Assembly: GCF_009866765.1 (NCBI RefSeq)
Contig: NZ_CP019431.1
Span: forward strand, 4,464,001-4,528,000
Length of the DNA: 64,000 nucleotides
Direction: 5' to 3'
Source: Pseudomonas sp. S35
GTDB lineage: Bacteria; Pseudomonadota; Gammaproteobacteria; Pseudomonadales; Pseudomonadaceae
Numbering within the stretch: the first letter of the stretch is position 1; each line of letters begins with the position of its first letter. A program made the position numbers and the translations under genes. Shown here in pieces: positions 1 to 64,000 of the stretch. The notes under the pieces are model-generated. The model searched no databases and was not told the DNA's origin. It saw nothing but the letters and a program-made list of their open reading frames with translations.

Positions 1-1
1 C

Positions 2-1282
2 GGCCACGACAGCATGCTGCTCAACCTCAGCGGCGCCCACGGGCCATTTTTTACGCGCAACATCGTCATCCTCAAGGACAGCTCGGGCAACACCGGCGTC
101 GGTGAAGTGCCGGGCGGCGAACGCATCCGCGAAACCCTGGAGGACGCGCGCAGCCTGGTGATCGGCCAACCCATCGGCCAGTACCAGCGCATCCTCAACC
201 AGATGCGCCGCACCTTTGCCTCGCGGGATTCGGCCGGCCGTGGCCTGCAAACCTTTGACCTGCGCATCACCATCCACGCCGTCACCGCCATGGAAGCCGC
301 CCTGCTCGACCTGCTGGGGCAGTTCCTCGAAGTGCCGGTGGCCGCCTTGCTCGGCGAAGGCCAGCAGCGCGACGCGGTGAAGATGCTCGGCTATCTGTTC
401 TATGTGGGCGACCGCAGCGCCACCGACCTGGCCTATCGTAACGAAGCGGATGCCGACGACGATTGGTTCCGCCTGCGCCATGAAACAGCCCTGACGGCTG
501 AAGCCGTGGTGCGCCTGGCCGAAGCCGCGAAGGCCAAATACGGCTTCAACGACTTCAAGCTCAAGGGTGGCGTCTTGAGCGGCGACGAAGAGATCGAAGC
601 GGTCACCGCCCTGGCCGAACGCTTCCCCGATGCGCGCATCACCCTCGACCCGAACGGCGCCTGGTCACTGAAAGAAGCCATCCGCCTGTGCCGCGACCAG
701 CACCACGTACTCGCCTACGCCGAAGACCCGTGCGGGGCCGAAAACGGCTACTCGGGCCGCGAAGTCATGGCCGAATTCCGCCGCGCCACGGGCCTCAAGA
801 CCGCCACCAACATGATCGCCACCGACTGGCGCGAAATGGGCCACGCGATCCAATTGCAATCCGTGGACATCCCCCTGGCCGACCCGCACTTCTGGACCCT
901 GCAAGGCTCGGTACGCGTGGCGCAAATGTGCAACGACTGGGGCCTGACCTGGGGCTCGCACTCCAACAACCACTTCGATATTTCCCTGGCGATGTTCACT
1001 CAAGTGGCCGCTGCCGCACCGGGCGACATCACCGCCATCGACACCCACTGGATCTGGCAGGACGGCCAGCGTTTGACCAAAGAGCCGCTGAAGATCGAAG
1101 GCGGTTATGTGAAAGTACCGGCCAAGCCGGGCCTGGGCGTGGACATCGACATGGACGCCTTGGCCAAGGCCCACGAGCTGTACAAAGGCATGGGCCTTGG
1201 GGCGCGGGATGACAGCGTGGCGATGCAGTTCCTGATTCCGGGGTGGAGTTTCAACAACAAGCAGCCTTGCCTGGTGCGCTGA
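2..1282 (+). CDS. gudD: Glucarate dehydratase, 5' end cut by window
   Basis: Enolase-superfamily enzyme that dehydrates D-glucarate to 5-keto-4-deoxy-D-glucarate in the cytoplasmic aldarate catabolic pathway. The reading frame is open to the window edge (GHDS precedes the first visible ATG at 14), so the true start is upstream and 426 residues are visible against about 450 in the family. Seen: the lysine motif FKLKGG, metal ligands in LDPNGAW and AEDPCG, TATNM, and the catalytic histidine segment [10 protein letters not shown]. The C-terminus is complete. Its transporter and regulator are not in view on this side. Confidence 0.95.
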
Positions 1283-1585
1283 AGGCGCTGGTTTCTGGGA
1301 GTAGCTCGGTCTCGAAAACACAATCAATCCAATGTGGGAGGGGGCTTGCCCCGGTACAAACCGGGGACATCGTTTACATTTCTAACCGGGCACACGGTTT
1401 GCCGTTCCCGCTGGGACCGCCAGCGTGGAATCTCGGCACAAAGCGGCATCTACTTCTTGGGCCTGCCGAACCTGGTGAATCGCACGTCTTCGTTTATCTA
1501 TGAGGTGTGTGGCGGACCATATCGTGTTGCAGGACGAGTAAAAGGCCTACGAGAAGCCTTGACTGCGCCTGTGGCGATGGAGCCT
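1283..1585. other. Intergenic stretch, possible mobile-element scar
   Basis: No convincing gene. It holds one REP-like palindrome (1333-1352). Read on the minus strand, a GTAAACGATGTCCCC-type end and a short open frame ending FGRPKK and a stop (about 1460-1500) suggest a worn transposase tail, but I cannot assign a family. Confidence 0.4.
1333..1352. repeat. REP-like palindrome, single copy
   Basis: TGTGGGAGGGGGCTTGCCCC matches the GTGGGAG...GGGCTTGC REP type scattered through P. fluorescens-group genomes. The GGGGGC/GCCCC core can form a small hairpin. No inverted partner is obvious nearby, so it is a singlet and not a REPIN. Confidence 0.7.
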
Positions 1586-1828
1586 TCAGCCAGGCTGTTC
1601 GAACCGCCGCCGCTTCAGGAACAACCCCACCCCCAACGCCACCGCAAAGATCGACAGCAACCCCAGGTCAGCCCCCCATGGACGGACCTGGCTTGCCGCC
1701 ACACAGCCGACCGCCCCCGCCACCACCAGCAGCACCCCCAGCCACTTGCGAAGCAGGTACGGTTTAACAAACCGATCGAGCAGAAAAAACAGCACCAGGG
1801 CCAAGACCAGTTGGGTAATGTCAGACAT
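1586..1828 (-). CDS. Small two-to-three-helix membrane protein, unknown
   Basis: Eighty residues. An N-terminal hydrophobic helix (about residues 6-18), a second helix (about 28-45, LGVLLVVAGAVGCVAAS) and a third (about 53-70) are followed by a basic KRRR tail, so it is probably an inner-membrane protein with a cytoplasmic C-terminus. I do not recognise the family. It lies 12 bp downstream of another small minus-strand frame and may be co-transcribed with it. Confidence 0.6.
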   Translation of the reverse strand: MSDITQLVLALVLFFLLDRFVKPYLLRKWLGVLLVVAGAVGCVAASQVRPWGADLGLLSIFAVALGVGLFLKRRRFEQPG

Positions 1829-1840
1829 GTGCTTCTCCAG

Positions 1841-2065
1841 TCAGGTCTTGATGATCAGTGCCGAGGCGCTGCGTTGTGGGCCAATACCGCCGTTGACCTG
1901 CGCCTCGATGCTGGCCAGCACGTCGCCGGCATGATAGGTGGGCAGGACTTCATTGGCATACATGCGCACACCCGCACCTACAGGAACACCCACGTAAGGG
2001 GACGCCACGGCACTGGTCGCCGAAGCAAAGGCCGTGGCGGCCAGGTTAGCGATCTTGGTGCGCAA
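1841..2065 (-). CDS. Hypothetical small protein, start or frame uncertain
   Basis: Seventy-four residues from a TTG codon, rich in Ala/Val/Gly, unrecognised. There is no good ribosome site at this start. A well-placed AAAGGA plus ATG lies at 2108 but opens a different frame (MKFEGAFQYMGNHG..., stopping at 2046) that overlaps this one. Joining the two by a single-base shift near 2070 would give one protein of about 90 residues. Either a frameshift has split the gene or only one of the frames is real. Confidence 0.35.
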   Translation of the reverse strand: MRTKIANLAATAFASATSAVASPYVGVPVGAGVRMYANEVLPTYHAGDVLASIEAQVNGGIGPQRSASALIIKT

Positions 2066-2230
2066 TCCCGTGATTGCCCATGTATTGGAACGCCCCTTCG
2101 AACTTCATCGCACGCATCCTTTCGAGCCAAAGGCGGGGATTCTCTAGAAGGCGGGCAGTGGATTCAAGGCAAAAAAAGAAATGAGCAAATGGGGGGCAGG
2201 CCGATCCCTTCCCCCAGGTGCTACTCACGC

Positions 2231-2737
2231 TCACGCTCGTTTGGGCAACTTCCAATTCGGCCGTATGAAGTGGCAGGTATACCCGTTGGGTATCCGCTCA
2301 AGATAATCCTGATGCTCCGGCTCCGCCTCCCAAAACTCCCTGGCGGGTTCAATTTCCGTGACCACACGCCCCGGCCACAGCGTGGAGGCATCTACATCAG
2401 CCGCGGTATCTTCGGCAATATCCCTTTGCTGCTCGCTCAGGTAGTAAATCGCCGAACGATAGCTAAGCCCGAGATCATTACCCTGCCGGTTAGACGTGCT
2501 GGGGTCATGGATCTGGAAAAAGAACTCAAGCATCTGCCGGTATGTGATCACCGCCGGGTCAAACACCACCTCAATCGCTTCGGCATGGTTGCCATGATTG
2601 CGGTAAGTGGCGTTCGGCACATCGCCACCGGTGTAGCCGACTCGCGTGTGCAGCACCCCGGGGTAGCGTCGCAACAGGTCTTGCATGCCCCAGAAGCAGC
2701 CGCCGGCGAGGATGGCGGTTTCGGTTGGGTTGGTCAT
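2231..2737 (-). CDS. msrA: Peptide-methionine (S)-S-oxide reductase MsrA
   Basis: Cytoplasmic thioredoxin-dependent repair enzyme reducing the S-epimer of methionine sulfoxide. Seen: the catalytic GGCFWG motif with Cys14, [12 protein letters not shown], the FFQIHDPST segment typical of MsrA, and a possible resolving Cys in YTCHF near the C-terminus. Its 168 residues are usual for a short MsrA. An AAGGA ribosome site 7 nt before the ATG supports the start. It appears to be a stand-alone gene. Confidence 0.95.
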
Positions 2738-2832
2738 GGTTTGTCCTTGCGGTTGATGGAGACAGGGTAGTTATGGGGTGATGTTGGGCAATACCAAGTT
2801 CAATCAGAGAAAAACTGCCCCCCCCTATCGAC

Positions 2833-3414
2833 TCAAGGTTTATTCCTGGAACGAAACGCCGCCACCTTCATCCGGTTGCCGCAGGTCGCCATGCTGCACC
2901 AGCGGCGGCGGTGTGATTTGCTCAGGTCATGGAACAGCAGCACGCAGTCGTGGGCCTCGCACTGGCGGACGAATTCAAACTTATCGTTCGTGACCAAGCC
3001 CACCAGCGACTCGGCCACCGGCACAAGCAGGCTGGCCGGGCTGCTGTCCCGAGGACGCGTGGCAAGCCGAAATGCCTTGTTCTCCTGCGCCCATTCCAGC
3101 CTGCTCACCGGGCGACCCGCTTCAAGCACCTGGTTGATCACCGCGAGATCGACGGGAACGCCTGTCATTGCCGCATTCACCACCGCCCTTGAACTCGCAC
3201 GAAGCGTACGAGCGAGGGCCAGCAACCCACTCGGCGCCTTCGGGTCAAGCTGCTCGGGCAACAGGCCCGCCTGGGTCAGCCAGCTCATCACGCTGTGATC
3301 ATCGGTGAAGCAGTCATGGCGCTGATCCCCCACCCCGTACTCGGAGTTGATGAAATCAAGGGCCAGGTTGTCGGCCAGAAAAAGTGCGCCTGCGGCAGTG
3401 CTGTTCGGATTCAT
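2833..3414 (-). CDS. CGNR zinc-finger / ABATE-domain transcriptional regulator
   Basis: Putative DNA-binding regulator of 193 residues. The N-terminal part (FLADNLALDFINSEYG) is the ABATE domain. The C-terminus carries the CGNR zinc finger (RWCSMATCGNRMKVAAFRSR). I chose the ATG at 3414 because the longer alternative starts at a TTG inside the operator-like region. It is divergent from the exported hydrolase at 3511, and the shared gap holds repeated GGTTAC/GTAACC sites, so it probably regulates that gene and itself. Confidence 0.85.
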   Translation of the reverse strand: MNPNSTAAGALFLADNLALDFINSEYGVGDQRHDCFTDDHSVMSWLTQAGLLPEQLDPKAPSGLLALARTLRASSRAVVNAAMTGVPVDLAVINQVLEAGRPVSRLEWAQENKAFRLATRPRDSSPASLLVPVAESLVGLVTNDKFEFVRQCEAHDCVLLFHDLSKSHRRRWCSMATCGNRMKVAAFRSRNKP

Positions 3415-3423
3415 GGGCGGCCA

Positions 3424-3495
3424 GTAACCAATAAAATATGTTTGACAGGTTACCAAATCCAGACATAACCTTCAAACACAAACTTTAACGGTTAC
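3424..3495. promoter_or_regulatory. Candidate CGNR operators: three GGTTAC/GTAACC sites
   Basis: GTAACC at 3424-3429, GGTTAC at 3448-3453 and GGTTAC at 3490-3495. The first two form an inverted pair around the putative promoter; the third lies close to the hydrolase start. The placement between divergent regulator and target suggests repressor binding. This is inference from repetition only. Confidence 0.4.
3442..3469 (+). promoter_or_regulatory. Candidate sigma70 promoter of the exported hydrolase
   Basis: A perfect -35 TTGACA (3442-3447), a 16 bp spacer and a weak -10 CATAAC (3464-3469). One GGTTAC operator candidate overlaps the spacer. Confidence 0.45.
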
Positions 3496-3510
3496 ACAGG
3501 AAGCCACATC

Positions 3511-4446
3511 ATGACCACGTCCAACGCCACGGCCGCTGCCGGGCTCACCGCCGCCTTGCTGATCAGCGGCGCGGCCCATGCAGACAACACAGTGCATTAC
3601 CGCTACGAGCAGGTCGGCGACGTAAAGGTGTTCTACCGCGAGGCGGGCGACCCCAGCGCGCCGACCGTGTTGCTGCTGCACGGCTTCGCCGCCTCATCCT
3701 TCATGTTCCGCGAACTCATGCCCGAGCTTGCCGACCGCTACCACGTCATCGCGCCGGACCTGCCGGCATTTGGCTTCACCGAAGCCCCGCCGCGCGGCGA
3801 ATACGCCTACACCTTCAGCCAACTGGCGAAGACCATCGGCCAGTTCACCGAACAGCTCAAACTCGATAAATACGCACTGATGGTCCATGACTACGGCGCC
3901 CCCGTAGGCTGGCGCATGGCCGTTGCCCATCCGGAGCGAGTGACCGCGATCATTTCCCAAAACGGCAACGCCTACGAAGAAGGCCTGGGCGCCGGCTGGG
4001 CTCCTATCCAACGCTACTGGCACGCCCCGACCCAACAAAACCGTGACGCCCTGCACGACTTCCCCACCCCCGCCTCGATCAAGTGGCAGTACCTGGAAGG
4101 CGTGGCCGACAAAAGCTCGGTTTCACCCGATGGCTACACGCTGGAAGGGCTGCAAATATCCCGTCCAGGCAATGCCGACATCCAGCTCGACCTGGTGCTG
4201 GACTACGCCTCCAACGTAGCGATGTACCCGGCCTTCCAGTCGTACTTCCGCCAGTACCAGCCACCGCTGCTCGCGGTGTGGGGCAAGAACGACCCCTTCT
4301 TCCTGCCGGCCGGCGCCGAGGCGTGGAAGCGCGATATTCCCAAGGCGGATATTCGTTTTTATGACACCGGGCACTTTGCGCTGGAAACCCATGGGAAGGC
4401 GATCATCCCGGTTATACGGGCGTTCCTGGACAAGAACCTCCAGTAA
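3511..4446 (+). CDS. Exported alpha/beta hydrolase with Asp nucleophile
   Basis: 311 residues. The hydrophobic N-terminus ending AAHA-DN looks like a Sec signal peptide, so a periplasmic location is likely. Alpha/beta-hydrolase fold: oxyanion motif HGFAAS, nucleophile elbow VHDYGAPVG with Asp instead of Ser, acid region GKNDPFF and catalytic His in GHFALE. An Asp nucleophile is the hallmark of epoxide hydrolases and haloalkane/haloacetate dehalogenases, so one of those chemistries is likely; the substrate cannot be told. The AGGA site 10 nt before the ATG fits. It is divergent from a CGNR regulator. Confidence 0.88.
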   Translation: MTTSNATAAAGLTAALLISGAAHADNTVHYRYEQVGDVKVFYREAGDPSAPTVLLLHGFAASSFMFRELMPELADRYHVIAPDLPAFGFTEAPPRGEYAYTFSQLAKTIGQFTEQLKLDKYALMVHDYGAPVGWRMAVAHPERVTAIISQNGNAYEEGLGAGWAPIQRYWHAPTQQNRDALHDFPTPASIKWQYLEGVADKSSVSPDGYTLEGLQISRPGNADIQLDLVLDYASNVAMYPAFQSYFRQYQPPLLAVWGKNDPFFLPAGAEAWKRDIPKADIRFYDTGHFALETHGKAIIPVIRAFLDKNLQ

Positions 4447-4460
4447 TCGACGCAACCCTA

Positions 4461-4560
4461 TGTAGGAGCGAGCTTGCTCGCGAAAAACGTCAACGATAAC
4501 GCCGCGACTCCGGTTTCACGCGGCGCTCCAGGATTCTTCGCGCATCAGCTCGCGCCTACC
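4461..4560. repeat. REP pair in inverted orientation (REPIN)
   Basis: TGTAGGAGCGAGCTTGCTCG at 4461-4480 and its degenerate inverse CGCGCATCAGCTCGCGCCTACC ending at 4560 flank an inner hairpin (GCCGCG at 4501 with CGCGGC at 4519). It lies directly after the hydrolase gene, where it may stabilise the mRNA 3' end or aid termination. Confidence 0.8.
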
Positions 4561-4679
4561 TTGTAGACATGTCCTACAGCAAGCTGCAGCGCCTTGCTCC
4601 GTTACCTACAGTTGCGTCAGAATCCGCCGGCTTGTGCACTTGAGTGGGCGTCTCTAAGGTGGCCCGGTCGCTGACAACT

Positions 4680-4889
4680 CAGTGATCGGGTTTAGTAGCC
4701 CGAGTGACAACATAAAGTGCATGAGCCTCATCGATCAGATGTTCTTGTCTGTACTTGATGGTGGCTGTGCGCAGGGCGCCCTCGGGCGCGCCGGCTTTGT
4801 GTGTTTCCCCGGTCTACTAACCTGCGCACAGCCGCCACCCTCTCGTTTAGTAGCGAAAAGGTGTTGGCCCTAAAACAGGTACAACACAC
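4680..4889 (+). promoter_or_regulatory. Structured leader RNA candidate upstream of DUF6124 gene
   Basis: A long-range stem pairs 4760-4775 with 4821-4839 (16 pairs, one 3-nt bulge) and encloses two hairpins: GCGCC-CTCG-GGCGC at 4776-4789 and CCGG at 4791/4808. Hairpins at 4686-4703 and 4843-4856 both present the loop TTTAGTAG. The junction strand CTACTAA (4814-4820) is exactly complementary to both loops. A last stem GTGTTG (4861)/CAACAC (4882) holds the AGG ribosome site in its loop, 9 nt before the ATG. The layout suggests a riboregulator of translation; ligand and mechanism are unknown. Confidence 0.6.
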
Positions 4890-5237
4890 ATGTACAAAGT
4901 CACGCCTAACCCTCCGAACGGTCCCGACCTGAAACTGAATCAGGCGGCGCATCGTGCGATTGATCACTACCTCAACGCGGGCGCCGAACCGCCAGGGCCG
5001 CCTCCTCCACCTTCGAATACGCTGTTCAGCGTTGCGGACGATGTCAGCAGTGAAGTGCTGATTGCCAATAGCTATGAGACTTTTTCTTCGGTGACTGCGT
5101 TGTTGCTGGACCTGTCGGATGAGCTGACGGGGAAGCAGCGGGATGTGGCGTTGGCGATTCACCAGTTGAGTGAGTTGGGGGTTTTGTTGGTGGATAAGTT
5201 GATGGAGCGGGAGCTGATAGCTGACCCTCAACACTAA
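4890..5237 (+). CDS. DUF6124 family protein
   Basis: 115 residues beginning MYKVTPNPP, the typical opening of the DUF6124 family in Pseudomonas. A proline-rich linker (about residues 34-41, GPPPPPS) is followed by a helical C-terminal half (NSYETFSSVTALLLDLSDELTG...AIHQLSELGVLLVDKLM). No signal peptide, no membrane span, no known catalytic residues. Function unknown. It is monocistronic between a structured leader and a hairpin terminator. Confidence 0.85.
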   Translation: MYKVTPNPPNGPDLKLNQAAHRAIDHYLNAGAEPPGPPPPPSNTLFSVADDVSSEVLIANSYETFSSVTALLLDLSDELTGKQRDVALAIHQLSELGVLLVDKLMERELIADPQH

Positions 5238-5247
5238 GTTAGGTCGC

Positions 5248-5288
5248 CGAGTCGTTGTGATCTCTATTACGACGACTCGCGATTTTAT
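5248..5288 (+). terminator. Rho-independent-like terminator after DUF6124 gene
   Basis: CGAGTCGT (5248-5255) pairs with ACGACTCG (5272-5279) across a 16-nt loop and is followed by GATTTTATTT. It begins 10 bp after the stop codon. Confidence 0.65.
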
Positions 5289-5559
5289 TTGGCCTTGTTG
5301 CTTTCCAAATCGAGAGCGTTGAGGGTTCACATTCCGCCAATTCGACTAAAGTGTCATGACAACACGAAAACAGAAAACGCCACTCGCCGACAATTCTCGA
5401 CGGTGAAGGGCAGCTTCTGACCAGAAGCAGTCATTCGGGAGGACAGGAAACTGTCAAGAAGCACCTCATTGCAGACCTTCAGAACAAAGTTTCAATGGAC
5501 AGCTAAAGTACGTACGCAGACTAACAACTTAGAGATTTCCCAACCAAATAAGGGGAAAA
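5289..5559. other. Intergenic region before the low-GC patch
   Basis: No gene seen. One perfect small hairpin, GCTTCT-GACC-AGAAGC (about 5413-5428), is followed by CAGTCATTC; a similar TGTCCG...GGGTCGAAAGCAG motif recurs at about 6464-6490 after the next gene. These may be worn copies of one short intergenic repeat flanking the inserted gene. Confidence 0.35.
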
Positions 5560-6333
5560 ATGGACGTCGATTCTAAAACTGAACAAAAGAAGAACCCCAC
5601 GTGGGACATCGGATTGACGGAGGAGCTAGTCACTGCGGTATTCGGGGCGACACAGTGGAAGAAGGCGCACCCTAGTGTAAGATCCATGACGGACAGACCT
5701 CAGTTCTGCCGTTACCACTACCACGAAGCCTTGGACATGATGAATGGATACATCGAATCCAAACTGAAGGAGACAGGCTTGTGGGGTGTCTACGAGGACT
5801 ATGATGAGTTTAGTTACCTGATGCTGAAGATCAGGGCGAATATCACTGCCTTCGTCCAGAGCCTGCATGCCGTGGCGGATACCTGTTCCCACATGCTCTA
5901 CTACTCCTTGGCGCTGGACAACCTCCCCAGGCCCCTCAAGGAGCGGGACATCTATGCCAAGGAGGTCCTCAAGCTCCTAGAGCAGCAACGCGCTGCCGGG
6001 AATTCCGAGTACGACAAACTCTGTAGATTTTTCCGCGAGATCACAACTGGCGATGACTACAAGTACCTTAATGCCCTGACCAACACGTCAAAGCACCGCA
6101 GCATCGTCCGCTCAGAACTGAACGAGGACGCCACCGGCAAACGGGAAGAGAAGTGGATTCTGTTCTTGGAGTCGTTTTGGTACGCGGGAGAGTTGTTTGA
6201 AAAAACCAACGCTCGCGAGTTCATGCGAAAAGAGCATGACCGTATTCAATATCTGACCGTAAACATTGGTGTGGAACTGAACGATATCTTGAAGAAGCTC
6301 CAACCTTTGAAGCCCACAACCCAAGCAATTTAA
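5560..6333 (+). CDS. Unrecognised helical protein, 257 aa, accessory
   Basis: A clear ribosome site (AAGGGGAAAA) precedes the ATG. The protein is predicted mostly alpha-helical, charged, without signal peptide or membrane span. A conserved-looking stretch LNALTNTSKHRSIVRSEL (about residues 170-187) resembles the N-x-x-KHR motifs seen in HEPN-like or all-helical defence-associated hypothetical proteins, but I cannot assign a family. GC and codon use are more mixed than in the flanking core genes, which suggests horizontal acquisition. Nothing nearby is clearly its partner, although the next two genes are also accessory. Confidence 0.75.
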   Translation: MDVDSKTEQKKNPTWDIGLTEELVTAVFGATQWKKAHPSVRSMTDRPQFCRYHYHEALDMMNGYIESKLKETGLWGVYEDYDEFSYLMLKIRANITAFVQSLHAVADTCSHMLYYSLALDNLPRPLKERDIYAKEVLKLLEQQRAAGNSEYDKLCRFFREITTGDDYKYLNALTNTSKHRSIVRSELNEDATGKREEKWILFLESFWYAGELFEKTNAREFMRKEHDRIQYLTVNIGVELNDILKKLQPLKPTTQAI

Positions 6334-6611
6334 GAGCGCCGGTAAAGACTCTATACCGGAGCAGCCGTGCGGCCCACATCACTGTATGGCCGCAGCCACT
6401 CCGAAGCCGTGACGAAAAAAATACTAACCGGCTGCTTCAGGCTGATTTCAGCCAGGTTTCGAATGTCCGTTATGGGTCGAAAGCAGCCCGTCAGAATAAT
6501 TCACATTGCCCATCACCAGATTTGCTTGAGCTTAGCTTGATGCCACCACCGGGCTGGCTCTCTTCGGTGGATTACAGCAGTTCACAGCCACAACATTAAT
6601 AAAACGAGTAC

Positions 6612-7325
6612 TTATAGCTGGGCATACGCGGCTTCAAAATCGCCGAGAGCTTGGTTCACCTTATAGCGAAGCATCAGCGACGCGGAAAGCTTCACCATCG
6701 CCTCGAACAGGACATGCCCTGATTTAATCTCACACTGACCGACGCTACTCCCTCCAGGGCCTCCAGGCTTATAAGCGTAGACAGTGTAAAAAACTCTATC
6801 AGGCTCGCGATTCAGTCCCGCCGAAATATGAGTGACAGAGCTCTCTGTCACAACGAGGTCAGGGAGTGAGAACTCCAAGACATCATCGAATGGAATGAAC
6901 ATAGCTGAAGCGGACATCACGAATAGGCTCGCGATATCCAACGCCTCTTCAACATTTTTAAGCTCAGGCGTTGCGTACTCGTGCTCGAGAATATTTCGCA
7001 TGTCGACGACTTTACGCAACAGACTTGGCGCCAATAACCCAAGCGCCCTTAGCCGTTCGATCTTCTTCGGCACGTTCCATCGAAGTGAGGGATAGCCGAA
7101 AGAGATCAACAACTGATCAAGCTGAGAGACAATGGCGCGTTTTGCGTTGGTCGTTGCATTGACAAGAGCCACCAAACCGCCCCGTTCAAAATCATCCTCC
7201 GCCAATGTCAAAAACTCGACTGGTGAGGTTTTCAACTCAGTCATTTCGAAACCACCACCGCCCAACGCTACCCCACATTTGCTCATATCGAATCCATGAG
7301 CGAGGCAAAATTCTTTAATATCCAT
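6612..7325 (-). CDS. HEPN-like domain protein, 237 aa
   Basis: AGGA 8 nt before the ATG. The central helical region VVDMRNILEHEYATPELKNVEEALDIA (residues about 107-132) contains R110-x4-H115 followed by a helix, the signature of HEPN domains, which act as RNases or RNase-toxin scaffolds in toxin-antitoxin and antiphage systems. The N-terminus (1-45) and the C-terminal beta-rich part (about 165-210, VFYTVYAYKPGGPGG) are not recognised. No MNT nucleotidyltransferase antitoxin lies next to it. It sits in the low-GC patch, convergent with the 257-aa gene. Confidence 0.6.
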   Translation of the reverse strand: MDIKEFCLAHGFDMSKCGVALGGGGFEMTELKTSPVEFLTLAEDDFERGGLVALVNATTNAKRAIVSQLDQLLISFGYPSLRWNVPKKIERLRALGLLAPSLLRKVVDMRNILEHEYATPELKNVEEALDIASLFVMSASAMFIPFDDVLEFSLPDLVVTESSVTHISAGLNREPDRVFYTVYAYKPGGPGGSSVGQCEIKSGHVLFEAMVKLSASLMLRYKVNQALGDFEAAYAQL

Positions 7326-7387
7326 TGATTCGTTCCTGTTTTTATTTATACCAAATGACCGATAAGTTACCTGTCAGTGTAAATAGG

Positions 7388-7680
7388 GGTCAGCCCTGAG
7401 GAATCCCCACAAAACTTCCTTGCAGGTAAGTCAGATAGCTTGAAGTGGCCTGCATAAGTCGGGCAGTTTGGTAGTCGCCTATCGGGAGCACAGCATCCGG
7501 GATCATATGGCCGCGTTGAATTTTGGGTTCATGGAGCGGTTACGATTGACGAAGGTTTTCGGGACATGAAGAGTCTGCGTTTCGGCTTTGCACCGGCAAG
7601 CTTAGAGACTGGAGTAGATTCGTGGGGATTCCTCAGGGGCAGACCACAATCTAAACAGACGCTTAAACATGGTCTGCCCC
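7388..7680. repeat. Nested inverted-repeat element, MITE-like or IS remnant
   Basis: CCCTGAGGAATCCCCAC at 7394-7410 returns as its exact inverse at 7622-7638 (17 of 17). Just outside are GGTC(A/T)G extensions. A second perfect pair, GGGGCAGACC at 7636-7645 and GGTCTGCCCC at 7671-7680, shares the same outer end. Between the long arms lie about 210 bp with a short open stretch (VAYREHSIRDHMAALNFGFM...) that could be a broken coding fragment. There is no intact transposase. The 7326-7771 gap holds no gene. Confidence 0.6.
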
Positions 7681-7771
7681 CGATTACGTGCAAAAGTAGT
7701 CTATGCATCGAGGATGCATGCTCTACTACTGACTGCTCAGATAAAATGACTCATAAATTTTAAATCAATAA

Positions 7772-9280
7772 TTACATTTTGTGTATCCGTAGCACATCCC
7801 TGTAACTAGGGTGGACTTCCCAAGACATCCCATCATCCAAATTTATATTAGAAGTAAGTAAGTTCGGTCGCTCTTCATGGCGAACAAAGCCCAAGCCTGT
7901 AACGTCAGCCTCATCTCGCGCAGCAATAAAACCGCACCTAAAGAGAAAGTGAGCAACTGAAAGCGAGCCCTTAACAGAGCTAATCCCGTCAATCGCAGGA
8001 ACTCCGATACGCTTTATTATCTTATCGGTCACATGATCAATAAGTTGGCTTGTCGTAAATCTATAAACACCGCCGCTGAACGATTCAATTATTTCTTGGA
8101 GCATAGGACATTGGTGACGATGCTCTTTATATAAATCACTTACGCGAAACTGCCCATATTTCCTGAGAACCTCTCTGATGTGACCCATTGAAATATGAGA
8201 GTATGCCTTGTCATAAGCATCTCGGCCGGCAAGCTTACATAATTGAGCAGCCCATCGAGGCCGGCCAGCAGATAAAATATGAATTGGCCGATGAGACTCC
8301 ATAGGTCGACCAGACCAATTGAATGGTTCTTTGAAAACAATTTTTCGAATTTTTGTCCCATCAACCCCAGGACTAAGAGAGGTGAATTTTGGATCATCAC
8401 TATAATTTCGGCAAAAATAACTACTTATTTTATTTTCCAAAATCCTCCCGGTCTCTGTGGTACTCCATGCCAAGTCGAGCATGTACTGCTCACACTTATC
8501 CAACGCCTCATCATGCTGCGCTAGAACTGACCAAACATCACTTCTTACTGATGCTCGAATGCAAAGTCCTTTAACCGAACTGATTAAATTCCGACAAGCG
8601 CTGAAAAACGTACTGGCCTTAAGCCTTTCATGCTCTGTATTCACGAATGTTGCATCAACATCATCCACAAACATCCAAACTGTTACATCTTTACTTTCAA
8701 GAACCCGTTGAAGCACCGCATGGGAATCAGCGACTGTAATTCTTGTACGATCAATTTCTGCACCTAAGCCCTTTATTTTTAATCTATCAAAAAGGGCACT
8801 TACTATATTTCTGTTTCGAAACCCCGCAATTTCAGCAGACTCAATCAACAACATTGAATCATCAGTAAACCCAAAACGCAGGGCGGCCCCTAATTCTAGA
8901 TTGATCTGAGAGCAAATCCTTTGCTGCCAACCATATAGCAACTCATCAGGAGAACTTGACTTCACTTCCTGCATTGCTATCAGATCTGCCGCTTTAACAT
9001 AAATAAGTATATCTCCTGCCTTTTTCTCTTGCTGCAAGTAAAGCGTTTGTTTAAGCAGCGCCGACTTTCCTACACCTTTCCGAGACCTGACGAATGCCAA
9101 TCTAGTGTTATTAGAATAAAATCGCTCAAATTCGGGCTTATCTAAAAAATAACTATTTAATACTTCCAGATCTTCATCATCTCCAGCCTCGTTCCCGAAT
9201 AATTCTGGATTGATAAGGTCGCCGCGCTTCGATTTCTTAGTGACGACTTTGGCGTTAGGCTCTTCAGATTTTGAACTCAT
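7772..9280 (-). CDS. P-loop ATPase, Sll1717-like family
   Basis: 502 residues, distinctly AT-rich. Walker A is SRKGVGKSALL (GKS at 71-73). A Walker B-like WMFVDDVDATF lies near residue 200, followed by a sensor-like SVRSDVW and a GRPRW segment. The N-terminal GNEAGDDEDLEVLNSYF and F-YSNNTRLAFVRSRKGVGKS arrangement fits the Sll1717-type P-loop ATPases, a STAND/AAA-like group often found among accessory and defence genes. An AAGGA site 8 nt before the ATG supports the start. No effector domain is fused, so a partner would have to be elsewhere. Function is unproven. Confidence 0.75.
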   Translation of the reverse strand: MSSKSEEPNAKVVTKKSKRGDLINPELFGNEAGDDEDLEVLNSYFLDKPEFERFYSNNTRLAFVRSRKGVGKSALLKQTLYLQQEKKAGDILIYVKAADLIAMQEVKSSSPDELLYGWQQRICSQINLELGAALRFGFTDDSMLLIESAEIAGFRNRNIVSALFDRLKIKGLGAEIDRTRITVADSHAVLQRVLESKDVTVWMFVDDVDATFVNTEHERLKASTFFSACRNLISSVKGLCIRASVRSDVWSVLAQHDEALDKCEQYMLDLAWSTTETGRILENKISSYFCRNYSDDPKFTSLSPGVDGTKIRKIVFKEPFNWSGRPMESHRPIHILSAGRPRWAAQLCKLAGRDAYDKAYSHISMGHIREVLRKYGQFRVSDLYKEHRHQCPMLQEIIESFSGGVYRFTTSQLIDHVTDKIIKRIGVPAIDGISSVKGSLSVAHFLFRCGFIAARDEADVTGLGFVRHEERPNLLTSNINLDDGMSWEVHPSYRDVLRIHKM

Positions 9281-9529
9281 TATTTCTTCCTTGATATTCT
9301 ATTAGTTAGCATATCTGTAGTTATCGAAGCTAGCAAATTGCCACCTTGGTGTCTACTGCCTGCCGCCGGCTTCGACGGATTTCGTTAGAATCCATGTTTC
9401 AGATCAACAGCCTTTCTTGATTACGCACTTGAAGAATGGCTGCTCCCCCCAAGCAACGCCTCCTGCACCGCCCGATAGGAGACGTCAGAACTCTTCTGTG
9501 TGGTTAGACGCCTAGTCCTTGATCCTTTC

Positions 9530-10020
9530 GAGATGTATTGCGCCACCGACGAGCGCAGGGACCGGATTGTGTTGCAGCTGTTCAACGACAGTCTGATCGC
9601 CTCGGCCGGGTGGTGGTGATGCCGCTGGAGTGTGAGGACATTCGCGGTGGCGGTAAGCGGTAGGGGGATGCAGGAGCGGATTGCCAAGTTGGGGGCCAAT
9701 ATCAAACGGGTGTCGCGGTGCATGGGGGGCGCACGCTGGCGGGGCGAGTTTGCATATCCTGTTGATTGTGCAGGCGATCCAGCAGATCGCCGGGCAAACC
9801 AACTTGCTGGCGCTCAACTCCGCGATTGAAGCGGCGTGGATGTCGACCTGCTGTCGAGTGAGATCCAGCGGGTGGCCCAGCAGATTGAAGACCAGTCCAC
9901 GGGGTCGGCGCGCTGCGGGAGATGCAGGATGTGCTGGAGGCGTCGAGCCGGGCGACGGAGGGTACGGCGCAGCGGACCAAACCCCTTGCGGATACGTTGA
10001 CGGGGTTGACCCATACGTAG
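9530..10020 (+). pseudogene. Decayed methyl-accepting chemotaxis protein fragment
   Basis: Fragments of the MCP signalling domain appear in different frames: RMQERIAKLGANIKRVS, then VQAIQQIAGQTNLLALNSAIEAA (the hairpin-tip signature), then EIQRVAQQIEDQSTGS and LREMQDVLEASSRATEGTAQ. At least three frameshifts separate them and no start or ligand-binding domain is left. It is non-functional. Confidence 0.75.
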
Positions 10021-10113
10021 GCGTTAACGGCAGGAAAAATGGCGTGGGGCTCATGGCTCTGAACGGGGGATTCAGTGCATGATGCGTCGCTCATATCAAG
10101 GACGATAACACCC

Positions 10114-11154
10114 GTGAAAAACACCCTCGCCTCCCTGCTATTGCTGTGCCTGACCGCTCCCGCCTTCGCCGCCGAAACCCCCGTCGGTTTCAAAACCGTC
10201 CCCCTGCCCGATGCGCTAAACAACCGACCACTCGAACTGGTCGTCTGGTACCCCGCCGCCACCACGGCCAAACCCACGCTGATCGCCGATAACGCGGTGT
10301 TTATCGGTGCCTTCGCCGTGCCCGACGCGCCGCCGGCTGCCGGTGAGCATCCGCTGGTGGTGCTCTCCCACGGTTATGGCGGTAACTGGGGCAAGCAGGT
10401 GTGGCTGGCCAGTGCGTTGGCGCATCAGGGTTACATCGTGGCGGCGGTTAACCACCCTGGCACCACCACCAAGGATCGCAACCCGCAAACCGCCGCGCAG
10501 TTATGGCAACGCCCGGCCGACCTGAGCCGCGTGATCGACGCGGTATTGGCCCAGCCGAAGCCATTTGGCGCGGTCGTGAATGGCCAGATTGCCGCCGTGG
10601 GCCATTCCCTTGGCGGCTGGACCGTGCTGGAAATCGCCGGGGCGCGCTTCGACCCCGAGCTGTTCAGCCGCGACTGCAGCGCCCACCCCAAGCTCGGCGG
10701 CTGCATTGGCTATCAGGAGATGAATCCCGCTGGCACGCCAGAAGGTAAAGCGCGCTTGGCGGCGGATTTGAGCGACAAGCGCGTCACCGCCATCGTGTCC
10801 CTGGACCTGGGCCTGTCGCGCGGCTTCACCGACGCCAGCCTGGCTGCGCTGCCGGTACCGGCGCTGGTGATTGCGGGGGGTGTGCCGTCGGAAGATATGG
10901 ACCCGCAGTTGGAGTCCGCTGATATGGTCAAGCGCCTGCCTGAAGCAACGACGAAGTATGTGGAGATCAGCGACGCCACCCACTTCAGCTTTATGTCGAT
11001 CTGCAAGCCGGGCGGCATGGCGTTGATTGAGGAGAGTTCGCCAGGCGACGGCATGATTTGCCGCGATGGTGAGGGGGCTCGGCCACGGGCGGTGATTCAG
11101 CAGCAGGTGGTGGGGCTGATCAGTGAGTTTTTGGGGCGCAAAGCGCCTAACTAA
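10114..11154 (+). CDS. Exported dienelactone-hydrolase-like alpha/beta hydrolase
   Basis: 346 residues from a GTG at 10114 (AAGGA about 11 nt upstream); an upstream GTG at 10075 would only lengthen the leader. The signal peptide NTLASLLLLCLTAPAFA-AE implies export. Motifs: SHGYGGN near residue 85 (oxyanion side), nucleophile elbow GHSLGGW, and a late His in DATHFSFM. It resembles the predicted dienelactone hydrolase / PAF-acetylhydrolase-like family; cysteines (RDCSAHPKLGGC, SICKPGG, GMICRD) may form disulfides in the periplasm. Substrate unknown. Confidence 0.85.
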   Translation: MKNTLASLLLLCLTAPAFAAETPVGFKTVPLPDALNNRPLELVVWYPAATTAKPTLIADNAVFIGAFAVPDAPPAAGEHPLVVLSHGYGGNWGKQVWLASALAHQGYIVAAVNHPGTTTKDRNPQTAAQLWQRPADLSRVIDAVLAQPKPFGAVVNGQIAAVGHSLGGWTVLEIAGARFDPELFSRDCSAHPKLGGCIGYQEMNPAGTPEGKARLAADLSDKRVTAIVSLDLGLSRGFTDASLAALPVPALVIAGGVPSEDMDPQLESADMVKRLPEATTKYVEISDATHFSFMSICKPGGMALIEESSPGDGMICRDGEGARPRAVIQQQVVGLISEFLGRKAPN

Positions 11155-11184
11155 AGAAAAGGCTATTCAAGAAAAAACGAATCA

Positions 11185-11234
11185 AATACGATGCATAAGT
11201 GTATTAACCCTCACAAATGCATTGCATAGGATGC
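11185..11234. promoter_or_regulatory. Candidate HipB operators with ATGCAT palindromes
   Basis: AATAC (11185) and GTATT (11201) flank an ATGCAT. A second site, ATGCATTGCAT (11217-11227), is a perfect 11 bp palindrome ending 14 bp before the hipB start. The spacing suits autorepression of the hipBA operon. Confidence 0.45.
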
Positions 11235-11241
11235 AAAAATT

Positions 11242-11487
11242 TTGGACGATTTAGGTTTCCTGATCAAAAACCTGCGAAAGGCAGCTGGCCTTTCCCAAAG
11301 CCAGCTCGCACTTCGGCACGGTATGAGTCGTGCAACCATCTCCGGAATCGAGAACAACACCATCCCCGAAGTGGGAATTCGCAAGGTGGCTGCGATCCTT
11401 GAAGGGTTAGGGTACGAGTTAACCGCGACACCTAAGCGTCGACGCAAAACGCTGGATGAACTGAAAGCAGAAAACGTCCATGACTAG
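11242..11487 (+). CDS. hipB: HipB-type antitoxin, XRE helix-turn-helix
   Basis: 81 residues with a complete XRE helix-turn-helix (LRKAAGLSQSQLALRHGMSRATISGIENN, about 10-38) and a basic tail (PKRRRKTLDELKAE). The likely start is TTG at 11242, with AGGA 10 nt upstream; the frame is closed by a stop just before. It overlaps hipA by 8 nt, implying translational coupling. HipB-type proteins bind their own promoter and neutralise the HipA kinase. Confidence 0.85.
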   Translation: MDDLGFLIKNLRKAAGLSQSQLALRHGMSRATISGIENNTIPEVGIRKVAAILEGLGYELTATPKRRRKTLDELKAENVHD

Positions 11488-12715
11488 ACCAAGCGATCGG
11501 CTGCACATCGGCACCAGCGGCGTGCCTGCCGGAATACTCGGGCGCGGCGAAGAAAACCAGCGCGATTCGGTGTTTTCGTATAACCCGGCAGTCACCGAAA
11601 AGAACGCGGTTTCCCTGACCATGCCGGTGCGCCTGGAGAGCTACATCTGGGCGTATGGCATCCATCCCCTGTTTGAGATGCATCTCCCCGAAGGCCACCT
11701 GAAAGCGGAGCTTGTGCGACGTTTCAGCAAGTCAGTGCGAGGCTTTGATGACTTCACATTGCTGGGTATCGTCGGCCCCCATCAACTGGGCCGCATCAGC
11801 GTCGCCCGAGCCACTTCGGATGAATTACTACCTGAAATAAAACTCTCCGAGCTGCTCGTGTATGACGGGGCGAAAGATCTGTTCGACGACCTGATGAAAA
11901 CCTACGCAGCCTACTCAGGCGTTTCGGGCGTTCAGCCGAAGGTACTGGTGCGCAACGTTGACGATACGAATCCTGACGTTGCGCGTCTCACCCATCGGGG
12001 CGCTACGCACTTGGTGAAGGCCTTCAATGATTCAGACTTCGCGCAACTGGCCGCCAATGAGTTTTTCTGCATGCGCGCGGCATTTCATACAGGCCTTGAA
12101 GTGCCTGAATGCCAGTTGAGTCAGCAGGGTAAGTTTCTGGTGGTCAAACGGTTCGACATCGGTGAAAGCGCCTACCTTGGTTTTGAAGATATGTGCGTTT
12201 TATCCGGATGGGGGACAGATAAAAAGTACGACGGTAGCTACCAGGGTTGCGCGAAGTTGATCAAGACTTACGTCTCTCCTTCTCTTGTGACCAAGGCACT
12301 TGAGGACTTTTTTATGATGGTGGCGCTCTGCGCCGGCATACAAAATGGAGACGGGCACTTGAAGAATTTCGGCCTGCTCTATGAGAACTGCGCAGAAGAC
12401 GCCGATATTTGGCTCGCGCCAGCTTACGACCTTGTGACGACCACGGTGTATCAAGTCAACGACATTATGGGTCTGTTGCTCGGCGGTTCAAAGGCTTGGC
12501 CAAAACGTAAGATGCTGGTCCAGTTCGGGCGCAGTTCGTGCAGTTTGACAGAAGCCCGTTGCAATGAATTGCTCGCCAGAGTCCACAGCGGTATGAGCCG
12601 TGCAATGGTGGAGCTTTCGGAGTATCGAAGCACCCACCCGGAGTTTGATGTTGTTGGGGAAAAGATGACCGCTGCATGGGCGACAGGGCTGGCGAGGAGT
12701 ATTGAGCCGGCGTGA
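11480..12715 (+). CDS. hipA: HipA-type Ser/Thr kinase toxin
   Basis: 411 residues with a HipA N-terminal subdomain (about 1-110) and kinase core. Seen: the activation/P-loop-like SGVSGVQPKVLV (about 150), catalytic NGDGHLKNFGLLY (about 288) and metal-binding APAYDLVTT (about 315). In characterised systems HipA phosphorylates glutamyl-tRNA synthetase or another target and induces dormancy. All key residues are present, so the toxin should be active. It is the second gene of a two-gene toxin-antitoxin operon; the target here is unknown. Confidence 0.9.
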   Translation: MTRPSDRLHIGTSGVPAGILGRGEENQRDSVFSYNPAVTEKNAVSLTMPVRLESYIWAYGIHPLFEMHLPEGHLKAELVRRFSKSVRGFDDFTLLGIVGPHQLGRISVARATSDELLPEIKLSELLVYDGAKDLFDDLMKTYAAYSGVSGVQPKVLVRNVDDTNPDVARLTHRGATHLVKAFNDSDFAQLAANEFFCMRAAFHTGLEVPECQLSQQGKFLVVKRFDIGESAYLGFEDMCVLSGWGTDKKYDGSYQGCAKLIKTYVSPSLVTKALEDFFMMVALCAGIQNGDGHLKNFGLLYENCAEDADIWLAPAYDLVTTTVYQVNDIMGLLLGGSKAWPKRKMLVQFGRSSCSLTEARCNELLARVHSGMSRAMVELSEYRSTHPEFDVVGEKMTAAWATGLARSIEPA

Positions 12716-12798
12716 TTGTGCTTGCTTGGTATAGGGCGGCGATTCAGCAGCACGGCTGACTATTTATCGTTTTAACTTTATTGAACGGCAGAGCGAAC

Positions 12799-13317
12799 AT
12801 GCAAGAAAGTAAACCACTGAAGGGACTGGGCGGTTGGCTGATCGTGGTTGGGTTGGGCCTGTTTATAGCCTTGGCGCGTCTGGGTTATGCCCTTATCGCG
12901 GTGTATTACCCGATATTCGCAGATGGCGCGTTTAGTACCCTCACCTCATCCGGCCCGACGATGACTAACGCCCTGTGGGGCGCGATCCTGATATCAGAAA
13001 CCCTCGTCAATGCAGTCTTTATCGCGGCCTTTGGTTATTTGGTTTACCTGTTCTTCTGCGAACACTATTTATTCCCCAAGGTTTATATCGTCACGCTCAT
13101 CGCCTCGGCTATTTACGTTCCACTTGATGCATGGTTCAGCTCGCTTGTTCTGGTGGATGAACCCATATTCGACTACAACACGACCAAGGAAACCGTCCGC
13201 GGATTGGTGTCCACCTCGATCTGGGTCCCCTACATACTGTTCTCCAAAAGGGTCAAGGCAACGTTTGTCCAACGCCGGCCGGTTGCGGCGCAAGCGCCTG
13301 GCCCCGTCAGCCTTTGA
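12799..13317 (+). CDS. DUF2569 membrane protein
   Basis: 172 residues from the ATG at 12799 (an upstream TTG at 12781 is less likely). Opening KPLKGLGGWLIVVGLGLFI is characteristic of DUF2569. Four hydrophobic helices are visible (about 12-36, 58-85, 92-115 and 136-155). An inner-membrane protein of unknown function; no operon partner is visible. Confidence 0.8.
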   Translation: MQESKPLKGLGGWLIVVGLGLFIALARLGYALIAVYYPIFADGAFSTLTSSGPTMTNALWGAILISETLVNAVFIAAFGYLVYLFFCEHYLFPKVYIVTLIASAIYVPLDAWFSSLVLVDEPIFDYNTTKETVRGLVSTSIWVPYILFSKRVKATFVQRRPVAAQAPGPVSL

Positions 13318-13350
13318 CGCGGTGAGCATCGAGCGCCTGCCCGATGACCG

Positions 13351-13413
13351 GCTGGCGCTCACCGGCAAAGAAAAACGCCACCACCAGCCACACCCTGCCA
13401 GGCAGGCTGCCCC
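13351..13413 (-). pseudogene. Scar of a YeeE/YedE C-terminus (direct repeat)
   Basis: Read on the minus strand it gives GSLPGRVWLVVAFFFAGERQP, aligned with GSLHGWVWLVAAF...FFFAGERRP at the end of the YeeE/YedE gene (15011-15110), with about 13 residues missing. The two copies are in the same orientation and bracket the MFS and DUF2986 genes. Confidence 0.6.
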
Positions 13414-13546
13414 CATCACATCGATAGCACTGATGATTACTATCGAACCTCTCGCCTAGCGTTGCCGAGCCCGATTCCTATAATAACCTTCTAATTTTTC
13501 ACCCTCGCCTGGCCTCAGGCGACATCCCCCCTTGGAACCCAGCATC

Positions 13547-14773
13547 ATGCCAAGTGCCCTCCAGGCCCCTAGCGGCCTTCCCGAACATAACCAACAAAGC
13601 GTCAAACAACAGTGGCTGGCGATTCTTTCGGTTGCCGTGGGTGCCTTCGCCCTGGTGACCAGTGAATTCCTGCCGGTGGGCGTGCTCAACGACGTCGCCG
13701 CCGACCTCGGTATCAGCGCCGGCCACGCCGGCTTGATGGTGACGCTGCCCGGCATCATGGCCGCCCTTGCTGCACCGTTTCTGTCGGTGAGCATTGGCGC
13801 GATGGACCGGCGTTACCTGCTGATCGGCCTGACGTTGATCATGATCATCGCCAACACGGTGGTGGCCTTTGCCAGCGACTTCAACCTGCTGCTGTTGGGT
13901 CGTGTGTTGCTGGGTATCAGCATCGGCGGTTTCTGGGCCACGGCGATTGCCCTCAGTGGTCGCCTGGCGCCCAAGGGCGTGGGTGTAGCGAAGGCCACGT
14001 CGATCATCATGATGGGCGTGACCCTGGCCACCGTACTCGGCGTGCCAGTCGGCACCTGGCTCAGTGGTTTGATGGGCTGGCGCATGACGTTCCTGGTCAC
14101 CGCGCTGGTGGGCATTCCGGTGCTGTTGGCGCAAGTGTTCCTGCTGCCCAAGCTGACGCCGGAGAAGGCGATTCGCATCAGTGATTTGCCGGCATTGTTT
14201 ATCAACCCACAGGCGCGGGTCGGGTTGATCGCGGTGTTGCTGATCGGCTTGGCGCACTTTGCGGCGTACACCTATGTCGCGCCGTTCTTCAAACACAGTT
14301 CTGGCTTCGATGGGCCGACCATTGGTTCGCTGTTGCTGCTGTATGGCGTCGCCGGCGTGATGGGCAATATTTTTGCCGGGTTCGCCGCCAACCGCAGCGT
14401 GCGCAATACCTTGCTGCTGGTGGCGCTGATGATCGGCACCAGTACCGCGCTGTTCCCGTATTTTGCCACCGGCATGACCGGCGCCGCGATGCTGATCGCG
14501 CTGTGGGGCTTTGCCTTTGGCGCCTTTCCGGCGTGCGCAAGTATCTGGATGTTTGTGGTGGCGCCCAAGGATGTCGAGCGCGGCATGCCGCTGTTCGTGG
14601 CGCTGTTCCAGGTGATTATTGCTCTGGGCTCGTTCTTTGGCGGGCAGATCGTCGACCAGATGGGCAGCGCGGTGCTGTTGAGCCTGGCCACGGCGTTGGT
14701 GGGCTGCGGGTTTGTGACGGTGCTGGTGCTGGGCCGCAGCGTCAGCAACAGCTTGGCGGCACAACCTTGCTAG
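13547..14773 (+). CDS. MFS exporter, DHA1-type drug/metabolite efflux
   Basis: 408 residues from the ATG at 13547 (a TTG five codons earlier is less likely). Twelve hydrophobic helices. The early motif ALVTSEFLPVGVL and the A-loop SIGAMDRRYLL between TM2 and TM3 are typical of DHA1 exporters of the arabinose/purine-nucleoside efflux type (AraJ/NepI-like). Proton-driven export is expected; the substrate is unknown. It is followed at 54 bp by a tiny DUF2986 gene on the same strand. Confidence 0.88.
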   Translation: MPSALQAPSGLPEHNQQSVKQQWLAILSVAVGAFALVTSEFLPVGVLNDVAADLGISAGHAGLMVTLPGIMAALAAPFLSVSIGAMDRRYLLIGLTLIMIIANTVVAFASDFNLLLLGRVLLGISIGGFWATAIALSGRLAPKGVGVAKATSIIMMGVTLATVLGVPVGTWLSGLMGWRMTFLVTALVGIPVLLAQVFLLPKLTPEKAIRISDLPALFINPQARVGLIAVLLIGLAHFAAYTYVAPFFKHSSGFDGPTIGSLLLLYGVAGVMGNIFAGFAANRSVRNTLLLVALMIGTSTALFPYFATGMTGAAMLIALWGFAFGAFPACASIWMFVVAPKDVERGMPLFVALFQVIIALGSFFGGQIVDQMGSAVLLSLATALVGCGFVTVLVLGRSVSNSLAAQPC

Positions 14774-14826
14774 GCAATGGTTTTTGAGCTGGTATCATCC
14801 GGGCACGTTTAACCCAGGTAGCCTCC

Positions 14827-14988
14827 ATGAACCGCCAGAAAAAACTCCAGCAGCTCTTCAAGGCCAAGGCCAAAAAGGCCAGCGCCAAATTGGCACCCAA
14901 ATCCAAGGACAAATACATCAGCAAGGCGCAGCGGGAAAAGCTGGCGGCTGAAGCCGATCAGGCGCCAAGCGTTTCCCCGCAAGACTGA
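14827..14988 (+). CDS. DUF2986 family small basic protein, 53 aa
   Basis: MNRQKKLQQLFKAKAKKASA... continues with alternating Lys/Ala and an acidic tail. It matches the DUF2986 pattern of short Lys-rich proteins. AGGT lies 8 nt before the ATG. The stop TGA (14986-14988) abuts the stop of the convergent YeeE gene at 14990. Function unknown; the charge suggests nucleic-acid or ribosome contact, which is only a guess. Confidence 0.75.
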   Translation: MNRQKKLQQLFKAKAKKASAKLAPKSKDKYISKAQREKLAAEADQAPSVSPQD

Positions 14989-14989
14989 C

Positions 14990-16201
14990 TCAACAACCGC
15001 TCAGCGCCGCCGGCCGGCGCTCGCCGGCAAAGAAAAACGGCCGCAGGCGCACGCCCACGCTGTTACCGATAAACGCCGCCACCAACCACACCCAGCCATG
15101 CAGGCTGCCCGAGGCGATGCCGCTGAAGTACGCGCCGATGTTGCAGCCGTACGCCAACCGCGAGCCGTAGCCGAGCAGCAGGCCGCCGATCACCGCCGCG
15201 ATCAGCGAACGGGCCGGGATCTTCAGGCTGGGGGCGAAACGCCCGGCCAGGCCGGCGGCCAACAGCGCGCCGAGGACGATGCCGATGTCCATGACGCTGG
15301 TGATGTCTTCCCACACTGGCGCCGCCAGGGCCTTGGCATTGCCCGGCATCTGCCAGAACGCCCAGGCGCTTACGTCCACACCCAAACCGCTCGCCACCTT
15401 GGCGCCCCACAGGGCGAATGCCGAGGTAATGCCCCACGGCCGCCCGGCCAGTGCCAGGGTGGCGTAGTTGAGCAGCGCCAAACCAATCGCGCCCCACACC
15501 AGGGGCCACGGGCCGCGCAGGAAACGGCTCAGGCCTTGGTGTTCACTCTTCCCGCCTTCTTCAAGCTGGCCATGACGACGCTTTTCCAGGCGTACGGTGA
15601 CGGTCGCGATGAGGGCGAACATCGCCAGGCTGGCGAGCAAGGCCGGCATTACGCCAAACCTCTTGACGATGGACACCGCCGGGAACGCCGGCAGGGCAAA
15701 CCACCAGTCCACATGGTGCGTGGCGATCAACGAGCCGCAGATAAAGAACAGCAGCGTCACCAGCATGCGCGCATTGCCGCCGCCCACGGTGAACAGTGTG
15801 CCCGAGGCACAGCCACCGCCCAACTGCATGCCGATGCCGAAGATAAACGCACCGAACACCACCGACACCCCGGCTGGCGCCACCAGCCCGACCACCGGTT
15901 GCCCGAACAAAGTGCCCGCCCCCAATGCGGGGAAGAACAGCAACACCGCCAGCGCGAGCATCACCATCTGCGCGCGCAAGCCGGCGCCACGGCGCTCGTT
16001 GATAAAGACGCGCCAGGCAGAGGTGAAGCCGAAGGCCGCATGGTAGAGGGTCAGGCCCAGCGCGGCGCCGACTACCAGCAACAACACCTGGCGTGAGCCG
16101 ACGCTGTTTTGCAGGAACAAGGCGCCAAGCACCAGGATGATAAAGGCTACCAGCGGCGCGACGGGTGTGCGCGTGGGCGTTATGGGAAGAGAGGTGCTCA
16201 T
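14990..16201 (-). CDS. YeeE/YedE family thiosulfate/sulfur transporter
   Basis: 403 residues, about nine or ten membrane helices with internal pseudo-symmetry. Conserved cysteines in QLGGGCASGTLF (first half) and YGCNIGAYFSG (second half) are the residues that relay thiosulfate in the characterised family member YeeE (TsuA). Inner membrane. No TusA-like partner lies next to it. Convergent with DUF2986. A decayed copy of its 3' end lies at 13351-13413. Confidence 0.88.
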   Translation of the reverse strand: MSTSLPITPTRTPVAPLVAFIILVLGALFLQNSVGSRQVLLLVVGAALGLTLYHAAFGFTSAWRVFINERRGAGLRAQMVMLALAVLLFFPALGAGTLFGQPVVGLVAPAGVSVVFGAFIFGIGMQLGGGCASGTLFTVGGGNARMLVTLLFFICGSLIATHHVDWWFALPAFPAVSIVKRFGVMPALLASLAMFALIATVTVRLEKRRHGQLEEGGKSEHQGLSRFLRGPWPLVWGAIGLALLNYATLALAGRPWGITSAFALWGAKVASGLGVDVSAWAFWQMPGNAKALAAPVWEDITSVMDIGIVLGALLAAGLAGRFAPSLKIPARSLIAAVIGGLLLGYGSRLAYGCNIGAYFSGIASGSLHGWVWLVAAFIGNSVGVRLRPFFFAGERRPAALSGC

Positions 16202-16262
16202 CGGGATCTCAGTTCATTTGAAGAAGATGGAGTACGAGGCCGCAAAGTATAAACCCGCTCAA

Positions 16263-17060
16263 TCAGCCGCGTCCCACCGACCCCGACACCGGAAGATTGC
16301 CCAGCAATTTAAGCCCGGTCGCCTTCACAAACGTGTCGTAATCCATCGGCCGCTGAATCCGCGTTTCAGCATTGGGCAACACATACGCCCAGGCCCGTTT
16401 GGACGACGCGTCGTACACCAACTTGAAGAGACGCGTCGGCACCCACACCTCGTTGTCGCCCATGGTGCTGTAGCCCGAATCAAATAACGGCCCGGTAAAC
16501 ACAAACACATCGCCACCGGCGCGCACGGCGAATTTGCGCACGTCGGCCTCGACCTTGCTCCAGATCTTGCGGTTGTTGGTGGGGTCCTGGGGCACCATGT
16601 TCGACAGCGCAAAGGACTGGGCCATAGCCTTGGCGTCGGGTGCATCGGCAGCCGGGGACTGGTGGCCACGGTCCATGGCCGGTTGTTGGCCGCGGTAGTC
16701 ACTCAACTCGGCGCGTGCGCCCTTGGGGATGCGCGGGTCGGCGTAGAAGTGGTTGGTGCGTTCCTCGCCTTTGGCGTCTTTAAGCTGGCGGGCGTTGAGG
16801 CGTTCGACCACTACCAGCGGCGTCTTGCTGGTTTGCGAATACAGCACGGCAAAATGGTCGGAGCACAGCGCCAGCGGCTTCATGCTGGCGGGGATGGTGG
16901 CGGTTTTGATCGGTGTCGCAGCGGGGAAAATATCGGCACAGCTGTCGAACGAAAGGCGCTGCTCCTGGCTGGAATAGAGTTCCATCGCACCACGGGCGTA
17001 TGCCCCGGTGGAGAACAGGGCAAGGGCTGACAGCCCGACAGCGATAGTGCGTAGGTACAT
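16263..17060 (-). CDS. Secreted DNA/RNA non-specific endonuclease (NUC1)
   Basis: 265 residues with a signal peptide (AVGLSALALFSTGAYA-RG). The beta-beta-alpha-metal nuclease signature is complete: PAMDRGHQSPAADAP (DRGH motif with general-base His) and LSNMVPQDPTNNRKIWSKVE (metal-binding Asn and downstream Glu). Related to Serratia nuclease and periplasmic EndA-type enzymes. Likely periplasmic or secreted, for nucleic-acid degradation or DNA uptake control. No immunity-like gene is adjacent, which argues against a toxin role. Confidence 0.9.
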   Translation of the reverse strand: MYLRTIAVGLSALALFSTGAYARGAMELYSSQEQRLSFDSCADIFPAATPIKTATIPASMKPLALCSDHFAVLYSQTSKTPLVVVERLNARQLKDAKGEERTNHFYADPRIPKGARAELSDYRGQQPAMDRGHQSPAADAPDAKAMAQSFALSNMVPQDPTNNRKIWSKVEADVRKFAVRAGGDVFVFTGPLFDSGYSTMGDNEVWVPTRLFKLVYDASSKRAWAYVLPNAETRIQRPMDYDTFVKATGLKLLGNLPVSGSVGRG

Positions 17061-17153
17061 GCAGTCAATCTTCGAAAAGGAGTAAAGCGGCAGGCTCCGC
17101 GAACGGAGCCAAGTGAATGATATTCAAGGATTTATTGACCTGAATTTGTGAGA

Positions 17154-18371
17154 TTAGTGCCCAACCATCGCAGGATTTTTCGCGCTGCGCGCGCCCGGTT
17201 TGAAACCATGGGCACGGGCGCCCCAGGCAATCATCAGCGATACGCCAATCAGCACGAGCATCGCCCACGGAAACGACGCCACGCCCCAGCTGTCCAGCAG
17301 CACCCCGCCCACTACGCCGCTGCCGGCGATCGCACTGTTCCAGGCCACCACATTCAGCGACAGCGCCACATCCGCGCCCTCGCCCGCCGCATCCGCCAGC
17401 GCGGTTTGCAGCAAGGTCGCGGCGCCGCCGAAGCTCAGGCCCCAGACGGCAACGCCGCAATAGATCACCTCAGCGACTGAGCCCAGCCAGCCAAACACCA
17501 CGCAGACCAGCGCAAAGGCCGCCAGGCTCACCAGCACGGTCTTGCGCAGCAACGGCTCGACCAGCCTGGCGGTGACCCAGATCCCCGCCAACGCTGCGAT
17601 GCCAAACACCAGCAGCACCAGGTCGACGTGCTCCGCCAACCCCGCCGGCGCCACGAAGGGGGCGATGTAGGTGTACAGAATGTTGTGCGCCAGCATCCAA
17701 CTGATCACCACCGCCAGTACCGGGCGCACGCCAGGCGTGGTCAGCACCTTGCCCAGGGACACGCGTTGATGCGCAGGTTGCGGTGCATAGTCCGGCACTT
17801 GCACCAGCACCCAGGCGATCAACACCACCGTCAGCCCCGACATCAGGCCAAACGCAGTGCGCCATCCCACCAGCCCGCCCAGCCAAGTACCCAGCGGTAC
17901 GCCCAGCGACAGCGCAATCGGCGTGCCGACCATCGCCAGTGCCAGCGCCCTGCCCTGTTGATGGGGCGCGACCATGCGCCGCGCATAGCCGGCCAACAGG
18001 CTCCAGGCCAACCCCGCCGCGACACCGGCAAAAAAACGCGCCACCAGCGTTACCCCGTAATGGGATGACAACGCAGTGATGGAGTTGAACAGCAGGAAAC
18101 CGACGATGGTCAGCAGCAACACATTGCGCCGACGCCAGCCACGGATGGCGATGGTCATGGGAATCACCGCCAGCACCGAACCCAATGCATAGGCCGTGAC
18201 CATCTGCCCGGCCATGGACGGCGAAATCGCCAGCCCTTCGCTGATCAACGGCAACAGGCCGGCGGGCAGGGTCTCGGTGACGATGCAGATGAAACCGGTC
18301 ATGGCCAAGGCGAGCAAGGCGCCGATAGGCAAGCGCTCGGACGAGGCCGATAAAGTGAGTGAAGGCGTCAC
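17154..18371 (-). CDS. MFS exporter controlled by divergent TetR
   Basis: 405 residues from a GTG at 18371, which has AAGGAG 6-7 nt upstream; the longer ATG frame would run through the operator. Twelve helices with the DHA1 pattern (VTETLPAGLLPLI; GWRRRNVLLLTIVGF), the sugar/drug efflux type. It is divergent from a TetR gene with matching 17 bp inverted sites in the intergenic region, so induction by its export substrate is likely. Confidence 0.88.
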   Translation of the reverse strand: MTPSLTLSASSERLPIGALLALAMTGFICIVTETLPAGLLPLISEGLAISPSMAGQMVTAYALGSVLAVIPMTIAIRGWRRRNVLLLTIVGFLLFNSITALSSHYGVTLVARFFAGVAAGLAWSLLAGYARRMVAPHQQGRALALAMVGTPIALSLGVPLGTWLGGLVGWRTAFGLMSGLTVVLIAWVLVQVPDYAPQPAHQRVSLGKVLTTPGVRPVLAVVISWMLAHNILYTYIAPFVAPAGLAEHVDLVLLVFGIAALAGIWVTARLVEPLLRKTVLVSLAAFALVCVVFGWLGSVAEVIYCGVAVWGLSFGGAATLLQTALADAAGEGADVALSLNVVAWNSAIAGSGVVGGVLLDSWGVASFPWAMLVLIGVSLMIAWGARAHGFKPGARSAKNPAMVGH

Positions 18372-18395
18372 GGGAAGCTCCTTGGAAGCAGACTT

Positions 18396-18467
18396 AAATA
18401 CTGATCGATACAAATGTTGCGGGCGGCCGCCCTGCATTGTCAATAACTTATGTATCGACTAGTATTT
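18396..18467. promoter_or_regulatory. Paired inverted TetR operator candidates
   Basis: AAATACTGATCGATACA (18396-18412) and TGTATCGACTAGTATTT (18451-18467) are inverse copies differing at only two bases. One lies before each divergent gene, and the second covers the putative -10 of the TetR gene. Confidence 0.65.
18437..18465 (+). promoter_or_regulatory. Candidate promoter of the TetR gene
   Basis: -35 TTGTCA (18437-18442), 17 bp spacer, -10 TAGTAT (18460-18465). The -10 lies inside the right operator, which fits autorepression. Confidence 0.5.
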
Positions 18468-18494
18468 ATCTCGCTCTGCCACTGGAGACCTGAC

Positions 18495-19136
18495 ATGGCA
18501 CAAATGGGCCGCCCCCGTAATTTCGACCGTGAACACGCCGTGGAACAGGCCCTGCACCTGTTCTGGCAGCACGGTTATGACGCCACCTCCCTCGCCCAGC
18601 TCAAGGCAGGCTTGGGCGGCGGCATCTCCGCGCCGAGTTTTTACGCGGCCTTCGGCTCCAAAGAAGCGTTGTTCGACGAATGCGTTCAGCGCTACCTGGC
18701 CACCTACGCCCAAGTCACCGAATGCTTGTGGGATGAAACCCTGCTACCGCGTCAGGCTATCGAGACCGCGCTGCGCCAATCGGCGCGCATGCAGTGTGAA
18801 GACGGCCATCCCAAAGGCTGCATGGTGGCGCTGGGCGTGATGAGCGCGCCAAGCCCGGAGAACGCACGGGTGGCCGATGCGCTGACCCAATCACGGTTGC
18901 GCACGCGAGCCGGGATCGTGGCGTGTGTGGAGCGGGCAGTGCGCCTGGGGCAACTGCCAGCGCATACCCAGCCGGTCGTCATGGCGACGGTGTTTGACAG
19001 TTTCCTGCAGGGGGTTTCCATCCTGGCGCGTGACGGCATGCACACCGCAACCGTAGATGCCGCGATCAGCCAGCTCATGCTGAGCTGGGATATTGCCGCG
19101 TCCATCACTCCCCTTTTATCCAACCCGAAGGCCTAA
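18495..19136 (+). CDS. TetR/AcrR family transcriptional repressor
   Basis: 213 residues from the ATG at 18495 (GGAG 7 nt upstream). The N-terminal helix-turn-helix (NFDREHAVEQALHLFWQHGYDATSLAQLKAGLG...SFYAAFGSKEALF, about 6-57) is typical TetR. The C-terminal ligand-binding region contains CEDGHPKGCMVALG, seen in a TetR subgroup that often governs divergent MFS pumps. Here it is divergent from such a pump with shared operators. Confidence 0.9.
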   Translation: MAQMGRPRNFDREHAVEQALHLFWQHGYDATSLAQLKAGLGGGISAPSFYAAFGSKEALFDECVQRYLATYAQVTECLWDETLLPRQAIETALRQSARMQCEDGHPKGCMVALGVMSAPSPENARVADALTQSRLRTRAGIVACVERAVRLGQLPAHTQPVVMATVFDSFLQGVSILARDGMHTATVDAAISQLMLSWDIAASITPLLSNPKA

Positions 19137-19191
19137 ATACACAATCAACGCGGGCCACGCTTGCTTTCGCTGATGGCACACCGCTAATCTT

Positions 19192-19210
19192 GCGAATAAT
19201 TCTTATCCGC
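19192..19210. promoter_or_regulatory. Possible Fur box upstream of ECF sigma gene
   Basis: GCGAATAATTCTTATCCGC matches the 19-bp Fur consensus at 10 positions and sits 15 bp before the sigma-factor ATG, where Fur sites of FecI-type genes usually lie. A modest match. Confidence 0.45.
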
Positions 19211-19224
19211 AGACGTACCCTTCC

Positions 19225-19746
19225 ATGTCGGCCAGCGACCTCCCCTTGAACCAGGCCGTCCATGTGCTCTACACCGAGCACCATGGCTGGTTGTTCGGCT
19301 GGCTGCGAAAAAAGTTGGGTTGCCCACAGAACGCTGCGGACCTTTCCCACGACACCTTTGTACGCATCCTCACGTCCCGCGACGCCCTCGGCGCCCTGCG
19401 TGAACCTCGGGCGTTCCTCACGACCACCGCGCGCCACTTGATCATCGACCGTGCACGCCGCCGTCAACTGGAAGACGCCTACCTGCGCGAACTGGCGCTG
19501 ACCATCGAAATGATGGAGCAATGCCAGCAATCGCCGGAACAGATCTTGGTCACCCTCGAGGCGCTGGAGCAAATCGCCTTCGTCCTCGACGGCCTGGCCC
19601 TGAATGCGCGGCAGGCGTTTTTGCTGTACTTCCTCGAAGGCCTGCGCCAGAGCGACATCGCCAGCCGCCTGGGGATTTCCGAGCGCATGGTGCGCAAGCA
19701 CCTGATGAATGCCCTGCTGCACTGCAACCACGCGCTGGACGTATGA
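19225..19746 (+). CDS. FecI-like ECF sigma factor
   Basis: 173 residues: region 2 (LYTEHHGWLFGWLRKKLGCPQNAADLSHDTFVRIL) and region 4 (LNARQAFLLYFLEGLRQSDIASRLGISERMVRKHL) of the iron-starvation ECF group. It directs RNA polymerase to the promoter of a cognate TonB-dependent receptor when released or activated by its FecR partner. It overlaps the anti-sigma gene by 4 nt (ATGA) and is followed by the receptor, the usual cell-surface-signalling order. Confidence 0.93.
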   Translation: MSASDLPLNQAVHVLYTEHHGWLFGWLRKKLGCPQNAADLSHDTFVRILTSRDALGALREPRAFLTTTARHLIIDRARRRQLEDAYLRELALTIEMMEQCQQSPEQILVTLEALEQIAFVLDGLALNARQAFLLYFLEGLRQSDIASRLGISERMVRKHLMNALLHCNHALDV

Positions 19747-20693
19747 GCGCCGACCTCGACCAACAGGCCGCGAACTGGGTGATTCGCCTGAATGAGGGCC
19801 ACCTCAGCGAGCGCGAGCAGCAGCAATTCGACCGCTGGAAAACAGCCGACCCTCAGCACGCGGCAGCATTTGAGCGCTTACAGGGGTTTGTCGGGCGCTT
19901 GCAGGCGTTGCGCCCGCAACAGGCACCGGCGCAGGCCGCGCTGGAAGCGGCCCGGGTGCGCCGGCGCAACCCGACCGGTCGGGTGTTATTGGGCCTGCTT
20001 GTGGCGTTGCCGATTGCCCTGGCGTTGCGGGCGTACCCGCCCAGTTACCTGCTGGCCGACCAACGCACCGCCCCGACGGTCTGGCAGCGGGTCAACCTGG
20101 AGGACGGTTCGCAACTGACCCTCAGCGGCAACAGCGCCGTGGACCTGACCTTCAACGGCCAGCAACGCCAGGTGCGCTTGCTGCGCGGCGAAATACTGGT
20201 GCAGGTGGCCCACGACGCCACGCGGCCATTCACCGTGGTGACCGACGATGGCCAGATGCGCGCCCTTGGCACGCGTTTCACGGTCAAGCGCGAAACGCCG
20301 GGCACGCTGCTGACCATGCTCGAATCGACTGTCGCCGCCACCGATGCTGGCCATCACAACGTCGTGAACGTCAGTGCCGGCGAGCAGGCGCGCATCACGC
20401 CCCACGCGGTGAAGTTGCTGGGCAAGGTCGATCCGCGTACCGCCAACGACGCCTGGGAACACCACCAGTTGGTGGTGCAGGACCGACCGCTGCCGGAAGT
20501 GTTGGATGAGTTGGCGCGCCAGTACGGCGGCCATGTGCAGTTCAATCGTGAGCAATTGGCCGACCTGCGCGTGTCCGCCGTATTGCCGCTGGATAACCCG
20601 CGTCGCGCCCTGCAGTTGATTGCCGATGGCCTGCCGGTGCGTGTCCGTTCGTTCAGCCCGTTGTGGTTGCAGATTGAGCGTCACGAAAAATAA
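19743..20693 (+). CDS. FecR-like transmembrane sigma regulator
   Basis: 316 residues from the ATG at 19743, overlapping the sigma stop. N-terminal cytoplasmic DUF4880-like segment (QQAANWVIRLNEGHLSEREQQQFDRWKTADPQHAAAFERL, about 7-46), one membrane span (VLLGLLVALPIALALRA, about 79-95), then a periplasmic FecR domain (VNLEDGSQLTLSGNSAVDL, GTRFTVKRE) and a C-terminal secretin/TonB short domain-like end. It transmits receptor occupancy to the sigma factor. Confidence 0.92.
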   Translation: MSADLDQQAANWVIRLNEGHLSEREQQQFDRWKTADPQHAAAFERLQGFVGRLQALRPQQAPAQAALEAARVRRRNPTGRVLLGLLVALPIALALRAYPPSYLLADQRTAPTVWQRVNLEDGSQLTLSGNSAVDLTFNGQQRQVRLLRGEILVQVAHDATRPFTVVTDDGQMRALGTRFTVKRETPGTLLTMLESTVAATDAGHHNVVNVSAGEQARITPHAVKLLGKVDPRTANDAWEHHQLVVQDRPLPEVLDELARQYGGHVQFNREQLADLRVSAVLPLDNPRRALQLIADGLPVRVRSFSPLWLQIERHEK

Positions 20694-20767
20694 TCTCGCG
20701 TGCCGGGTTCCGCTTTTCAACACTGCCCCGTCAAGGAAGAAAGCACCTCAATAACAGGAATTCTTCC

Positions 20768-23179
20768 ATGCCGCGCCACCTCAAGCGTTCTCCCCTGCCC
20801 CTCGCCCTGGCAATCAACCTGGCCAGCCTCGCTGCACTGAGCCTGGGCCTGTGCAGTCCGGTGGCCGCACAAGAGGCGGCGCGGTATGCCATCGCTGCCG
20901 GCCCGCTGGGTCCGGCGCTTAACCTGTTCGCGCAGCAGGCCCATGTAGCGCTGTTGTTCGACAGCAAAGCCGTCGCCGGTGTGAGCACCGCCGGCTTGCA
21001 AGGCGATTTCCCGATCAGCCTGGGCTTTGCCCACTTGCTGCGTGGCAGTGGCTTGCAAGCGGTGCAAGGCGCCAACGGGTATGTGCTGGTGCCGGCCAAC
21101 ACCAGCGGTTCGCTGGAATTGGGTCCGACCTCGATCAACGCTCTAAGCGAAGAAAGCAGCACCGAGCACGTCAAGGGCTACGTGGCCACGCGCAACCTCA
21201 GCGCGACCAAGACCGATACACCGATCATCGAAACCCCGCAATCGCTGTCTGTGGTCACCAGCGACGAGATCCGCGACCGGCAATCGGAAACCCTGTCGCA
21301 AAGCCTGGACCTGACCCCGGGCTTCACCAGCCAACCGACCAGTTTCAACCGCACCTCGGACCGCTTCCGCATTCGCGGTTTCGATGTGGAATCCGCCACC
21401 GGTGGCTCCCTGCGTGATGGCCTGCGCCTGCAAAACAATTCCTACGATGGCGTGCAGGAACCCTATGGCCTGGAGCGCGCCGAAGTGATTCGCGGCGCGG
21501 CGTCGGTGCTGTACGGGCAGCTGTCGCCGGGCGGCCTGATCAACACGGTGAGCAAACGCCCGAGCCAGACGCCTTACCACGAGGTCAACCTGCAAGCCGG
21601 GCAGAACAACCGCAAGCAACTGTCCGCCGACTTCACCGGCCCGTTGGGCGACAGCGATACCTTGAGCTACCGCCTGACCCTGCTCGACCGCAAGAGCGAT
21701 ACCGCGGCCGACCATATCCAGAACGATAAGGTCTACGTCGCCCCGGCCCTGACCTGGCGGCCGGATGACGACACCTCGCTGACCTTGCTGTCGTTCTACC
21801 AGAAGACCGAAACCGGCTTCTCCGCGCCCCTGCCCTATCAATTGACCAAAGGTGTGGGCAGCGGCAGGTTCCAGATCGGCCGCCACGACTTTATCGGCGA
21901 GCCGGACTACGACGAAATGAACGGCGAGATGTCGGCGCTGGGCTATGAGTTCGAACATCGCTTCGATGAACACACGCGCATCAGCAACAAGCTGCGTTAC
22001 TACCAGTCGGATGTGACCTGGCGTTACCTGCAAGTCAACATCGCCGGCACCAACATCGGCACCGCACAAACCACCGGCCTGCTGCGACGCCAATACAGCG
22101 ACCGCCAGGAACGCTCGCGAGGCCTGGCCAGCGACACCAATATCGAGAGCAAATGGCAGTTCGGCGACTGGCAGCACACCTTCCTGCTGGGTTTCGATGG
22201 CTACGACACCAGTTACGATTCGCACAACTTCCGTGGCAACGCACCGTCGCTGAACCTGGCGACCTACCAATATGGCCAGCCGGTGGTGGTGAATAAGAAC
22301 CCCGCAACCGACCGTGGCTCGCAGATCGATACCCTGCAAAAAGGCATCTACTTCCAGGACCAGATCAAGTTCGACGAACGTTGGATACTGCTGCTCGGTG
22401 GCCGTCATGATTGGGCGGACCAGCACACCGAACTGTTTCGCAATGGCGCCGACAGCGGCAAAAGCGATGAAGCCACCACCTGGCGCGCGGGCCTGGTGTA
22501 CAAGGCCGACAACGGCCTGGCGCCCTACATCAGCTACAGCGAATCGTTCTTCCCGGTGGCCGGCGCCAACAAGGCAGAGCAAAGCTTTGTGCCCACCGAG
22601 GGCAAGCAATATGAGATCGGTATCCGCTATCAACCCGAAGGCAGCGCCACACTGCTGAGTGCGGCGGTGTACCAGTTGGAACAGCGCAACGTGTTGAGCC
22701 AGGACCGCACCGATAGCAGCTACTCGGTCCAGGTCGGCGAGGTGCGCTCGCGTGGGTTTGAACTGGAAGCCAAGACCGAAGTCACCCCCAACCTCAGTCT
22801 GATCGCGTCTTACGCCTACATCGACGCACGCATCACAAAGAGCGACATCGCCAGCGAAATCGGCCAGCGCAGCGAAGACACGCCCTATCACCAGGCCGCC
22901 CTCTGGGCCGATTACCGCCTGGCCGCGCTGGGCGTGCCGCAACTGCGCATCGGCGGCGGCGCTCGTTACAAGGGCACCACGCAGGCATCTGGCGTGCCGT
23001 CTTCAATGCCGGCTTACACGCTGTACGACGCCCGTGCCAGTTACGAAATCGACCCCAATTGGGAGGTCGCGCTTAACGCCAATAACGTCACCAATAAGCG
23101 CTACACCTACTGCGAGTTTGCGATTTGCCGCTATGGCGATGAGCGGCAGTTGGTCAGTTCGGTGACCTATCGCTGGTGA
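20768..23179 (+). CDS. TonB-dependent siderophore receptor with signalling domain
   Basis: 803 residues. Signal peptide ending PVAA-QEAA. An N-terminal STN signalling domain (ARYAIAAGPLGPALNLFAQQAHVALLFDS..., about 38-110) marks a transducer receptor. Plug domain (TPQSLSVVTSDEIRDRQSETLSQSLDLTPGF..., ERAEVIRGAASVLYGQLSPGG) and a 22-strand barrel ending in YRW, with terminal aromatic Trp as outer-membrane proteins require. It resembles ferric-siderophore receptors of the FoxA/FhuE/FpvA class; the ligand cannot be told. Its transcription should depend on the preceding sigma factor. Confidence 0.93.
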   Translation: MPRHLKRSPLPLALAINLASLAALSLGLCSPVAAQEAARYAIAAGPLGPALNLFAQQAHVALLFDSKAVAGVSTAGLQGDFPISLGFAHLLRGSGLQAVQGANGYVLVPANTSGSLELGPTSINALSEESSTEHVKGYVATRNLSATKTDTPIIETPQSLSVVTSDEIRDRQSETLSQSLDLTPGFTSQPTSFNRTSDRFRIRGFDVESATGGSLRDGLRLQNNSYDGVQEPYGLERAEVIRGAASVLYGQLSPGGLINTVSKRPSQTPYHEVNLQAGQNNRKQLSADFTGPLGDSDTLSYRLTLLDRKSDTAADHIQNDKVYVAPALTWRPDDDTSLTLLSFYQKTETGFSAPLPYQLTKGVGSGRFQIGRHDFIGEPDYDEMNGEMSALGYEFEHRFDEHTRISNKLRYYQSDVTWRYLQVNIAGTNIGTAQTTGLLRRQYSDRQERSRGLASDTNIESKWQFGDWQHTFLLGFDGYDTSYDSHNFRGNAPSLNLATYQYGQPVVVNKNPATDRGSQIDTLQKGIYFQDQIKFDERWILLLGGRHDWADQHTELFRNGADSGKSDEATTWRAGLVYKADNGLAPYISYSESFFPVAGANKAEQSFVPTEGKQYEIGIRYQPEGSATLLSAAVYQLEQRNVLSQDRTDSSYSVQVGEVRSRGFELEAKTEVTPNLSLIASYAYIDARITKSDIASEIGQRSEDTPYHQAALWADYRLAALGVPQLRIGGGARYKGTTQASGVPSSMPAYTLYDARASYEIDPNWEVALNANNVTNKRYTYCEFAICRYGDERQLVSSVTYRW

Positions 23180-23196
23180 TTGCTCGCAATTACGGT

Positions 23197-23223
23197 GTGC
23201 CAGTCAACATGGCTGGCACTTTA
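23197..23223 (+). terminator. Terminator-like hairpin after the receptor gene
   Basis: GTGCCAG (23197-23203) and CTGGCAC (23213-23219) form a 7 bp stem with a 9-nt loop, followed by a short TTT. The T-run is weak. Confidence 0.5.
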
Positions 23224-23331
23224 AACCGGCCCGATATTCCCGCCATTGAATAATCCTTGAAACACTTATAGCGAGACGGCAATTCCTGACTAGACTCATG
23301 ACCGCACTGCACTGGCCATGGGAATCGTTGG

Positions 23332-24147
23332 ATGAGTCAAGCAAACACACAGGCCGGAATGTTTTCCAGTCCGTGGCGACATAGAGAACTGTTGGTATCC
23401 ATGGTCCAGCGGGAGGTAATTGGTCGGTATCGCGGCTCCATCATGGGGTTGTTGTGGTCGTTCCTGAACCCGCTCTTCATGTTGCTGGTGTACACCTTCG
23501 TGTTCAGCATGATGTTCAAGCTGCGTTGGCCCCAAGGCAGCGGCTCCAGAACGGAGTTCGCGTTGCTGGTGTTTGCCGGCCTGCTGGTGTTCAACGTGTT
23601 TTCCGAATGCGTGAGCCGTGCGCCGGCGCTGATCATCTCCAACGCCAACTACGTCAAGAAAGTCATGTTCCCCCTGGAAATCCTGCCGTGGGTGACGCTG
23701 GGCGCGGTGTTGTTCCATACCGGGGCCAGCCTGGTGATCTGGCTGGTGTTCCACTTGGTGTTTTTCGGCCTGCCTCCGTTGACCAGCCTGCTCTTGCCCC
23801 TGGTGCTGTTGCCACTGGTGCTGTTTACTTTGGGCATCGCATGGCTGCTGGCCTCGCTGGGGGTTTACCTGCGCGATGTCGGCCAGATGGTCGGCGTGCT
23901 GACGACGGCCTTGATGTTTGTCTCGGCGATTTTCTACCCGACCAGCGCCTTCCCTGAGGCCTACCAGGGCCTGCTGCACCTCAACCCGCTGACACGGGTG
24001 GTCGAGCAGACCCGGGACGTGCTGTTTTGGGGCATCGTGCCAGACCCCTTCACCTGGGCCTGCGGCCTGCTGGTTGCCAGTGGCGTCGCGTGGCTGGGGT
24101 TCACCTGGTTCCAGAAAACCCGCAAAGGATTTGCCGATGTGCTCTGA
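23332..24147 (+). CDS. wzm: ABC-2 polysaccharide exporter permease (Wzm-like)
   Basis: 271 residues with six hydrophobic helices. N-terminal QREVIGRYRGSIMGLLWSFLNPLFMLLVY is the classic Wzm/KpsM opening that includes the first membrane helix, and the periplasmic gate-helix region PTSAFPE...HLNPLTRVVEQTRDVLFWG is also present. It forms the inner-membrane channel that exports undecaprenyl-linked O-polysaccharide. It overlaps the ATPase gene by 11 nt. Confidence 0.92.
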   Translation: MSQANTQAGMFSSPWRHRELLVSMVQREVIGRYRGSIMGLLWSFLNPLFMLLVYTFVFSMMFKLRWPQGSGSRTEFALLVFAGLLVFNVFSECVSRAPALIISNANYVKKVMFPLEILPWVTLGAVLFHTGASLVIWLVFHLVFFGLPPLTSLLLPLVLLPLVLFTLGIAWLLASLGVYLRDVGQMVGVLTTALMFVSAIFYPTSAFPEAYQGLLHLNPLTRVVEQTRDVLFWGIVPDPFTWACGLLVASGVAWLGFTWFQKTRKGFADVL

Positions 24148-25405
24148 CATTGCCGTGCAAACGGCCCACCTGAGTAAGAGCTATCACATCTACGACACGC
24201 CCAGGGATCGCCTGTGGCAGATGCTGTCCCGTGGCAAAAAGCATTTCTACCGGGAGTTCTGGGCACTCCAGGACGTGTCGCTGGAACTGCGCAAAGGCGA
24301 AACCGTCGGCATCATCGGCCGCAACGGCAGCGGCAAGTCGACACTGCTGCAACTGATCTGCGGCACGCTGAGCGCCACGTCCGGCAGCATTCAGAGCCAT
24401 GGGCGGGTCGCTGCGTTGCTGGAGTTGGGTTCGGGCTTCAATCACGAATTCACCGGACGCGAAAACGTCTACATGAACGGGGCCGTGCTGGGGCTGAGCC
24501 ATGCCGAAATCGAAGCCCGTTTCACCGAAATCACCGACTTCGCCAATATTGGCGACTTTATCGACCAGCCGACCAAGACCTACTCAAGCGGCATGCTGGT
24601 GCGGCTGGCCTTCGCGGTGGCGGTGTGCGTGCAACCGGACATCCTGATCGTCGACGAAGCCCTGGCGGTGGGGGACGCGTCCTTTCAGTTCAAATGCCTC
24701 AACCGTCTGGAGGCGCTGACCCAACAAGGCACTACGCTGTTGTTCGTGTCCCATGACATGGGCATGGTCAAGCGCTTTTGCAATCGGGTCATCTACCTGC
24801 GTGAAGGCAAGGTGCGCGCCAGCGGTTCTCCCGAAGAAATGGCCGAACTCTACCTGCTCGAAATGCGTGACGAGCAGCGCCGTTGGGCCAGCGGCGGCAC
24901 GGTGCCGGTTGCCCCCAAGGCGTTTCTGGCCAAACAGGGCGGTATCGCTTTTGGCACGGATGAGGGCCATATTGTTGCGGCCTGCTTTACCAACACCGGC
25001 AGCCTGTATTCGAGCTTTGTGTATGGCGAGACCATCGAGTTGCGCATCGAAACCCGAGTGCGCGACACCATCGAACTGCCGACCATCAGCGTGACGATCC
25101 AGGAAGCGCGGCTGCTGGTGATCGGCGGGGCGAATCTGCCGCTGCACATGGAGGGGGCGCAAGACGGCTGGCGCAGAGCGACGATTAGCGTCCGCTTCCC
25201 GGCCAGCCTCGCGGCGGGCAAGTACCACATCACCCTCAAACTGATGAACGGCCACACTGAAGAGACTGCGCAGTTGATCGAGAAACAGGTGGCGCTCTTG
25301 GCCTTCGACACCTTGCCTGGCACCAAGGACTTCCTGGGTTTCGTCGACCTGGGAATAGAAGCCAGCCCTGGCGCTCAAACGATCCAATCCGGGGAGCTGC
25401 AATGA
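24137..25405 (+). CDS. wzt: ABC exporter ATPase with C-terminal cargo domain (Wzt-like)
   Basis: 422 residues from the ATG at 24137 (AAAGGA upstream). Walker A GRNGSGKST (61-69), signature TYSSGMLVRLAFA, Walker B ILIVDEALAVGD and H-loop LFVSHDM. After about residue 250 a beta-rich domain extends to the end. In characterised Wzt proteins such a domain binds the modified non-reducing end of the O-polysaccharide and selects finished chains. The neighbouring methyltransferase, oxygenase and pyruvyltransferase-like genes could make that end mark. Confidence 0.92.
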   Translation: MCSDIAVQTAHLSKSYHIYDTPRDRLWQMLSRGKKHFYREFWALQDVSLELRKGETVGIIGRNGSGKSTLLQLICGTLSATSGSIQSHGRVAALLELGSGFNHEFTGRENVYMNGAVLGLSHAEIEARFTEITDFANIGDFIDQPTKTYSSGMLVRLAFAVAVCVQPDILIVDEALAVGDASFQFKCLNRLEALTQQGTTLLFVSHDMGMVKRFCNRVIYLREGKVRASGSPEEMAELYLLEMRDEQRRWASGGTVPVAPKAFLAKQGGIAFGTDEGHIVAACFTNTGSLYSSFVYGETIELRIETRVRDTIELPTISVTIQEARLLVIGGANLPLHMEGAQDGWRRATISVRFPASLAAGKYHITLKLMNGHTEETAQLIEKQVALLAFDTLPGTKDFLGFVDLGIEASPGAQTIQSGELQ

Positions 25406-26724
25406 GTCGAGCATGGCAGGTCGGGATATTCGGCACGTTCGATGTCGCCAATTATGGCGACCTGTTGTTCCCCATCCTTGCCGAGGCGGAGCTGACCCGG
25501 CGATTGGGGCCGATAACGCTTCACCGGTTTTCCTATCATGGCAAAACCGTGCCTGAATGGCCGTATGAGGTCACGTCAGTGACCCGGTTGCCGGACATCG
25601 CCAGCCAGTTGGACGGGGTGCTGATCGGCGGGGGCTTCATCATTCGCTTCGATAAGGTCGTAGCCACCGGTTATTACCCGCCGGACGCCTCCATTCATCA
25701 CCCCACCGGCTACTGGCTGACGCCGGCACTGATCGCGTTGCAACACGGCGTCCCGCTGATCTGGAACGCGCCAGGCATGCATTGCAACGACATCCCGCCC
25801 TGGGCCGCGCCGCTGGTGAAGCTGACCCTGGATCACAGCCCCCACATCAGGGTTCGGGATGCGCTGTCGCAGGCGGCCCTGGTCGGTGTGTCGCAAACGG
25901 CCCCGGTGCAAGTGCTGCCCGACACCGCCTTCGGCCTTCCACGGCTGCTCGACCCCCACTCACCGTCAGCCCAATTCCTGGCATTACGTGCTAGCGCCGA
26001 CCTGACCAAGCCTTACCTGGTGGTACATGCCATGTGGGGGTTGGACAGTTTCCTGGCGCTGTGGCGAACCCATGCCGGTCTATTCGAGGACTTGCAGCTG
26101 TTGCTGCTGCCCATCGGGCCAGTGCTCGGCGATCACCCCGCCGTGCTGGGCGATGATCTGGAGCGTTCACGGTGCCTACCCTATTGGCCCAACCCCCTGC
26201 TGCTGGCCGAGGTGCTCGCCCATGCCGAAGGCGTGATCGGGCACAGCTACCACTTGGCGATCAGCTCGCTGGTGTTTGGGGTGCCGATCTTCTGCTCGGC
26301 AGACCTGGGCACCGGCAAATACACCGCGCTGCCCAGCTATGGGCGGATCTTCCAATTGCGCCGGGACCAGGCGATAGACCCGCAGTGGTTTCGCGCGCAG
26401 TTGGGCAAGCAGCCGATATCGGCCGTCACCGCCTCAGCCATAGAGCAGGTCGACGCCCACTGGGACCGGGTGGCAGAGCTGATCCGCGAAGGGCGCAGGC
26501 CTACCGCGCCCGCCCTCAACCGTTACTGGCAGGCCTTGCCTGGCGCTCTCGAAGCGCTCTATTCAGAGATGCAATGCCAGGCCGCCGACCGGCAAACCGA
26601 ACACGAGCACCATCAACAGGTGCTTGAAAAGCTGTATCAATCCAACTCTTTCAAGCTGACCGCGCCGTTGCGCCATGCGCGCCGTACTTTGCAGAAATGG
26701 CTGGGAGCCCTTCGACATGATTGA
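25402..26724 (+). CDS. Polysaccharide pyruvyltransferase family protein
   Basis: 440 residues, starting in the ATGA overlap with wzt. The family opening GIFGTFDVANYGDLLFPILAEAEL, the GVLIGGGFIIRF segment and HSYHLAISSLVFGVP (CsaB/WcaK-like H-x-H region) are present. It probably adds a pyruvate ketal to a sugar or acts as a related transferase. The last 60 residues form a charged coiled coil ending SNSFKLTAPLRHARRTLQKW, a tail common in O-antigen glycosyltransferases and echoed in the GT at 27433. Confidence 0.85.
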   Translation: MSRAWQVGIFGTFDVANYGDLLFPILAEAELTRRLGPITLHRFSYHGKTVPEWPYEVTSVTRLPDIASQLDGVLIGGGFIIRFDKVVATGYYPPDASIHHPTGYWLTPALIALQHGVPLIWNAPGMHCNDIPPWAAPLVKLTLDHSPHIRVRDALSQAALVGVSQTAPVQVLPDTAFGLPRLLDPHSPSAQFLALRASADLTKPYLVVHAMWGLDSFLALWRTHAGLFEDLQLLLLPIGPVLGDHPAVLGDDLERSRCLPYWPNPLLLAEVLAHAEGVIGHSYHLAISSLVFGVPIFCSADLGTGKYTALPSYGRIFQLRRDQAIDPQWFRAQLGKQPISAVTASAIEQVDAHWDRVAELIREGRRPTAPALNRYWQALPGALEALYSEMQCQAADRQTEHEHHQQVLEKLYQSNSFKLTAPLRHARRTLQKWLGALRHD

Positions 26725-27421
26725 CCTGAGCAAACTGACTGCCCATCGCTTGGAAACCGCCCCGTACGCCTGGGCCGAGATCGCAGAGCTGTACGCCCCG
26801 CAAGATGCCAGGGCGCTGGCCGAAACCTACCCGCATGATCACTTCAAGACGGTCTCCGGCTACGGCGGGGCGAAGGACTACGAGTACGAGGCGCGGCAAT
26901 TGATCGCCATGGGCAGCCACGAAGTGGTCCACCCCGAGGCGTTAAGCCGCGAATGGCAGGCATTGACCGACAGCCTGCGTTCACCGCACTACCGCGAGGC
27001 GATGTCAGCGCTGACCGGGGTGGATTTGACCCAGGTGCCCATGGAGGTCAACGTGTTCCATTACGGCCCCGGCGCCAACTTGGGGCCTCATCCGGACCTG
27101 GGCGACAAGCTGGTCACGCACATCCTGTATTTCAACCAGACGTGGAACCCGGCCGAGGGCGGCTGCCTGCAAATCCTCGGTTCTGGCGCCCCCACCGATG
27201 TCGTCGCGCAAGTGATCCCGGTGATCGGCAACTCGGCCATTCTGGTGCGCTCGGACAATTCCTGGCATGCCGTTTCACGGGTGGTGGACGGTTGCCAATC
27301 CTCCCGGCGCAGTGTGACCGTCACGTTCTACCGCCCCGGCTCCAGCAGCTCGATGTGGCCCGCCGGCGACCAGACGCCACTGCACGCGTATGGCGAGCAA
27401 AACAACGTAACGCACCCGTGA
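26717..27421 (+). CDS. 2OG-Fe(II) oxygenase in glycan operon
   Basis: 234 residues from the ATG at 26717 (GGGAG site), overlapping the upstream gene by 8 nt. A jelly-roll dioxygenase with iron ligands H125 and D127 (GPHPDLGD) and H184 (SWHAVSRV), and a 2-oxoglutarate arginine probably R198. It resembles prolyl-4-hydroxylase-like 2OG-FeII_Oxy_3 proteins found in polysaccharide clusters. It could hydroxylate a sugar, an acyl group or a protein; the substrate is unknown. All metal ligands are intact. Confidence 0.88.
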   Translation: MIDLSKLTAHRLETAPYAWAEIAELYAPQDARALAETYPHDHFKTVSGYGGAKDYEYEARQLIAMGSHEVVHPEALSREWQALTDSLRSPHYREAMSALTGVDLTQVPMEVNVFHYGPGANLGPHPDLGDKLVTHILYFNQTWNPAEGGCLQILGSGAPTDVVAQVIPVIGNSAILVRSDNSWHAVSRVVDGCQSSRRSVTVTFYRPGSSSSMWPAGDQTPLHAYGEQNNVTHP

Positions 27422-27432
27422 AGGATCACGAC

Positions 27433-29562
27433 ATGGATAAGGACACCCTGGCCACGCTTGAGCATGACCGCATGCGCGTTGAGCGCGATGCGGCCAACCG
27501 ACAGCGCGACGCGGCGATTGCCTATATCGCCATGTTGAAAAACACGCGGTCCTGGCGGATCACCAAGCCGTTGCGCGCATTGCTCCATTGGGTGCGGTAC
27601 CGATCCCTGCACACGGACGCCGAGACCCTCGACTTCCTGCACCAGGGCAGTGCTCCCCTCGACACCCCGTCGACAAGCCGTGGGTCGTCATCGCCTGGCG
27701 ACGCACCGACAGAGAACCGCTTCGATATCCTCTGCTTCGCCAATATCGACTGGGCCGCGCGCTTCCAGCGCCCCCAGCAGTTGATGAGCCAGTTCGCCCG
27801 GCATGGCTACCGTGTGTTCTACATCCTGCCCTCGCGCAGTGCCGAGCCCGGCCACGCCTACAGCAGCCTTGAAGTGGCGCCCGGCGTCTTCGAAATTGCG
27901 CTACAGCGCCATGCGTTCGTGGACTGCTACAACCAGCGCCTGGGGGAGGCAAACCTGCAGGCCTATTCAACGGCGATCGAGCAACTGGCCAAGGACCTGC
28001 GCATAAAGACCGCAGTGTCGGTTGTCCACCTGGCCTTCTGGGCCCCACTCGCCGCGCAGTTGCGCCGCGAGCATGGCTGGAAAATCCAATACGACTGCAT
28101 GGATGACTGGGTGGGCTTTCCGGGTATCGGCGAGGTGCTGCTGGAGGAAGAGCAAAGCCTGGTTCGCGACGCCGACCTGGTGACGGTCACCGCCGCCTTG
28201 CTGCACGACAAATGGGCCACGGCGAGCAGCAACTGCCTGCTCTTGCGCAATGGCGTGGATTTCCAATTCTTTGAGCGCAACTGCGTCCCCAACAGCCTGC
28301 TGTCGGATACCCCACGGCCCTTGATCGGCTTTTACGGGGGCCTGGCCGAATGGGTAGACCTCAAGCTGATAGCCACCATCGCCCAGCAGCGCCCAGACTG
28401 GAATTTCGTGCTGATCGGCGACATCTTCGTCAAGGACCTGGCCGGCCTGGACCGCCTGCCCAATGTGCAACTGCTGGGCAGAAAGCCCTATGCCCAGATG
28501 CCGTTGTACCTGTACCACTTCAATGTCTGCCTGATCCCGTTCCGGCTGTATAACGTGACCCACGCGGTCGATCCGGTGAAGTTCTACGAGTTCATCAGCG
28601 CGGGCAAACCAGTGGTATCGGTGCCGCTGGAAGAAATGAAGCTCTACGACGACTACGTGTATTTCGCCGATGGGCCCCAGGCGTTCATCGAACAGATCGA
28701 GCGCGCCCTGAGCGAAACCAATCTCGCGGTCGCCACCGAGCGCGTGGCACTCGCCAGCGCCAATGACTGGCGCAACCGCTTCGACGCCAACCTCAGCGCC
28801 CTGACGGCGTTGCATCCGAAAGTGTCGATCGTGGTCGTCACTTACAACAATGTCGAGCTGACCCAAGCCTGCATCAAGAGCCTGCTGCGCAATACCACCT
28901 ACCCCAATTACGAGTTGATCATCGTCGACAACGCGTCTTCGGACGATACCGGCAACTACCTGCGTTACCTGGGCCGCACCCACGCCAACATTACCTTGGT
29001 ACTCAATGACCGCAACCTGGGCTTCGCCGCGGCCAATAACCAGGGGCTCAAATTGGCGACCGGTGACTACCTGGTGCTGCTCAACAACGACACCGTGGTG
29101 CCCAAGGGCTGGGTCGACCCGCTGCTCAAGCACCTGCAAGACCCGCAGATCGGCCTGGTCGGCCCGATGACCAACTCGGTGGGCAACGAAGCGAAGATCA
29201 GCGTCGACTACGTTGACATCGCCAACATGGAGGCCTTCGCCGACCGCCACATCGCCCAGCACCGTGGCCGCACCTTCGATATCAGCATGCTTGCCATGTT
29301 CTGCGTGGCGATGCGCCGCGACGTGTTCGAGCGCATCGGCTGGCTGGACGAGGCGTTCGGCATCGGCATGTTCGAGGACGACGACTACAGCCGGCGTATC
29401 CAGGCGGCGGGCTTGAGGACTGTGTGCGCAGAAGATGCCTTCATCCATCACGTTGGCCAGGCCTCCTTCAAGAAGCTGATTGCCAGCGGTGAATACCAGG
29501 CGCTGTGGGACAAAAACCAAGCGTATTTTGAAAGCAAGTGGGGGGCATGGACACGTCCGTAG
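27433..29562 (+). CDS. Bifunctional glycosyltransferase, GT4-like + GT2 fusion
   Basis: 709 residues from the ATG at 27433 (AAGGA 8 nt upstream). An N-terminal coiled coil (EHDRMRVERDAANRQRDAA) ends in SWRITKPLRALL. Then a GT-B domain (about 95-450): FDILCFANIDWAARFQRPQQLM, QYDCMDDW, PVKFYEFISAGKPVVSV. Then a GT-A/GT2 domain (about 455-709): KVSIVVVTYNNVELTQACI, VDNASSDDTGNYL, LLNNDTVVPKGW (DxD-like) and FEDDDYSRRI (catalytic ED). Both domains look intact, so it may add two sugars in sequence at the cytoplasmic membrane face. Paralogous to the 685-aa gene at 30601. Confidence 0.92.
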   Translation: MDKDTLATLEHDRMRVERDAANRQRDAAIAYIAMLKNTRSWRITKPLRALLHWVRYRSLHTDAETLDFLHQGSAPLDTPSTSRGSSSPGDAPTENRFDILCFANIDWAARFQRPQQLMSQFARHGYRVFYILPSRSAEPGHAYSSLEVAPGVFEIALQRHAFVDCYNQRLGEANLQAYSTAIEQLAKDLRIKTAVSVVHLAFWAPLAAQLRREHGWKIQYDCMDDWVGFPGIGEVLLEEEQSLVRDADLVTVTAALLHDKWATASSNCLLLRNGVDFQFFERNCVPNSLLSDTPRPLIGFYGGLAEWVDLKLIATIAQQRPDWNFVLIGDIFVKDLAGLDRLPNVQLLGRKPYAQMPLYLYHFNVCLIPFRLYNVTHAVDPVKFYEFISAGKPVVSVPLEEMKLYDDYVYFADGPQAFIEQIERALSETNLAVATERVALASANDWRNRFDANLSALTALHPKVSIVVVTYNNVELTQACIKSLLRNTTYPNYELIIVDNASSDDTGNYLRYLGRTHANITLVLNDRNLGFAAANNQGLKLATGDYLVLLNNDTVVPKGWVDPLLKHLQDPQIGLVGPMTNSVGNEAKISVDYVDIANMEAFADRHIAQHRGRTFDISMLAMFCVAMRRDVFERIGWLDEAFGIGMFEDDDYSRRIQAAGLRTVCAEDAFIHHVGQASFKKLIASGEYQALWDKNQAYFESKWGAWTRP

Positions 29563-29608
29563 CCGCAGCGACAACCGGGTACGCACTGACCAACCCAAGG
29601 AGGACACC

Positions 29609-30586
29609 GTGTTCAAGCGAATCATGAGCAAGCTCAGCGGCAAGCTGGGAGAGATGAGCGCCGACAAGCAAGTCACGGCCGATCACTGGTCGGAAAACAT
29701 GGCCGGTTCCGACGCCTTTTCGGCGGATGTGTACTGGCTCGCCGTCCCGGCCGTACAGCGGCGCCATCAGCACAAGGCAACAGCCGGCAGCGGCCACCCC
29801 GGCTGGGTGCAGTACTGCCTCAAAGAGTTCCTGGGCGATCGGGTGCAAGGCGCGCGGATGCTCAGTATCGGCTGTGGCACCGGCACCTTGGAGCGCGAGC
29901 TCTACCGGCTCAATGCGTTCGAGCACTGCGACGCTATGGACATCGCACCCGGCGCGCTCGACGCCGCCAGGGCCGAAGCGCTGGCGATGGGGGCGTCGAC
30001 GATCCATTACTCGTTGTGCGATATCGAAAAGACCGATCTGCCCGCCCATCACTATGATGCGGTCTGGTTCAATGGTTCGCTGCACCATATCCGGGAGCTG
30101 GAGGTGGTCTGCCAGCGGGTGGCCCGCAGCCTGAAACCCGGCGGCTGGCTGTTCTTCAATGAATACGTCGGGGCCAACCATTTCGCCTTTGATGCGCAGC
30201 AACGTGCCGCCATCAGCCATGCGTTCGGCTTGATTCCCGAGCAGTTTCGCCGCTCGTTCGTGCAGGGCTCATACGGTCAGGTGCAACAAGTGGTGCCATT
30301 GCCCGACCCTGCCGACGTGGTCAAAGTCGACCCCTCGGAAGCCGTGCGTTCGGCGGATATCCTGCGCGTGGTGGGGGAGCACTTTGATATTCGGGCGCTG
30401 AACCGCTGTGGCGGCTCGCTGCTGCAGTTCCTGATGCACGGCATCGCCGGCAACTTCAAGGAAGACAACCCACAGTCGTTACGGGTGCTGCAAATGCTGT
30501 TCGACATCGAAGATGGCTTGATCGAATCCGACACGCTGAAAAGCGACTTCGTGATCGTCGCCGCCTCACCGCGAACGTCCGGATAA
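29609..30586 (+). CDS. SAM-dependent methyltransferase
   Basis: 325 residues from a GTG at 29609 with an excellent AAGGAGG 6 nt upstream. Motif I MLSIGCGTGTLERELY, the acidic post-I MDIAPGALDAARAEA, and DAVWFNGSLHHI...SLKPGGWLFFNEYVG identify a class I methyltransferase. In ABC-exporter-dependent O-polysaccharides, methylation of the non-reducing end commonly stops chain growth and licenses export. Its place between the two fusion glycosyltransferases, in an operon with a cargo-domain Wzt, fits that role. Confidence 0.88.
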   Translation: MFKRIMSKLSGKLGEMSADKQVTADHWSENMAGSDAFSADVYWLAVPAVQRRHQHKATAGSGHPGWVQYCLKEFLGDRVQGARMLSIGCGTGTLERELYRLNAFEHCDAMDIAPGALDAARAEALAMGASTIHYSLCDIEKTDLPAHHYDAVWFNGSLHHIRELEVVCQRVARSLKPGGWLFFNEYVGANHFAFDAQQRAAISHAFGLIPEQFRRSFVQGSYGQVQQVVPLPDPADVVKVDPSEAVRSADILRVVGEHFDIRALNRCGGSLLQFLMHGIAGNFKEDNPQSLRVLQMLFDIEDGLIESDTLKSDFVIVAASPRTSG

Positions 30587-30600
30587 GGCGGCCCTCCCCT

Positions 30601-32658
30601 ATGCTGACCGATCGGCGTCCCTCGCGCTGGAACCGCTGGCGCGTGGCCTACCATCGGCTGCCATTGCCGGCCGGGGTGAAAAAACTGCTCGCCGCGCTTT
30701 ACCGACGGGTAGTGCTCCGGGCGGTACGCGCACTGCGCGGCGCCCTGAAGCCCGCGCACGGTTTCGTCAGCCCTTCACCGGCTCCGCAACCGCAGCAGGC
30801 CGGGCTGGCGGACTACATTATCTGGGGCGCTATCGACTGGGACTTCAGGCACCAACGCCCTCAACAACTGGCCCTCGCGCTGGTCGCTGCGGGACGCCGG
30901 GTCATCTACGTTTCGACATCTCTGGTAGACGCCCGCCACTCAGGCTTTGAGCTTGAGGCGCTGGACCAGGAGCATCGGGTGTTCCAGGTCCACCTGTGCG
31001 TACGCGGCGCACCGCTCATCTACGCCGCAGCGCCGAGCACCGCGCAGGTACAACAGTTGCGCCACAGTATCGGCGAGGTGCTGCTCTGGGCCGGCTGTGC
31101 ACGGGTGATTTCCCTGGTGCAACACCCCTTCTGGTGTGACGTCGCCGCTGAACTGCCCGACAGTCGATTGATCTACGACTGCATGGACCATCACCAAGGC
31201 TTCGGCAACAACGCTGCGCACATCCTGGAGCTTGAGCAGCGCTTGGTCCGCGACGCCGACGTGCGCCTATTCACCTCCGACTGGCTGGCCCAGCAATGGC
31301 CGCAACAGCGTGACAGACCCAGCGCCGTGCTGCGCAACGCTGCGGATTTCAGCCAGTTCTGCAACGCCCCGGCGTCGATCTACCGTGACCGGTTGCAGCG
31401 CTCGGTGATCGGTTATTACGGCGCCATCGCCGATTGGTTCGACCACGCGTTGGTGATCCAGATCGCCAAGGCCTTTCCCCAGCATGTGGTGCTATTGATC
31501 GGCGCCGATACGGCAGGCGTTAGGGCTCGATTGCGCGGCTGCCCGAACGTCGAGTTCATCGACGAAGTGCCCTATGCCGAACTGCCTTATTACCTGCACG
31601 GTTTCGACCTGTGTATCGTGCCGTTCAAGGTGACGCCGCTGACGCTCGCCACCAACCCGGTCAAGGTCTATGAGTACCTGAGCGCCGGGAAACCAGTGGT
31701 CGCGGTGGACCTGCCGGAAATGCAGCAGTTTGGCGCACAGGTGCAGATCGCATCCGACACCCCAGGGTTTATTGCCGCCGTCGCCCAGGCGCTGGCGCCA
31801 TCAACCACCGAACAGGTTGCACAACGACAGGCGTTCGCCGCCCAACAAACCTGGGCACACCGCGCCGATGCACTGATGGCCCTGGCCGAAATTCGCAAGC
31901 ACGCGCCCCGGACCAGTGTCATCGTGGTGACCTACAACAACCTGGCGCTGACACGCGCCTGCCTGGACAGCCTGGCGCGAAACCACGAATCGCCCGCGCT
32001 GGAGATCATTGTGGTGGACAACGCGTCCAGTGATGGCAGTGCTCAATGGCTCTCCGAATGGGCTGCCGGCAGCGGGCAGACCGTGATTTTCAACCCCGAC
32101 AACCGTGGTTTCGCCGCCGCAAACAATCAAGGCCTGGCGGTTGCCACGGGCGATTACCTGGTGCTGCTCAACAACGACACGCAGGTGACGTCGGGGTGGG
32201 CGAGTACCTTGCAACGGCATTTGCAACGCAACCCTGAGCTCGGCCTGATCGGCCCGGTGACCAATAACATCGGCAATCAGGCCAAGGTCGACATCGGCTA
32301 CGCCAGCCCCGCGGACATGCCGCAAGCGGCCCGACGCTATACCTGCCGGCACCTGGGTGAGTTAGTCCGGCTGCCGACCCTGGCATTCTTCTGCGTGATG
32401 ATGCCGCGCAGTACCTACACGCGCATCGGCCCGCTGGATGAGATCTATGGGCGGGGCTTCTTCGAGGATGACGACTACTGCCGGCGTGTCGAACAGGCCG
32501 GGTTGATCAACGCCTGCGCGCATGATGTGTTTATCCATCACCACCTGTCGGCGTCGTTCAAACTCATGCACCAGGGCGAGCGCCGTGCGCTGTTTGAACG
32601 CAACAAGGCGCTGTATGAGGCCAAGTGGGGCCCGTGGGTGCCCCATGAGCATGAGTGA
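30601..32658 (+). CDS. Bifunctional glycosyltransferase, GT4-like + GT2 fusion
   Basis: 685 residues, same architecture as the 27433 gene but without the coiled coil; the N-terminus is basic instead (RWNRWRVAYHRLPLPAGVKKLL). GT-B part: YIIWGAIDWDFRHQRPQQLALAL, IYDCMDHHQGF, PVKVYEYLSAGKPVVAVDLPEM. GT2 part from about residue 430: TSVIVVTYNNLALTRACL, VDNASSDGSAQWL, LLNNDTQVTSGW, FFEDDDYCRRV. It is the last gene of the plus-strand glycan operon; its stop touches the convergent epimerase stop (32658/32659). Confidence 0.92.
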   Translation: MLTDRRPSRWNRWRVAYHRLPLPAGVKKLLAALYRRVVLRAVRALRGALKPAHGFVSPSPAPQPQQAGLADYIIWGAIDWDFRHQRPQQLALALVAAGRRVIYVSTSLVDARHSGFELEALDQEHRVFQVHLCVRGAPLIYAAAPSTAQVQQLRHSIGEVLLWAGCARVISLVQHPFWCDVAAELPDSRLIYDCMDHHQGFGNNAAHILELEQRLVRDADVRLFTSDWLAQQWPQQRDRPSAVLRNAADFSQFCNAPASIYRDRLQRSVIGYYGAIADWFDHALVIQIAKAFPQHVVLLIGADTAGVRARLRGCPNVEFIDEVPYAELPYYLHGFDLCIVPFKVTPLTLATNPVKVYEYLSAGKPVVAVDLPEMQQFGAQVQIASDTPGFIAAVAQALAPSTTEQVAQRQAFAAQQTWAHRADALMALAEIRKHAPRTSVIVVTYNNLALTRACLDSLARNHESPALEIIVVDNASSDGSAQWLSEWAAGSGQTVIFNPDNRGFAAANNQGLAVATGDYLVLLNNDTQVTSGWASTLQRHLQRNPELGLIGPVTNNIGNQAKVDIGYASPADMPQAARRYTCRHLGELVRLPTLAFFCVMMPRSTYTRIGPLDEIYGRGFFEDDDYCRRVEQAGLINACAHDVFIHHHLSASFKLMHQGERRALFERNKALYEAKWGPWVPHEHE

Positions 32659-33534
32659 CTAACCCAAGTCCTGTTTCGACAGCACAAAAGCCCTGGGCGC
32701 AAAGCCGAGGTCCCGGGCTGCATCCCCATGATCGAAAACCAAATCCTGGTTCATGCGCTGCGCCATTGCCGCCGACCACTGGCGATAGCGCGGCAGGCAG
32801 CGCAGCAGCGGCACGGCAATTCGAAATACCCAGAGCGGCACCGTGAGCAAGCGCGGGCGCCGGTTCTGTGCGCTGAACACGCGGGCCACCATGTCTCGGT
32901 AGGCCAGTGTCTCCCCGCCTGAAAGGTTATAGGCATGACGGCAAACCTGAGGCGCCTGCATTGCACGCACACAGGCCATCGCCACATCCTCGGCATGCAC
33001 GGGTTGGCGCAACCCCACCGCCCGGCCAAACAGCGGGAAAAAACCGAAACGGCGGATAACCCGGGCGATCTCGGCGATGTTTTTGTCGCGCCCGTCGCCG
33101 TAGATCAACGTGGGGCGCAGGACGCCCCAATGGACCTGATGATGCAGCGCCCAGTCTTCAAGCCGAACCTCGGCGTCGCGCAACTGGCTGGCCAGGCGCT
33201 GCTCTTGCAAGTCATCGGAGTGGCTTTTGGTAAAACAACTGGTGGATGAAAGGGCGATGACTTTGCGCGCACCGCAGGCCTGCAACAGCGCAAAATACTG
33301 CGGCAGCACCCAGATCGGCGCCACGCAGATCCACACCGCAATCGGTTGCACAGGCGCCGGTTCCGCTATCTCGCCTAAACGTTGCCAACGAAGCGTGCCG
33401 CTGTCCTTACCGTGCTGTTCTTGCCGTGAAAACGCGATGACCTTGCACGGCTCGCGCTCAAGCAACGCCAGCACATGACGCCCCACCAAGCTGCTGGCCC
33501 CCAGTACACCCACCGTGACCTCAGGCACGCCCAC
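32659..33534 (-). CDS. NAD(P)-dependent sugar epimerase/dehydratase-like
   Basis: 291 residues from a GTG at 33534, overlapping the upstream GT2 gene by 14 nt. Rossmann motif GVLGASSLVGRHVLALL (GxxxxxG). The usual YxxxK is not obvious, but LRPTLIYGDGRD and PVHAEDVAMACVRAM are typical of the extended-SDR epimerase family. Serine/threonine-rich ALSSTS precedes the active-site region. It probably reduces or epimerises a nucleotide or lipid-linked sugar; the missing clear YxxxK makes the exact activity doubtful. Confidence 0.78.
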   Translation of the reverse strand: MGVPEVTVGVLGASSLVGRHVLALLEREPCKVIAFSRQEQHGKDSGTLRWQRLGEIAEPAPVQPIAVWICVAPIWVLPQYFALLQACGARKVIALSSTSCFTKSHSDDLQEQRLASQLRDAEVRLEDWALHHQVHWGVLRPTLIYGDGRDKNIAEIARVIRRFGFFPLFGRAVGLRQPVHAEDVAMACVRAMQAPQVCRHAYNLSGGETLAYRDMVARVFSAQNRRPRLLTVPLWVFRIAVPLLRCLPRYRQWSAAMAQRMNQDLVFDHGDAARDLGFAPRAFVLSKQDLG

Positions 33535-34432
33535 CGCCCAGTCGAGCCAGCGTCAACTTGACCGCATGGTAGGTCGAGACCATGCCGAAGCGCAGCCACA
33601 CCCCCATCACCACCCACCACCACAGCACCTTGGGGTACTGCGCCCTGAAATACGTTTCGTAAAAACGCACCATGCCCCGGTGTTTGTGCCACTCGACAAA
33701 GAACGGCCGGCTGCGGCTGCACGCGCCCCGCCAGTGCATGACGCGCGCCTGGGGCACAAACACCACGCGCCACTGTTTGAGTTTGAAACGCATGCACCAG
33801 TCCAGATCTTCGCAGTGCAGAAAATAGCCTTCGTCCCACAGGCCTACGGGCGCCAGGACCTCGCGCTTGACCAGCATGCAGGCACCGGAAATGGCCTCCA
33901 CCGCGACCGGCCCGTCGGGCAGTGGCTCACGATGCAACAAGAAATCTGCGCATAACGAGGGAAACAGCCAGTCCAGGCGGGACAAGCCAAACGCCCGCAC
34001 AAACGCGCGCCTTGGCGTGGGGAACACCCGCCGTCCGCCCGGCTGTTCAGACCCGTCGGGGTTACACAAAAACCCACCCACCATACCCGCGCCAGGATCA
34101 CCGTGCAGCGCATCCATCATGTGCCCCAACGCCCCCGGCATCAGCACGCAATCGGGGTTCAGGAACAACAATGTGCCGGCCTCGGAAACACCCACGCCGG
34201 TGTTGCAGGCCGCGGCAAAGCCACTGTTGTGGTTATTCCTGATGATGCTCACGCGGGCATCGGTCTCGTACACCTCCAAGTGCGCCAGGCTCCCGTCGCT
34301 CGAACCGTTGTCTACCACGATCACACGCAAGGCGCCTTCCCTCAGCGCCGACGCCACACAGTCACCGATCAGCGGGCCGGCGTTGTAGTTGACGACGATC
34401 ACGTCACAGTTATGGATAAAGCTTGGCGGCAT
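33521..34432 (-). CDS. GT2 glycosyltransferase (rhamnosyltransferase-like)
   Basis: 303 residues from the ATG at 34432, overlapping the upstream GT gene by 23 nt. CDVIVVNYNAGPLIGDC, VDNGSSDGSL, FLNPDCVLMPGAL (DxD-like position) and HCEDLDWCMR (catalytic ED) define a GT-A fold. The hydrophobic C-terminus (YPKVLWWWVVMGVWLRFGMV) suggests membrane association. It resembles dTDP-Rha:polysaccharide rhamnosyltransferases. It is a free-standing counterpart of the C-terminal half of the two plus-strand fusions. Confidence 0.88.
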   Translation of the reverse strand: MPPSFIHNCDVIVVNYNAGPLIGDCVASALREGALRVIVVDNGSSDGSLAHLEVYETDARVSIIRNNHNSGFAAACNTGVGVSEAGTLLFLNPDCVLMPGALGHMMDALHGDPGAGMVGGFLCNPDGSEQPGGRRVFPTPRRAFVRAFGLSRLDWLFPSLCADFLLHREPLPDGPVAVEAISGACMLVKREVLAPVGLWDEGYFLHCEDLDWCMRFKLKQWRVVFVPQARVMHWRGACSRSRPFFVEWHKHRGMVRFYETYFRAQYPKVLWWWVVMGVWLRFGMVSTYHAVKLTLARLGGGRA

Positions 34433-35516
34433 CAAAACGCGCTTCCCATGAGTGTTGCAGTGCAAAGGCACGGGCTTGATCACAATTGCGCTCACACTGC
34501 AGAGCGGCCTCGGCCAACGCGGCGAGATCAGTGCGTGAGTGGCTGATAAAAACCCCCGGCAGGTCACTACGCCCGTGCATCTCGCCAAAATCGGTCGAGA
34601 TCACCGGCAAGGCCAGTGCGCGATATTCGTAGTATTTGATCGGGTCGACTGACGCGGTAAGCGCGGTCTGCTTGAAGGGAATCAACCCCACATCGAACTG
34701 CGCCATGGCGTTCAACGCAGCCCCATGGCCACACGCAGGCAACACCACCACATTGCCTGGCAGCCCCGCGCCCAAGGGCCCGAAGACGGGCCCGATCAAA
34801 CGAATTTCATCGTTCGGCCGAGCCTTGGCCAACGCGACGACCCAGTCCCAGTCAAACCAGGCAGCCATCGTGCCGACGTAGCCGAACACCTTGCTTGCCG
34901 ACACGGCCGGCGCGGGCTGCACGGCGCAGATCGCCGACAGGTCGAGGCCGTTGAACACCCGGTGGACATCACGTCGGTAACGCCGCCACTGCGCGTCGAG
35001 GCCGGAACTGGACGCCCAGATCACGTCCACTTGTTGTGCAATCAGCCGCTCACGGCGCGCCAGCGCAGACCGCGAAAGCCCTGTGTAAAACGCCGGGAAG
35101 TCGTCCATCGCATCGTACAACGACGAGCAGTGACGAAGCCGCCGCAACAGCAAGTGCGCAAGCGCCGAGGGTTTGCCGACCACCAGCAAGGCTGGAGAGT
35201 CGCGGGTGAACGCATCGATGCGGCGCAACGCCTGTCGCCAGAAAAACCGGTTCACCCAGCTCGCACCGGGTATCGGCTCAATGGGCAAGCCACCCGGGTT
35301 GATCACGCTAAGCCACGACGGCGTAACAGCAGACGGATTCGTCGCCGGGGCTGCCGGCGAATGCCTGAGATCACTCCACCGGGGCAGTCGCGTGGGGTAA
35401 GGGTCGACCCACAGCACCGGCGCCCCCGTGCGGCGGTGAACCCACTCGACAAACTTGTGCGGCCGCTGGGCAAAACTGTCCCAGGGCAACGGCGAGAGGA
35501 AGACCAGACGCTTCAA
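34410..35516 (-). CDS. GT4-like glycosyltransferase
   Basis: 368 residues. The N-terminus LVFLSPLPWDSFAQRPHKFVEWVHRR and the SLYDAMDDFPAFY motif match the GT-B halves of the two plus-strand fusion proteins, as does DPIKYYEYRALALPVISTDFGEM near the C-terminus. It therefore appears to be the unfused version. It overlaps wecB upstream by 4 nt (ATGA) and the GT2 downstream by 23 nt, so the operon is tightly coupled. Confidence 0.85.
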   Translation of the reverse strand: MKRLVFLSPLPWDSFAQRPHKFVEWVHRRTGAPVLWVDPYPTRLPRWSDLRHSPAAPATNPSAVTPSWLSVINPGGLPIEPIPGASWVNRFFWRQALRRIDAFTRDSPALLVVGKPSALAHLLLRRLRHCSSLYDAMDDFPAFYTGLSRSALARRERLIAQQVDVIWASSSGLDAQWRRYRRDVHRVFNGLDLSAICAVQPAPAVSASKVFGYVGTMAAWFDWDWVVALAKARPNDEIRLIGPVFGPLGAGLPGNVVVLPACGHGAALNAMAQFDVGLIPFKQTALTASVDPIKYYEYRALALPVISTDFGEMHGRSDLPGVFISHSRTDLAALAEAALQCERNCDQARAFALQHSWEARFDAAKLYP

Positions 35517-36616
35517 GTAAAGTGTTCGCGCAAGACAGTGACGATGCGCCCGGCCGCCAGCCCATCGCCGTAGGGCGAGACACCACGTGCCATGGCGCGA
35601 TAGGCCGACTCGTCGTCCAACAGGCGCTGCGCCTCTTCAACAATGCGCGCACAGTTCGCGCCAACCAGTTTCACCCCACCCTGCTCCACCGCTTCCGGCC
35701 GCTCGGTGTCATCACGCATCACCAGCACCGGCTTACCCAACGCAGGGGCTTCCTCCTGGACGCCTCCCGAGTCGGTCAGGATGAAATACGCTGCTTTCAT
35801 GGCGGCGATGAACGCCGCGTAATCGAGGGGCGCACACAGCTTGAAGTTCGCGATGCCCGCCAGGGATGCATGGGCAACCGCCTGGATATTCGGATTCGGG
35901 TGCACGGGATACAGAAACTGAACGTCTGGGTTGTTCTCGGCCAGGGTTCGCAGCGCTTGGCAAATGTTGCGAAACGGCTCGCCAAAATGCTCTCGACGGT
36001 GGGCCGTCACCAATACCAGGCGCTTGCTCGGGTCAAGCGCCTGGCCCAGTTCCGGCGCCTGGGCGGCCGTCGCAAGCAGCGCATCGATTACCGTATTGCC
36101 CGTGACGAAAATGTTCGCACTGCAGACCCCCTCTTTCAGCAGGTTTTGCCGGGCACCTTGCGTCGGCGCGAAGTGCCATCGCGCCAATTCGCTGGTCATG
36201 ACCCGGTTGGCTTCTTCGGGAAAGGGCGATTGCTTATCCCAGGTGCGCAGGCCGGCCTCAACATGACCCAGCGGTATGCGGTGATAAAAACACGCCAAGG
36301 CACACGCCAGCACCGTGGTGGTATCGCCTTGCACCAGCACCACATCGGGCTGCTGCTCCAGCAGGACGCCGTCCAAGTCGAGCAATAACTGGGCCGTCAG
36401 GGTGGTGAGAGTTTGATTTGGCCGCATGACGTCCAAGTCGATATCGGCCTCGATCCCGAAAAAGCCCAGCAACTGATCCAGTAAATGACGGTGCTGCGCC
36501 GTGGCGACAACCCGCACATCGGCCCAACGCTCTTTTTTCAAGGCCAAAATGACCGGGGCCATTTTGATGGCCTCGGGACGCGTCCCGACAACACAAAGAA
36601 TTTTTTTTACCGGCAC
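35513..36616 (-). CDS. wecB: UDP-N-acetylglucosamine 2-epimerase
   Basis: 367 residues, starting at GTG 36616. KILCVVGTRPEAIKMAPVI, GDTTTVLACALACFYHRIPLGHVEAGLRT, EEANRVMTSELARWHFAPT and LTDSGGVQEEAPALGKPVLVMRDDTERPEA are the hallmark segments, including the catalytic acidic and His residues of the non-hydrolysing enzyme. It makes UDP-ManNAc from UDP-GlcNAc in the cytoplasm. It is the first gene of the minus-strand glycan operon; a dehydrogenase (wecC) that would make ManNAcA is not present here. Confidence 0.95.
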   Translation of the reverse strand: MPVKKILCVVGTRPEAIKMAPVILALKKERWADVRVVATAQHRHLLDQLLGFFGIEADIDLDVMRPNQTLTTLTAQLLLDLDGVLLEQQPDVVLVQGDTTTVLACALACFYHRIPLGHVEAGLRTWDKQSPFPEEANRVMTSELARWHFAPTQGARQNLLKEGVCSANIFVTGNTVIDALLATAAQAPELGQALDPSKRLVLVTAHRREHFGEPFRNICQALRTLAENNPDVQFLYPVHPNPNIQAVAHASLAGIANFKLCAPLDYAAFIAAMKAAYFILTDSGGVQEEAPALGKPVLVMRDDTERPEAVEQGGVKLVGANCARIVEEAQRLLDDESAYRAMARGVSPYGDGLAAGRIVTVLREHFT

Positions 36617-36860
36617 AAACCTATTTCCCTATCCGGAGGAAGCTGAATCACTGCGCTATTTATTCATCAGCCGTTTTGCGCACATTCCGTTGTGCCTTTC
36701 GATGCTGCGGCCTTCAGGGCCTGGCAAGCACGGTACAGAGAAGACTCTTGGAACATTTTGATACTAACGAAGCCAGCATAGGCACAGATCGGAAGACCTG
36801 CACGGCGCCACGACCTGGCAAGCGACGAGAGGCAGCTTTACGCGGCCGTTAGAAACACAC
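36617..36860. other. Intergenic stretch upstream of wecB
   Basis: No gene recognised. It contains the direct repeat CCTGGCAAGC (about 36720 and 36814) and, at 36808-36818, CCACGACCTGG, an 11 bp match to the 3' half of the tRNA-Asn gene at 46329-46339. It is followed by a plus-strand hairpin terminator although no plus-strand gene precedes it, so an unannotated transcript or the end of a lost gene is possible. Confidence 0.35.
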
Positions 36861-36896
36861 AAAGCCCGCGCGATTACTCGCAGCGGGCCTTTCTTG
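36861..36896 (+). terminator. Orphan hairpin terminator
   Basis: AAAGCCCGC (36861) pairs with GCGGGCCTTT (36883-36892) and is followed by CTT. The stem is GC-rich and strong. No upstream plus-strand gene is evident within the preceding 240 bp. Confidence 0.65.
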
Positions 36897-36932
36897 GTCG
36901 GCGGGCTTGCAGGCCCTTACGCAATCCGGCGC

Positions 36933-36955
36933 AAAAAAACCTGCATCTGTGCAGG
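36933..36955 (-). terminator. Rho-independent terminator of the MocR gene
   Basis: On the minus strand CCTGCA-CAGA-TGCAGG (36955 to 36940) is followed by seven T (36939 to 36933). It lies 13 bp after the stop codon: a textbook intrinsic terminator. Confidence 0.85.
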
Positions 36956-36967
36956 CCAGTTGGTGTC

Positions 36968-38467
36968 CTATTGATTGCTCAGGGCATTGGCCAGCCGCAG
37001 CATGGCTGCTTCGATTTCATAGGCGGTCAAGGACGAGTACCCCAATAGCCAACCTTGTTGCTTCACCTCGCCGGCATACAGCCGACTGAGGCCTGGCAGT
37101 TGCACGCCTGCGCTGGCAGCTTGGCGGATGGTCTTTGCCTCCGACCAGCCATCGGCCAGCAGGCAGGGAATCTGCAGCCCGCCTTGGGGGCATAAGGCCG
37201 TGACGATACCGTCCAGGTGCTTGCCGATAGCATTGAGCATGACTGCACGGCGTCCGGCGTAGAGTTTGCGCATGGCCCGGACGTGGGAGTTGTAGTGGCC
37301 GTCTTCCATAAAGCGCGCCAGGGTCAGTTGCAGGATCTGTGGCGTGTGGCCGTCCATGATGCTTCGCGCGTAGGTGAAGGCTTTGACCAGCTCGACAGGT
37401 AGCACCATGTAGCCCATTCGCAAACCCGGATAGAGCGTTTTGCTGAAGGTACCGAGGTAGATCGTACGCTGGTATTTGTCCAGGCCCTGCACACACGCGA
37501 TCGGCAGCCCGTCGTAGTGAAACTCGCTGTCGTAGTCGTCCTCAATGATCCACTTGCCATGCTCGGTCGCCCAGTTGATCAGCTCGAGTCGGCGCTCCAG
37601 CGGTAAGGTGGCCCCGGTGGGGTATTGGTGCGACGGCGTGATATAGACGCAATTGGCCCCGCTGCGGTCAGCCTGCAGCAGGTCCGTGCGTATGCCCAGC
37701 GCATCGACGTCAATGGGCACGACTTTGGTCTCTGCCGTTTCAAAGGCCTTCTTGGCACCGTAGTAGCCCGGGTTTTCCAGCAGGATCGGCTTGCCCACGT
37801 CCACTAGCAACTGGGCACACAGGAACAGGGCTTGACGAGTGCTGCTCAACACGAGGATCTGGCTGGGGGAGCATGTGGCCCCTCGTTCGAGGTTCAAGTA
37901 GGTGGCGATCGCCTTGCGCAGAGGCTCGGCGCCTTGTGGGTCGCCATGCAGCAGGACGTTATCCCGGTAGTCCTTCATGACTTGGCGTTGCAGGCGTTCC
38001 CATATATCGGTGGGAAAGGTACGGGTTTCCGGCAGCCCTGTGGCAAAGGCCTTGACCACCTGTTGATCGGTAACGCCACCACTGTCGAAAATCATCCGAC
38101 CGCGCCGGCTCAAGCCCGATCCTGGCGTCGCCTCGCTGCGCTTGGTGTCGTGCAGCTTCATGCGCCGGCGTACAGCCCCGCGTAATTCGGCGCCAATCGT
38201 CTCCGATACGTAGCTGCCGGAGCCCTCGCGCCGCACGATGAAACCATCACGGTGCAATTGCCCATAAGCGTTCTCGACCGTGTCGCGGGCAACGCCGAGG
38301 GTCTTGGCCAGGACCCTGGTCGCGGGCAGCTTCAGGCCAGCGTCAAGGGCGCCATCGAGGATCAGTGCGCGCAGGGCTCGTTGAATCCGCTGATGCAGGT
38401 CCAGCCTCTGAAACTCGGCCTCGTTGAGTCGTATCTTCAGCGTTTCGAGCTCGAATGTTTTCGCCAT
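36968..38467 (-). CDS. MocR/PdxR-type GntR regulator with aminotransferase domain
   Basis: 499 residues from the ATG at 38467 (GGAG 8 nt upstream). N-terminal GntR winged helix (LHQRIQRALRALILDGALDAGLKLPATRVLAKTLGVARDTVENAYGQL, about 25-72), linker, then a fold-type-I aminotransferase domain with YITPSHQYPTG, EDDYDSEFHYDGLP and the PLP lysine in GTFSKTLYPGLRMGY. Such proteins sense PLP or an amino compound. It is divergent from a BenE-type transporter; an inverted repeat lies 19 bp before its start. Unusually, no PLP-pathway or amino-acid gene is adjacent. Confidence 0.88.
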   Translation of the reverse strand: MAKTFELETLKIRLNEAEFQRLDLHQRIQRALRALILDGALDAGLKLPATRVLAKTLGVARDTVENAYGQLHRDGFIVRREGSGSYVSETIGAELRGAVRRRMKLHDTKRSEATPGSGLSRRGRMIFDSGGVTDQQVVKAFATGLPETRTFPTDIWERLQRQVMKDYRDNVLLHGDPQGAEPLRKAIATYLNLERGATCSPSQILVLSSTRQALFLCAQLLVDVGKPILLENPGYYGAKKAFETAETKVVPIDVDALGIRTDLLQADRSGANCVYITPSHQYPTGATLPLERRLELINWATEHGKWIIEDDYDSEFHYDGLPIACVQGLDKYQRTIYLGTFSKTLYPGLRMGYMVLPVELVKAFTYARSIMDGHTPQILQLTLARFMEDGHYNSHVRAMRKLYAGRRAVMLNAIGKHLDGIVTALCPQGGLQIPCLLADGWSEAKTIRQAASAGVQLPGLSRLYAGEVKQQGWLLGYSSLTAYEIEAAMLRLANALSNQ

Positions 38468-38485
38468 GCGGTCTGCTCCATACGA

Positions 38486-38517
38486 ATAAACCGGCCTACA
38501 AAAGCAGGCCAGTTTAT
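38486..38517. promoter_or_regulatory. Operator-like inverted repeat, MocR/BenE intergenic
   Basis: ATAAACCGGCCT (38486-38497) and AGGCCAGTTTAT (38506-38517) are inverse at 11 of 12 positions with an 8 bp spacer. It lies 19 bp upstream of the regulator ATG, suited to autoregulation and to control of the divergent transporter. Confidence 0.55.
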
Positions 38518-38654
38518 CCGTAGACTCTGCCCATCGCGATTGCCTTTGTGCTCGGCGAACTGTCGCTGGGTGGGCAACGTTGAACAGAGTTGGGTTCGTT
38601 GACCGATCCCCATCGAGGCCAAGCGCCTCGCTTAGCAAGGAGCAAAGTAAAGCC

Positions 38655-39890
38655 ATGCCTTCATCAGCATCCAAGTCACCTGTGCGTCTGAGCGATCTCA
38701 TCCCGACGATTGTCGCCGGGCTGATCTCGGTCATTGTCAATTATGGCGGCACCTTCATTCTGGTCTTCCAGGCAGCCAAAGTGGCTGGGCTGAGCCCTGA
38801 GTTGACGGCTTCGTGGGTGTGGTCCGTGTCGATTGGCGTGGGCGTTACGGGGATGGTCCTCAGCTGGGTTTCCCGCGAACCGATCATCACCGCCTGGTCG
38901 ACACCTGCGGCGGCGTTTCTGGTCGTCGCTCTGGCCACCATCCCCTATGCCGAGGCGGTGGGTGCCTACATGATCTCGGCCGTTGCCTTCGTGCTGCTGG
39001 GCTTATCCGGCTATTTCGAAAAAGTCATCCGACTGATCCCACCGGGTGTGGCCGCTGGGTTGCTGGCCGGTATCCTGCTGCAGTTCGGCATCGGTGCTTT
39101 TAGCGGCATGAGCCTTGACCCGATGCTGGTCGGGTTGCTAATTGTTGCCTACATCGTGCTCAAACGCCTTACCGCACGCTACGCGGTTGTGGGCATTCTG
39201 GCCTTGGGACTGGCCTTCCTGTTGGTTCAGGGGCGTGTCGACTTGTCGGGGTTGGCGCTGCAACTCGCGGCACCCGTGGTCACCCTGCCAGAGTTCTCGC
39301 TCAATGCCTTGCTCAGTGTCGCGCTGCCGCTGTTTCTGATCACCCTGACCGGCCAGTACATGCCTGGCATGCTGGTGCTACGCAACGATGGTTTCAGCAC
39401 GAGTGCCAATCCGATTGTGTCCATCACCGGGCTGGGTTCCTTGCTCATGGCGCCCTTTGGTTCCCACGCGTTCAACATCGCGGCGATTACAGCCGCCATC
39501 TGCACCGGCAAGGAAGCCCACGAAGAGCCCTCCAAACGCTGGATCGCCGGCATTGCTGCGGGCGTCTTCTACATCCTCGTCGGGGTCTTCGGCGTGACCC
39601 TCGCGGCACTGTTCATGGCCTTCCCCGCTGCCTTCATCACGACTCTGGCCGGGCTCGCCCTGCTGGGCACTATCGGCGGCAGTCTGGCCAGTGCCATGAC
39701 CGACGCCAAATCCCGCGAAGCCTCGCTGATCACCTTTCTGGCCGCCGCCGCCAACATCACATTGTTCGGGATCGGCGGAGCGTTCTGGGGGCTGCTGATT
39801 GGTCTGGCGGCGTACGCCGTACTCAATGGCCGATTGCCACGTCGCGAGCCGGTCGTCAATCCTGCGATGCTTGAATATGCCGCCGAATGA
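38655..39890 (+). CDS. benE: BenE-family transporter (benzoate/H+ symporter-like)
   Basis: 411 residues from the ATG at 38655 (AAGGAG 12 nt upstream). About twelve membrane helices; REPIITAWSTPAAAFLVV, TGQYMPGMLVLRNDGF and FGSHAFNIAAITAAICTGKEAHEEPSKRW are BenE family signatures. The family imports benzoate with protons, but no benzoate-degrading genes are near and a MocR regulator is divergent, so the substrate here may be another small carboxylate or amino compound. Confidence 0.85.
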   Translation: MPSSASKSPVRLSDLIPTIVAGLISVIVNYGGTFILVFQAAKVAGLSPELTASWVWSVSIGVGVTGMVLSWVSREPIITAWSTPAAAFLVVALATIPYAEAVGAYMISAVAFVLLGLSGYFEKVIRLIPPGVAAGLLAGILLQFGIGAFSGMSLDPMLVGLLIVAYIVLKRLTARYAVVGILALGLAFLLVQGRVDLSGLALQLAAPVVTLPEFSLNALLSVALPLFLITLTGQYMPGMLVLRNDGFSTSANPIVSITGLGSLLMAPFGSHAFNIAAITAAICTGKEAHEEPSKRWIAGIAAGVFYILVGVFGVTLAALFMAFPAAFITTLAGLALLGTIGGSLASAMTDAKSREASLITFLAAAANITLFGIGGAFWGLLIGLAAYAVLNGRLPRREPVVNPAMLEYAAE

Positions 39891-40180
39891 GGTGAACAAG
39901 ATTGCGAGATTCCGGGAGCTCAATGATGCTCAGAAAAAGCTGATGCTATCGGCACGTAAGGAGTCGGGGAAGTTTACGGAGGGGGTTATTTTGTCGAAGT
40001 CCACGGAGGTGCTTTTCAGAGCCGTGCCGCCCCAGCCTATATCTGGCGATGGCCATGACTGAGCCTGAGGAAAAAGCTGAGCGGTTTAGGCTGATGAGTG
40101 ATCATGGGATCAGTGAGTTGGACGCTGCGATGGCTATGGCGAAAGACATTGATCAGAAACGAGAAATTCGTTGCGCTTAG
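39878..40180 (+). pseudogene. Tail of an ICE conjugative-transfer ATPase, frameshifted
   Basis: NEVNKIARFRELNDAQKKLMLSARKESGKFTEGVILSKSTEVLFRAVPPQP, then after a one-base shift near 40040 YLAMAMTEPEEKAERFRLMSDHGISELDAAMAMAKDID. This matches my recollection of the C-terminus of the VirB4-like ATPases of PFGI-1/pKLC102-type integrative elements (PFL_4706 family). The rest of the gene and of the transfer operon is gone; the fragment starts right at the BenE 3' end, marking a deletion junction. Confidence 0.65.
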
Positions 40181-40261
40181 GATACCGCTCAGCAATATGG
40201 GTTAGAGTTCGATGGCTGGATGCTTCAAAAAAACTCACCCAGCCAAAACTCAAATTATGAC

Positions 40262-42073
40262 TCAGGAAATCTCAGGAATATCGATTTCGTGCTCCGAGTA
40301 CGCAAAATCTCTCACCTGCAACCAACACTCGAGCTTTTTGGCCCATTCAGAAATCATCTTCCCTCCAGAGCCTCGATGAAGCGCGTCATTGACTTCATGA
40401 GACCAAACAGCTAATTGGCGCTGTAACTCAGGCGAGATCGCTTGGGATTGCCAAACGCGGGAAAAATCGAATTTACCCCCGAGTTTAAGTGCGAGAACCG
40501 AGATAGTGTAAACAGTAATATTACCTTGGAATGCTGGAAACAGAGGCCTAATCACCTTCTGCGCAGATTTAAAAAGAATAGCTTTCGCTATCATTTCCTT
40601 GAACTGATTCTGATCCGGAATCACATCAGCTCCAGAACTCTCACGTTCACCCAACTGGTCCATGAAGGCTTGGAAATTCTTCTGGCTGCCCAAGCCTACA
40701 ATGTGAGGTTTTTGCTCCCAAGTGAATAAAAACTTCGCTAAATCTGGCTTCGTGATTTTGCGGTAGGGAGGAATAGCTGCTTGGAGCTTTTTCTTTTGAA
40801 CAACCGTCGATGCTTCTTTTTCAAGCATCACCTTATAACTGCCGGCAGACCGCTCGTAGAACCACCGCCCCACTCCGTCCGGGCAGTAGGTGCGCATAGA
40901 AAGCTTCTCGAGCTCACGGTGAAATGGCTTATTAGCAGACAAATCAGATTGTTTTACAACGTTCTGACTATTGGCATAACGGGAGATATTCGAGATTAGT
41001 TCCTCGTCACTACCGTCAGCATTTCGAAGCACAATAATTTTTGCAGGCACTCGAACCCTGTTGAGATCTATATCAGGATTTTTTTTCTTGGCGAAATAAA
41101 TAGAGGCTGTTGTTTGTCCTCCGTTGACAATTTGCATACCTTGAAGCCACAAAATACCCATCGACCCATCGGCCGTACGATCCAGCTTGGCTGCGTCAGC
41201 TACCACCACAATGCCATTGTTGTAAGCCATGAATCGTTCCGGGTTGGTTCGCAAGCTGTCCCGTATTCCTTTGTTGACTCCTCGGCTACCGACCCCAAGA
41301 AATGAACGTACGTTAGCTTCAAGAATACGCGGCCCGTATTTCTCGTAAAGAAAGCGTAGAGCCTCTCCTGGAATCGCCGTCAGGGCATAATCGTATTCGT
41401 CTTCACCTGCCCCTGGCACCCATACGCTTGGTAATGCAGTACCACAAAGATCCTGAAAATTGACTACCAATTCATCCCTAGGCCGGCCTTGCTGCCAATG
41501 GTTGAACAGGCGCTGAATATCCATAACTTCCAAGCGAACCTGCTTGCCCTCGACATCCTGTGGCGCATAGTTCCTTGTTTTGACCTGACCATCGGTGATG
41601 ACAAATATACGAATGCTATCCAGCGCTTTGAATATACGCTCAACCTCTGTAACAAGCGGATAAGCCTCGTTGGTTTCATCAAGCGCTTCTGAAAGTTTCC
41701 CTGTGGCGCAAAACTTTAGAAAGTGCAGCCCTTGCTTCGCAGCTCTACCGATTTCAGGATCCGGAACATCTTCAATGTCCTCAAGCCCCTTGTATAAACT
41801 AACGAATAAATCCAATCGATCAGGGTTTCCCTGCTCATCGGTAGTATCCGAGACAGAGTAGCCGCTGATTTTGACTTTATAATTCCCGACCTTAGCGCCA
41901 TAGTGGCAGACCGTAGGCTCAAAGGTTATTCCCTCGTCAGCCATATGCATCATGACATGCTCAGTGAATAAAGCCTCTGCGGGCACAGGAGCTTCCCCCG
42001 GTGCAACATCTTTCACAATTTCTTCTCGGATCGATGCCTGCGTGTCTCGCAGAAAATCTACAAGTTCCATCAA
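40262..42073 (-). CDS. AIPR family abortive-infection protein
   Basis: 603 residues. RNPERFMAYNNGIVVVAD, WLQGMQIVNGGQTTASIYFAKKK and ISRYANSQNVVKQSDLSANKPFHREL are the conserved core of AIPR proteins (abortive infection phage resistance). Base composition is below that of the core genes. Its ATG overlaps by 4 nt the end of a truncated DUF4420 gene, so it was the downstream member of an operon. The reading frame is intact, but its upstream partners are lost and a native promoter is unlikely. Confidence 0.88.
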   Translation of the reverse strand: MMELVDFLRDTQASIREEIVKDVAPGEAPVPAEALFTEHVMMHMADEGITFEPTVCHYGAKVGNYKVKISGYSVSDTTDEQGNPDRLDLFVSLYKGLEDIEDVPDPEIGRAAKQGLHFLKFCATGKLSEALDETNEAYPLVTEVERIFKALDSIRIFVITDGQVKTRNYAPQDVEGKQVRLEVMDIQRLFNHWQQGRPRDELVVNFQDLCGTALPSVWVPGAGEDEYDYALTAIPGEALRFLYEKYGPRILEANVRSFLGVGSRGVNKGIRDSLRTNPERFMAYNNGIVVVADAAKLDRTADGSMGILWLQGMQIVNGGQTTASIYFAKKKNPDIDLNRVRVPAKIIVLRNADGSDEELISNISRYANSQNVVKQSDLSANKPFHRELEKLSMRTYCPDGVGRWFYERSAGSYKVMLEKEASTVVQKKKLQAAIPPYRKITKPDLAKFLFTWEQKPHIVGLGSQKNFQAFMDQLGERESSGADVIPDQNQFKEMIAKAILFKSAQKVIRPLFPAFQGNITVYTISVLALKLGGKFDFSRVWQSQAISPELQRQLAVWSHEVNDALHRGSGGKMISEWAKKLECWLQVRDFAYSEHEIDIPEIS

Positions 42074-42438
42074 AGCACTCCAAGTTGCTTGAGCACATCC
42101 GCCAAGGGATGGTTAACAGCCGATATCAATGCCAGATCGAGCTCGTACTGTACTCGACGAATGGCTGTTGGGACCTTGAAAGGGATCAGGCGAGGGAAGT
42201 CTTCATCGACAAGGAAAATCTTCATCTCATTCAGCAAAAATCTACGGCTGTAGTTCGCTGCCTGCATGTCCAAATAACCCGCGTGATGCAGCGCCTGCTC
42301 GAAAAGCCTGGTCGCTGCGAGATCAAGCACCAACTGAGAACGCAGATCTTCCACTATCTCGGGAAGCGACTTTCCCGAGCCCGTCAATCCAAAACGAAGG
42401 GCTGCAAGGAACAAGGGTGGGCATTGGGATGTCGGCGC
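42070..42438 (-). pseudogene. C-terminal fragment of a PD-(D/E)XK (DUF4420) protein
   Basis: About 120 residues remain: LTGSGKSLPEIVEDLRSQLVLD, then LFEQALHHAGYLDMQAANYSRRFLLNEMKIFLVDEDFPRLIPFKVPTAIRRVQYELDL. This is the typical end of DUF4420 nuclease-like proteins, which occur beside AIPR genes. The N-terminal catalytic part is missing; the coding sequence stops at the IS21 end at about 42439. It overlaps the AIPR start by 4 nt. Confidence 0.7.
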
Positions 42439-42480
42439 TGAATGAAAACTGACCCACCCTGCCGATTGAAAATTGACCCA
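42439..42480. repeat. Left terminal repeats of the IS21 element
   Basis: Two tandem copies: TGAAAACTGACCCA (42443-42456) and TGAAAATTGACCCA (42467-42480), 24 bp apart start to start. Confidence 0.85.
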
Positions 42481-42599
42481 GGGCGGATTGCTGATTTTGG
42501 CATCAGCAATTGTGGATAAGCTTAGCAGTCGTGTCCCGGTGGAAGAGGCATTAAAGCCCCACCGCATTTGGGCATGCGGCAGGGTATTTTCGGTGCGGA

Positions 42600-43403
42600 T
42601 CAAAACAGCTCATCGTCCTCGGCACCATCATTGTCTTTGCGCTTTCGTTCACGTGATTTGATCTTGGTCTGGGCGACCAAGCTGCTGTGTTGCAGGCGGT
42701 AGGACTCGTTGCCCGTTTCGACGATGTGGCAGTGGTGTGTCAGCCGATCCAGCAACGCCGTTGTCATCTTGGCGTCACCAAACACGCTCGACCATTCCGA
42801 GAAGCTGAGGTTGGTGGTGATCACCACGCTGGTGTGCTCGTACAGCTTGGACAGCAAATGAAATAACAGGGCACCACCGCTCTGGCTGAAGGGCAAATAC
42901 CCCAGTTCATCGAGTATCACCAGGTCTGTTCGTAGCAGCCCTTGAGCGATGCGGCCCGTCTTGCCGTCGTACTTTTCGCGCTCCAGCAGATTGACCAGAT
43001 CCACCGTGGAGTAGAAGCGCACGCGTTTGTGATGCGTCGTGATCCCGGAAACGGCCAAGGCGGTGGCGAGGTGTGTTTTGCCTGTTCCAGGCCCGCCGAT
43101 GAACACGACATTCTGCGCGGTATCGGTGAACTCCAGGTTGGACAGATCCCTGATCAGGCGGGCATCTGCGCTGGAAGCGCTGAAGTCGAAGCCGGCCAAA
43201 TCACGATGCATGGGCAGTTTGGCCATGTTCATCTGATGATTCACTGAGCGCACCGCTCGATCTGCATGTTCTTGTTGAAGCAGATGTTCGAGCAGCCATT
43301 TCGAGGATGCCGTCGAAGCTTCTCCTTGCGAGGCTAGTTCTTCCCAGGCGCTGGCCATGCCATGCAGACGCAGTTCTTTGAGTTCCGCCATAAGATCACG
43401 CAT
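42600..43403 (-). CDS. istB: IstB transposition helper ATPase
   Basis: 267 residues from the ATG at 43403 (GAGGAG 8 nt upstream, inside the istA 3' end). AAA+ protein with Walker [15 protein letters not shown] and Walker [14 protein letters not shown], sensor TTNLSFSEW, and a basic C-terminus (KSRERKRKD). In IS21 it assembles on target DNA and activates the transposase. Complete and presumably functional. Confidence 0.93.
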
Positions 43404-44895
43404 TGCGAGTCTCCTCATCGGTGGTACGGAGCCGGTCGTAGCGTGCCGTATTGGCGACAGGCGCTATCTTGAGTTGAAGGCTGGTTTCGGCAGACGGAGG
43501 GGCTGCTGTCGATGTCAGTCGAGCCAGGACATTCAGGATGTGGTCAGCACTCAAGCTGCCGGATTCAAGTACCAACTCCACAGCCACCAATACGGCGTCG
43601 AGCCCGGCGATGGGAACAGCCGCCAGTACTTGAGTCATGACTCGATCACCATTGGTGTGCCGCCTCAGACCGCGTTTTAGCAGTTGCAACGGCTTCGGCA
43701 GATCGGCAAACGGAGCGCCATTGCGCAGCGCACCGGGCTTGCGTTCGATGAGCGGGATGTAATGCTGCCAGTCAAAACTGACCTGATCTCGATCAAACAG
43801 GCGCTCGTGACTGGCAATCATCGTTTCATCGGCGATGACCACCACCCGTGTGGGATACAAACGGCTGCTGACCCACTGGCCGACCCGCTCACACGGCACC
43901 GAGTAGCGATTTCGCGCCACGCTGATCAGGCAGGTGCTGGAGACCCGTACGGTGCGCTCGACGTAGCCATCAAAGGCAGTCGGCATCGGCATCAATTCGG
44001 CGCGTTCTAGCTCCAGGACGTCCGCCACTGTCAGCCCGTTGTACTGCGGGTGCACCAGTTCGTCCCAGAGCGCACGGCAGCGTTGGCCGAGCCAGGCATT
44101 CAATTCCTCGAAGGTATGGAACATGCAGTTTTGAGCATCGAGCCAGATGCGCCGTCGGCTGTCTTGAACGTTCTTTTCAACGATGCCTTTTTCCCAGCCG
44201 GAGGCCACGTTGCAGAAGTCCGGATCGAATAGGTAGTGGGCACACATGACGGCAAACCGGGCATTGACTGTGCGGCCTTTGCCTTTGTTGACCTTGTCGA
44301 CAGCCGTTTTCATATTGTCGTAGATGCCGCGACGCGGCACCCCACCTAACGCGCCAAACGAGCGGGTATGGGCATCGAACAACATCTCGTGGCCTTGGCT
44401 GGGATACGCAACCAACCAAAATGCGCGACTGGCGCACAGCTTCATATGGGAGACCTGGATGCGTCGGAACAGGCCGCCGATCAGCAGACCTTCTTCGCTC
44501 CAGTCGAATTGAAAGGCCTCCCCGAGTGCAAAGGTCAGCGGCACAAAGGCCCGAAAAGACTTGCCTTGCTCGCCGCGCCACGCGCGTATGAAGGCGGTGA
44601 GCTGGCTGTAGCCGCCGTCGTAGCCCTCGGCCTTGATCTGCTCGAAGAGTGCTTTGGCACTCCTGCGGTTGTGCTTTGCCCGAAACGAATCGGCCTTGAG
44701 CGCCTGCTCCAGCGTCTCGTGAAATGGACTGAGTTTGTTGAAGGTTGCGCACCGTTGGTACGCCGGCTGGGTGGCTTCGGGTGCTCTGACCCATTTTCGA
44801 ATGGTGTTTCTCGACAGTCCGGTACGCTTGGCTATCTGATGCAGCGAGAGCTTGTCGCGGAAGTACATCCGCCGGATTTTTCCCAACATTTCCAT
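43396..44895 (-). CDS. istA: IstA transposase
   Basis: 499 residues from the ATG at 44895 (AGGGTGA upstream; GTG at 44904 is an alternative). N-terminal helix-turn-helix ([21 protein letters not shown]), then a DDE RNase-H-like core with Asp in FQFDWSEE, Asp in [10 protein letters not shown] and Glu in [11 protein letters not shown]. The 3' end overlaps istB by 8 nt. All three catalytic acids are present. Confidence 0.93.
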
Positions 44896-44949
44896 GCTGA
44901 TCACCCTGTGTTCTCCTGCTCGAAAAGTGAGCAGAAGCAGTTGAACACC

Positions 44950-45001
44950 TGGGTCAGTTTTCAGTCGGCAGAACAGCCTTTACTGGGTCAGTTTTCGGTC
45001 A
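44950..45001. repeat. Right terminal repeats of the IS21 element
   Basis: Two copies in inverse orientation: TGGGTCAGTTTTCA (44950-44963) and TGGGTCAGTTTTCG (44984-44997), 34 bp apart, a wider spacing than at the left end. Confidence 0.85.
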
Positions 45002-45242
45002 GCGGCAACAGACTCAATCTTTCCGAATCATGCTTTTCGCTCAGGAACGCCACCAAAAGCTCATAAGCTTCCTGCTCGTGTCCTATACACGCGAGTAGAG
45101 AAAAAGCACACACGACCCCTTCTGGAAGGTTTTCTCCGAACGTCGTTTGGAGAAGTGATATGCACTCCACCCTTGTGGCTGGAAGTGACTCAGGCATCAA
45201 AAACCTGATAAGCACACTCCATCCAGCAGCTCCAAGCCGCAT
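45002..45242 (-). pseudogene. Truncated hypothetical protein cut by the IS21 element
   Basis: An open frame from an ATG at 45242 (LPATRVECISLLQTTFGENLPEGVVCAFSLLACIGHEQEAYELL...) that runs into the IS end and terminates inside it (LLPLTEN). Its sequence does not look like the missing part of the DUF4420 gene on the other side, so IS insertion and deletion joined two different genes. No ribosome site; unrecognised. Confidence 0.4.
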
Positions 45243-45434
45243 GCTGGCGCCCGAATCGCCATGCTCGCTTTCAACGTAGATACAACTGCCCTCTACTGAT
45301 CAGATCTCACTGTTCAACTGACTAAGCTAGATTTTTACAAAAAATGGAGAGCATATAGAGCCGCCATTTTGCCCTAGCCAAATAAATGCCGAGCCACTTT
45401 TCTAACGTACCCTTTCGCTTAAAATGACCTGAAA

Positions 45435-46202
45435 CTAGGCAAATCGTGAAATTGAAATGCTGGCCACATGCCCTATCATGCCCAGAAAAGGCCCTATCTC
45501 CAAGAGGAGTTGAGGATACTTGTCAGATTGATAGCTCACGGCGGCCGGAATTGTGGTCTGGATCATCTGAACCTTCGGATGATCAGCAAAGGTTTCGGTC
45601 AGCGTGTGATAAATCAAGTTTGCATCATCGGTTGCATCAAGCTTGTTGATCACGACATTCAACATTGGCGTCTCTGCACCCAGCGCTGCCAACGGCTCAA
45701 TATCTCGATAGAGCTGGAGCATTCCACGCTGAAACTCTCGTGCAGTCAGCATATCCGGGGTGATGGGCGAAATAGCCATGTGTGCCCCGAGCAAGGCCAT
45801 CTCCAACACAATGGAGCGTGCTCCTTGGGTATCGATCAAAATCAGATCAAAGTCCTGCTCGAAAGCCGGCAACAGATTCTTGAGACGAAGGCGCCCGTCA
45901 GCAGCATGCAGCAACAAATTTCCCAGCTGATTGAACGGATCATTGGAATGGAGCAGTGAGAGATTAGGAATGCAGGTCTGCGAGATGACCTGGTCGGCCC
46001 GAGTCTCGTTGTTCGCGATCAGTTGATAGGTTCCACCAGGCGCCTCATGCGATAGCGCATAAAACGACGACAACGACGGCTGGTTATCCAGATCGATGAG
46101 CAGGGTACGGATCCCTGCATCGGCGCAGAACGCGCCCAGATTGACGCCAACCGTGGTCTTACCCGGCCCGCCTTTGGTTGAAACGACTGCAGCGACTTTC
46201 AT
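45435..46202 (-). CDS. ParA/Soj-family ATPase of a genomic island
   Basis: 255 residues. Deviant Walker A KGGPGKTTVGVN (10-21), Walker A' LLIDLDNQPSLS and Walker B DLILIDTQGA mark the MinD/ParA superfamily. It lies less than 130 bp from tRNA-Asn. In pKLC102/PFGI-1-type elements a soj/parA gene is the first gene inside the att site and is needed for maintenance of the excised circle, which fits here. No ParB follows; the downstream genes have been lost. Confidence 0.85.
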   Translation of the reverse strand: MKVAAVVSTKGGPGKTTVGVNLGAFCADAGIRTLLIDLDNQPSLSSFYALSHEAPGGTYQLIANNETRADQVISQTCIPNLSLLHSNDPFNQLGNLLLHAADGRLRLKNLLPAFEQDFDLILIDTQGARSIVLEMALLGAHMAISPITPDMLTAREFQRGMLQLYRDIEPLAALGAETPMLNVVINKLDATDDANLIYHTLTETFADHPKVQMIQTTIPAAVSYQSDKYPQLLLEIGPFLGMIGHVASISISRFA

Positions 46203-46287
46203 GGAGCTTCCCTCTGAATCATAGGATTTGAGACGGCTTCATGCTGGTCACGCTGTGCGCTTTGATCACCCCGGAGAAATCCGAGGC

Positions 46288-46317
46288 AAAAAAAAGCCTG
46301 CATCGCTGCAGGCTTTT
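46288..46317 (-). terminator. Terminator downstream of tRNA-Asn
   Basis: AAAAGCCTGCA (46292) and TGCAGGCTTTT (46307-46317) form an 11 bp stem with a 4-nt loop. On the minus strand it is followed by a run of T (complement of 46288-46295). It begins 10 bp after the tRNA 3' end. Confidence 0.85.
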
Positions 46318-46326
46318 CCTATCTTG

Positions 46327-46399
46327 CTCCACGACCTGGACTCGAACCAGGGACCCAATGATTAACAGTCATTTGCTCTACCAACTGAGCTATCGCGGA
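46327..46399 (-). tRNA. tRNA-Asn (anticodon GTT)
   Basis: 73-nt cloverleaf: acceptor TCCGCGA/TCGTGGA (one G-U pair), D arm GCTC...GAGC, anticodon loop CTGTTAA with GTT at 46366-46364, T arm CCTGG-TTCGAGT-CCAGG, discriminator G. The gene is followed by CAAG and not the CCA expected in gamma-proteobacteria, which suggests its 3' edge was replaced, as happens at island attachment sites. Confidence 0.95.
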
Positions 46400-46486
46400 A
46401 TGCGCCGTATGTTACTGATTGAAAAGGAGAAGTCAAGCTTTCCCTGGCTTTTTTGCCGATTAATCCGGATGACCGGTTAAACGCTG

Positions 46487-47356
46487 TTATTCCCTGGCCA
46501 GTTCCAGCCACGCCCGTGCGGCGGGTGGCAGGTGGGCGCTGGCGCGCCAGGCCAGGGCGATGTGCCAGTCGGTATGGGGTTCATCGAGGGGGATCAGGGC
46601 GATGCCGGGGTGTTGGTGCTTGTGTGCGAGCATGCGTGGCAGGAAGGCGGCACCGAGACCGGCCGACACCAAGTCGACGATAAAGTCGATCTGGCCGCTA
46701 CGGGCGGCTACACGGGGCGTTACGCCTTTGCGCTCACAGGCGGCGAGGATTTTGGCGTTGAGGGCAAAGCCGGCTTCGAACAGGATAAACGGCGAGTCCG
46801 CCAAGTCGGTGAAGTCGATGCGCTGGCGTTGGGCCAAGGGGTGGCTGATGGGCAGTACGGCCATCAAGGGTTCGTTGCGCACGGGTTGGTAGTCGAAACC
46901 TTCGTCTACCGGTAACAGCAGTGCGGCCAGGTCGACCTCGCCCGCTTCCAGGCACTCGCGCAGTCGTTTGCTGCCGTACTCGGTCAGTTCGATGTCGATG
47001 TCCGGGTAGCGCCGGCGGTAGGTGGCGAACATCGTCGCAAACAATACACCGCAGCCCACCGGTGGCAAGCCGATACGCAACACACCGCGCTTGAGGCCGC
47101 GCAGGTCGTTGATCTCGGCGACCAGATCGTTGTGCTCGGCCAGCAGGACCAGGGCGCGGCTGTAGGCGATTTCGCCAGCGGCGGTCAGTTCATTTCTGTG
47201 GCCCAAGCGGTTGAGCAGCGGCATCCCCAGTTCGTCTTCGAGGGTCTTGATTGCCTTGCTCACACTCGACTGAGTCAGGGATACCACCTCGGCCGCCTGG
47301 GAAAAACCGCCTTGGCGCACTACCTCGACAAAGGCGCGCAATGTTCTCAGGTTCAT
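46487..47356 (-). CDS. LysR-family regulator, divergent from lldD
   Basis: 289 residues; the ATG at 47356 has AAGGA with 6-nt spacing, better than the ATG two codons upstream. N-terminal winged helix ([42 protein letters not shown]), then a substrate-binding domain ([18 protein letters not shown]...). Its position suggests that it activates lldD in response to lactate or a related 2-hydroxyacid; a palindromic site lies between the genes. Confidence 0.9.
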
Positions 47357-47385
47357 CAGCATTCCTTTTGCGACTGGCTTCTAGC

Positions 47386-47404
47386 GATAAAAGTTGTTTT
47401 TATC
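47386..47404. promoter_or_regulatory. LysR operator candidate
   Basis: GATAAAAGTTGTTTTTATC, a 19-bp palindrome with 7 bp arms centred 61 bp from the regulator... and lldD starts lie on either side (47356 and 47458). It contains T-N11-A, the general LysR pattern. Confidence 0.55.
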
Positions 47405-47457
47405 ATGACAGAAGTTCGCCTATCGTGGAGCCACCTTGCCCTGCCGAGATACCGTGC

Positions 47458-48600
47458 ATGATTATTTCGTCCGCCTCCGACTACCGCGCCGCCGCCAAGC
47501 GCAAGCTGCCGCGCTTTTTGTTCGACTACATCGACGGTGGCGCTTACGCCGAACACACGATGCGTGCCAACAGCTCGGACCTGGCCGAGATCAGCCTGCG
47601 CCAGCGCGTGCTGCGCAATGTCGACTCGCTGAGCCTCAAGACCACCGTGTTCGGCCAGGCGCTGGACATGCCAGTGATCCTCAGCCCCGTGGGACTGACC
47701 GGTATGTATGCGCGGCGCGGTGAGGTGCAGGCAGCAAAGGCGGCGGCCAAAAAGGGGGTTCCGTTTTGCCTGTCGACGGTGTCGGTGTGTTCGATTGAAG
47801 AAGTGGCGTCCCAGAGCCCGCAGTCGATCTGGTTCCAACTGTATGTCCTCAAGGACCGTGGCTTCATGCGCAATGCGCTGGAGCGTGCACAGGCGGCCGG
47901 TGTGACGACGCTAGTGTTCACCGTGGATATGCCGACGCCCGGTGCGCGCTACCGTGATGCCCATTCCGGCATGTCCGGGCCGTTTGCGGCGCAACGACGC
48001 ATGCTGCAGGCCGTCACCAAGCCACAATGGGCGTTCGATGTGGGCTTGATGGGCCGCCCCCACGACTTGGGCAATATCTCCAAGTACTTGGGCAAACCCA
48101 CCCACCTGGAAGACTACATCGGCTGGCTGGCCAACAACTTCGACCCGTCGATCAGTTGGAGCGACCTGGAGTGGATCCGCGACGTCTGGAAAGGCCCGAT
48201 GATCATCAAGGGCATCCTCGACCCTCAGGACGCCAGGGACGCCGTGAGTTTCGGTGCCGACGGCATCGTGGTCTCCAACCATGGCGGCCGTCAGCTCGAT
48301 GGTGTGTTGTCCACCGCCAAGGCCCTGCCACCGATTGCCGAGGCCGTGGGCGATGACCTGACGGTACTGGTGGACTCCGGCATCCGCTCCGGACTCGACG
48401 TGGTACGCATGCTCGCCCTAGGCGCCAAGGCATGCCTGCTGGGTCGCGCGACCGCCTACGCATTGGCTGCCGATGGCCAGCACGGGGTGGAAAACCTGCT
48501 GGATATTTTCGCCAAGGAAATGCGCGTGGCGATGACATTGACGGGGGTGACGTCGATTGACCAGATTGACCACACCACCTTGGTCCAACCAGCCAAATAA
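47458..48600 (+). CDS. lldD: FMN-dependent L-lactate dehydrogenase
   Basis: 380 residues from the ATG at 47458. Alpha-hydroxyacid oxidase fold: opening [75 protein letters not shown] with the catalytic His, and [25 protein letters not shown] for FMN phosphate. It oxidises L-lactate to pyruvate at the inner membrane, passing electrons to quinone. The usual permease lldP is not adjacent; here the gene stands alone with a LysR regulator. Confidence 0.93.
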
Positions 48601-48618
48601 CTGACGTCATGCCCCAAC

Positions 48619-48650
48619 GGCTGCTTTTTGCTTAAAAAACAGCCTTTGAT
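48619..48650 (+). terminator. Terminator-like hairpin after lldD
   Basis: GGCTG (48619) ... CAGCC (48640-48644) with an inner TTTTT/AAAAA pairing and TTTGATT after. The stem is partly A-T; it could work in both directions. Confidence 0.5.
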
Positions 48651-48880
48651 TTATAAGGACTTTTATAAAAAGAAACGAAGTGGCATGAATCTCGCTCTAA
48701 CCACGTTCAAGCAGGTTAGCGATGACAAGACGTGCGGCGGTGCCCAGGGGTTATAACCCATTGCAAAGCGGTCTAGACTGTAACCAATGTTTTACGGAAC
48801 TGAAGGAACAGTTAGACGCTTGGCACTCGCCACTCTCATCGAGCCTGTAAGACAGCTAAGTGCTTAGAGGCCGATCGCTT

Positions 48881-49807
48881 ATGAAAACACCTACCCAGAC
48901 CAACGCAATTGACTTCGACAGTGCCAAATTGCAACGCCTGGGCTTTGGTCAGCCATCGCTCCTACCCCGCCGCCCGACGACCGTCGCACAACTTCGCCAG
49001 CAACTGGGCATGCTCTTGCAGACCAGCCTGGAACCGGAGCGCATCCTCGCGGTGTTCTTCCGTGAGATCCAGCACCTGGTGCCCCTCGACGCCTTGCACT
49101 ACCGCCACCAGGCCAGTGACCTACGCCTGGAGTTCGGCCAGCGCGGCCATCACTCGGTGAGCTACAGCCTGAGCCATGAAGGCGAGCACTTGGGCGAGTT
49201 GATCTTCCGCCGCAACCAACGCCTGGCCGAAGACGAACTCGGCCAGCTCGAATCGCTGCTGGCCACCCTGCTCTACCCGATGCGCAACGCCCTGCTCTAT
49301 CGCGCTGCCACCCGCAGCGCCCTGCGTGACCCTTTGACCGAGACGGGCAACCGCATTGCCATGGACCAGACCCTGCAACGGGAAATCGACATGGCGCGCC
49401 GGCACCTGAACCCGTTGTCTTTGCTGATGCTGGACATCGACCACTTCAAGGTGATCAACGACACCCACGGCCACGCCGCCGGCGATACCGTGTTGCGTAC
49501 CGTCGCCTCGGCCATCAAGGGCCAGTTGCGTAATGTGGACATGGTGTTCCGGTTTGGCGGGGAAGAATTCCTGATCCTGCTGTCCAACACCGGTCGGGAC
49601 GCGTCGGCGATGGTCGGGGAACGGCTGCGCCAGGCGGCGCAGGCCCAGGACTACTGGGTAGATGGAACACGGATTGAGTTGACGGTAAGCCTCGGTTGTT
49701 CGACCTTGCTGGCCGCTGAATCGGCCGAGAGCCTGTTACGGCGAGCCGACAACGCCTTGTACGTGGCCAAGCGCGAAGGCCGCAATCGCTTGGCAATGGC
49801 GGGGTAA
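48881..49807 (+). CDS. Diguanylate cyclase (GGDEF, I-site present)
   Basis: 308 residues from the ATG at 48881 (AGAGG 10 nt upstream). The N-terminal half (about 35-140) looks like a GAF-type sensor without membrane helices. The GGDEF domain has FRFGGEEFLIL (active GGEEF) and the inhibitory I-site RNVD exactly five residues upstream, so product-inhibited c-di-GMP synthesis is expected. Cytoplasmic. It lies next to another c-di-GMP gene (rbdA-like) with a TenA-like gene between. Confidence 0.92.
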   Translation: MKTPTQTNAIDFDSAKLQRLGFGQPSLLPRRPTTVAQLRQQLGMLLQTSLEPERILAVFFREIQHLVPLDALHYRHQASDLRLEFGQRGHHSVSYSLSHEGEHLGELIFRRNQRLAEDELGQLESLLATLLYPMRNALLYRAATRSALRDPLTETGNRIAMDQTLQREIDMARRHLNPLSLLMLDIDHFKVINDTHGHAAGDTVLRTVASAIKGQLRNVDMVFRFGGEEFLILLSNTGRDASAMVGERLRQAAQAQDYWVDGTRIELTVSLGCSTLLAAESAESLLRRADNALYVAKREGRNRLAMAG

Positions 49808-49829
49808 CAACCCCCGCCGTTGCGCTCTA

Positions 49830-50633
49830 TCACGCCTCGCTGGCGACGCGTACCTGGCGCTCACGCACTAACACGGTCGCCGGTTTTTCTCGCTCCACAC
49901 GCATGCAACTTTCCAGGAACAGGTACATGTAGTCGTAGCTCTTGCACACGGCTTGACGCAGCTGCGCCTGCAAAGCCTTGGTGGGGTTCATCCCGGCCAG
50001 GGTGCAGATGATTTCCAAGGCTTCCCACGGATGTGCGTCGTCGTACTGGGCATGCATCTTCAGCCACTTCATCGCACGCTTGCGGTCTTCCTCGGGGAAG
50101 GCCGCCGCATACACGCCGGTCGAGCACACCACCGCAGACCACTCCCCTGTCGCCCCCTCAATCGCATAGTTGGTCGCGGCCACGGCCACGATCAACGAAT
50201 CGGCGGAACTGGTGTGCCAGCACCAATGGCTCAGTGCATGCAACTCCGGCGGTACATTTTGCGCCTGAAGCTCTTCCAGGCTTACACCATGGGCCCGCGC
50301 CCAATGTACCCAATAGTCAGCGTGGTTCAGTTCCACGCGGATATTGCGCATCAGCCAACGTCGCGCCATATCCTCCCCTGGGTGGCGGGCAAACTTGGTC
50401 TTGGTGAGGTTCTGTGCCATGTACAAGGCAAACTGTTCCACTACTGGCCAGCCACCAATGAGGTAGTGGCGCATGGTCTTGGCGCTGAGCGTGTTGTCAC
50501 GCATGCGCTGGTACAGTTCGTGCTCGACAACTCGGCGCTTGCTCTCGCTACAGTCCTGGATCAATTGCTGAGCCCAGGTAGGGTAACTCGAGGCTTCCAT
50601 AAGCGGGCCGGTTCTGTTGAATGTGTCGATCAC
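49830..50633 (-). CDS. TenA/PqqC-like (heme-oxygenase fold) protein
   Basis: 267 residues starting at GTG 50633, with AAGGAG 8 nt upstream. All-helical; MRDNTLSAKTMRHYLIGGWPVVEQFALYMAQNL, RRWLMRNIRVELNHADYWVHWARAHG and CWHTSSADSLIVAVAATNYAIEGATGEW match the TenA/THI-4/PqqC superfamily. Acidic and His residues (E, H of VELNHADYW; E of AIEGATGEW) could bind a metal, as in di-iron members of this fold. No thiamine or PQQ genes are near, so the function is open. Confidence 0.8.
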   Translation of the reverse strand: MIDTFNRTGPLMEASSYPTWAQQLIQDCSESKRRVVEHELYQRMRDNTLSAKTMRHYLIGGWPVVEQFALYMAQNLTKTKFARHPGEDMARRWLMRNIRVELNHADYWVHWARAHGVSLEELQAQNVPPELHALSHWCWHTSSADSLIVAVAATNYAIEGATGEWSAVVCSTGVYAAAFPEEDRKRAMKWLKMHAQYDDAHPWEALEIICTLAGMNPTKALQAQLRQAVCKSYDYMYLFLESCMRVEREKPATVLVRERQVRVASEA

Positions 50634-50678
50634 TGTTAAGGCTCCTTTTTAAGTGTGATTTACAGACCAGCAAATGTT

Positions 50679-53141
50679 TCAGCGGAATGTACCGGGCGCC
50701 CTGAATAACAGAGGCTGCGGCCGCACAGGTCGGCACTGCAAGCTATCAAAGGTAAACAACTGCGGTCGTTCGATCAGGTAGCCCTGAGCGTAATCCACAC
50801 CAATATCGAGCAAAGCCTGTTCGATGTGCGGTGTTTCAACAAATTCGGCAATTGTGCGCTTACCCATGACGTGGCCGATGTGATTGATCACTTCGACCAT
50901 GGCGCGGTTAATCGGGTCGTCCAGCATATCCTTTACGAAACTTCCATCGATCTTCAGGAAGTCTACAGGTAAATGTTTCAGATACGCGAACGAGGACATT
51001 CCGGCGCAAAAGTCATCAAGGGAAAAGTGGCAGCCTAAGGCTTTGAGTTCATTAATAAAGCGAATAGCGCTGCCCAAATTGGCAATCGCGCTGGTTTCAG
51101 TTATTTCAAAACAAATCATTTCCGGCGGAACACTGTAAGTATCGAATTTCTCACGTAAAAACCCGAGAAAATCGTCATCGCCAATGGTGATGCCTGACAG
51201 ATTGATCGCACACATGGCCATAGGCCGGCCCGGACGCTCGTGCATGCAATGGGCGATGAGCCTGAACACGTTTTCCACCACCCAACGGTCTAGGGACGTC
51301 ATCAACCCATAACGCTCGGCGGCCGGTATAAAGCTATCGGGCAGGATGATGCGACCCGACTCATCATGCAGGCGCAGCAGGATTTCAATATGGCCATTGC
51401 CGCCATCGGTATTGCCCAACGGTGAGATTTCCTGTGCGTACAGGCAAAACCGGTTCTCTTCCAGCGCCATGTGCAGCCGCTGTACCCAGGCCATCTCGCC
51501 AAATCGCATGGACAATTCCGAGTCGTCGGCGTGGTAGACCTGCACCCGGTTGCGGCCTTTTTCCTTGGCCATGTAGCAGGCCATGTCGGCGGCACGCAGC
51601 GAGGTTTCCAGGGTGGTCGGGGTTTGTGAGATATGCACCAGCCCGATGCTCACGGTGGTCATGAATGGCCGACCCTTCCACACAAAATGCAGGCTCTGCA
51701 CCGTGTGGCGCAGGCCCTCGGCGATTTTCTCCGCCACGGCCGCCGGGCAGTGCTCCAGCAGGATGCCGAACTCGTCGCCCCCCAGACGCGCCAGCGTGTC
51801 GCCCTCACGCAAGTCCGATTGCAGCAGCGCACAGATATGCCGCAGCAACTCGTCACCCGCCGCATGACCGCAGGTGTCGTTGACCAGCTTGAACTGGTCA
51901 AGATCGAGGAACATCAATGCGTGCCGCCCGCCTTCGGGCTGCCCTGCCATGTGCAGGACCTGTTCCAGGCGATATTCGAATTCCCGGCGGTTGGCCAGCC
52001 CGGTCAAGGCATCGTGCGTGGCCTGCCACGACAGGTTGGCGATGTACTGGCGCTCCTGGGTCATGTCATGCAAGACCAAAACTGCACCGCTGACCTTGCC
52101 AGCGCTGCGGATCGGCGCGCCCACCAGGGTAACCGAAACCGTGCTGCCGTCCAGACGCTGGATGGTTTTCGCGTGCTCGCTGCCGCCCTTGAGCTGACCC
52201 TTGACGATGTGTTCGATCAGGGTAAACCCGTCAGGTTGGGCGTTGTCATCCAACAGGTTGAACAGCGCCGCCAGGGGCAAGCCCTGGGCCTGGGCCGAGT
52301 TCCAGTGGGTCATGGCCTCGGCTGCCGGGTTCATATAGGTGATGGCACCGTCGACGGCGGTGGTGATCACCCCGTCACCAATCGACTCCAGGGTGATCTG
52401 CGCACGCTCCTTCTCAGCCTGCAAGGCATCAGCGAAGGCATGGCGCTGGGCCAGCAGCTTATGCGTACGCAACAGTGCCAGCACGATCAGGCCCAAGGCC
52501 GTCGCCAGGTTAGTGATCAGCAGCAACCGCAGGATCATGCGCGAGCCTTCGCCCAGGGCGTCGCTGAAGGCTTTGGCCGCCGGCGTCACGCCCTCGTTGA
52601 TGGCAGTGATATGCGCTTTCCATTGGCGCACATCATTAGGGCTGACTTGACCGACGCTGATCGTGCTGTGCATCTCCCGGGCCAGGTCATCCAACTGAAC
52701 CAGGTAGCCATCGCCCACCGTCCACAGCTCGATGGCCTTTTCCAGGTAACTGAAATGACGAAAATTGAGGTACAGCCAGATCAGGCTGGACACATCATCG
52801 GGGTGGTTGCCACCCTTGATAATGCCCTGGCGCGCGGCGTTCAGGTCAGGAGTGGGACGGTCAAGGGCCATGCGCAGTTCATGCCCGCCCTGGGGCACGG
52901 CGATGGCCTGCTGGTATTTGAGGTAGGTGGACGGGTTGCGGTCATCGGCGTAAAGCGTCAGGTAATAGATGGCATCCTTCTGGCCCTTGGACCACAAGCT
53001 CTCGCCGCCCACATAGCCTCGCACCGCTGACAGCGTGTAGAGACTGACGCAGCCCAACAATGCCTGGAACAGCACGACGGCGATAAAGGGCCAGACTATG
53101 CCCAACAGCCGAGGCGTTCCGAGAGTCCGCTTTTGCTTCAT
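50679..53141 (-). CDS. rbdA: Bifunctional GGDEF/EAL membrane regulator, RbdA-like
   Basis: 820 residues from the ATG at 53141. TM1 (about 14-36), periplasmic helical sensor, TM2 (about 192-212), PAS (about 230-350: ITLESIGDGVITTAVDGAITYMNPAAEAMT), GGDEF with LARLGGDEFGILL, and EAL. EAL catalytic set: INLSG, FEITET, SLDDFCAG, LKIDGSFV, AEFVE and QGYLIERP are present, but the name motif reads EILLRL (EIL). The architecture and the neighbouring ABC, DsbA-like, trhO, bolA and fumC genes match what I recall of P. aeruginosa RbdA, a c-di-GMP phosphodiesterase promoting biofilm dispersal. Confidence 0.88.
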   Translation of the reverse strand: MKQKRTLGTPRLLGIVWPFIAVVLFQALLGCVSLYTLSAVRGYVGGESLWSKGQKDAIYYLTLYADDRNPSTYLKYQQAIAVPQGGHELRMALDRPTPDLNAARQGIIKGGNHPDDVSSLIWLYLNFRHFSYLEKAIELWTVGDGYLVQLDDLAREMHSTISVGQVSPNDVRQWKAHITAINEGVTPAAKAFSDALGEGSRMILRLLLITNLATALGLIVLALLRTHKLLAQRHAFADALQAEKERAQITLESIGDGVITTAVDGAITYMNPAAEAMTHWNSAQAQGLPLAALFNLLDDNAQPDGFTLIEHIVKGQLKGGSEHAKTIQRLDGSTVSVTLVGAPIRSAGKVSGAVLVLHDMTQERQYIANLSWQATHDALTGLANRREFEYRLEQVLHMAGQPEGGRHALMFLDLDQFKLVNDTCGHAAGDELLRHICALLQSDLREGDTLARLGGDEFGILLEHCPAAVAEKIAEGLRHTVQSLHFVWKGRPFMTTVSIGLVHISQTPTTLETSLRAADMACYMAKEKGRNRVQVYHADDSELSMRFGEMAWVQRLHMALEENRFCLYAQEISPLGNTDGGNGHIEILLRLHDESGRIILPDSFIPAAERYGLMTSLDRWVVENVFRLIAHCMHERPGRPMAMCAINLSGITIGDDDFLGFLREKFDTYSVPPEMICFEITETSAIANLGSAIRFINELKALGCHFSLDDFCAGMSSFAYLKHLPVDFLKIDGSFVKDMLDDPINRAMVEVINHIGHVMGKRTIAEFVETPHIEQALLDIGVDYAQGYLIERPQLFTFDSLQCRPVRPQPLLFRAPGTFR

Positions 53142-53212
53142 GAAGTCCCTTGCATATGCACTGCTGGATACGCACGCAAACATCCACTTCCGATAGCACA
53201 GCCTAGGCTAAA

Positions 53213-55015
53213 TCAACGTACTTGTTGCAGGTGCCCATAGAGTTTTGCGTACAAACCGCCATCAGCGATCAATTGCTGATGGTCGCCATCCTCAGCGATA
53301 TGACCACCGTCAAACACTAAGACTCGATCGGCTTGTTTTACCGCCGACAGACGGTGCGCGATGATGAGTGTAGTACGCCCACTGAGGAACCGCGCCAAGG
53401 CCTGGTGCAGGTTGTACTCGGTGGCAGCGTCCAGGGCGGAGGTCGCTTCGTCGAGTATCACCACCTTGGGCTCGGCCAACACCATGCGCGCAATCGCCAG
53501 GCGCTGGCGCTGCCCGCCGGAAAAACGCACGCCGGAACGCCCCACCACACTGTCCAGGCCCTGGGGCAATGCCTTGACCGTAGCCTCCAACTGGGCGATT
53601 TCCAGCGCCTGCCAGCAGGCCTGGTCACTGCGCTCGCGGCCCATGGTCAGGTTGGCGCGCACGGTGTCGTTGAACAGCGCCGGGTGTTGCAGCACCACCG
53701 CAACGTGCTCGCGAATGGTCTCCAGGCCGATTTCCTGCTGGGTTGCACCACCGAAGCGAATACTGCCCGCCTGGGGCGTGTACAGCCCGAGCAACAGTTG
53801 CACCAGGGTGCTTTTGCCACCGCCACTGGCGCCGACAATCGCGACTTTTTCGCCAGGAGCAATCTGCAGGTTCAGCTGATTGAGCACCAGATCGTCGCCA
53901 TAACCGAAGTCCAGGCCGCGCACTTCGATGCCGACGGTTTCATGCCCGGTGAACGGGTCTTCGCCGCCGACGTATTGCGGCTCGTCAGCCCGCGCCAGCA
54001 GTTCGTTGATGCGCGTGAGTGCGCCGCCAGCGGCGTAGTAGGCGTATTGCAGGTTCAGTAACTGCTCCACCGGGCCGATCATGAACCACAGGTAGCTGAA
54101 CACCGCGAGCATCTGGCCGATGGACAGGTCGGAAAACAGCACGGTGAGCATCGCCGCCGCACGGAAGATGTCGATACCAAACTGGAACAGCAAACCGCTG
54201 GCGCGGCTGGACGCATCGGTTTTCCATTGGGAATGGATTGCGTAGTCGCGCACTTCCTGGGCGCGCTGGCCCAGGCGCCCGAGGAAAAAGCCCTGACGGT
54301 TGCCGGCGCGGACTTCCTGGATGGCGTCGAGGGTTTCGGTCAGGGCCTGGGTGAAACGCGAGGTGCTGTCGTTTTCCAGCTTCTTGAGGTGTTTGACACG
54401 CTTGCCCAACTGCACCGTGGCGTAGATCACCAGCGGGTTGAACAGCAGGATCAGCAACGCCAGTTGCCAATGCATCCACACCAAGATCGCCGAGGTACCG
54501 ACCAGGGTCAGCATCGCCACCAGGAAGCGGCTAAGGGTTTCGCCGACGAATTTATCCAGGGTATCCAGGTCGGTGACCAGGTGGGTAGTCACCGTGCCGC
54601 TGCCCAGGCTTTCGTATTCGCCGAGGGAGATGCGCTTGAGCCGCTCGATCAGGCGCACGCGGATGCGGTACACGATGTCCTTGGCCAACCGCGCGAACAG
54701 CCGCGCCTGGACCACGTTGAACACCAAGGCACCGCAGCGCAGCAGCAGCGTCACCACCAGCATCAGGCCGATATAACCGGCGGCCTTCTGCCAACCCAGG
54801 GGCAGCGCGTGGTTCATCACCTTGAGCGCGGCATCGCCGTGGCCCAGCAGCACTTCATCAACCAGCAACGGCAGCAGCAAGGGAATCGGCACGCTGCACA
54901 GGGTCGCCAGCACGGCGACGCCATTGGCGATCCACAGGGACTTTTTGTGACGCAGGGCCAGGCGGCGAATTTCCGCCCAGGTCAGACGATCAATGCGGGG
55001 CGGTTGTTCATGCAC
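53213..55015 (-). CDS. ABC exporter, fused permease and ATPase (MsbA-like)
   Basis: 600 residues: six-helix membrane domain (about 20-320), then an ATPase with Walker A GASGGGKSTL, Q-loop LQHPALF, signature RFSGGQRQR, Walker B VVILDEATSALD and H-loop IIAHRLS. Homodimeric type IV exporter of the MsbA/multidrug class in the inner membrane. It overlaps the DsbA-like gene by 8 nt, so the two are co-translated. The substrate is unknown. Confidence 0.92.
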   Translation of the reverse strand: MHEQPPRIDRLTWAEIRRLALRHKKSLWIANGVAVLATLCSVPIPLLLPLLVDEVLLGHGDAALKVMNHALPLGWQKAAGYIGLMLVVTLLLRCGALVFNVVQARLFARLAKDIVYRIRVRLIERLKRISLGEYESLGSGTVTTHLVTDLDTLDKFVGETLSRFLVAMLTLVGTSAILVWMHWQLALLILLFNPLVIYATVQLGKRVKHLKKLENDSTSRFTQALTETLDAIQEVRAGNRQGFFLGRLGQRAQEVRDYAIHSQWKTDASSRASGLLFQFGIDIFRAAAMLTVLFSDLSIGQMLAVFSYLWFMIGPVEQLLNLQYAYYAAGGALTRINELLARADEPQYVGGEDPFTGHETVGIEVRGLDFGYGDDLVLNQLNLQIAPGEKVAIVGASGGGKSTLVQLLLGLYTPQAGSIRFGGATQQEIGLETIREHVAVVLQHPALFNDTVRANLTMGRERSDQACWQALEIAQLEATVKALPQGLDSVVGRSGVRFSGGQRQRLAIARMVLAEPKVVILDEATSALDAATEYNLHQALARFLSGRTTLIIAHRLSAVKQADRVLVFDGGHIAEDGDHQQLIADGGLYAKLYGHLQQVR

Positions 55016-55643
55016 AGGTTGCTCGCTCCAGCCATCGCCCCAGCAACGGTGACAGCTCGGACAACGGCTGATAACCGTTGGTCAGCAAGGCCAGTTGACC
55101 ATTGCGCTCGGCCAGCAGCGTCGGGAAACCGGCGATCCCCAGGTCCTGCACCCAGGTAAAATCCGCTGCCGTGGCGGCATGCTGCTCGGCACGGTCAAAC
55201 TCGCCGGCAAACTCGATACGCGGGATGCCCGCCTGCTCGGCCAGTTCCACCAGCACGCTGGCGAGAGTCACATCGCGGCCCTCGACATAAAACGCACGCT
55301 GGATCAGCCCCAGCAGTGTCCACGCGCAATCCGGCGCCAGGCTGCGAGCGGTGACGATGGCGCGGCACGCAGGTTCGGTGTCATACACAAAGCCGTCGGG
55401 CAGCGCGCCTTCACGCATGAACGGTTGGCCGGTGGCGTCGGTGACAGCCTGCCAGTGTTCGAGGATATAGCGCCGGGTAGTCGGCTCCAGCGCCGCGCCG
55501 CTGCCGGTGCGCAGGCCGCCCACCACCAGGTGCACGTCCACGCCGGCCGCGTGGGCCTGCTCAACCAGCGCCTGCGCCACCGGGGCAAAGCCCCAGCACC
55601 AGGAGCACATCGGGTCCATTACATAGAGCAGGCGCGCAGACAT
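55008..55643 (-). CDS. DsbA-family (FrnE-like) thiol oxidoreductase
   Basis: 211 residues, no signal peptide, hence cytoplasmic. CxxC at 13-16 in DPMCSWCWGFAP, helical insert, and the cis-proline region GIAGFPTLLAE. It resembles the FrnE/2-hydroxychromene isomerase-like branch of DsbA. It lies between trhO (4 bp upstream) and the ABC exporter (8 nt overlap) in one minus-strand operon. Confidence 0.88.
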   Translation of the reverse strand: MSARLLYVMDPMCSWCWGFAPVAQALVEQAHAAGVDVHLVVGGLRTGSGAALEPTTRRYILEHWQAVTDATGQPFMREGALPDGFVYDTEPACRAIVTARSLAPDCAWTLLGLIQRAFYVEGRDVTLASVLVELAEQAGIPRIEFAGEFDRAEQHAATAADFTWVQDLGIAGFPTLLAERNGQLALLTNGYQPLSELSPLLGRWLERATCA

Positions 55644-55646
55644 GGG

Positions 55647-56588
55647 TCAGGCCTCGGAAGGGGTTTGCTTGTAGTTGAAGCCAATCGGGTGCGGCATATT
55701 ACGGGCCTTGGCCAGTTCAATCTGCTTTTGCCGGTCGATGGCGCTGCGTCGGGTTTTCTCCGGCAGCTTATCCCAGCAATGCGGGCAACTGATGCCGGCC
55801 ACGTAGTGCTCGGATGCGCGGTCTTCGACACTGACCGGTGTGCGGCAGGCATGACATTGATCGTAGTCGCCTTCGCTCAAGTCGTGGCGCACGGTCACGC
55901 GATTGTCGAAAACAAAGCAGTCGCCCTGCCATTTGGTTTCTGCCTGGGGCACCTCTTCGAGGTACTTCAGGATGCCGCCCTTGAGGTGGTAAACCTCGCC
56001 ATAACCTTCGCTGAGCATATAGCTCGACGCCTTTTCGCAACGAATGCCGCCGGTGCAGAACATGGCGACTTTCTTATGCTTGGCCGGGTCGAAGTTGGCT
56101 TTGATGTAGTCGGGAAATTCGCGAAAACTGGTGGTTTTCGGGTCGATTGCGCCTTCAAAGGTGCCGATGGACACTTCGTAGTCGTTACGGGTGTCGATCA
56201 ACAGCACTTGCGGGTCGCTGATCAGGGCGTTCCAGTCTTTCGGGTCGACGTAGGTGCCGACCTTTTTGTTCGGGTCGACGCCTTCGACGCCCAGGGTCAC
56301 GATCTCTTTCTTGAGCTTGACCTTGGTGCGGTAGAACGGCTGGTCGTCGCAGTACGACTCTTTGTGGTCGATGTCGACCATCCGAGGGTCGTTCTTCAGC
56401 CAGGCCATCAGCCCATCAATGCCTTCGCGGCTGCCGGAAACGGTGCCGTTGATGCCTTCTTCGGCGATCAACAAGGTACCTTTAATGCCGTTGTCGACCA
56501 TCGCCTGCAGCAAGGGCTCGCGCAGGGCGACGTAATCTTCGAGGGTGACGAACTTATACAGTGCCGCCACGACAATCGGTTGAGTCAT
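55647..56588 (-). CDS. trhO: tRNA uridine(34) hydroxylase, rhodanese family
   Basis: 313 residues. N-terminal acylphosphatase-like domain ([17 protein letters not shown]), a rhodanese domain with catalytic Cys in [16 protein letters not shown], and a C-terminal Zn-like cluster (CHACRTPV...CPHCWD). TrhO hydroxylates U34 of certain tRNAs with O2, on the way to 5-methoxy- or carboxymethoxyuridine. The length is typical. A terminator lies just upstream (56637-56665), so it must have its own promoter in the 50 bp before the start or be read through from bolA. Confidence 0.93.
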
Positions 56589-56636
56589 GGGTGTTCTCTC
56601 CAGGTGGCTACCCTCGTAAAGGGTGAACCGGATGCA

Positions 56637-56665
56637 AAAAAAACGCGCCGGCTAAGCGGCGCGTT
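56637..56665 (-). terminator. Terminator between bolA and trhO
   Basis: AACGCGCCG (56642-56650) and CGGCGCGTT (56657-56665), a 9 bp perfect stem with a 6-nt loop. On the minus strand it is followed by TTTTTT (complement of 56637-56643). Confidence 0.8.
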
Positions 56666-56689
56666 GCGGATTCTATCAGGGATGCCCCG

Positions 56690-56983
56690 TCAATGTCCGC
56701 CGGCGCAGGTTGGCGAGGCCGGGGCTGCGTCGATTGTCGCCCACTCTTCAGGCGTGTAGGTATGCAGCGCCAGCGCATGAAACTCGCTCATCAGGTCACC
56801 CAGGGTGGCGTAGACCTTCTGGTGGCGCTTGACGCGGTTGAGCCCCTCGAACTGCTGGCTGACCAGCACGGCCTTGAAGTGGGTCTGCAAGCCACGGCTG
56901 TGCATATGGCTTTCATCCAGCACGCTCAAGTGTTGCGGGGCCAGGGCGGCGAGCGCCGTTTCGATACGCTGTTGCATGGTCAT
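56690..56983 (-). CDS. bolA: BolA family protein
   Basis: 97 residues. RIETALAALAPQHLSVLDESHMHSRGLQTHFKAVLVSQQFEGLNRVKRHQKVYATLGDLM...HALALHTYTPEEW is the BolA/YrbA fold, with the conserved His/Cys-type Fe-S ligand position in VKRHQKVY-HALALHTYTP. BolA proteins bind monothiol glutaredoxins through an Fe-S cluster and affect morphology and biofilm. It lies 6 bp downstream of the DUF2059 gene. Confidence 0.92.
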   Translation of the reverse strand: MTMQQRIETALAALAPQHLSVLDESHMHSRGLQTHFKAVLVSQQFEGLNRVKRHQKVYATLGDLMSEFHALALHTYTPEEWATIDAAPASPTCAGGH

Positions 56984-56989
56984 TCCTGC

Positions 56990-57505
56990 TTACTTCTTCT
57001 TGGCCGGCGCGGCTTTTGGGGTCAGCTCGTTGGTCATGTCTTCCAACAGCTTGTTGACCACCGGCACTGCGCTTTCCAGCTTGGCCTGGGTCATCTGGGC
57101 CGATTGCTGGGTCAGCTGTGGCATTTTTTCCAGGACTTTCTTGCCCAGTGGCGACTGGTAGAACGCAACCAGGTCCTTGAGCTCGGATTCGCTGAAGTTG
57201 GTGGTGTAGAGCTTGACCATGTCCGGCTTCAGCTTCGGCCAGCCGATGGCCTGGTCCAGTGCGGCGTTGGCCTTGGCCTGGTAGCTGTCGAGTACGGACT
57301 GCTTGGCGGCAGGCGCCTTGGTCTGTTCGAAACGCTGGGCGAACATTTGCTGCACTTGCATGTACACCGGGGTACCCAGCTTGTCGGCATGGGCCAGGGT
57401 AAGGAAGGCTTCGGCACTGGCGTTGTGGCTGGCGGTATCGGCAAAAACCTGGCCGCTGGCGCATACCAGAGCAACCGCGGTACAGATGGCACGAAGACGA
57501 GTCAT
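56990..57505 (-). CDS. Periplasmic DUF2059 protein
   Basis: 171 residues: signal peptide (RAICTAVALVCASGQVFA-DT), then a helical DUF2059 domain (KLYTTNFSESELKDLVAFYQSPLGKKVLEKMPQL) and a basic, Ala/Pro/Lys-rich tail. Function unknown; the motif F(S/T)E.EL..L..FY.SP.GKK is typical of the family. Conserved next to bolA and fumC. Confidence 0.9.
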   Translation of the reverse strand: MTRLRAICTAVALVCASGQVFADTASHNASAEAFLTLAHADKLGTPVYMQVQQMFAQRFEQTKAPAAKQSVLDSYQAKANAALDQAIGWPKLKPDMVKLYTTNFSESELKDLVAFYQSPLGKKVLEKMPQLTQQSAQMTQAKLESAVPVVNKLLEDMTNELTPKAAPAKKK

Positions 57506-57686
57506 CGAGTTTCCTTTCTAGCTGGCGAGGTAAGACCCCAAGGGCGCCCATTCTGCGCCTAAAAAACCTTAGGGCTCAACCCCGCGCCTTGTCAGGCAAG
57601 GATTGCCCGATGAAAAGTCTTTTTGGGGAACCCACCCGGCCGATCACGGCCTAAACTGCGCAAACGAACCTGAAGGAGTGTGCCCG

Positions 57687-59069
<1,383 letters not shown>

Positions 59070-59071
59070 CT

Positions 59072-60028
59072 TCAAGACGCCAGGCGCAGCCGCCGGGCCT
59101 TGAGCCCGGCGAGCAACGACGGCGCCAGGGCGACGGTCGCCGACCCCAGCACCACCACCAGCGCCCCGGCATAGCCCAAGGCGTTGATCTCTTCGGCCTG
59201 CACGTAGTCCGGCCACAGCCACGCCGCCAACGCCACCGCCACAAAGGTCACCAACGGCGTGAGCGCCAGCGTCGCACTCACCCGCGAGGCTTCCCAATGG
59301 GCCAGGGCTTCGGCAAACGCGCCGTAGGCCACCAGGGTGTTCATACAGCACGCCAGCAGCAGCCAGCCTTGCAACGGGCTCAGTTGCAGCGCCTCCAGCG
59401 GATGGGCCCAAGGCGTGAGCAACAAGGCGCAGGTCAGGTAGATCACCATCATGACTTGCAGCGAATTCCACACCGTCAGCAGTTGCTTCTGGCCCAAGGC
59501 ATAGAACACCCAGATCGACGTGGCGAGCAGGATCGTCAGCACGCCGGCGGTGTAGGTGCCAAGGGAGGTCAGCAGTTCTTCCAGGCGCTGGTTGAAGAAC
59601 AGCCCGAAGCCCGCGATCAGGACGAACAACCCCAATACCTGCCCACGGCTGAAACGCTCCTTGAACACAAACACACTGGCGATCATCAAAAAGATCGGGC
59701 CCATCTGCACCACCAACTGCGCGGTGCCGGGGCTGAGGAGTTTCAGGCCAACCAGATACAACACGTAGTTGCCCACCAGGCCGCACACGGCCATCGCCAC
59801 CAGCCAACCGCCCCTGGGACCGAGCACCTTGCGGCTGGGCAGGCGCTGGGTGGCGGCAAGGTAGACGAACAGGCAACCGCCGGCCACGGTGAGGCGAAAC
59901 CAGGTGACGGTGATCGGGTCCATCACCTGCAGCACTTGCTTGAGTTTGATCGGCAGAATACCCCAGAGGAACGCGGTCAGCAGGGTCAGGAGAAAACCGT
60001 AGACCCAGCGGCCGGAAGAGATGTGCAT
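59072..60028 (-). CDS. EamA/DMT superfamily transporter
   Basis: 318 residues with ten helices and two EamA repeats (FLLTLLTAFLWGILPIKLKQV...; YTAGVLTILLATSIWVFYALGQKQLL...). An inner-membrane metabolite exporter of the drug/metabolite type. Substrate unknown. Confidence 0.9.
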   Translation of the reverse strand: MHISSGRWVYGFLLTLLTAFLWGILPIKLKQVLQVMDPITVTWFRLTVAGGCLFVYLAATQRLPSRKVLGPRGGWLVAMAVCGLVGNYVLYLVGLKLLSPGTAQLVVQMGPIFLMIASVFVFKERFSRGQVLGLFVLIAGFGLFFNQRLEELLTSLGTYTAGVLTILLATSIWVFYALGQKQLLTVWNSLQVMMVIYLTCALLLTPWAHPLEALQLSPLQGWLLLACCMNTLVAYGAFAEALAHWEASRVSATLALTPLVTFVAVALAAWLWPDYVQAEEINALGYAGALVVVLGSATVALAPSLLAGLKARRLRLAS

Positions 60029-60099
60029 GAGTGCCCCAAAAAGCCGGAGGTAGAGGAGCCCTCATTCTAGGGGTATGCAGTGCGCTTTGGGTACTCCCA

Positions 60100-61053
60100 T
60101 TACGGCACCCCCATCACCAGCACTCCGCTGCCGCTGATCGCCCCAGGGGTCGGTAAGGAGCCGTTTCGGCGGACCAGGGAAAATGTGACATCGTCCCCGC
60201 CCACACTGTTGGTGATACGGGTCAGGAACGAACCGTTCACTTGAACCGCAGAGCCTGCACGGATAAGAGCAGTGCCCACGTCGGGGTTGGTCATCCTCAG
60301 CAGACGCGAGTCAAAACCCGTTGAAGTCCCCCTGTAGGTGATCGTGATAGGCGTGGTGATACCGGGGTCCGGGCATGTGTAGGCCAGCCTGAGGTTGGTG
60401 CGGATAGTCGAGGTGAGCGGATCGCTGCCCATTGCCCGCTGGTGTACGTTGCCGAAGTCGATGTTGATCGGGTTATTGTTGTTGATGGTGCAGGTCGATG
60501 GGGACAATTCGAAATTATTGGCGGCGGTGTAGGTGACGGTGAGTTGTGGCCGCGTGGCGTCATAGTTGTTCGAACTGGTGAGGCGTAAAAGGCCGAGGCT
60601 GTCGCCTATTCGAACGTTGATCGGATTAGACGGGTTATTGCGGACCAAAATGTAGGGGGTGATGTTGATCGGGTAACCGATCCCGTTGTTGGGCATCGTG
60701 GCGACTCGAATACCCGCCGGAACCGGAACGTTTTGGAACGCCCCGTTGATTCGCAAACCGGCCCGTTCACTGGCGAATTTGGGACCCGGCGTCCAGGGTG
60801 CACCTGAGTTGTTGCCGGTTTCCCAGAAGTCTGCCCCCCAAGCGGGACCCGCGCCTGCGGTGAATCGGCATTCGAGCCGTGCGCCTTCCATCAGAATCCT
60901 CGTGCGGTCACCGTCGAGTCGCACACTCACGGGTACGGTCAGGTGAGTCACACGCGCCCATTCACCGCCATTGACGCGACAATCAACGGCCCAGGCCGTC
61001 GTGGTAGTACCCGTCAGGACGAGCAGCACAATAGCTCCATACAGTCGTTTCAT
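60100..61053 (-). CDS. Two-domain fimbrial tip adhesin
   Basis: 317 residues: signal peptide (LYGAIVLLVLTGTTTTAWA), N-terminal putative receptor-binding domain (about 22-175; single disulfide-like C pair VDCRVNGG...RLECRFTAG), then a pilin domain from about 180 (FELSPSTCTINNNNPINIDFGNVHQRAMGS...RLAYTCPDPG). The FimH/PapG-like arrangement and its position as last gene of the operon indicate the fimbrial tip. The ligand is unknown. Confidence 0.85.
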   Translation of the reverse strand: MKRLYGAIVLLVLTGTTTTAWAVDCRVNGGEWARVTHLTVPVSVRLDGDRTRILMEGARLECRFTAGAGPAWGADFWETGNNSGAPWTPGPKFASERAGLRINGAFQNVPVPAGIRVATMPNNGIGYPINITPYILVRNNPSNPINVRIGDSLGLLRLTSSNNYDATRPQLTVTYTAANNFELSPSTCTINNNNPINIDFGNVHQRAMGSDPLTSTIRTNLRLAYTCPDPGITTPITITYRGTSTGFDSRLLRMTNPDVGTALIRAGSAVQVNGSFLTRITNSVGGDDVTFSLVRRNGSLPTPGAISGSGVLVMGVP

Positions 61054-61180
61054 TTTGATCTCTCGCTACCCTTCCGCCCAGGCACAGCCATACGAACACT
61101 CGGCCCGCGTTTCAGCGCTGCCCGGCAGAGATTTGAGGTTTGTCTGAGGCTGCTTCCAGCCGATGAGTGACGGCTGACCG

Positions 61181-61729
61181 CTACGGGTAATCCAACGTAA
61201 ACGTCGAGGTCACCGTGTACGCGCCATGCCCTATGGTTTGATCGCGGATGGCATTCGGCTCACCCTGCACATAGGCCTTGAGCTCAATCACGTTGTTGCC
61301 ATTGCTCAGCACCTGTTCGTCGCTGACGGCATTCAAGGGCAACGGCTTGTCACTCAGCGTCTCGATACCCACTCCAATACCCGAGGCACCACTGCCACCG
61401 TCCAGCGCGAGCAAGCCGGGAAGCGCAGTGTTTTCCCTGCCGCCGAACAGGATGGTGACCGTATTGCCGACCGTGGTATTGCAGTCGTCCAGGTGCAACC
61501 TGAACCCTTTGCCCCGTGAACGGGTGTTGAGGTAGAGGTGCTTGCTGGTCAGGTCCCAGAGTTCCAGCGTGATGGCCTCATCGCCGGGCCGGATCGTGCA
61601 AGCCTGCTCAACCAGGTTGCCCTTGAAACTCAGGTTGTCCGCAGCATGCCCTGTGGGCATCAGGCCGAAGGTGAGCAGAAACACCAGCCCGACACAGGAC
61701 CAACACTTATGAACACTGTCATGTCGCAT
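61181..61729 (-). CDS. Fimbrial subunit (type 1 pilin family)
   Basis: 182 residues: signal peptide (SCVGLVFLLTFGLMPTGHA-AD), N-terminal donor strand, first Cys in VEQACTIRPGDEAITLELWDL, second Cys in FRLHLDDCNTTVGNTVTILFGG, and a C-terminal beta zipper ending TVTSTFTLDYP. PapE/FimA-type structural or minor subunit exported by chaperone-usher. It is 127 bp upstream of the adhesin gene. Confidence 0.88.
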   Translation of the reverse strand: MRHDSVHKCWSCVGLVFLLTFGLMPTGHAADNLSFKGNLVEQACTIRPGDEAITLELWDLTSKHLYLNTRSRGKGFRLHLDDCNTTVGNTVTILFGGRENTALPGLLALDGGSGASGIGVGIETLSDKPLPLNAVSDEQVLSNGNNVIELKAYVQGEPNAIRDQTIGHGAYTVTSTFTLDYP

Positions 61730-61740
61730 GGATTCAACTC

Positions 61741-62220
61741 CTACTGGTATTCGGCCAACAGCGTGGCCACCGCCGAAAACCTGGCGGGCGCCAGGATTGC
61801 ACCTGGCCGTTTCACGGGGACCACCTCCAATGTCGGGGGTGATGACAGGGTGATGTCCAGTGGCGTATTGAGCGCAAACGGCACGTTGTTCTGAAAAATC
61901 CGAACGCCTAGCTCCGGCACACTGGTTTGCAGCGCAGCGCCATCAAACGTTGTGGCGGTGCCGTTGACGCTCAGCTTCAGCACCCAGGGCAGTGTGTCGG
62001 TCCCACAACTGATGGTGTAACCCACGCCCCTACGGTATTTCACGCCATCGACGCGCTTTACCCCGACATCGCCGAAATCGACTTCAATCGTGTTCCCCGC
62101 ATCAATCGTGCAGGGAGGCGGCTCATTGAGTGTTCCACTAAAGGTCAAATTGGCTGACGCACCACTGCAAAGCCCAAGGGAACACACGGCGAGCAACGCT
62201 CGCTGCTGCCAATCGTTCAT
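61741..62220 (-). CDS. Fimbrial subunit, paralogue A
   Basis: 159 residues from the ATG at 62220 (AGGA 8 nt upstream). Signal peptide ending SGASA-NL. PPPCTIDAGNTIEVDFGDVGVKRVDGVKYRRGVGYTISCG and the C-terminal PVKRPGAILAPARFSAVATLLAEYQ are pilin features. It is strongly similar along its length to the next upstream gene (62234-62728), indicating a tandem duplication. Probably a minor or tip-shaft subunit. Confidence 0.88.
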   Translation of the reverse strand: MNDWQQRALLAVCSLGLCSGASANLTFSGTLNEPPPCTIDAGNTIEVDFGDVGVKRVDGVKYRRGVGYTISCGTDTLPWVLKLSVNGTATTFDGAALQTSVPELGVRIFQNNVPFALNTPLDITLSSPPTLEVVPVKRPGAILAPARFSAVATLLAEYQ

Positions 62221-62233
62221 TGATCGTTCCTCA

Positions 62234-62728
62234 TCATTGGTATTCGACCACAAGGGTCGCGGCGGCATCGAACGCCCCACCTGTCAGGGTGCTCCCCGCG
62301 CGTTTGACAGGCACCGCCTGCACCACCGGAAAGTTGGGGTGCGTAAAATTCACGACGGTATTGAGCGGCCAGTCGGCACCGTTCACAAACAGCTTTACCC
62401 CAAGGTCTTGCTTGCGGGTCAAGAGCACACGGCTGTCGAACGAAGCGCCCGGCCCCTTGAGTTCCAGCGTCATCGCGTTGCTGAACGGGGCATCGCAGGT
62501 GACGGTGTAAGGTACATTCCGGCGATAGTTGACCCCGTCAACCCGTGACGTCAGCAGGTCATTGCCAAACGGCACATCCAACGTACTGCCACCGTTGATG
62601 ACACACGGCGGCGGCGCGATGATGACCGCGCGCACGGTCAAGCTGGTCTCGGCCTGCACACCTTGGCTGACGGCGCACAGCACGCAACTGCCGATGAAAA
62701 TGGCCCGCGAGCCGATTGATTTAGCCAT
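62234..62728 (-). CDS. Fimbrial subunit, paralogue B
   Basis: 164 residues from the ATG at 62728 (AAGGG 7 nt upstream; ATG at 62746 is an alternative). Signal peptide ending VQA-ET. PPPCVINGGSTLDVPFGNDLLTSRVDGVNYRRNVPYTVTCD, FDSRVLLTRKQDLGVKLFVNG and PVKRAGSTLTGGAFDAAATLVVEYQ parallel paralogue A. Secreted via the Sec pathway and assembled by donor-strand exchange. Confidence 0.88.
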   Translation of the reverse strand: MAKSIGSRAIFIGSCVLCAVSQGVQAETSLTVRAVIIAPPPCVINGGSTLDVPFGNDLLTSRVDGVNYRRNVPYTVTCDAPFSNAMTLELKGPGASFDSRVLLTRKQDLGVKLFVNGADWPLNTVVNFTHPNFPVVQAVPVKRAGSTLTGGAFDAAATLVVEYQ

Positions 62729-62738
62729 CGCTTTGCCC

Positions 62739-63320
62739 TTACTCATAATTGAGCCTGAATTCCACCACGGCCCTGAATACGCCACTGGTTAACGGTGCGG
62801 AGGTGCGCGTGGGCCGAACATTCCAGGTCTGGGTGTTGCGGCCAACGGGCAAAAACAGCGGTTCGCCCCTTGAACCCAGTTGCACATCACGGCCCAGGGC
62901 ATCGGTCAGGTGCAGGCCCATCCCAGTAACACCTTGCACTTTGACCAACCGCGGATCCTCGGCATCGGCAGGCGCGCTGAAGGCCACTGACAGCACGGGT
63001 TGGTAGGCACTCCAGGTCAGGTTCCCCGTCCGGTCACTGCGCACCCGGCCTGCGGTACGCTGGCAGTCGGTAAAGCGCAGTTGGAATGCCTTGGCGGTCG
63101 CCTGGTCACCCGGCCGTTGCAACTGGCTGGAAGACACCGCGTCGAGGTCGACCGTCTGATGCAGCGATGCCATCTCCAGGCTGCAAGGCGACTCATGCAT
63201 GGCCCCGAGTACATTGAGCAGCCCACTCGCGCCTTCGACATCCTCTTCATCCTCGGCGTGTGCCCCTGCCGCCAGAACCCAGAGCAGGCAGCCCAGGACT
63301 TTCATACGTTGCGACGTCAT
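62739..63320 (-). CDS. Fimbrial subunit with long acidic N-terminus
   Basis: 193 residues from the ATG at 63320 (GGGAG 6 nt upstream). Signal peptide (MKVLGCLLWVLAAGAHA), then an unusually acidic stretch EDEEDVEGASG before the first Cys (SPCSLEMASLHQTVDLDAVSSSQL), second Cys in RFTDCQRTAGRV, C-terminal beta strand VVEFRLNYE. It is the first subunit after the chaperone and may be the major pilin. Confidence 0.85.
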   Translation of the reverse strand: MTSQRMKVLGCLLWVLAAGAHAEDEEDVEGASGLLNVLGAMHESPCSLEMASLHQTVDLDAVSSSQLQRPGDQATAKAFQLRFTDCQRTAGRVRSDRTGNLTWSAYQPVLSVAFSAPADAEDPRLVKVQGVTGMGLHLTDALGRDVQLGSRGEPLFLPVGRNTQTWNVRPTRTSAPLTSGVFRAVVEFRLNYE

Positions 63321-63341
63321 AACGTTCTCCCGCAGCAGGCA

Positions 63342-64000
63342 TTACTTATCAGACGATGAGGCCTGCACGTTCACGTTGCATGTAGTGCCATTGCAGGTGA
63401 AGGCCAGCAGAGGACGACCGCCGTAATCATTCACGTAGGTCAGATAGGGAGAAGTGCCCAATGCACTGGCCGTTGGCCCCAGCGTCAGCGCACCTTTGGG
63501 CGGTACCATCAGGGGCGCGAAGCCCGGCACGGTTTTGCCATCCTTGCTGCTGCGCGCATCGACCAGGGTCACGTAGTACGGCGTAGGGTTATTGACCCGG
63601 TATTGATCGCCTTCCCGGGTGAGGGTCAGTCGCTCCTGCCAAGGGTTGGAAAAGTCCTGCTGGCTCGGCGCGATCGCTTGTGGTCGGTAGAACAACTTGA
63701 CGCGGGTCTGCAACGCAATTTGCAGCGTGTTGGATTTATCGCTGCGGGGCGGGATCTCCCTCAGGTTGAAGTAGTAGACCGTCTCTCGGTCCTGCGGTAA
63801 CGACTTGGCCGCCGGCAACGCCTGGACTTTCACCTGGCTTTGTTTCCCAGGCTCCAATCGTTGAACCGGCGGGAGCACGATCAAAGGCGAGGTGATTTTT
63901 TCACCCGCTTCATCCTCAATCCAGCCCTGGGCCAAATATGGCAACTGCGTGTTGTTGTTGGTGATGTTCACGCTGGTAGCGTCTTTGCCACCGTCGAAAA
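63342..64000 (-). CDS. Periplasmic fimbrial chaperone, 5' end cut by window
   Basis: PapD-like chaperone. The frame is open to the window edge (FDGGKDATSVNITNNNTQLPYLAQGWIED...). PLIVLPPVQRLEPGKQSQVKV and the G1 strand region YYFNLREIPPRSD are the family signatures, followed by LQIALQTRVKLFYRPQAI and a second Ig-like domain. It caps pilin subunits in the periplasm. The signal peptide and about 30 N-terminal residues lie outside. Confidence 0.92.
   Translation of the reverse strand, partial: FDGGKDATSVNITNNNTQLPYLAQGWIEDEAGEKITSPLIVLPPVQRLEPGKQSQVKVQALPAAKSLPQDRETVYYFNLREIPPRSDKSNTLQIALQTRVKLFYRPQAIAPSQQDFSNPWQERLTLTREGDQYRVNNPTPYYVTLVDARSSKDGKTVPGFAPLMVPPKGALTLGPTASALGTSPYLTYVNDYGGRPLLAFTCNGTTCNVNVQASSSDK

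Follow-up and report, generated by a model that had tools for sequence, protein, structure and literature searches.

C4 is so far described as an immunity RNA of phages and as phage-derived small RNAs (sRNAs) of Acinetobacter baumannii in the available text of three reports (PMC8198154, PMC12197685, PMC5320573); the first two describe the C4 of phage P1, and the third reports many C4-like sRNAs in A. baumannii together with GGW processing. The c4 antisense RNA and c4-a1b1 are among the motifs named in the accessible part of PMC2864571. In the portions available, isrK and C4 form one transcription unit in B. cenocepacia (PMC4603805) and anrP is activated in trans by IsrK (PMC4825925). The phage P1 record gives the order a1, b1 (both labeled 'putative'), C4 (48343-48419), a2, b2 and icd. 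Rfam models for C4 and a1b1 match phage P1 at 68.8 bits (48337-48422) and 51 bits, respectively. The phage P1 C4 strand CTGTCAA matches TTGACAG at both a1 and a2, while its b1 and b2 are GTTAGTGC and GTTAGTGA. These reports cite Citron and Schuster (1990) and Hartmann (1995). In type I toxin-antitoxin systems, an antisense RNA acts on the gene of a small protein, and the modules occur in multiple copies.

The leader of a DUF6124 gene was analyzed in a stretch of 64,000 nucleotides from Pseudomonas sp. S35, which as a whole is referred to as the window. The same two Rfam models that recognize phage P1 scored over their gathering cut-offs in this leader (Table 1). Read from its sequence, the segment 4632-5290 is very probably a single C4 cassette, comprising a promoter, a1/b1, C4, a2/b2 at the translation start, the DUF6124 gene and a terminator, in which antisense pairing would repress DUF6124 translation and a1/b1 would relieve it. 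Around the start of DUF6124 translation, complementarity extends over 7 bp for a'/a2 and 8 bp for b'/b2. A generic promoter scan of the window gave nothing at 4632-4660. Four terminator-like sites were found in the region versus 0.9 expected, one of them directly after the DUF6124 gene, and no obvious terminator lies between a1b1 and C4 in the window.

Table 1. Features of the C4 cassette, numbered by position in the window.
Feature	Position	Strand	Basis
Putative sigma-70 promoter (TTGTGC 4632-4637, 17 nt, TAAGGT 4655-4660)	4632-4660	+	Sequence read
c4-a1b1 target element (RF03163)	4654-4706	+	Rfam, 51.1 bits, gathering 46.7
a1, TTTAGTAG	4691-4698	+	7 bases complementary to a'; covaries with a'
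b1, ACATAAA	4710-4716	+	Partial complement of b', only 7 nt with one G-U wobble, by eye; position as in phage P1
C4 antisense RNA (RF01695)	4754-4842	+	Rfam covariance model, 79.4 bits, gathering 45
Putative mature C4	about 4760-4839	+	Phage P1 homology; candidate RNase P site before GGT at 4760
C4 stem P1 (arms 4759-4775 and 4821-4837)	4759-4837	+	Rfam alignment; covariation
C4 hairpin P2	4776-4789	+	Rfam alignment; covariation
C4 hairpin P3, carrying b'	4790-4813	+	Rfam; 88.3% of cells paired
b', TGTGTGTT, in P3 loop	4798-4805	+	Exact 8-bp complement of b2
a', CTACTAA	4814-4820	+	Position in C4 is that of the phage P1 strand matching a1 and a2
a2, TTTAGTAG, hairpin loop	4846-4853	+	Sequence read; covaries with a'
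AGG, probable Shine-Dalgarno	4877-4879	+	Sequence read
b2, AACACACA, including first base of start codon	4883-4890	+	Exact complement of b'
DUF6124 gene, 115 aa	4890-5237	+	PF19619, 86 bits, cut-off 27
Intrinsic terminator-like hairpin with T tail	5248-5279	+	Terminator scan

Membership in the C4 family, the complementary sites, their co-evolution and a genus-wide expansion are directly supported, and C4 repressing DUF6124 translation is the most likely reading of the sequence. We infer processing, repression and release by a1/b1 as follows. By analogy with phage P1, the leader transcript would be cut by RNase P to set C4 free; GGT at 4760 occupies the place equivalent to that in phage P1, where RNase P processing at GGW would give an RNA of about 77 nt. 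The anatomy and the covariation suggest that C4 would then pair at two sites, a' with a2 and b' with b2, the latter reaching the start codon, and thereby stop translation of DUF6124. The a1/b1 sites would compete for these two strands of C4 and could relieve the repression, as the short IsrK RNA does for anrP in Gifsy-1.

Much of this architecture had been noticed in an initial annotation. Its two TTTAGTAG loops are read directly from the sequence and take the roles of a1 and a2, CTACTAA is exactly complementary to seven of the eight loop bases (TTAGTAG), and its long stem enclosing two hairpins corresponds to stem P1 around P2 and P3 in the Rfam alignment. The two mutually exclusive contacts it proposed, one strand with either the upstream or the downstream loop, are the known a'/a1/a2 logic of C4. 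The contacts b'-b2, at the start codon, and b'-b1 were absent from it. Its statement that no described RNA class was known was wrong, as the element is RF01695 plus RF03163 in the layout annotated in phage P1. A new riboswitch or undescribed RNA class was rejected as a reading because the element is in Rfam; among described families, no riboswitch of Rfam was at or over its cut-off in the window. The proposed control of translation stands as the likely role, exerted more likely by an antisense RNA cut from the leader than by a switch in cis.

The minimum-energy fold of 4660-4900 has a free energy of -105.2 kcal/mol (z = -5.61), and 0/200 shuffles were as low. It contains the long stem (4760-4775/4821-4836) and the a2 hairpin (4843-4856). 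The corresponding hairpin drawn around a1 is absent from this fold, where two bases of a1 are paired in the preceding helix and six are single-stranded. In this fold of the whole leader, pairing in cis already engages both b2 and the start codon. The stem that the initial annotation had placed around AGG is also present (4861-4866/4882-4887), but its conservation is weakly supported. Across cassettes, this ribosome binding site (RBS) hairpin scored 4.03 bp for own sequences versus 3.76 bp for permuted ones (2/2000 as high), or 5.46 versus 5.11 when G-U pairs were allowed (0/2000). The signal is so weak (4.03 versus 3.76 bp) that the RBS hairpin was rejected as a conserved second switch.

Co-evolution of the contacts was assessed in cassettes from many Pseudomonas genomes. 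The C4s of three genomes (11, 55 and 36) plus one each from 29 others gave 131, and after three odd or weak C4s were dropped 128 cassettes remained. Each contact was scored as the longest Watson-Crick run and compared between own and permuted pairings in 2000 permutations. With kinship among the 128 cassettes retained, own scores exceeded permuted scores for a'-a2 (6.95 versus 4.02), a'-a1 (7.00 versus 4.56), b'-b2 (7.44 versus 4.72) and b'-b1 (6.59 versus 5.01), and 0/2000 permutations were as high in each case. Loops and a' thus change together, the covariation that had been named as a check in the initial annotation. Both a1 and a2 reach 6 bp or more in 125/128 cassettes. The a' words fall into about 35 types (32/35 complete), a count that is approximate because reading a' at a fixed offset introduces a few register shifts. 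A b2 of 6 bp or more was present in 103/117 cassettes; 99 of these have an SD-like word, which is overlapped by b2 in 88. In only 7 cassettes, the window among them, does b2 reach the start codon. The C4 stems themselves covary: in an alignment of 48 C4 RNAs, picked by hand from the 131 fetched, 96.5% of cells are paired and 16/27 pairs show two-sided changes (0/500 shuffles). This stem covariation, together with the two Rfam models over their cut-offs, places the leader element far from chance.

The sequences that could drive and end transcription also recur. In 114/127 cassettes the pattern TTGNNN-16..18-TANNNT occurs 22-75 nt before a1, most often at a spacing of 31 nt, compared to a mean of 1.9 and a maximum of 6 in 200 mononucleotide shuffles. 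An a1b1 RNA made on its own would require termination ahead of C4. Terminator-like hairpins between a1b1 and C4 were found in 58/128 cassettes versus 23-31 in ten shuffles, as expected if a short IsrK-like a1b1 RNA is made.

Predicted duplex energies were used to rank pairings within the three genomes. The own target was the best predicted duplex in the genome for 9/11, 38/53 and 28/35 C4s (75/99), and its margin was at least 2 kcal/mol for 9, 24 and 23 of them (56/99). Conversely, the own C4 was best for 8/11, 32/53 and 26/35 targets (66/99). These rankings suggest that the codes are largely, not wholly, orthogonal. Cross-talk is predicted because the own target is not best for 24/99 C4s and the own C4 is best for only 66/99 targets. 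Within a genome, most cassettes have the code predicted to match their own target best, and the paralogues therefore resemble switches that work largely independently.

The window's genome (6.61 Mb, one contig) holds 11 C4 matches over cut-off and 11 DUF6124 matches at E <= 0.001. DUF6124 follows 9/11 of these C4s, seven over the Pfam cut-off and two just below, and the C4 model search found no C4 at two DUF6124 matches (L014 and L019). The a1b1 model gave 11 matches, five over cut-off, and DUF3077 gave four, two of which overlap DUF6124 matches. A sub-threshold c4-a1b1 match (33 bits) at G000:C1:5580966-5581018 (L037) lacks an adjoining C4 and is a possible free decoy.

The association extends across the genus. 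C4 was found in 73 and DUF6124 in 60 of 79 sampled Pseudomonas genomes, and their counts per genome correlate (Spearman 0.88, with counts as lower bounds and kinship ignored). At least 46/79 genomes have 10 or more C4s and at least 21/79 have 24 or more; one has 55 matches at E <= 0.001, 52 of them over cut-off. Sampling of other genera in the class, at one genome each, gave C4 in 5/142 and DUF6124 in 0/142. C4 lies just upstream of the DUF6124 match in 63/66 genome loci found by protein search, all titled Pseudomonas, the three without it being L210, L228 and L234. C4 cassettes thus precede other DUF3077/DUF6124 genes too, which bears out the similar hairpins that the initial annotation had placed there. 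Among the best 120 of 626 protein matches, one cluster (P0049) carries the name Klebsiella quasipneumoniae beside Pseudomonas-type relatives. The open-licence papers searched, mostly as titles and abstracts, contained no link of C4 to DUF6124/DUF3077; DUF6124 did not occur in them, and DUF3077 occurred in one unrelated resequencing passage. The setting of C4 before a Pseudomonas-centered DUF6124 family looks new, and suggests that Pseudomonas has turned a phage immunity switch into a large set of gene switches.

A total of 118 ORFs with at least 35 aa begin 36-69 nt downstream of a C4; 117 of them were scanned (L157 was left out). At E <= 0.01, 72/117 matched DUF6124, 7/117 DUF3077 and 8/117 Bro-N, and the commonest antirepressor PHROG likewise matched 8. 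With Bro-N/antirepressor in 8/117, the phage-type target is a minority. The remaining ORFs belong to small unnamed families, such as proteins of 52-54 aa and of about 90 aa, and three examples (L004, L006 and L039) had no Pfam match. One Bro-N protein (L114, 43.2 bits) has an N-terminus with a DUF6124-type KVTPNPP start, as if two ORFs had recombined. At L143, L153 and L156, C4 is followed by what appear by eye to be truncated or lost DUF6124 ORFs. From a hand-picked alignment of 60 rows, AF2 modeled the window's DUF6124 protein mostly as a helical hairpin (mean pLDDT 84, pTM 0.54). Foldseek gave no PDB match to this model at E <= 0.001, and the protein had no PHROG, PADLOC or NCBIfam match. 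No function of DUF6124 is readable from these searches.

One syntenic site illustrates how a code may be replaced. Upstream genes for MsrA, an ABATE regulator and an alpha/beta hydrolase are common to the window, L193, L185 (P. grimontii) and L186. Across these loci, identity in the intergenic flank is 90-93%, and a' and a2 do not differ. L193 carries the window's b code. In L185/L186, b1, b2 and the b' loop are only 41%, 37% and 71% identical to those of the window, respectively, and b' again matches its own sites, so all three b elements have changed in concert. One recombined tract running from b1 to b2 would account for this, given that the spacer and hairpin P2 differ as well. Such a site would let a change of antisense specificity be followed at one locus.

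Downstream of the cassette, the three genes just 3' include one for a protein matching phrog_37823, a PHROG of unknown function (5560-6333, +), and one for a P-loop ATPase of the Sll1717 family (NF047389; 7772-9280, -). No phage structural gene is among the few annotated genes adjoining the cassette, and a prophage origin of the window copy was rejected. An ORF at 9681-10082 (+) contains the stretch QIAGQTNLLALNSAIEAA, which we take to be methyl-accepting chemotaxis-like, and is possibly a gene remnant. The ORF at 10075-11154 (359 aa) was rejected as an MCP; it gave a weak hydrolase-like match far below cut-off. A copy of this gene with 90% identity begins 250 nt after the DUF6124 match in P. 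palleroniana (L188), so the stretch between DUF6124 and the 10075 gene looks like an insert at a variable site.

Two other readings concern how the leader acts and what it controls. The transcript might stay uncut and work as a switch in cis, with pairing of a' to a1 or a2 alone setting translation, perhaps in response to a ligand or protein. Both pairings are possible in cis, the leader fold is stable (z = -5.61), and b2 and the start codon are paired within it. The RBS hairpin is barely conserved, however, nothing points to an aptamer, and C4 is processed from a longer transcript in phage P1 and seemingly also in Acinetobacter, as far as the available text states (PMC5320573), which together make this reading highly improbable. 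A type I toxin-antitoxin-like module, in which C4 silences a DUF6124 protein that is harmful if freed, would be compatible with the C4 cassette proposed above. An antisense RNA does adjoin a small gene in many copies, and the C4-controlled Icd of phage P1 inhibits cell division according to the accessible part of PMC8198154. We consider such a module unlikely, given the DUF6124 genes without a C4 match (L014 and L019) and the lack of any PADLOC match among the 117 C4-linked ORFs.

Somewhat easier to entertain, though still tentative, is a mobile, 'moron'-like cassette that prophages and islands would spread, its codes having diverged in a way that lets incoming copies escape a resident C4; this too is compatible with antisense repression of DUF6124 by C4. 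The cassette has its own promoter-like and terminator-like sequences, and in a prophage one copy (L163) lies between tail-fiber and sheath genes. This interval is a site of extra genes in P2-like phages. Two copies (L159 and L160) lie beside DRT5/PDC-M34 and AAA_15/Abi_alpha genes, and in EU982300 (L258, 9001-9354), a prophage record from P. fluorescens, C4-DUF6124 and prtR form a divergent pair at the edge. These placements suggest that C4-DUF6124 is a moron-like accessory cassette. Against mobility, viral contigs gave only 7 loci on 6 contigs, and several of these loci are at contig ends and perhaps represent host flank. Searches of 50,697 phage and 72,556 plasmid records gave no match to the window protein; another DUF6124 protein and the window's C4 each matched a single phage record, EU982300. 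All three upstream neighbors are kept in 3/46 listed loci (L185, L186 and L193), so the window copy is at least partly inherited in place. C4 was over cut-off in six of the seven viral loci. The seventh (L158) contains the 3' part of a gene, and the C4 accompanies the 5' part at L164: on this 39.6 kb viral contig, the DUF6124 gene is split near codon 17-19 into pieces about 37 kb apart. The two pieces share no 14-mer, but inspection by eye pointed to a possible 5-bp duplication of the kind left by Mu-like elements.

If repression by C4 holds, Pseudomonas would provide a natural collection of antisense switches, largely orthogonal and each joined to its target, and the C4 link would offer a first handle on DUF6124/DUF3077. 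It is conceivable, if rather unlikely, that dozens of C4-locked genes with codes kept different amount to a chromosomal version of P1/P7 heteroimmunity, in which an incoming cassette would be silenced only by a same-code C4 already present in the cell and otherwise expressed on entry.

Compared to known systems, type I toxin-antitoxin modules differ in that the window's C4 is on the sense strand and forms part of the leader that precedes its target. The Group 1 C4-like sRNAs of A. baumannii resemble the Pseudomonas cassettes in their many C4-type RNAs per genome and variable a', whereas the available text names no adjacent target gene family (PMC5320573) and the window cassette holds both the target sites and the gene. 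In IsrK-orf45-anrP of Gifsy-1, a short upstream RNA likewise activates a downstream antirepressor-like gene by pairing, as described in the accessible part of PMC4825925. The isrK model (RF01394, Rfam) scored 30.5 bits in the window and 35.1 bits in phage P1, both below its cut-off of 50, and the downstream gene differs. A P1-type immunity operon has an antirepressor gene in a temperate phage, and the window ORF is a DUF6124 gene with no PHROG match. The window's C4 precedes DUF6124 rather than icd/ant, is chromosomal and has 11 copies in its genome; its b2 reaches the start codon, whereas phage P1 has 10 nt between b2 and the icd start. The closest likeness is nevertheless to c4-icd-ant (immI) of phage P1. 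Both have the order promoter, a1, b1, C4, a2, b2 and small ORF, both place a' between P3 and the 3' arm of stem P1 and b' in the P3 loop, and the 31 nt between the P1c4 -10 box and a1 in phage P1 recur in the Pseudomonas cassettes.
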